From: a virus
IMG/VR virus record: IMGVR_UViG_3300010233_000240
Span: 1,654 to 22,310 of that record
Length of the DNA stretch: 20,657 nt
Strand: one strand, 5' to 3'
Positions 1 to 20,657 of this stretch are shown here, in pieces. Made by a program: the position numbers and the translations under genes. The notes under the pieces were generated by a model. That model worked only from the letters and a program-made list of their open reading frames with translations. It had not been told where the DNA came from and made no database searches. Numbering within the stretch: position 1 is the stretch's first letter; each line of letters opens with the position of its first letter.

Positions 1-1
1 T

Positions 2-3000
2 ATCGCCCAAAAGATGAAGGCCAATCTCGCAGCAGACAAATCTGTTGTCGAAGGGCTAGACGCTCAGCTGAAGGCTGAGACTGACAAGCTGAATGCACTG
101 TACGACAAGGTTAATGCTATCGGTGGTATGAAGGGCGACAAGAAGGACAATCAAGTCTCTCACGCTCAAAACCAACTAGATATGGCACAAGCCGGCTTCA
201 CTGGCCTGTCTGGTGATGCAACTGCTGCTGACATTCAGAAGGTTATCGACAAGGATCGCGAGCTTCTAGACATCGCTAAGCGTGCCTCTGTGGCTCAGAA
301 GATGCTTGACCAAGCCACTGTGACAAGTGAATGGGACAAGCTGTTTGATCCTAAGCGCGCTCAGAAGTTTGGCGACACATTGACGCAAGCCTTTGGCTCA
401 GCTGGCAAGGGTCTGAAGACGCTAATTACTGGCCTGCAAACCTACGCTGTTGAACAAGAACGTCTTGCTAAGGCTCAGAAGCTGATTGATGAAACCACTG
501 ACCCGACCGCTAAGGCTGCGCGTCAAATGGAGCTTGCACAAGCCACTGCAGCTGCGCAAATCAAGATGTACGGGGACATGACCGAAGCTGCACAGCAGTT
601 CTTCAAGAAGGGGACTGTGGGCTATCAAGCTCTCGGTGCTGCCGAGAAGGTCTTCCGTGTTGCTGAAATCGCTCAAGCTGTTTCGAATTTCGTCACTAAG
701 AGCGGACTGCTGGCTGCGTTCACAGGTCTGTTCGTTACGTCGCAAGCTACTCAGGTGACAGCTGCTGCTGCTGGCTCCGTTGGTGTGGTTGCTGCGGAAG
801 TTCCTAAGCAAGCTGCATACGGTGTGTCGGCTCTTGCTGCATCGCTGACTATCCCACCTCCTGCCTCTTTTGTTGCATTCGCTGCTACCGCAGCGGCCCT
901 GTTGGCGATTGGTGTGGCTATCTCTGGCTCCGGTGGTGGTGGTAGTTCTCACCTCGCTGCTGATCGTCAAGCTACGCAAGGCACTGGAACCGTTCTCGGT
1001 GACAGCACCAAGCAAAGCGAATCGATTGGTAACGCAATCAAGAACCTGTCAGACAACAGCGACATCTCGCTGCAGTACTCGTCGGGTATGCTGATGTCGT
1101 TGAAGAATATTGAGAGCGCCCTGACAGGTGTGACCAACTCTATTCTTCTACAAGGTTCCTCTGCCACAGGTAGCGGGTTCTTGTCTTCGAAGAGTCTTGG
1201 AACTCCGCTGGGCTCAACAGAAGATAACATCTTCCAAGCCGGCCTAGGTGCTCTGACAAACAAGGTGTTGACTTCTGTCTCACCTGTGCTTGCTGGCCTC
1301 GTTTCAAAACTGACAGGTTCGTCTAAGTCTACGAGTCTTGTTGATTCTGGTATCACGTCGGGCTCTCAGTCAGTTGCTAGCATTCTTGGTGGTGGCTTCA
1401 AGGGTAACTCCTATCAAGACATCAGCACGACTAGCAAGACACTGTGGGGTCTAATCTCTTCGACTAAGACAAGTCGGAACACGTCGGCGCTAGATGGTTC
1501 GACAACTGACGCTTTCACAGCAGTTATCAAGCAAATGGTTTCGACTGTGACGCAAGCTGCAGCTGGATTGGGAATGTCTTCCGCCGATATCGCTGCCAAG
1601 CTGAATGCTGTGCAAGTGAGCTTGGGTAACATCAGTCTGAAGGGGCTGACTGCTGACCAGATTCAAAAGCAGCTGGAAGCTGTGTTCTCTGCCTTCGGTG
1701 ATAAGCTGGTTGCTGCTGGACTTGGCAATTCGGTGACGAAGTTCCAACAAGCTGGTGAAGGACTGCTACAAACTGCTGTGCGTGTTGCCACTGGCGTTGA
1801 ACAAGCTAGCTTCGAACTAGGTAAACTAGGCTTGACGGCTATCAAGTTCGGCGATATAATCAACACTTCTGGAGACGTTGCAACTGAGATTGTTCGTCAG
1901 ACGATTATGCTGAAGGAAGGTGCTGATGGCATCTCCGCTATTCTCTCTACAATGAGTGGAACAGCAGCAGAACTCGCACAGACTTATCAAGCTCTGTTGG
2001 TTGTCCGTCTAAGCTTGAAGCAGCTGGGTATCGCCAACGACGTTAGCGCCGATCTAATCAACGCTGCTGGTGGCTTGGACAAGCTGCAAAGCGCGCTTCA
2101 GGACTATACTAAAGAGTTCTTCACTACGGCTCAACAGCAAGTCATGGCTACGCAGGCGCTGCAACAGCAGTTCTCTGCTCTTGGTCTTGCGATGCCAACC
2201 AGCAAAGCTGCGTTTGTTGACCTTGTCAACCAACTTAGCGCGAGCGGGTTGAGTGGACAGGAGCTTGCTTTGAAGGTGATTGGTTTGGCTGACGCCTTCA
2301 ACAATTTGTCCTCGGTTACTGATGACAACATCTCGACCCTGACAGGTAATCTGACCGATGCGTATAACGCCCAGGCTCAGACGCTTACCGACCTGAAGAC
2401 GAAGATGCTGGACTTCTCTTCTTCACTTGCCAAGTTCAAGACTACGCTTCTAACGGGTGATCTTTCTACAGGCAACGCAGTTGACAAGTACAACGTCTTG
2501 AAGGCTCAGTACGAAAGCGTTCAAGCCAAGGCGATGACGGGCGATCAAGACGCTATCAGTCAGTTCCAAGAGGTTGCTCAGTCGTTCTTGCAAGCTTCGC
2601 GTGACGTTAACGCTTCTGGCGATAGCTACACGTCGGACTTCCAAGCTGTCTTGGCTGCTACTCAGGCTTTGCAAGACTACACGTCTTCGCAAGCAAGTGT
2701 GGCGGATCAATCCCTGACAGCTTTGCAAGAGCAAGTGAGTCATCTAATCACTATCAACCAATCTGTTGAAACTGTTGCGCAGGCTATTGCAGCCCTGACA
2801 GCAGCGATGGCAGTAGGAGTGGGTGGCGGATTTAGCTGGAATGGAAACCCTGTGGCAACAACCACAACGGGGCCTAACGCAACGATCCTGCCGGTTTCGA
2901 ACAACGGCACTCAAAGCGTTGCTAGCATTTCTGCAAATGGTACTGCGGCCCTAACTGCACAGATTAGCTCCCTGCAAGCTGAGGTTGCTGGTCTACGTGC

Positions 3001-3142
3001 TGATGCTGCTGTGCACACAGGTGTTCTAGCTACAGCTGTTGTGGCGTCGTCTGAGACTAACGCACAGACAGTTGTCGAAGGTAATCAGGTTGCTGTCAAG
3101 AAGGCAGCTTACGCATCTAACGCAAGGATTATGCAAGCATGA
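2..3142 (+). CDS. Phage tail tape-measure protein, C-terminal part (5' end outside window)
   Basis: Likely tape-measure protein, the rod inside the tail tube that sets tail length and is ejected ahead of the DNA. The frame is already open at the left edge and the first in-window ATG (position 14) has no ribosome site, so the gene almost certainly starts upstream. At least 1042 residues are visible. Numbered from that ATG, residues 1-230 are helical and Ala/Gln/Lys-rich. Residues about 231-305 contain hydrophobic stretches (VAFAATAAALLAIGVAI at 287-303) ending in a Gly/Ser linker, as expected for a membrane-spanning part of a tape measure. After it comes GTGTVLGDSTKQSES, which resembles a motif I recall from other phage tape-measure proteins. 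The rest is long, Ala/Gln/Ser-rich and coiled-coil-like, with a Gly/Thr/Asn patch near residue 935-965. Length, composition and its place before tail-tip genes support the call. The end overlaps the next gene by ATGA. Confidence 0.82.
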   Translation: MAQKMKANLAADKSVVEGLDAQLKAETDKLNALYDKVNAIGGMKGDKKDNQVSHAQNQLDMAQAGFTGLSGDATAADIQKVIDKDRELLDIAKRASVAQKMLDQATVTSEWDKLFDPKRAQKFGDTLTQAFGSAGKGLKTLITGLQTYAVEQERLAKAQKLIDETTDPTAKAARQMELAQATAAAQIKMYGDMTEAAQQFFKKGTVGYQALGAAEKVFRVAEIAQAVSNFVTKSGLLAAFTGLFVTSQATQVTAAAAGSVGVVAAEVPKQAAYGVSALAASLTIPPPASFVAFAATAAALLAIGVAISGSGGGGSSHLAADRQATQGTGTVLGDSTKQSESIGNAIKNLSDNSDISLQYSSGMLMSLKNIESALTGVTNSILLQGSSATGSGFLSSKSLGTPLGSTEDNIFQAGLGALTNKVLTSVSPVLAGLVSKLTGSSKSTSLVDSGITSGSQSVASILGGGFKGNSYQDISTTSKTLWGLISSTKTSRNTSALDGSTTDAFTAVIKQMVSTVTQAAAGLGMSSADIAAKLNAVQVSLGNISLKGLTADQIQKQLEAVFSAFGDKLVAAGLGNSVTKFQQAGEGLLQTAVRVATGVEQASFELGKLGLTAIKFGDIINTSGDVATEIVRQTIMLKEGADGISAILSTMSGTAAELAQTYQALLVVRLSLKQLGIANDVSADLINAAGGLDKLQSALQDYTKEFFTTAQQQVMATQALQQQFSALGLAMPTSKAAFVDLVNQLSASGLSGQELALKVIGLADAFNNLSSVTDDNISTLTGNLTDAYNAQAQTLTDLKTKMLDFSSSLAKFKTTLLTGDLSTGNAVDKYNVLKAQYESVQAKAMTGDQDAISQFQEVAQSFLQASRDVNASGDSYTSDFQAVLAATQALQDYTSSQASVADQSLTALQEQVSHLITINQSVETVAQAIAALTAAMAVGVGGGFSWNGNPVATTTTGPNATILPVSNNGTQSVASISANGTAALTAQISSLQAEVAGLRADAAVHTGVLATAVVASSETNAQTVVEGNQVAVKKAAYASNARIMQA

Positions 3143-4629
3143 CAATTTCGAACGCGCAATTTACGGCATGGTTAAAAGACCCTGGCGTATCTCGCGTGGT
3201 TCTGGTTGAAGTAACTGTTGGACTAAACGGTGGCGGGACACAAACCCGCTACCTCTCTGATAAGGGCTATACAAGCAGCCCTTCTGATACTCCTGCAAAC
3301 ACGTACTACCAACCTCGGATCACGGGAAGTCTTCAAATCACTCGCTCAATCGATGCGACAAATAATGGAGCCCTTTCCCAGACATTCGGGGACTTGGCTT
3401 TGAACAACATCGATGGCGCGCTTGACTCTTGGTTTAACGACTATTGGGTCAACCGTGCCATCACTTATTTTGTAGGCGATCCATCGTGGGCTCGCTCTGA
3501 TTTCCGTCAAGTCTTTGCAGGCGTCTGCGGAGGCATTGATACCTCTGATCGTACATCCTTCAACGTTCTGATTAGCGATAAGCTACAGAGGTTGAACACC
3601 ACGATTAGTGAAACTACCTTGGGCGGTTCTACTTCCCTGGCAGATAACCTTCTCCCTCTTCTATTCGGAGAGTGTTTTAATATCTCTCCTCTTCTAACTA
3701 ACGCTAGTACTAACGAATATATGGTTCATAATGGGCCTATCGAACGTATTATCGAAGTTAGAGATAATGGTGTACCAGTATCATTTACTCCTAGTTTGAG
3801 CACAGGTAAGTTCACTCTAACTAATCAACCATACGGTACGATTACTTGTAGTGTCCAAGGAGCCAAGCCGAGCGGTGTATATTCGAATACAGCAGCTGCA
3901 CTGGTTAAACTCTTGATTACTAGTTATGGCTCTGTTGTTGGAAATAGATTCACAACAGGAGAGCTAGACACTGCAACATTCACAGCTTTCGATACAGCGC
4001 ACCCTCAACCTGTGGGGGTCTACCTGTCGGATCGTCAGAACGTTCTGGACATTTGCAACCAGCTTCTACAGAGCCTTGGAGCACAGCTGTTTGTTGATAG
4101 CAGTGGGTTGGTATCGATTGTTCAATTGAACCTGCCACAGAGCCTTCCAGGCACCTCTGTGGGCATTGCTGATATGCAAGACAGAACGCTGACTATCAAA
4201 ACGCTGTGCCCTGTCGTTGCTTCTGTCAAGCTGGGCTATGACAAGAACTGGACTGTGCAGAGCCAGCTTGCTGGTGGCCTGGATCAAGGGTCAGCAGCGT
4301 TGTTCATGCAAGAGTATCTGATGGTGACACAGAAAGATACTACTGCAGCTGCTAACTACAACCTGTATACCGATCCTCAACAGATTGATACTCTTCTTGT
4401 AGTAGGCTCTGATGCGACGATTGAATGTACTCGCAGGTTGAATATATTCAATGTTCAGCGTAAGGTAATAACCTATCAAGGTTTCTATCACCTGATCTTT
4501 GAACAACTTGGTAGTCCACAAACTTTGACACACCCTAGGTTTGGATTGTCTGGGGGTGTTACTGGACAGATTGTTTCTATCGCAGTTGACTATCTCAGTC
4601 CGACTGTTACTTTTGAGGTTCTAGTATAA
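3139..4629 (+). CDS. Phage tail tip / baseplate hub-like structural protein
   Basis: A 496-aa virion protein, probably part of the tail tip between tape measure and fibre. The start overlaps the previous stop as ATGA, so the genes are translationally coupled. The N-terminal third (residues 1-150) has the pattern of a family I recognise from many proteobacterial phages: ISNAQFTAWL, then YLSDKGY, LQITRSID, GDLALNNIDGALDSW and WARSDFRQVFAGV. The middle has NGPIERIIEVRDNGVPVSFTP and the end has TLTHPRFGLSGGVTGQI. No catalytic motif or signal peptide is visible. Exact structural position is inference. The stretch from about 3660 to 3960, and again near 4330-4620, is visibly richer in A/T and in AGA-type codons than the rest of the operon, which hints at mosaic ancestry. 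Confidence 0.75.
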   Translation: MTISNAQFTAWLKDPGVSRVVLVEVTVGLNGGGTQTRYLSDKGYTSSPSDTPANTYYQPRITGSLQITRSIDATNNGALSQTFGDLALNNIDGALDSWFNDYWVNRAITYFVGDPSWARSDFRQVFAGVCGGIDTSDRTSFNVLISDKLQRLNTTISETTLGGSTSLADNLLPLLFGECFNISPLLTNASTNEYMVHNGPIERIIEVRDNGVPVSFTPSLSTGKFTLTNQPYGTITCSVQGAKPSGVYSNTAAALVKLLITSYGSVVGNRFTTGELDTATFTAFDTAHPQPVGVYLSDRQNVLDICNQLLQSLGAQLFVDSSGLVSIVQLNLPQSLPGTSVGIADMQDRTLTIKTLCPVVASVKLGYDKNWTVQSQLAGGLDQGSAALFMQEYLMVTQKDTTAAANYNLYTDPQQIDTLLVVGSDATIECTRRLNIFNVQRKVITYQGFYHLIFEQLGSPQTLTHPRFGLSGGVTGQIVSIAVDYLSPTVTFEVLV

Positions 4630-6705
4630 ATGGCAACAACAGTTAACGACCGCGATCTACAGCTTGCTGCGACAAGCCCCCGCGTTGCGGGAGTTGTACT
4701 GCCGTCCAATGTGACTGTCCCTGGTCTTGCCGGGGCTATCACTTCTTCCAAGTTTGTAGAACTGGCTGCTACAAGTCAGATTTTTCAAATTCCAAAGACC
4801 GGGAGTATTAGCCCGGCAAATATCACTGTCACTGCTACGATTCACAATCTGGTCAACACGCCTACGTTGACGATTGCTCCGGGCGGTGGTACAATGTCGG
4901 TTACGCCTGCGCTGACCGGAGGAACTTTCACGTTCACTCCTGCGCAAATGACCTCCGACACAGTTACTCTTCTACTGAGTTTGACTGAGGCGAGTATCAC
5001 TTACACGGACACTATGACGTTCGTAAAGTGTCGCGAGGGTATTGATTCGATCAACGTGTTTCTCACGAATGAGAACGTTACGATTGCTGCAGACACTGCT
5101 GGCAACGTCATCTCGTATGCAGGCGCATCCGGTAACATCAAGGTCTTCCAAGGCATCAACGATGTCACGTCTGTGTGCACATTTGGTGTTTCCTCAAACC
5201 CAGGTGGCCTGACGCACAACCTGAACACGACGACTGGCTCCTTCAACATCAGCGCAGGTTTTGCAGCGGGAACCAATCAGACAACTCTAACGTTCACTGC
5301 CACGTTCGGCACAACGGTTGTCTCCAAGATTTTCACGCTCTCCAAAGTGAACGCTGCTGCTACAGGTGCGACTGGAGCGCCCGGTGTACGGGGCTCTGTG
5401 CAACTATCTGTTGGCCTAGGAGGCTCTACAGCCGTCTGGAGTGATACCACAGCTGCCGCTGCTGTGGTAACAGCTACGGGCACCTCTCCTATTCGCCTAG
5501 ATCAAGTCACGGAAACCAACAACTCTGTTGGGTTTGTTGAGACGCGAGTATTTGACGGAACAAACTGGATCGTAGCTTCCGTATCTATCAACGGTAACCT
5601 GATTGTCAATGGTACAGTGGTCGCTGCCAGTCTTGCCGTGAACGCAGTTACTTCGACCAGCCTAGCATCTATCACGATGACGGTGGGTAAGTTCATCCAA
5701 AGTACGTCGTTCGTAAGCGGCTCCTCTGGTTGGAGAATCGATGCTAATGGCTCTGCTGAGTTTGCAGCTGCTTCCATTCGTGGACAGCTTGCAGCGGCTC
5801 AGATTAACGGCAACGGGCTGACGATCAACGACAACTCTGGCAACCCTATTCTCGGTGTCGGAACGAATCTTGACAACAGTCGAATCACTGCAGCTGCTGG
5901 CTGGTTGAATAGCAACGTTACTGTTGTATCTGGAGTTCTAACAGGTATCGGTACACCGAGTATTCAAGTTGACAATTCGTACAGCCTATCAAAGGCAGCG
6001 AATAGCATTTTGTCTGCGACAGTGAGTATTAGTGCCACAGCGGGTGCAGGTTTTGTAGCCGGTACGCTGACATGGAACAGTTCCGGAGTTCGCACTGCTG
6101 GTTATGGTGTAGCTATGACCCCAGGCGGTATCGTAGCATACAACACCTCTGGTGTTAATACATTCAGTATCGATGCTTCAACAGGTAATGCATTCTTTGC
6201 AGGAACTCTTGCAGCTGGTGTAGCATCGGTTGGTACTATTTCTTCTTCTGTTGCAAATGCCTCAGTTACTCAGACAGGTGCAGCGACAAGTATTGCTTCT
6301 GGCGCTGTAACGTGTGTCACGTACACCACAGCTAACAAAGACATGCTGTTGGCATTCAACGTGAATGTTCAATGTACCACGAACACTAATACGCCTCTAG
6401 AGATTCAGTTCTCAGCTGTTGTTGACGGTGTGGCATATCAACCTGCTGGTATTGTCCCACGTTATGAGTTGACCCAATCGAATGCCAAGATGTCTTTGTT
6501 TACTGGCATCACGCTTTACAATTGGGGCTCTACAAACAACTTCGCACCTACCTTCATTATTCCAGCGGGAACCTTCAGCGCAGGCTCTCACACAATTGGC
6601 TACGCTATTAGTATCTCGTTCTTGAATGCTTCTGGCGCTGCAAATACAATCACAGGCTCATCTTTGTTTACTCAAGGTATGGTGACGCTACGGGAGTTTA
6701 CCTGA
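4630..6705 (+). CDS. Central tail fibre / host-specificity protein (lambda J C-terminal-like)
   Basis: A 691-aa fibre protein expected to bind the host surface. ATG follows directly after the previous TAA. The N-terminus (NDRDLQLAATSPRVAGVVLP) is a fibre-type attachment segment. Residues about 45-250 are Thr/Val/Gly-rich beta-sandwich-like sequence that could form Ig-like domains. Then comes a short collagen-like run, GATGAPGVRG. Residues about 300-395 carry the lambda J/DUF1983-type pattern: FDGTNWIVASVSINGNLIVN, AASLAVNAVTS, GWRIDANGSAEFAAASIRGQ. The last 150 residues (about 545-691) form a different, Asn/Thr-rich beta domain with no recognised motif, probably the receptor-binding tip; this is inference from position. 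Placement just before a DUF4376-type gene supports a fibre role. Confidence 0.78.
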   Translation: MATTVNDRDLQLAATSPRVAGVVLPSNVTVPGLAGAITSSKFVELAATSQIFQIPKTGSISPANITVTATIHNLVNTPTLTIAPGGGTMSVTPALTGGTFTFTPAQMTSDTVTLLLSLTEASITYTDTMTFVKCREGIDSINVFLTNENVTIAADTAGNVISYAGASGNIKVFQGINDVTSVCTFGVSSNPGGLTHNLNTTTGSFNISAGFAAGTNQTTLTFTATFGTTVVSKIFTLSKVNAAATGATGAPGVRGSVQLSVGLGGSTAVWSDTTAAAAVVTATGTSPIRLDQVTETNNSVGFVETRVFDGTNWIVASVSINGNLIVNGTVVAASLAVNAVTSTSLASITMTVGKFIQSTSFVSGSSGWRIDANGSAEFAAASIRGQLAAAQINGNGLTINDNSGNPILGVGTNLDNSRITAAAGWLNSNVTVVSGVLTGIGTPSIQVDNSYSLSKAANSILSATVSISATAGAGFVAGTLTWNSSGVRTAGYGVAMTPGGIVAYNTSGVNTFSIDASTGNAFFAGTLAAGVASVGTISSSVANASVTQTGAATSIASGAVTCVTYTTANKDMLLAFNVNVQCTTNTNTPLEIQFSAVVDGVAYQPAGIVPRYELTQSNAKMSLFTGITLYNWGSTNNFAPTFIIPAGTFSAGSHTIGYAISISFLNASGAANTITGSSLFTQGMVTLREFT

Positions 6706-6706
6706 T

Positions 6707-7306
6707 ATGGATTACATTGTCTACGATGAAACCGGAGAGATTGTCAGCTGGGGGAGTTGCGATACTCCTCCTGCTCCCGGAGATGGCTTAACGCTAGTGG
6801 AAGCAACTGCAAGCGGGTTTACCCACTACATCAGCAACAATGCGCTGACGGCCTATACTCCGGAACAGGCAGCAATTAAAGCTGCTACTCCGGAGTATCC
6901 CTGCCACTGGAGCAACGCAACGTTCTCTTGGATTGACGACAGAGACTTGAACGTAGCTAGACAAGCTCAATGGGACACAATCAAAGCTGACAGGGATGCA
7001 GAAATCTACGGAGGACTTGTTTGGGACGGCTCAACGTTCGATACTGATATGGTTGCTCAGAGTAGGATTTCTGGTGCTTGCACACTGGCTCTGATGGCTG
7101 TGGTTGCAGGACAAGCGGGTGCCTTCAGTAAGACGTGGAAGCTCGCAGACAATACCACACGTGTGTTGTCAGCAACTCAAATGATGGCTGTAGGCGTAGC
7201 GCTTGGACAAATGGTGCAAGCTGCTATTGACAAGGGACAGGTGCTGTTGCTTCAAGTAGGTGCAGCATCTAGTTCAGAACAAATTAGGAGTATCCAATGG
7301 TCTTAA
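6707..7306 (+). CDS. DUF4376-type tail fibre-associated protein
   Basis: A 199-aa protein whose C-terminal half (about 100-180) matches the DUF4376 pattern found in phage fibre or fibre-assembly proteins: VWDGSTFDTDMVAQSRISGA, then TWKLADNTTRVLSATQMMAVGVALG and QMVQAAIDKG. The N-terminal 60 residues (YIVYDETGEIVSWGSC) look like the short beta segment that often precedes this domain. It starts one base after the fibre stop codon and is surely co-expressed with the fibre gene. The role could be fibre chaperone or a small attached structural part; the sequence cannot decide. The C-terminus runs past the domain by about 18 residues and overlaps the next gene by 10 bases. Confidence 0.72.
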   Translation: MDYIVYDETGEIVSWGSCDTPPAPGDGLTLVEATASGFTHYISNNALTAYTPEQAAIKAATPEYPCHWSNATFSWIDDRDLNVARQAQWDTIKADRDAEIYGGLVWDGSTFDTDMVAQSRISGACTLALMAVVAGQAGAFSKTWKLADNTTRVLSATQMMAVGVALGQMVQAAIDKGQVLLLQVGAASSSEQIRSIQWS

Positions 7307-7536
7307 TCAAACTAGGACACTATCTGCTGAGAGTGTTGAAAGCGTTAGACCGTCTTGGGAATGCTCTCATCGGTGGTAACGATAAAGAAACACTGTCGTC
7401 AGTAGCCTACCGCAAGTATCGAGATAACAAGCCCTATGGTTTCACCATGGGTATTATCAACGAACTGTTTTTCTTCCAACCCAACCATTGTGAAATTTCA
7501 TATTCTCACGACAGGTTGGCTGACTTGCCGAGTTGA
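7297..7536 (+). CDS. Small conserved phage protein of unknown function
   Basis: A 79-aa protein. A good Shine-Dalgarno (AGGAG, about 7 nt upstream) sits inside the end of the previous gene and supports the ATG at this position. The N-terminus is amphipathic to hydrophobic (HYLLRVLKALDRLGNAL), followed by IGGNDKETLSSVAYRKYR, and the C-terminal part has PNHCEIS. The layout 'LNALLGGD..ETLSSR...HC' is one I recall from small proteins next to phage tail or lysis genes, for which no function is established. The N-terminal helix could associate with membrane, but it is too polar to call a clear TM segment. It is in the late operon between fibre and lysis genes. Confidence 0.62.
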   Translation: MVLIKLGHYLLRVLKALDRLGNALIGGNDKETLSSVAYRKYRDNKPYGFTMGIINELFFFQPNHCEISYSHDRLADLPS

Positions 7537-7539
7537 GCC

Positions 7540-8361
7540 ATGGCTAATATTCGTCTCATCTATAACGACGCAGTGACTCGTGCAGCAACCATCGTAGCTT
7601 CTACGACAGCTGGCTCTTTGGCAGCTTCCAACGTTGCAACTAATCTAAAAAGTCAGGTGTGGCGAAGCACAACGAATAGCTCAACCCTGACGTTTACATG
7701 GACTGTTGCCGAGTCTGTGTCAGGGATTGCTATTCCATTCTGCGGTATGTCTGGAACAAGTACTATCCGAGTACAGGGATACACAAACGTTGGTGATCCT
7801 ACGGCAGTAGTGGATAGCGGGACAATGACAGGTGGCACGTATATTATGCCTCAGTCCGTTGGATTGCCAACAGGAGTCAACTCTTTCGGACAAGGCGGTG
7901 CACGTCAGTGGGTTGTGTATATTCCAACTACAGCTGTAAAACAGCTTGTTATCACTTTCAACGATTCCTCTGCTTCCTATATCGAAGTGGGTAAGGTTGT
8001 TATTGGCCCTTATTGGGAGTCTTCTGTTAACGTCCCCTACGGTGCTGTCACCATGGGTATGGGCGACGACAGCAAGCATACTCGCTCTGACGCTGGCGAT
8101 GTCTTCACGGACGTAGGCCCACGGTACAAGACATTGGATTTGAATTTCCAATATCTGCCGACAACAGATAGAGACAATCTTTGGCGTATCCTCCGTGGTA
8201 ATGGGATGGCTACTCCGGTCTTCATTGATGTTGTTCCCGGAACCACAGACGCTGGTGACGAGTTCATTTATTCCATCTACGGCAAGCTTGCCAAATCTTC
8301 ATCCATCGTTATGACGATGTTCAACCAATATGCGTCTACACTTTCATGGACGGAAATCTAA
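7540..8361 (+). CDS. Phage tail structural protein (unnamed family)
   Basis: A 273-aa, beta-rich protein without signal peptide or TM segments. It begins MANIRLIYNDAVTRAATIVA and has SQVWRSTTNSSTLTFTW, a discoidin-like beta start, then VVIGPYWESSVNVPYGAVTM, a run with KTLDLNFQYLPTTDRDNLWR, and a late GTTDAGDEFIYSIYGKLAK. This order matches tail proteins I recall from siphophage tail-tip regions, where they usually stand before the hub-like gene rather than after the fibre. Here it lies between the fibre module and the holin. It starts 3 bases after the preceding stop. The virion role is inferred from family resemblance and operon position; the exact place in the tail is unknown. Confidence 0.62.
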   Translation: MANIRLIYNDAVTRAATIVASTTAGSLAASNVATNLKSQVWRSTTNSSTLTFTWTVAESVSGIAIPFCGMSGTSTIRVQGYTNVGDPTAVVDSGTMTGGTYIMPQSVGLPTGVNSFGQGGARQWVVYIPTTAVKQLVITFNDSSASYIEVGKVVIGPYWESSVNVPYGAVTMGMGDDSKHTRSDAGDVFTDVGPRYKTLDLNFQYLPTTDRDNLWRILRGNGMATPVFIDVVPGTTDAGDEFIYSIYGKLAKSSSIVMTMFNQYASTLSWTEI

Positions 8362-8733
8362 ATGGCAGGCAATATGAATGATCCTCAAACTACACAGAGC
8401 TTGAGCCAACAGCTTATGCACTCCGACCTGTTTACTTACATCGGCGTGGTTGCCTTCTCTTGCTGGGGCGGGGTTACTCGCTTCCTCCAAAGTAAGGACA
8501 AGTTTTCTTGGCACAACCTAGTTGCTCAGCTTACGTCCTCTAGCTTTGCTGGGATGATGGCCTACATGGCTTGCCAGTACACACACGTCAGCGGGCCCCT
8601 TGCTGGTGGTCTGACGGGGGTTGCTTCCTACATGGGCACCCCGGCCCTTATCGCTCTGGCTATGCGGTTGAAGATTGTCAAGGACGCTCTGACACCAGCT
8701 GAAAAAGAAACCACAGAAGGAAGAACAGAATGA
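8362..8733 (+). CDS. Holin, LydA / holin superfamily III type
   Basis: A 123-aa membrane protein directly before the endolysin, expected to open the inner membrane at lysis. Three hydrophobic segments are visible: about residues 23-42 (LFTYIGVVAFSCWGGVTRFL), 58-75 (around FAGMMAYMACQYT) and 78-102 (LAGGLTGVASYMGTPALIAL). The sequence FSWHNLVAQLTSSSFAGMMAYM followed by a YMGTPAL-type segment is the pattern of the LydA-like phage holin family. The C-terminal tail is charged (PAEKETTEGRTE), as usual for holins. ATG overlaps the upstream TAA region (TAAATG), and the stop overlaps the endolysin start as ATGA, so the two are coupled. Confidence 0.8.
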   Translation: MAGNMNDPQTTQSLSQQLMHSDLFTYIGVVAFSCWGGVTRFLQSKDKFSWHNLVAQLTSSSFAGMMAYMACQYTHVSGPLAGGLTGVASYMGTPALIALAMRLKIVKDALTPAEKETTEGRTE

Positions 8734-9299
8734 ATATCACTCTAGAACAACTGGCCTATATCTACCCACAATCGAGCGCTAAGAACAGGGCCACGTTCCT
8801 ACCGTTCCTGAACGCCACGATGAAGGAGTTTGGGATCGATTCTAAGGCCCGTACAGCGGCTTTCCTCGCTCAGGTGGGGCATGAGTCAGGGCAACTGATT
8901 TACGTCAAGGAACTGGCCTCTGGAGCCGCCTACGAGGGAAGGCACGATCTAGGCAATACGGAGGAAGGTGATGGCGTCCGTTTCAAGGGGCGTGGACTGA
9001 TTCAGATTACTGGTCGAGCCAATTACGTAGCCGTTGGCAAGGCTCTGAATATCGATGTCATGATTACTCCCGCTCTGCTGGAGTATCCAGAGAATGCTAC
9101 TCGCAGCGCCGGCTGGTTCTGGTCTACACACCATTTGAATGACTACGTAGACAAGGGTGATTTCGTTACCTTGACCAAGCGTATTAATGGTGGAACCACA
9201 GGACTGACAGACAGAATGATGCTGTGGGAACGAGCAAAAACCATTCTCCCAGAGCCAACTTCGGAAAGCGCAGACGAACAAAAGCCCGCTCAAGCATAA
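8730..9299 (+). CDS. Endolysin, glycoside hydrolase family 19 (chitinase-like muramidase)
   Basis: A 189-aa peptidoglycan-degrading enzyme. The GH19 core is clear: FLAQVGHESGQL (the Glu after His is the predicted acid catalyst), a following ELASGAAYEGR with a second acidic candidate, DGVRFKGRGLIQITGRANY, and later NATRSAGWFWSTHHLNDYVD and TKRINGGTTGL. Length is that of a single-domain phage GH19 lysin. There is no signal peptide, so export through the holin lesion is expected. A strong Shine-Dalgarno (AGAAGGAAG) lies in the end of the holin gene. The tail (SESADEQKPAQA) is acidic and disordered. The 3' end overlaps a hairpin. No Rz/Rz1 spanin gene follows. Confidence 0.9.
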   Translation: MNITLEQLAYIYPQSSAKNRATFLPFLNATMKEFGIDSKARTAAFLAQVGHESGQLIYVKELASGAAYEGRHDLGNTEEGDGVRFKGRGLIQITGRANYVAVGKALNIDVMITPALLEYPENATRSAGWFWSTHHLNDYVDKGDFVTLTKRINGGTTGLTDRMMLWERAKTILPEPTSESADEQKPAQA

Positions 9300-9311
9300 G
9301 CTCAAGCGGGC
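9280..9311 (-). terminator. Probable terminator for the leftward operon (hairpin overlapping endolysin 3' end)
   Basis: GCCCGCT at 9284-9290 pairs with AGCGGGC at 9305-9311; inside, AGC and GCT can extend the stem past a small internal loop. Read on the - strand it is followed by TTTTGTT. On the + strand the flank is CCTCTTTG, a poor T-tract. It therefore best fits termination of leftward transcripts. An 8-bp direct repeat (GCTCAAGC) occurs in the loop region at 9288 and 9300. Confidence 0.55.
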
Positions 9312-9347
9312 CTCTTTGATTACTAGACTATACACTGTGGTAAGTGT

Positions 9348-9365
9348 TGCATAGCAATCTATGCA
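9348..9365. other. Inverted repeat between convergent operons
   Basis: TGCATAG and CTATGCA form a perfect 7-bp stem around a CAAT loop. No T-run follows on either strand, so it is not an intrinsic terminator by itself. It lies between the two terminators of the convergent operons; function unknown. Confidence 0.4.
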
Positions 9366-9368
9366 TTA

Positions 9369-9404
9369 GCGACTCATCCTTAACGGGTGGGTCGCTTTTT
9401 TATT
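9369..9404 (+). terminator. Strong intrinsic terminator of the late operon
   Basis: GCGACTCATCC (9369-9379) pairs along its full length with GGGTGGGTCGC (9385-9395), 11 bp with two G-U pairs and a 5-nt loop, then six T's and ATT. It lies 70 bases after the endolysin stop and ends 3 bases before the stop codon of the opposing gene. Confidence 0.88.
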
Positions 9405-9406
9405 GG

Positions 9407-9634
9407 TCAGCCGTGAAACGACTCGATGGTCTTGCCACTGTCGTTCATAAGGTACGCGCGACGACCTAGCAATTCGAACGTCTCGGTATCCAAGCCTCGG
9501 TTCGGAGAGTGGTATTGAACCTTCAGCTGCATACTACCAGCTTCACCATAGGTTTGCGAGTAGTCCACTTCGTTGATGTTATCAAACATCTTGAAGCACG
9601 ACTGGTCTTCACCACTTACAATCTTGAGAATCAT
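9407..9634 (-). CDS. Hypothetical phage protein, 75 aa
   Basis: Last gene of the leftward operon. The ATG is well supported by a Shine-Dalgarno AGAAGGAAG about 7 nt upstream. The product is soluble, with no TM segment or signal peptide. It reads as a compact beta-rich domain: MILKIVSGEDQSC, then VDYSQTYGEAGSMQLKVQYH and FELLGRRAYLMNDSGKTIE. I do not recognise a family. It is separated from the upstream two-TM gene by 45 bases that hold a small hairpin (9659-9675). Confidence that it is coding comes from the ribosome site, its place in a unidirectional gene set and the terminator that follows. Confidence 0.6.
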   Translation of the reverse strand: MILKIVSGEDQSCFKMFDNINEVDYSQTYGEAGSMQLKVQYHSPNRGLDTETFELLGRRAYLMNDSGKTIESFHG

Positions 9635-9658
9635 ATCTATCTTCCTTCTGTCTACTGT

Positions 9659-9675
9659 GCTGGGAAACGCCCAGC
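9659..9675 (-). other. Intergenic RNA hairpin
   Basis: GCTGGG and CCCAGC form a 6-bp stem around a 5-nt loop between the stop of the 46-aa gene and the Shine-Dalgarno of the 75-aa gene. It has no T-tract, so it is more likely an mRNA stability or processing element than a terminator. Confidence 0.4.
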
Positions 9676-9679
9676 GCGT

Positions 9680-9820
9680 TTACTTAACGAAAAGCAATGC
9701 TGTGTTGGCTGACGCCCATCCGAAATACGCCACAGCCATAGGAACATTTCCTTTGAGAAGAAAGGCTCCGCTGACGTATACATAGATGGCCGACACAAGC
9801 CATGCAAGCCAAATGTTCAA
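9680..9820 (-). CDS. Small two-TM membrane protein, 46 aa (TTG start)
   Basis: Short reading frame easily missed because it starts with TTG. The TTG overlaps the TGA of the upstream 27-aa frame as TTGA, and a GAGG lies 8 nt upstream, giving translational coupling. The product begins (M)NIWLAWLVSAIYVYVSGAF, a first TM helix with aromatic residues, has a short LLKGNVP turn, and continues MAVAYFGWASANTALLFVK as a second TM helix. The short Lys/Gly/Pro turn between helices gives a plausible hairpin topology in the inner membrane. Function unknown; small phage membrane proteins of this kind can act in lysis timing or superinfection exclusion, but nothing here proves either. Confidence 0.6.
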   Translation of the reverse strand: MNIWLAWLVSAIYVYVSGAFLLKGNVPMAVAYFGWASANTALLFVK

Positions 9821-9900
9821 GTGAAGGCCCTCGTCATAACTTCAGCGAGGTCTTCCAGCACGGCTTTAAGCCAAGCTTTGAAATCAGAGAGCGTCTTCAT
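9817..9900 (-). CDS. Putative 27-aa peptide
   Basis: ATG preceded by AAGGAAAG (about 5 nt spacing), a good ribosome site lying in the end of the upstream gene. The peptide begins MKTLSDFKAWLKAVLEDLAE and ends MTRAFT, an amphipathic helix with regularly spaced Leu/Trp/Val. Its stop overlaps the next start (TTGA). It may be a real mini-protein, or a leader that couples translation to the 46-aa membrane protein. Confidence 0.45.
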   Translation of the reverse strand: MKTLSDFKAWLKAVLEDLAEVMTRAFT

Positions 9901-9901
9901 T

Positions 9902-10093
9902 TTACTTTCCTTGTTTGTGAGCCCGTCCAGGCCCCTTCTTGGTGTACGTGTAGGTACGTTCCTTGAAGTGGGCGAAGATGAGGTGAGGCTTGATACCCAT
10001 TGCCATAAGGATGCTCTGGGCTTCGTTGAGCCGGTAGTCTTCCTTGATAGCCAACGGAGACTCAGGCTTGACAGTCTCCACTGTATCAGTCAT
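9902..10093 (-). CDS. Hypothetical protein, 63 aa
   Basis: I place the start at an internal ATG whose first eight bases (ATGACTGA) overlap the stop of the upstream gene. An in-frame ATG 30 bases earlier (10123) has no ribosome site and would overlap the neighbour by 38 bases. The product begins MTDTVETVKPESPLAIKED, continues YRLNEAQSILMAMGIKPH and ends in a basic tail (KKGPGRAHKQGK). There is no TM segment and no family is recognised. The basic tail would suit nucleic-acid or envelope contact, but this is speculation. Confidence 0.55.
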   Translation of the reverse strand: MTDTVETVKPESPLAIKEDYRLNEAQSILMAMGIKPHLIFAHFKERTYTYTKKGPGRAHKQGK

Positions 10094-10361
10094 CCGTTGC
10101 TTCGTCAAGGGAGGCGAATGCATCGCCGAGCAGCTTAGCCTTCTCAGTCTCAGCCTTGTAGCTGGTCTTGAAGTACTTGCTGACGAAGCCCTTGGTCAGG
10201 CCAGTGACTTCAGCGATGGTGTCAACCTCGTCCTTGAAGTTGCCCTTTTGCTCAGCCTCTTCCTTCAGGAATTCGAAGGCACGTTCCTTAGATGCCTTGA
10301 ACAGGTCAGCATCAATCTCGACACGTTCGCCATCCGGGCCAGTGATAGTTTGTTGGGTCAT
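10086..10361 (-). CDS. Small DsbA-like (T4-type DNA-binding/transcription) candidate protein
   Basis: A 91-aa acidic, helical protein. The core reads FLKEEAEQKGNFKDEVDTIA, EVTGLTKGFVSKYFKTSYK, AETEKAKLLGDAFASLDEA. The layout 'helix, VAEETGL-K, SKYxKxxY, E-E' resembles small phage proteins related to T4 DsbA, a dsDNA-binding protein that affects late transcription. I offer the resemblance at low confidence. Its ATG overlaps the upstream stop as ATGA (10358-10361), and it overlaps the downstream gene by 8 bases. Not a disulfide oxidoreductase; there is no Cys in the protein. Confidence 0.55.
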   Translation of the reverse strand: MTQQTITGPDGERVEIDADLFKASKERAFEFLKEEAEQKGNFKDEVDTIAEVTGLTKGFVSKYFKTSYKAETEKAKLLGDAFASLDEATDD

Positions 10362-10561
10362 TGTTGTTCTTTCTTAAAGTAGGTGGTGCCCGCAGGGCCA
10401 GAGTACACGTTGTGACCTAGCAGGGAGCTAGGAGGGGCCTTCCCGTAGATGAGGCTGAAGCCGAGGTCATAGAACACTGCTGCTTCCAACGTATCATCTA
10501 CGTCATGAAGACCGTCTGCAATCCCCATGTGAGCAGCTTGTTCTTCAGGAGTCCACGTCAC
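10358..10561 (-). CDS. Hypothetical protein, 67 aa (GTG start)
   Basis: Starts with GTG that overlaps the TGA of the upstream 40-aa gene as GTGA, and ends by ATGA overlap with the next gene; this double coupling is the main support. The product begins (M)TWTPEEQAAHMGIADGLHDV and has DDTLEAAVFYDLGFSLIYGK and a C-terminal LGHNVYSGPAGTTYFKK. It is soluble, with no TM segment, and family is not recognised. Confidence 0.58.
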   Translation of the reverse strand: MTWTPEEQAAHMGIADGLHDVDDTLEAAVFYDLGFSLIYGKAPPSSLLGHNVYSGPAGTTYFKKEQQ

Positions 10562-10680
10562 GCCTTGCGTGCCTTCTTCTTGGCAGCAACCAGCTTCAGC
10601 CGATCACGTGAGCGAGTAGCCTCGTGCTTGTTGTGAGCAGCCATGTTCTTGGCATTGGCTTCGATAAACTTGTTGTACAT
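10558..10680 (-). CDS. Small basic protein, 40 aa
   Basis: Short reading frame with a good Shine-Dalgarno (GAAAGGAA, 4-5 nt before ATG). The product begins MYNKFIEANAKNMAAHNKHE and continues ATRSRDRLKLVAAKKKARKA. It is strongly basic, with Lys/Arg in nearly a third of positions and a KKKARKA end, which would favour binding to nucleic acid. The stop overlaps the next GTG start as GTGA, so the two are coupled. The ribosome site can be hidden by a small hairpin (10684-10696). Confidence 0.6.
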   Translation of the reverse strand: MYNKFIEANAKNMAAHNKHEATRSRDRLKLVAAKKKARKA

Positions 10681-10683
10681 GAT

Positions 10684-10719
10684 TTCCTTTCAGGAAGTTC
10701 TCAGAAATGAGAAGACTTA
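10684..10719 (-). promoter_or_regulatory. Tandem hairpins, one covering a ribosome binding site
   Basis: On the - strand TTCTCA-TTTC-TGAGAA (10698-10713) forms a perfect 6-bp stem, extended by AAG/CTT with a bulge. Directly after it TTCCT-GAA-AGGAA (10684-10696) forms a 5-bp stem whose 3' arm is the Shine-Dalgarno of the 40-aa gene. The arrangement could regulate its translation or mark an RNA processing site. Confidence 0.4.
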
Positions 10720-10911
10720 GAAGTAGCCTGCAACCACCCCGACGACGCCAGTGAAGACCCCAACGATTCGCACGATGACTTCGCCAACATGCCCGTCAAC
10801 GTGTTCGATGCGACACAGCTTGAGGATGTTCTCGATGTAGCCATAGATTGCTCCAAGCACAGCAGTTGTCAGGAGAACAACACCCAGAAAGACCAGCAGT
10901 AGCCGAACCAA
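10717..10911 (-). CDS. Small membrane protein with uncertain start (TTG, or +1 frame break)
   Basis: A 64-residue frame with two TM segments: VRLLLVFLGVVLLTTAVLGA (about 2-21) and IVRIVGVFTGVVGVVAGYF (about 46-64). Between them is GYIENILKLCRIEHVDGHVG. Codon use looks coding throughout. The only canonical-class start in frame is TTG at 10911, with no Shine-Dalgarno. A much better signal, AAAGGA then ATG at 10936, opens the adjacent frame (MFNRISKQVG...). Removing one base in AAGCAAG would join them as MFNRISKKLVRLLLVFLG, a natural membrane-protein start. So the gene may be frameshifted, use +1 recoding, contain a sequencing error, or truly begin at TTG. It is the first gene after the promoter at 10985-11012. 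Function unknown. Confidence 0.55.
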   Translation of the reverse strand: MVRLLLVFLGVVLLTTAVLGAIYGYIENILKLCRIEHVDGHVGEVIVRIVGVFTGVVGVVAGYF

Positions 10912-10955
10912 CTTGCTTAGAAATACGATTGAACATGATGTTCCTTTCTTTGTGA

Positions 10956-10983
10956 GAGACAGGCACGTTGCGTGCCATGTCTC
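10956..10983. other. Strong hairpin at the 5' end of the distal transcript
   Basis: GAGACA-GGCACG pairs with CGTGCC-A-TGTCTC around a TTG loop: 12 bp with one bulged A. It has no T-tract on the - strand, so it is not an obvious terminator of the upstream reductase gene. The predicted transcription start (about 10978) falls inside it, so it may sit in the leader or act as an operator palindrome. Confidence 0.5.
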
Positions 10984-10984
10984 G

Positions 10985-11012
10985 ATTATGAACTAACCAG
11001 AGAGCTTGTCAA
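10985..11012 (-). promoter_or_regulatory. Near-consensus sigma70 promoter for the leftward distal genes
   Basis: On the - strand TTGACA (11012-11007, perfect -35) is separated by 16 bases from CATAAT (10990-10985, 5 of 6 with the -10 consensus). It lies just downstream of the reductase stop codon and upstream of the small membrane protein gene. This is one of very few noncoding gaps on this strand. It would drive genes from 10911 to 9407 with the host RNA polymerase. Confidence 0.65.
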
Positions 11013-11016
11013 GCCC

Positions 11017-12930
11017 TTATTTAATCGGGCACATTCCACCAACACATTCATCCCCGCCTTCAAACTCTGCACTCGACAGAGAAGTAATCAGACGAGTAGA
11101 CGCGAACAGCGCATCATACACTTCCTTCGTCACTTCTTCATAGGGCGCTTGCTTGAAGCCGTGGTCGCTATGCAACAGGAAAGACAGGCTCTTGTGGCTG
11201 TTCTTGTAGTTGTGAGCGAGGTACTTACGAATCTCAGGCAGTTCTTCAGGACGGTAGTAAACCGTACAGCTGACGCTGTTGTCGCTCCACGTCTTCTGCA
11301 TCTCCTTGACAGCCTTCAGTTGATCGATAGCTGTCATGTCCTTCGCCAGCACAGTACCTTCAGGGTAGCTGAATGGGAAGCTCACGACAACTGTACTACG
11401 ATCTTCCGTGTTGTCAAAGTTCTTCTGGTACTCGACTGGATAGCCATGATCCCGACAGATTTGGACAAGCGTGTGATCGGCCATGATCCGGATACGACGA
11501 ATCATATACTGAGCGTAACCTGGATGAATACCCGGAGTGACACCAGGGATAAGACTCAACGTCCCAGACGGCTTGATCGTCGTCAGCTTGACAGACGGAG
11601 CCCAGCCGTGCGCAGCGCTGTAGTCCCGGTCGAACTGTCGCAGTTGCTCGTACACCCAATTGAGCCAGCTGCGCTGTTCCTTCGTCGCCTGCAGGACACC
11701 CGTCATGCCGATGCCCATCCGCATGTTCTTGTGAACAATGCTTTCCGTTTCCTTGTGGTGACACGGCAGCATGAGCGAATGCTTGTTGATACGATAGAGC
11801 AGCTTAACGATGTCTAGGAGTTCTTCCCGCGAGGTGACATTCGAGAGATAGACTTCAGCCAAGCAGCAAGTCTCAAACGACGCCAAGCTCTGTTCCGCAC
11901 AGGGGTTATAGCCCATGACATCGGGGTCGGGGTATTCCGTCTCACCAAGCCGTCCAATCTTTCGAGAGAGTTCAAGGTTGATAAGGCCGAATGGTTCGCC
12001 CTTGCCAGTGTAGCCGTCCCAGAAGTACTCGTGAAGATCACGGATGTTCTCACAGACGACGCTGTTGTTGCTCATGGCACGCCAAGAAGGAATGTTGCCC
12101 ATGTCCCAGCGCTTCGACAGCAGGTACTCAACGTCATCACAATCGCCGATAGCAATCTGCGCAGAGCGACGGACATTGCCAGCCACCACGACAGCGCCGA
12201 TGATGTTCATGATGTCGAGAGCATCGATAGGACGAATCTTCTTGCCCGCACGCTTCTCAAGAACTTCGCTGATCTTGGCTACGCCCCAGCACAAATCTTC
12301 AGGGCCAGAGGCTGTACCACCAAAGCCTTTAATCGGGGCTCCCTTGCCACGAATCAGCTGAGTGCTATAGGAGAACGTCGGTTCATCCTTATCGCTCAGG
12401 AAGGCTGCTTTAAGCGTCTTGGATAGCAAGGCAACCCAGCCTTCACGAGTATCCGAGATGATGTAGTCCGCAGAAGCGTTGTCCTGACGAACAGGAGGCT
12501 TGAAATTCACATTGACTTCCGGCAGCTTTTCAACGTGCTCACGCTGGATGTTATATCCAACTCCGGAGCCAAGCATGAGCATATCCATTGCCCAGGTGAA
12601 CGGACGCACAGGTTCGTCAACAACGACGAAGGCACAGTTCTGCAGGGAGGCAAGTCCAAGCGTGTCCACAGTCTTGGTGCCCAGCTGCCAGAGAAATCGT
12701 CCAGCAACGGTGCCCTTTAGTTCAAGCAGGTAGCGTTCAAGCCGGTCTTGTTCGTCACTGGTAAAGCCAACACCAAGCTGGTCGTTGGTTGCACGGACAA
12801 CACGGTTGACAGTGTCAGGGAATTCTTCAGTGGGGCTGTTAATGTCTTGCTCATTGAGGCGACGAGCATAAGTACGTTTGTAAGTCAAATAGCCCACTGT
12901 GGAGAACGGAGTGTTAATTGCTTCGGTCAA
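11017..12930 (-). CDS. nrdJ: Adenosylcobalamin-dependent ribonucleoside-triphosphate reductase (class II, monomeric)
   Basis: Reduces ribonucleotides to deoxyribonucleotides for phage DNA synthesis, using B12 coenzyme. Numbering from the chosen start (637 aa): NPCAE at 342-346 holds the active-site Asn, thiyl Cys344 and Glu346. LQNCAF gives redox Cys99, and Cys355 in ETCC is its partner with the same +11 spacing as Lactobacillus leichmannii C408/C419. The C-terminal CVGGMC (629-634) is the dithiol that re-reduces the site, spaced like C731/C736. GNVRRSAQIAIGD is also typical. It is about 100 residues shorter than the 739-aa L. leichmannii enzyme. I prefer TTG at 12930 because AAGGA lies 5 nt before it; ATG at 12945 lacks a ribosome site. 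It overlaps the upstream gene. No thioredoxin gene is seen in the window. Confidence 0.93.
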   Translation of the reverse strand: MTEAINTPFSTVGYLTYKRTYARRLNEQDINSPTEEFPDTVNRVVRATNDQLGVGFTSDEQDRLERYLLELKGTVAGRFLWQLGTKTVDTLGLASLQNCAFVVVDEPVRPFTWAMDMLMLGSGVGYNIQREHVEKLPEVNVNFKPPVRQDNASADYIISDTREGWVALLSKTLKAAFLSDKDEPTFSYSTQLIRGKGAPIKGFGGTASGPEDLCWGVAKISEVLEKRAGKKIRPIDALDIMNIIGAVVVAGNVRRSAQIAIGDCDDVEYLLSKRWDMGNIPSWRAMSNNSVVCENIRDLHEYFWDGYTGKGEPFGLINLELSRKIGRLGETEYPDPDVMGYNPCAEQSLASFETCCLAEVYLSNVTSREELLDIVKLLYRINKHSLMLPCHHKETESIVHKNMRMGIGMTGVLQATKEQRSWLNWVYEQLRQFDRDYSAAHGWAPSVKLTTIKPSGTLSLIPGVTPGIHPGYAQYMIRRIRIMADHTLVQICRDHGYPVEYQKNFDNTEDRSTVVVSFPFSYPEGTVLAKDMTAIDQLKAVKEMQKTWSDNSVSCTVYYRPEELPEIRKYLAHNYKNSHKSLSFLLHSDHGFKQAPYEEVTKEVYDALFASTRLITSLSSAEFEGGDECVGGMCPIK

Positions 12931-13123
12931 GAGTATCCTTTTCATTGTTATCAAATCGATGCGTCTGGAGCGCCCCTAGCTCCCAAACATCTTCAATGCT
13001 TGCTGATGGAATTTCCATGCAGCACATTCGCACAGCTTCATTGGCTGTGTCAGCGTCTACTCGTAGCGTGTTCCATGCCCGCGAGAGCAACGGTAGACGA
13101 TAGGCTACGATGTAGGTGTTCAT
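12914..13123 (-). CDS. Hypothetical protein, 69 aa
   Basis: A soluble small protein that begins MNTYIVAYRLPLLSRAWNTL and has RVDADTANEAVRMCCMEIPS and ASIEDVWELGALQTHRFDN. The beta-strand, then 'VDADTANEAVRMC', then 'I.DVWELG' order looks like a short alpha/beta domain in which residues about 22-35 form a helix. No family is recognised. The start overlaps the upstream stop as ATGA and the end overlaps the reductase start by 17 bases. The tight coupling suggests co-expression with the reductase, but a partner role is only a guess. Confidence 0.62.
   Translation of the reverse strand: MNTYIVAYRLPLLSRAWNTLRVDADTANEAVRMCCMEIPSASIEDVWELGALQTHRFDNNEKDTLDRSN
12931..12940 (-). promoter_or_regulatory. 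Ribosome binding site that decides the reductase start
   Basis: AAGGA at 12940-12936 followed by 5 bases and TTG at 12930. The ATG at 12945 overlaps the start of this site and has nothing similar before it. Confidence 0.5.
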
Positions 13124-13323
13124 CGCGTCTTGTAGCTTTCACGAACAAGCCTGTGGTAGTCCACTGGCTCTTGCTCAAACGGATGAAATTCAGCTTTGAC
13201 ATTCACGAAATCGTTGTGTTCAATGCTGATTTCAATCTTCGTCACTTGCTCAGGATCAAGACCACACAACCGAATGATCTTCGCAGAGACTTCGCCGCTA
13301 GAGAGTGCTGGCTTCTTTGTCAT
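13120..13323 (-). CDS. Hypothetical protein, 67 aa
   Basis: Clear start: AAGGAG five bases before ATG, which itself overlaps the upstream stop as ATGA. The product starts MTKKPALSSGEVSAKIIRLC, continues GLDPEQVTKIEISIEHNDFV and ends NVKAEFHPFEQEPVD plus a basic tail YHRLVRESYKTR. The central part reads as beta strands with alternating hydrophobic residues. No family is recognised. Both ends are coupled by 4-base overlaps to neighbours. Confidence 0.65.
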   Translation of the reverse strand: MTKKPALSSGEVSAKIIRLCGLDPEQVTKIEISIEHNDFVNVKAEFHPFEQEPVDYHRLVRESYKTR

Positions 13324-13862
13324 TGATACTCCTTAGCCGTCTTCAGCGAGCCGTACTCGTTGTATGGATTGCCACGGATCGAATCACGAAGTTCTTCAAG
13401 CTGCTTAATCTGTGCTGCGACATCTTCGAAGTCAGGCTCAGAGTAGTCTTGCTCTTGTTGATTCTCTCCCGACACTTGCCGATTGGTTGTCAGTTCTGCA
13501 TGAGAGCTAGTGCCAGCCAGCTTTGCCAGTTCCCGAGTCAGGGACATGTCAGTCTGCGAAGCTGCAATCATTCGTTCGATAGGCGTGCACATAGGGCCGT
13601 TGAGATACTCACGATCTTGCGTGATAGTTCCAACAGCACGGAAGCCTACAGCCACCTTGTTCTGAAGATCACGATGCTTAGCTGGCTCATAGAACACAGC
13701 GGCTTCAACATTGAACCCAAGCTGACCGAGGTAGCTATTGATAAGTGCATCGTTAGCAATGCTCAACATGTCAAGCTCACGGAGATGAGACAGTTCCGGG
13801 ATTCGTTGAAGATCACGGAAGGAAAAAACACGAGAGATGGTACTACTCCTTAGATTTACCAT
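13320..13862 (-). CDS. Conserved-looking hypothetical protein, 180 aa or shorter (start uncertain)
   Basis: A soluble protein with a firmly coding core: SRVFSFRDLQRIPELSHLRE, LDMLSIANDALINSYLGQLG, FNVEAAVFYEPAKHRDLQNK, VAVGFRAVGTITQDREYLNG. The C-terminal 60 residues are acidic and low in complexity, ending in a helix (DVAAQIKQLEELRDSIRGN). No family is recognised. The start is a real problem. ATG at 13862 (used here) and ATG at 13886 lack ribosome sites. A perfect AAGGAG lies at 13851-13846, 7 nt before ATC (13838), giving ISRVFSFRDLQ. A near-cognate AUC start is possible, or this strain has lost an ATG. The 5' end overlaps the HNH gene upstream. Confidence 0.62.
   Translation of the reverse strand: MVNLRSSTISRVFSFRDLQRIPELSHLRELDMLSIANDALINSYLGQLGFNVEAAVFYEPAKHRDLQNKVAVGFRAVGTITQDREYLNGPMCTPIERMIAASQTDMSLTRELAKLAGTSSHAELTTNRQVSGENQQEQDYSEPDFEDVAAQIKQLEELRDSIRGNPYNEYGSLKTAKEYQ
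13836..13851 (-). promoter_or_regulatory. Perfect Shine-Dalgarno followed by ATC instead of ATG
   Basis: AAGGAGTAGTACCATC: AAGGAG, 7-base spacer, ATC in frame with the 13320-13862 gene. The HNH stop codon TAG lies in the spacer. Similar in layout to the site at 14422-14437. Confidence 0.5.
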
Positions 13863-14406
13863 GGCGCTCAGAATATTGCGCCCCATCGGTATTTAGTTTA
13901 TTAATCATGTCTTCTCTCCAAGCACATGCCATTTTAAAAGCCACTTCTTCACCATATTTTGGAACAGAAAAAGTCTTTGTCAATTTCTGTCTGTTCAGAT
14001 CAAATACTTTAGCCGTCCAGACTTTGTAACCCGGAACAGCTTCATAGCTTGTTACTCCGCACATACCAGACGTGTTTGTGGAGAACAACTTTTGATTACG
14101 CTGATTTACGGCACGGGTAGTCCGCCTGAGATTGCTCTTCTTTGTGTTCGAATAGTTGCCATCTTTGTGGTCTACGATTAGACCTGTCGGCATGTCTCCA
14201 TTAAACAAGAAGTCCACAATCGAATGAGCCATATACTGCTTGCCGTCATAGCCTACTTGAAAGTACCCGACAGGTGTTTGCCAACCTGCAACGTCCTCTG
14301 GCTTAACCAGAAGAACATTCCCTTGGTTCCCACTTCTTCGTTCCACAGTCCATCTCAGACAACTTGGACTTGATTCGTCATATCGTAAAAGTGAATGCCA
14401 GTCCAC
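13843..14406 (-). CDS. HNH homing endonuclease with AP2-like DNA-binding domain
   Basis: A 187-aa free-standing homing endonuclease type. The HNH motif is IVDHKDGNYSNTKKSNLR (residues about 78-94) with Asp79-His80, Asn84 and Asn92, in the usual order for phage HNH enzymes. Residues about 108-165 (STNTSGMCGVTSYEAV, WTAKVFDLNRQKLTKTF, EEVAFKMACAWRE) have the three-strand-plus-helix pattern of an AP2 domain, which recognises the DNA target. The annotated start is GTG, with no ribosome site. AAGGAG stands 7 nt before an in-frame ATA at 14424, adding ITKTGA, and may be the true start. The gene is richer in A/T than the flanking genes, in line with transfer, and sits between small unknown genes rather than in an intron that I can detect. 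Confidence 0.82.
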   Translation of the reverse strand: MDWHSLLRYDESSPSCLRWTVERRSGNQGNVLLVKPEDVAGWQTPVGYFQVGYDGKQYMAHSIVDFLFNGDMPTGLIVDHKDGNYSNTKKSNLRRTTRAVNQRNQKLFSTNTSGMCGVTSYEAVPGYKVWTAKVFDLNRQKLTKTFSVPKYGEEVAFKMACAWREDMINKLNTDGAQYSERHGKSKE

Positions 14407-14420
14407 AGCCCCGGTCTTGG

Positions 14421-14582
14421 TTATGGTTGGGCTCCTTCGTTGTTATTGTTGTCGGGGTCAAGTTCGTCCATGATGACTTGTTCACAGACTCGGTTGTCAC
14501 ACAGGGGTGTCAGGTTGAAAAGGTAGCGGGTAGCCCAGCATGCGCACACCTCACACAACTCGCCCGTGTCTTTGTTATTCAA
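14421..14582 (-). CDS. Small Cys-rich, possibly zinc-binding protein, 53 aa (TTG start)
   Basis: I choose TTG at 14582 since AAGGAG lies 5 nt before it (14593-14588) and it overlaps the upstream stop as TTGA. A GTG at 14633 would add 17 residues but has no ribosome site. The product begins (M)NNKDTGELCEVCACWATRYL and continues FNLTPLCDNRVCEQVIMDEL, with an acidic Asn-rich tail. The CxxC and CxxxxC pairs could hold one zinc ion in a small knuckle-like fold. Function unknown; it may bind nucleic acid or a protein partner. Confidence 0.58.
   Translation of the reverse strand: MNNKDTGELCEVCACWATRYLFNLTPLCDNRVCEQVIMDELDPDNNNNEGAQP
14422..14437 (-). promoter_or_regulatory. Perfect Shine-Dalgarno followed by ATA instead of ATG
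   Basis: AAGGAGCCCAACCATA: AAGGAG, 7-base spacer, ATA in frame with the HNH gene and overlapping the TAA stop of the upstream gene. It shares AAGGAG-N4-ACCAT with the site at 13836-13851. Confidence 0.5.
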
Positions 14583-14872
14583 TTCTTCTCCTTGGAAAAT
14601 TCTGGCATTGGTAGCTCTTGCTGTTGCAGCCACTTCAACAGCAGGGGACAGTTCTTGTAATCGATTTGCTCTCCGTAGGAGTGCTCTTCTAGACGTGTCT
14701 CCGTGTACATCCTAAAGCCACTAGGGCTGAAGTCTGCTGAGACACCCTCAGGATAGATGTCTAGAAGGTCGCCAAAGGGCACGATAGGCACGATGGCTAC
14801 ACACCCATTGGAGTAGCAAAACAAATGCAGTGGAAGCCGCCCTAGTTGAATCTGGATGAAGTGTAGGTTCAT
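14579..14872 (-). CDS. Hypothetical protein, 97 aa
   Basis: Starts at an ATG overlapping the upstream stop as ATGA. The product begins MNLHFIQIQLGRLPLHLFCY and continues SNGCVAIVPIVPFGDLLDIY, so the N-terminal 40 residues are beta-rich and hydrophobic but with no clear TM helix. The rest is polar (FSPSGFRMYTETRLEEHSYG) with a helical CPLLLKWLQQQELPMPEFSK end. No family is recognised. Coupled on both sides in the operon. Confidence 0.6.
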   Translation of the reverse strand: MNLHFIQIQLGRLPLHLFCYSNGCVAIVPIVPFGDLLDIYPEGVSADFSPSGFRMYTETRLEEHSYGEQIDYKNCPLLLKWLQQQELPMPEFSKEKN

Positions 14873-15078
14873 CGGCTTAGCTCGATTCCTTCAACCAACA
14901 GACAATAACGAAGCCAGTCTTGCTTGTCTCCGTAGTTGAACTGGTGCAGCTTTCGCTTCGGAGGCAGATTTAACTCACGATCCCGCACATTGAAAGGGTT
15001 AGTCTCTTCAATCACCAACCTCGCTCCGTCTTTAAAGTGATCCTGAAACTCTTCGAAGCTGTTAAACAGATTAGCCAT
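14869..15078 (-). CDS. Hypothetical protein, 69 aa
   Basis: Start set at the ATG at 15078: GGAG lies 7 nt before it inside the phosphoesterase gene. A TTG at 15099 is in frame but unsupported. The product begins MANLFNSFEEFQDHFKDGAR and continues LVIEETNPFNVRDRELNLPP, then KLHQFNYGDKQDWLRYCLLV. It is a charged alpha/beta small protein with no TM segment. No family is recognised. It overlaps the upstream gene by 8 bases and the downstream gene by 4. Confidence 0.6.
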   Translation of the reverse strand: MANLFNSFEEFQDHFKDGARLVIEETNPFNVRDRELNLPPKRKLHQFNYGDKQDWLRYCLLVEGIELSR

Positions 15079-15997
15079 ACTGCCGCTCCAGCCAATCAAG
15101 ACTAATGAACAACGGATCGTAGCTACCGTTCTTGACGTTGTGCTTCAGGATGATCCCACGCCAGTGACGATTACCTTGAACACCCTTGTAGTCCTCATCA
15201 TGGGTGTACGCAGCGCCAGCGATGATGCCCCACTGTTGTTGACCATCAGAAGGAAGGAATCGCGTCGTCACGTCGAGAGTCTGCTTGTGACCTTGTGTGA
15301 AGCTTCGACCAATCGTCTTGAGCATGTTCATTGCGGAGCCACCAAGAGGCTTGCCCGTCATGTTGTTCGGGAAGTAGTGGCAGTATGCAATGCCGTCAAT
15401 GATGACAGGCGTCAAGAACGGAATCACTTCCCAGCCAAACTCCCTGTACTTCAGACTGTCCGTGCTTAGAAAGCCGTGCAGTTCAGGATTGGCATCCACG
15501 TGGCGGTTGATACGATCTTCATGGTTGCCCAACGTCAGCACCATTCGAGGCATGTAGACAGCTTCGCCCTTTTCAGCTTGCTCCGCTTGAAGCTTACGCA
15601 GAGGGCCCAGAAGAGTCTCCATACCCTTGTGAGCTACGTTGATGTCCTCCTGTACTCGCTTGCCCTCAGCTGTGCGCTTGCCCTTGTCATAGGTCGAAAG
15701 CGACTCCATATCTGCAAAATCACCAGCATGGATAATGACGCTAGGCCGCTTACGAACAATGTACTCCCCAATCCATCGGAGATATTCAAGACTCACACCC
15801 TTTCGGACTTGGCTGTCGGGGATGTACAAGTGAGTCGTATGCTCTTCGTACAGCTTAGGCTTCGTCTCTTGCAGCTTCAGGAAGTCACTCACTGTGCTCT
15901 TAGGCTTATCCAGACGGGTAGCAATGCTGCGACGAGACAGGCCATTACGATCCATTTGAATAGCTTGCTGTTGCCACGGCAAGAGTTGTTCATTCAT
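15071..15997 (-). CDS. Calcineurin-like metallophosphoesterase with N-terminal helix-turn-helix
   Basis: A 308-aa two-domain protein. Residues about 10-42 (GLSRRSIATRLDKPKSTVSD) form a resolvase/transposase-type helix-turn-helix. The rest is a metallophosphoesterase: Asp61-x-Gln63 (YIPDSQ, where the family usually has DxH), GDFAD with Asp93, LGNHED with Asn158-His159, CHYF with His207 and GHKQT with His237. These are the five metal/active-site blocks in order. Relatives include phage nucleases of the SbcD/Mre11 fold and phosphodiesterases; substrate is not shown by sequence. The HTH suggests it acts on DNA or is autoregulating. ATG has a strong GAGGAG site and ATGA coupling to the upstream gene. 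The Gln63 substitution may change the bound metal. Confidence 0.82.
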   Translation of the reverse strand: MNEQLLPWQQQAIQMDRNGLSRRSIATRLDKPKSTVSDFLKLQETKPKLYEEHTTHLYIPDSQVRKGVSLEYLRWIGEYIVRKRPSVIIHAGDFADMESLSTYDKGKRTAEGKRVQEDINVAHKGMETLLGPLRKLQAEQAEKGEAVYMPRMVLTLGNHEDRINRHVDANPELHGFLSTDSLKYREFGWEVIPFLTPVIIDGIAYCHYFPNNMTGKPLGGSAMNMLKTIGRSFTQGHKQTLDVTTRFLPSDGQQQWGIIAGAAYTHDEDYKGVQGNRHWRGIILKHNVKNGSYDPLFISLDWLERQYG

Positions 15998-16188
15998 CGG
16001 TACTCCTCAACAAGGATGCGACGGCTTTCGTGAATGTAGCCTTCAAACTCCTGGGTCGGACGGTCTAGGAAAAGATATGGATCATCCGCGTTAACCCACT
16101 CCCCACCAACATTTTTGACTTGAAAAGTCAGCTTCACTTTGTGGCCAAAACCACTGTCAGCGTTTTCAATTCGTACAAGCTTTGTCAT
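15994..16188 (-). CDS. Hypothetical protein, 64 aa
   Basis: Start well supported by AAGGAG 4 nt before ATG. The product reads MTKLVRIENADSGFGHKVKL, TFQVKNVGGEWVNADDPYLF, LDRPTQEFEGYIHESRRILV, a small beta-sandwich-like protein with a helical end. No TM segment, and no family is recognised. It overlaps the HNH gene upstream by 23 bases and is coupled to the phosphoesterase by ATGA. Confidence 0.65.
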   Translation of the reverse strand: MTKLVRIENADSGFGHKVKLTFQVKNVGGEWVNADDPYLFLDRPTQEFEGYIHESRRILVEEYR

Positions 16189-16714
16189 TGTTCTCCTTGT
16201 TGAAAATCTTTGTTAGTGCTTCTCGACGTTGCTTCGCATTGGCAGCGACATATTGGTGAGCAGCTAGGAAGCTGTTGATCTTTCCAACAGGCCACTTCGT
16301 TGCCTCAATCACCCTCTTCTCAACCACAGCTTCTTCAAAGCTCTTGCCTGTCCGCTCTGCGTAGCTTTTGATCTTGTGACAAGGCTTGCAAGCCAACACC
16401 CAATTACTGTTGCAGTCCAACAGGTTGTGTAGAAATTCTTGAGCAGTATCCCAAGAATTACACGTCCCAGCTTGTTTCTTGTGATCTACCTCAAGACTGC
16501 TACCAGTGAAGCTCTCGCTGCAATAATGGCACTTGCCAAAACTCTTTCCACGTCCGGCGTAGCCAGCAGGAGGGGTCGATGAAAGCTGCTCTTTCTTCCA
16601 CTGTAATTTTGCGGGATAGCGTGACCAGATCATTCGAATCCCGCCCCGCAGATAAGCGAAGAAAGCAGCCTGACTCTTCCAGATTGATGGATAAAGTTCC
16701 CATGGTTCCTTCAT
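16166..16714 (-). CDS. HNH endonuclease
   Basis: A 182-aa nuclease. It opens MKEPWELYPSIWKSQAAFFA, continues YLRGGIRMIWSRYPAKLQ and then has the zinc-HNH core: Cys62-x2-Cys65 (KCHYCSESF), LEVDHKKQAG with Asp77-His78, and VLACKPCHKIKSYAER with Cys109-x2-Cys112-His113. The 'KEPWxLYPSIWK..AFFxYLRGG' N-terminus is one I recall from phage HNH proteins located in replication modules. It may be a genuine replication/recombination nuclease rather than a mobile homing enzyme, because it keeps ATGA coupling to the exonuclease. The C-terminal 45 residues form a Lys/Ala-rich helix. Confidence 0.85.
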   Translation of the reverse strand: MKEPWELYPSIWKSQAAFFAYLRGGIRMIWSRYPAKLQWKKEQLSSTPPAGYAGRGKSFGKCHYCSESFTGSSLEVDHKKQAGTCNSWDTAQEFLHNLLDCNSNWVLACKPCHKIKSYAERTGKSFEEAVVEKRVIEATKWPVGKINSFLAAHQYVAANAKQRREALTKIFNKENNDKACTN

Positions 16715-17676
16715 TGCTTGATCCCCAGCTTGTCCAACAGGTTCGCTGTATCAAACACGTCATCTTCCCAGCGCTTCATGTGAGCACAAGCCGCGTACAT
16801 GTCCATGACTTCGACAATGGTCTTGGTATGCTCTGTTCCGTCCCAAGCCGTGTACGTGATCTTGCCGTCTGGAATCCACTTCTTGTATTGATCGTAGACA
16901 GCTTGTACACATTCTTTATCAGTCTTGCAGTCTGTCAAGAGACTTAGCAGACTAACAGCACCAAACTTCTTGCCTGCAATCTGACAAGGCTTGTACTTGT
17001 CTACAGGGTCACCAAACACCCACTGCGCGTAGAAGAACTTTCGCCCCTTGCCGTCGAAGTCATTCTTGATCTTCTCGTGCGGATGAATCTCACCAAGGCC
17101 CTTGATAAGGATTGGCTTGTCCATCTTCGTCCAGTTGAAAATCCAACCTTCTGTGCCGTAGGCGTCTCCATCAATCGTGCAGCCGATGTACTTATTGCCT
17201 TCCTTCACGCCCTCGTACTGGCGTTGAGCAAGCATGTCGTCCACCTCTCGACCATTGACGATGATGCCTCCGCTATCTTGAAGGTACTGCCGACACTCCA
17301 CCAGTTGCAACGGACGAATCAAGTCAGGACGATTGCCCTTGTACTTGTTCACTGGCAACGGCAGGTCATCTCGGAAGTTGTCCTTGCCACTCAGATAAAT
17401 CTCACGTGTGATAGCACCACACGTAGCCTTGAGAGACTTGACCGTTGCATTCATTGCCAGGAATGCTTTGTCAACATCCTCTGGCGTCTGCACGTCAACG
17501 ATATCGAATTCGTTTTCTTCAAAAGCTCCTGCAATCTGGGCCTTGAAAGCAGTCCTATGCGGGAAGGTTGATTCCTGCCCTGTCACCTTGTGAGTGGCAA
17601 CGATAGATCGAACTTCGTTGGCAGCAGAACACCTGAATGCCAAAATGTCGCCATCGATTACCGCTACTGTTTTCAT
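16711..17676 (-). CDS. 5'-3' exonuclease (T7 gp6 / FEN family)
   Basis: A 321-aa enzyme that removes primers and degrades 5' ends, supplying recombination and nucleotide recycling. Metal ligands are clear: IDGDILAF (Asp8, Asp10), REVDDMLA (Glu144, Asp146, Asp147), IDGDAYG (Asp169, Asp171) and FGDPVDKYK (Asp223, Asp226). LSGKDNFRDDLPLPVNKYKG, with Asn/Arg after it, is the helical-arch region with the conserved YKGNR-like motif of phage exonucleases. KPCQIAGKKFGA fits the helix-3-turn-helix DNA-binding step, with the first Gly missing. Length is near T7 gp6 (about 300). A strong GAGGAG ribosome site precedes ATG. It overlaps the endo VII stop by 4 bases and is coupled to the HNH gene. Confidence 0.88.
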   Translation of the reverse strand: MKTVAVIDGDILAFRCSAANEVRSIVATHKVTGQESTFPHRTAFKAQIAGAFEENEFDIVDVQTPEDVDKAFLAMNATVKSLKATCGAITREIYLSGKDNFRDDLPLPVNKYKGNRPDLIRPLQLVECRQYLQDSGGIIVNGREVDDMLAQRQYEGVKEGNKYIGCTIDGDAYGTEGWIFNWTKMDKPILIKGLGEIHPHEKIKNDFDGKGRKFFYAQWVFGDPVDKYKPCQIAGKKFGAVSLLSLLTDCKTDKECVQAVYDQYKKWIPDGKITYTAWDGTEHTKTIVEVMDMYAACAHMKRWEDDVFDTANLLDKLGIKQ

Positions 17677-18158
17677 TCATCTCCTCTGTGTTGTTTTAAG
17701 TATCGAGCAGCGGCCTCAAGAAGTTCAACACTGTCTTGAAAGTGTCCGAGCCCACGATTACAGTTTGTACACAGTATCGCCCGTATTTTCCCTGTCTCAT
17801 GGCAGTGGTCAATATGAGTGTGCGTGCCTTTATCGACTAAGCCAGTTCGACATATGGCACAACGGTCGTCTTGTCTTGCCAAAAGCTGTCTTCGTTCGTC
17901 CAGGGACATCTTGTATTTGAACTTGAAGTACGCATTTCTTTTAGCTTCTTTGTACGCTTCGTCTCCGTTTTCGATCCTGCGCTTATGGCTCTTACGAGAG
18001 CATAAGATGGTGCACGTCTTACACGAATAGCTGTATCCTTTCCGTCTCTTATTCTTAAGGTCTTTGTTGAACTCGGCGTAGAGCTTGTTTTGTTTGCAGG
18101 TACTACAAGAGAGTTCCGTGTCCGATACGTAGCTTGTCGCTGTGTATTTGTTTACCAT
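17673..18158 (-). CDS. Recombination endonuclease VII (Holliday-junction resolvase type)
   Basis: A 161-aa T4 gp49-like resolvase. The signature is THIDHCHETGKIRAILCTNC and NRGLGHFQDSVELLEAA. Cys100-x2-Cys103 and Cys130-x2-Cys133 form the zinc site, Asp117-His118 and His120 the nuclease site. A further pair, Cys18-x2-Cys21 with Cys46-x2-Cys49, gives an N-terminal zinc motif that many endo VII proteins in phages carry. It likely resolves branched DNA before packaging or during recombination. The position between SSB and exonuclease supports this over a homing role. Odd point: ATG lies only 3 bases after the T-tract of a terminator and has no Shine-Dalgarno. Confidence 0.88.
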   Translation of the reverse strand: MVNKYTATSYVSDTELSCSTCKQNKLYAEFNKDLKNKRRKGYSYSCKTCTILCSRKSHKRRIENGDEAYKEAKRNAYFKFKYKMSLDERRQLLARQDDRCAICRTGLVDKGTHTHIDHCHETGKIRAILCTNCNRGLGHFQDSVELLEAAARYLKQHRGDE

Positions 18159-18161
18159 GTC

Positions 18162-18192
18162 AAAAAGCCCACAGCCCCGAAGGACTGCGGGC
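18162..18192 (-). terminator. Intrinsic terminator after the ssDNA-binding protein gene
   Basis: On the - strand GCCCGCAGTCC-TTCG-GGGCTGTGGGC is an 11-bp stem with two G-U pairs and a UUCG tetraloop, followed by five T's. It starts about 12 bases after the SSB stop and ends just before the endo VII start codon. It should partly reduce transcription into the exonuclease part of the operon. Confidence 0.85.
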
Positions 18193-18204
18193 GGATAGTC
18201 TTAC

Positions 18205-19170
18205 TTAGAACGGGGCCGAATCATCGTCGTCTTCAACGACGGAGGCCTTAGCCTTCTTGTCAGCAGCCTTGGTAGTTGCCTTAGCCTTCTCTGCAGGCTT
18301 CTCAGCTGCCTTGGCAGGCGTGTCGTCACCAGACGTGTCGTTGTCCGACGTGGACTCCTGAGCACGCTCAGCTTCGAACGCTTCGATGGCGCGTTGCATT
18401 GCCGTGCCAGCATAGTTCTCAGCCAGCTTGATTTGCTTGCGGATGTTGGAGCGGATGAACTGAACCTGCTCCTTCGTAGCCGTGTCGAACTGAATCGACA
18501 TCGGCTTGTCCTTCAACGGGGGCACGGGCATCTTGCCAATGTCGTCACCAGCATCGTTCTCTTGGTTAGGAACCTTAGAGGCACCCTTGAAGTTGACGTT
18601 GGTGTAGACAATCACGTTGCCTTCCTTGTCCGTCTTGCCGTTCTTGTCTTCCGTCTTCTTCACTTCCACGTCAGCCATGAAAGCTTCGCCGAGCAGCAAG
18701 TCAATGTCCAGCGTCTTCAGCACGTCTTCACGTTCCGTGGCCTTCGCCAGCTTCGTCAGCGTGGAGTTGGGATGGAACGTCCAATCACGGCCTTCGATAC
18801 GCTTGCCCTTGGCATCCGTTGGAGGGACAGTGGTGAGGTTGATACCTTGCAGCACACCCTTGAACGCCTTGTTCAGGAGCAGGCGATAGGGAGCAGTACC
18901 GATGTCACCACCGTAGTCCACCTTGTCTGCAGTCAGGTCGGCGAAGATCGCAACCTGTTGGCAAGACTTCTGTGCAGTCTCAACAGCACCTTCCGTGTCT
19001 TCCGTAACGATCTTGTCGCCAAGCTTGTAGATCGGATCACGGGCTTGAATGCCCAGATCGATAATCAGCGAGACACGTGCCTTACGGCTACCATCGCGGG
19101 GGGTCGGGTAGTTACGGGTTTCTCCGTCGAAGTTGCCACCGTTACCAGACTTCATTGGTTTGAAAGACAT
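18205..19170 (-). CDS. Single-stranded DNA-binding protein
   Basis: A 321-aa phage SSB, which coats ssDNA in replication and recombination. The body (about 1-225) has MSFKPMKSGNGGNFDGETRN, ARVSLIIDLGIQARDPIYKL and a beta-rich core with VAIFADLTADKVDYGG and TAPYRLLLNKAFKGVLQGIN, in line with an OB-type fold, though the match is not by strict motif. Residues about 250-310 are Ala/Lys/Asp-rich and repetitive (KAAEKPAEKAKATTKAADKK), and the C-terminus is the SSB hallmark VVEDDDDSAPF: acidic with a terminal Phe, used to dock partner proteins. The ATG has only AAGG 13 nt upstream, inside the end of the AP2-type gene. A terminator follows the stop. Confidence 0.82.
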   Translation of the reverse strand: MSFKPMKSGNGGNFDGETRNYPTPRDGSRKARVSLIIDLGIQARDPIYKLGDKIVTEDTEGAVETAQKSCQQVAIFADLTADKVDYGGDIGTAPYRLLLNKAFKGVLQGINLTTVPPTDAKGKRIEGRDWTFHPNSTLTKLAKATEREDVLKTLDIDLLLGEAFMADVEVKKTEDKNGKTDKEGNVIVYTNVNFKGASKVPNQENDAGDDIGKMPVPPLKDKPMSIQFDTATKEQVQFIRSNIRKQIKLAENYAGTAMQRAIEAFEAERAQESTSDNDTSGDDTPAKAAEKPAEKAKATTKAADKKAKASVVEDDDDSAPF

Positions 19171-19177
19171 TTGTTTT

Positions 19178-19735
19178 CTATACCTTATAGTTAATTAGAG
19201 CGTTATAAGCTCGGGGATCGAGACTAAACTTGAATTCTTCTGCTACACGTTGAATCTCTGCCTTCTTCGCGTTGCTATACGCAACTTCAGCGTCTTCTTC
19301 AGATTCATACCTGCCGATCATTTCGTACCTGCCCTTCCGATTGACTTGTGCAACAAATTTGTTGCGCTTGATATCGAAAAAGACTCCGGTAGCTATGCCT
19401 CGTGTTGGTAGACGTTTGTGAATCAATAGCGTGTTGACTTCGTGTGGAAGCAATACGCACAGGGCTTCTGAGTAGTGCTTATTTCCAGGCTTCAACAGGT
19501 CTTTGTCAAGATGGCACTTAGGACTAAAGCCTTGTTGCTCAGACATCCATTTTGCAAAATACTGGAACACTTCAAAGTTTTCCGAACATGTGCACTCTTT
19601 GTACGTCGGCCACTTGATCTTGAACTTTTCATCGAAACACCTGTGAAGCATGTTGCTCCACGTAGCGTACTCTTTAGTTACCTTGCCACTGATACTACAT
19701 TTGAATTCACCTGTCTTATAGTTCCCGTACTTCAT
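19178..19735 (-). CDS. Putative homing endonuclease with AP2-like domain
   Basis: A 185-aa protein of a type I recall as phage HNH-like/AP2 homing endonuclease. Key parts: YATWSNMLHRCFDEKFK (24-40), WPTYKECTCSENFEVFQYFA (42-61), CHLDKDLLKPGNKHYSEALC (74-93) with VLLPHEVNTLL after it, then an AP2-like domain from about 114 to 170 (RGIATGVFFDIKRNKFVAQV, MIGRYESEEDAEVAYSNAKK). The nuclease residues are atypical: LDKD replaces a clear HNH, so activity is inferred. It lies directly upstream of SSB and ends 7 bases before its ATG, apparently displacing the normal ribosome site of SSB. AAGGG near its ATG is a weak ribosome site. Slightly A/T-rich compared with SSB. Confidence 0.74.
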   Translation of the reverse strand: MKYGNYKTGEFKCSISGKVTKEYATWSNMLHRCFDEKFKIKWPTYKECTCSENFEVFQYFAKWMSEQQGFSPKCHLDKDLLKPGNKHYSEALCVLLPHEVNTLLIHKRLPTRGIATGVFFDIKRNKFVAQVNRKGRYEMIGRYESEEDAEVAYSNAKKAEIQRVAEEFKFSLDPRAYNALINYKV

Positions 19736-19762
19736 AGCCCTTGTATGCTCTACGAAGAGAGC

Positions 19763-20314
19763 TTATTGAACAACTGCGTGTGCAGCCGTATTTGCTTGCT
19801 GTGCAATCACAGCATCCTTGTTCTGCGAGCCATGCGACGAACCGAAGTAGAACGACACCACTTGCTCACACTTTGCAGACAGATAGCCAATCAGCGTACC
19901 TGCTAGCACCGTGTCGATAGCCTTGCCCCAGCCGAACAACACAGCACATGTCACAGCAATGAATGCAGAGACGATGATAGTTGCCAGAGTAGGCACGATG
20001 TAGCTCTTGGTCGAAGTCTGCATCAGTCGAGCCGATGTAGCGTCAGCTACGTCAGCGTTGATCTTTGCAATCTCCGCATCCGTTGCCAGCTTGATAAGCG
20101 TCTCTTGGTGAGTGAGTTGGAACTCCTTCGCCTTCTCAAGAGCCTCAGAGCTTGACGTGAGCTTGGCTAGGATGTCATCGGCCTTCGGGCTGTCAGCACC
20201 AATCATTGAAGCCAGGGCTCCTCCGATTGCCATCCCACCCGGAATGGGTAGGGCTGCACCCAGAATGGGTAGGCCGATCTTCGCGAAGCCTTCTAGAATA
20301 GCTTTGATATCCAT
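19763..20314 (-). CDS. 3TM-holin-like membrane protein
   Basis: A 183-aa membrane protein. Residues about 12-39 (IGLPILGAALPIPGGMAIGG onward) are hydrophobic. A central helical, Lys/Glu/Ala-rich part (43-100) is coiled-coil-like (LEKAKEFQLTHQETLIKLAT, then AEIAKINADVADATSARL). Two TM helices follow at about 106-128 (IVPTLATIIVSAFIAVTCAV) and 133-150. The end VSFYFGSSHGSQNKDAV carries the YFGSSxGSxxK motif typical of the 'holin of 3TMs' family. AAGGATTGAT before ATG is a good ribosome site. It sits far from the endolysin gene, next to two coiled-coil genes and an early DNA-metabolism set, so lysis may not be its only role. Confidence 0.72.
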   Translation of the reverse strand: MDIKAILEGFAKIGLPILGAALPIPGGMAIGGALASMIGADSPKADDILAKLTSSSEALEKAKEFQLTHQETLIKLATDAEIAKINADVADATSARLMQTSTKSYIVPTLATIIVSAFIAVTCAVLFGWGKAIDTVLAGTLIGYLSAKCEQVVSFYFGSSHGSQNKDAVIAQQANTAAHAVVQ

Positions 20315-20315
20315 A

Positions 20316-20501
20316 TCAATCCTTGACGAGAGTCTTCAATGAATCAAGCAGCCGCTGGTTTTCACGAATGCTCGCACGATGCTGGATGTTCATGACCTCA
20401 CGTTGTTTAATGAAGCCTTCGTTCATTTCAATCATCGAATGTGCGTAGTCAACATCCCGTTGCACCGATTCAATGATGCCAGTCAAACTTGTCGGGGCCA
20501 T
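20316..20501 (-). CDS. Coiled-coil small protein, 61 aa
   Basis: Starts MAPTSLTGIIESVQRDVDYA, then HSMIEMNEGFIKQREVMNIQ and HRASIRENQRLLDSLKTLVK. Residues 8-60 form one long amphipathic helix with hydrophobic residues at heptad-like spacing. No signal peptide or lipobox, so it is not an obvious spanin. The start overlaps the upstream stop by one base (TAATG). It ends one base before the start region of the 3TM-holin-like gene, whose ribosome site AAGGA is within its last codons. It might bind the coiled part of that membrane protein; this is inference. Confidence 0.62.
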   Translation of the reverse strand: MAPTSLTGIIESVQRDVDYAHSMIEMNEGFIKQREVMNIQHRASIRENQRLLDSLKTLVKD

Positions 20502-20657
20502 TACGCCTTCGGAGTCAGCAGCGAACGGATGTTGTTAGCCACGGCATTGGCAAAGGCCGTCTGAGCTTCGCTCTTGAGCTTCAAAGCTTCAGCCACAACG
20601 GCAGCTTCAGCGTGCTTAGCAGCCTCAACCACATGGGCTTCAGCAGCGGCTTCCAAA
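20501..20657 (-). CDS. Ala/Glu-rich coiled-coil protein, C-terminal part (5' end outside window)
   Basis: An open frame enters from the right edge and ends at TAA (20503-20501). The 52 visible residues read LEAAAEAHVVEAAKHAEAAV, VAEALKLKSEAQTAFANAVA, NNIRSLLTPKA: a long Ala/Glu/Lys helix. The TAATG overlap with the next start supports a real gene. Too little is visible to assign a family. Confidence 0.5.
   Translation of the reverse strand, partial: LEAAAEAHVVEAAKHAEAAVVAEALKLKSEAQTAFANAVANNIRSLLTPKA

Follow-up and report, generated by a model that had tools for sequence, protein, structure and literature searches.

Apparent insertion of a predicted HNH homing gene ahead of a native Shine-Dalgarno sequence, and an ATC codon at the downstream start position, in a metagenomic virus scaffold

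Weak or missing ribosome sites and translational coupling are usual among the free-standing homing genes of phage T4, according to PMC2988022. In that account, mobE, segC, segF, and mobA lie between genes and overlap or abut the upstream stop codon, as does the HNH gene described here, which likewise has a poor or absent ribosome site and is likely to be translated by coupling (PMC2988022). Its nuclease architecture differs from those of the T4 genes, and a lost start codon in the downstream neighbor is not described for T4 homing genes in the passages considered here (PMC2988022). Phage homing genes that combine HNH and AP2 domains are found close to the genes for DNA polymerase and ribonucleotide reductase (PMC10448857). 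The present gene resembles the IPA-HNH homing endonuclease genes of ICP1 (PMC10448857; PHROG 99) in its putative HNH-then-AP2 order (with a subthreshold AP2 match), in its proximity to DNA polymerase and ribonucleotide reductase genes, and in its sporadic presence at conserved gene junctions. According to that source, IPA-HNH domains have diverged too far to match the HNH_3 model (PMC10448857), whereas the protein studied here matches HNH_3 above the cut-off. In comparison with the ICP1 genes, cleavage and homing in the present case are predicted.

The infC gene of Escherichia coli starts at AUU. Near-cognate starts in Staphylococcus aureus include AUA in infC, ccpN, and citZ and AUU in cvfC1 (PMC13009471). 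The conserved gene downstream of the HNH gene (here called core) is like infC, ccpN, citZ, and cvfC1 in having a strong Shine-Dalgarno sequence before an AUN codon that replaces AUG. In contrast, the E. coli and S. aureus near-cognate starts have ribosome-profiling or reporter evidence behind them, with conservation in several cases, whereas the core AUC is at present seen in one metagenomic sequence and is common to no relative.

The window, by which we mean the whole stretch of 20,657 nucleotides analyzed, is part of a 26,110-base virus scaffold (IMG/VR record IMGVR_UViG_3300010233_000240) interrupted by four 10-N gaps, of which two lie at the window edges. Genes on the minus strand run in the order exonuclease, HNH protein (16714-16166), small gene, metallophosphatase, two small genes, the small gene "up," the HNH gene under study, core, two small genes, and a B12-type ribonucleotide reductase (nrdJ). 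No known phage with DNA resembling the window was found, the core protein had no tblastn match in known phages and none in prokaryote genomes, and a single-protein scan of viral contigs found no HNH relatives. The IMG/VR contig L002 has the same gene order without the HNH gene and shares 72-80% protein identity with the window for metallophosphatase and core; metallophosphatase, the small genes, and core are syntenic in relatives such as L002 and L130. Core itself had no match among solved folds, and its best viral fold matches were to unnamed or uncharacterized phage proteins only. Thymidylate synthase was considered, the one match so labeled (PHROG 3506) was weak, and the protein was left without a function. 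Coordinates of the junction are given in Table 1.

Table 1. Features at the junction between up and core, in window coordinates
Feature	Positions	Strand	Comment
Upstream small gene up	14424..14582	-	TTG start, AAGGAG 5 nt upstream
Left AAGGAG	14432..14437	-	7 nt before ATA; HNH leader or copy
Inferred inserted segment	13852..14438	-	587 bp; joined flanks give the L002 empty-site layout
ATA	14422..14424	-	In the HNH frame; probably does not serve as a start
HNH homing endonuclease gene (predicted)	13843..14406	-	Pfam and PHROG matches; likeliest start GTG 14406
ATG 13862	13860..13862	-	Accidental in-frame ATG from HNH codons CAT GGT (His-Gly)
Right AAGGAG	13846..13851	-	Most simply the native ribosome site of core; aligned with AAGGAGTAAGC-ATG of L002
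ATC	13836..13838	-	Where the ancestral ATG start stood
Core gene	13320..13838	-	172 codons from ATC; conserved phage protein

The initial annotation had pointed to an AAGGAG placed exactly 7 nt before an in-frame ATA (HNH gene) and an in-frame ATC (core), and both sites were confirmed on the minus strand, with the spacers CCCAACC on the left and TAGTACC on the right; the ATA overlaps the stop of up as ATAA. GTG 14406 and ATG 13862 were likewise found to lack a nearby Shine-Dalgarno sequence. The shared pattern AAGGAG-N4-ACCAT, picked post hoc after inspection, occurs exactly twice in the window (0 expected in shuffles), and the N4 of the two sites is wholly different (CCCA versus TAGT). AAGGAG alone is not above chance in the window (11 seen versus 11.45 expected). 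Triplets 4 to 9 nt downstream were counted at 451 AAGGAG sites in the related loci fetched by then; ATG was 3.3-fold enriched (160 seen versus 48.7 expected), and ATA, ATC, and ATT together were at or below background (117 versus ~138). Since these three triplets are not enriched after AAGGAG, one AAGGAG-then-ATA site is by itself unremarkable. Homology anchors only the ATC site. Predicted RNA structure was no better than that of shuffles at either site (z of 0.42 and -0.35). ATGGTA and TACCAT (window 13862-13837) can pair into a hairpin with the right Shine-Dalgarno sequence in its loop, with a stability not above that of shuffles. Neither the window nor the scaffold end stretches L052 and L053 contain a phage tRNA able to read the odd starts.

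The empty site is observed directly in L002, where the upstream gene ends in NNKE* (AAGGAGTAA), followed by GC and ATG. That junction reads AAC AAT AAG GAG TAA GC ATG TCC CGT, so that the Lys-Glu codons closing the upstream gene (Asn-Asn-Lys-Glu-stop) are also the Shine-Dalgarno sequence of core. Removal of 14438..13852 from the window leaves AAC AAC AAG GAG TAG TACC ATC TCT CGT, and these joined flanks align with the L002 junction; the differences are two additional bases ahead of the start, some few substitutions, and a G-to-C change in the start codon. The inserted segment would thus sit after the Asn codon and before Lys-Glu-stop in the ancestral form of the upstream gene, with exact ends that are ambiguous owing to the AAGGAG at both edges. 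The precise empty site comes from the one sufficiently close relative, L002; elsewhere, an HNH match between the neighbors of core was found in none of the relatives. Together, the L002 site and the lack of an HNH match at the relatives' junction make the insertion of an HNH homing gene at this gene junction, as the initial annotation had proposed, well supported by comparison.

The further proposal that the gene had landed behind a copied ribosome site was only partly borne out. For the right AAGGAG, the simplest reading is that it is the core gene's own ribosome site, not a copy, because excision of the segment restores the L002 layout, in which the same motif precedes the core ATG, and because the extra SKE* of the window HNH protein most simply contains a captured Lys-Glu-stop. 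The left AAGGAG may either have arrived with the insert or be a partial copy. The proposal had anticipated a single AAGGAG-N4-ACCATG at the empty site; none was found, and L002 carries AAGGAG-N5-ATG. Up, which shares 54% identity with its positional counterpart in L002, ends NNNNEGAQP* (stop TAA, 14423-14421), a C terminus that would be unlike NNKE* of L002 because of the insertion. Under the insertion model, an HNH-minus junction would read AACAAC-AAGGAGTAGTACCATG. If instead the left site were ancestral, such a junction would read AAGGAGCCCAACCATG-TCTCGT, and a close relative free of the HNH gene would carry the left AAGGAGCCCAACC immediately before ATG-TCT-CGT.

Family membership of the HNH protein was directly evident from matches to Pfam HNH_3 (37.9 bits; cut-off, 24.8) and PHROG 99 (E = 6e-37), accompanied by a subthreshold AP2 match (E = 6e-5; 23.7 bits against a curated cut-off of 33.3). 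A group I intron or other structured RNA was considered and rejected, the window being without an Rfam match. The HNH gene has its own stop and stands between two complete genes, outside any self-splicing intron or intein, and is predicted to be a free-standing HNH homing endonuclease gene. Five relatives start exactly at the position of GTG 14406, with ATG in L005, L050, and L055 (where it is the only start) and GTG in L049 and L061. The scaffold itself carries a second HNH copy (L053), which has ATG at that position. Because relatives and the second copy begin at this position, six codons after the ATA, the HNH protein most likely starts at GTG 14406. The starts of other relatives lie a few residues before or after it, including that of L014 four residues before, two codons after the ATA. 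No relative starts unambiguously at the ATA position; L058 alone could start there (position 1) or at an ATG (position 7). With the start placed at GTG 14406, the ATA is probably a fossil or a chance triplet. Against GTG 14406, the ATAA overlap with its AAGGAG resembles the ATGA/TTGA overlaps of the operon (L124, L125, and up2-up in the window), and it is possible that one G-to-A change turned a TGA stop into TAA and a true HNH ATG start into ATA. At the other end, the HNH family closes with ...GAGYTERHGK or HGT, so the last codons of the HNH gene in the window, SKE*, are extra; they run into the native Lys-Glu-stop, and the right AAGGAG forms the last two HNH codons.

Two other genes of the family have junctions of their own. 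The second copy on the scaffold (L053:2575-1999, minus strand) separates a DNA polymerase gene from the gene after it; stop and start codons overlap as TGATG at both ends, CTGATGG is shared, and an N gap lies inside. In L014 (6905-7495), an HNH gene of the same family follows metallophosphatase; there too, the closing Lys-Glu codons spell AAGGAG, and the GTG of the following gene lies 7 nt downstream.

The start position of core is directly apparent from its relatives. Among 17 distinct relatives, the start codon is ATG in 14, TTG in 2, and GTG in 1, never ATA, ATC, or ATT, and it falls at the codon aligned with ATC in 9 and at the next codon in 8. Residues upstream of ATC, whose conservation would have spoken for an earlier start, are conserved in 0/17. 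Codons 2-19 show no amino acid change from L002 while bases differ in 11/18 codons, so selection has acted right up to the core start, and the first strand of the predicted fold spans residues 2-6 counted from ATC. The ATC is preceded at 7 nt by UAAGGAG, a strong Shine-Dalgarno sequence at proper spacing. The RHGK or RHGT end, whose His-Gly codons contain ATG 13862, is conserved in the HNH family. Because the starts of relatives align here and upstream residues are not shared, either core has exchanged an AUG (or UUG) start for AUC or the assembly is in error at this base; the AUC could be a true near-cognate start, a recent loss, or an assembly error. A second copy of the right junction was not found in viral contigs.

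Taken as one explanation, an HNH insertion ahead of the native Shine-Dalgarno sequence of core, an HNH start at GTG 14406, and a change of the core AUG to AUC form the account that we hold with moderate confidence. A free-standing HNH gene would have inserted at the small-gene/core junction, just ahead of the Shine-Dalgarno sequence of core, itself the closing Lys-Glu-stop of the upstream gene. This event would have re-tailed the upstream gene, leaving core with its native AAGGAG, which now would also encode the last HNH residues. HNH translation would begin at GTG 14406, probably by reinitiation after the upstream stop 14 nt earlier. The core start would then have gone from AUG to AUC by one base, and, if the sequence is right, core protein would be made from AUC at a low level, with help from the strong Shine-Dalgarno sequence and from HNH translation ending 4 nt earlier. 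Overall, the locus reads as an ordinary homing insertion plus one odd start codon. That the insertion itself selected for, or then underwent, conversion of the downstream AUG into a working AUC, with the Shine-Dalgarno sequence doubling as the last endonuclease codons and core kept at a low level, seems to us rather unlikely.

An error of consensus or assembly in this uncultivated-virus scaffold, affecting the ATC and perhaps the ATA too and concealing a real ATG start of core, is possible, although we doubt it. The N gaps, including the two flanking the window, might indicate an old or thin assembly; 17/17 relatives keep ATG, TTG, or GTG; and AUG-to-AUU start switches are extremely rare (1 of 61,358 ancestral AUG starts in annotated genomes; PMC5622118), a kind of near-cognate switch that annotation hides. 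However, the metallophosphatase, exonuclease, nrdJ, and core frames are intact over kilobases compared with L002, and two independent errors at neighboring start positions would be improbable. Translational coupling could instead start core within the HNH gene, at ATG 13862 (or 13886), adding the tail MVNLRSST-I-SRVF...; this start is in frame and open, and the 14 nt from ATG 13862 to the HNH stop is within the seven-codon reinitiation reach given for T4 (PMC2988022). We nonetheless think it quite improbable: this ATG lacks a Shine-Dalgarno sequence, its tail has no counterpart in relatives, it is a by-product of the HNH His-Gly codons, and a strong Shine-Dalgarno sequence stands instead 7 nt before ATC.

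Duplication of the core ribosome site by the insertion, with AAGGAG-N4-ACCAT at both ends and later divergence of the copies, would account for the 11/15 positions identical in register, and a short CTGATGG is likewise shared by the stop/start junctions on either side of the second HNH copy. Such a duplication is unlikely, given that 4/4 N positions differ while the flanks match perfectly and that L002 has the right-hand AAGGAG without an insertion; the CTGATGG shared around the second copy is to be expected where stop and start codons overlap. The initial annotation had also suggested that both genes are deliberately weakened by near-cognate starts, AUA for HNH and AUC for core. Each triplet follows a perfect AAGGAG at 7 nt, initiation at AUA or AUU behind strong Shine-Dalgarno sites gives ~10-30% of the AUG yield in S. 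aureus (PMC13009471), and homing genes are commonly downregulated (PMC2988022). The suggestion is not supported for HNH, whose family mostly starts at or near the GTG 14406 position; moreover, ATA, ATC, and ATT are not enriched after AAGGAG in related phage DNA, ATG or TTG is used wherever the start of a neighboring gene can be traced, and there is no evident reason to weaken core. We regard deliberate low expression of both genes as very unlikely.

In the preferred reading, that of an HNH insertion ahead of a native ribosome site, the window and L002 would show the start of one conserved gene with and without an HNH homing gene beside it, the insertion having spared the neighbor's ribosome site because it landed upstream of that site. 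A real AUC would represent a phage case of near-cognate initiation for which the ancestral AUG is known.

Other differences among these relatives were also seen. L002 carries an endonuclease-VII-like gene (6888-7370) between the small gene d3 and nrdJ; the same junction is empty in the window, making this a reciprocal insertion. The nrdJ start region of the window (12914-12954) is frame-shifted relative to L002, and the window d3 tail FDNNEKDTLDR resembles the nrdJ N terminus of L002, MDNSNEKKEEH. In L017 (6001-7701), the metallophosphatase match falls in two pieces ~770 bp apart (query 8-263 and 263-308), which suggests an insertion inside that gene.
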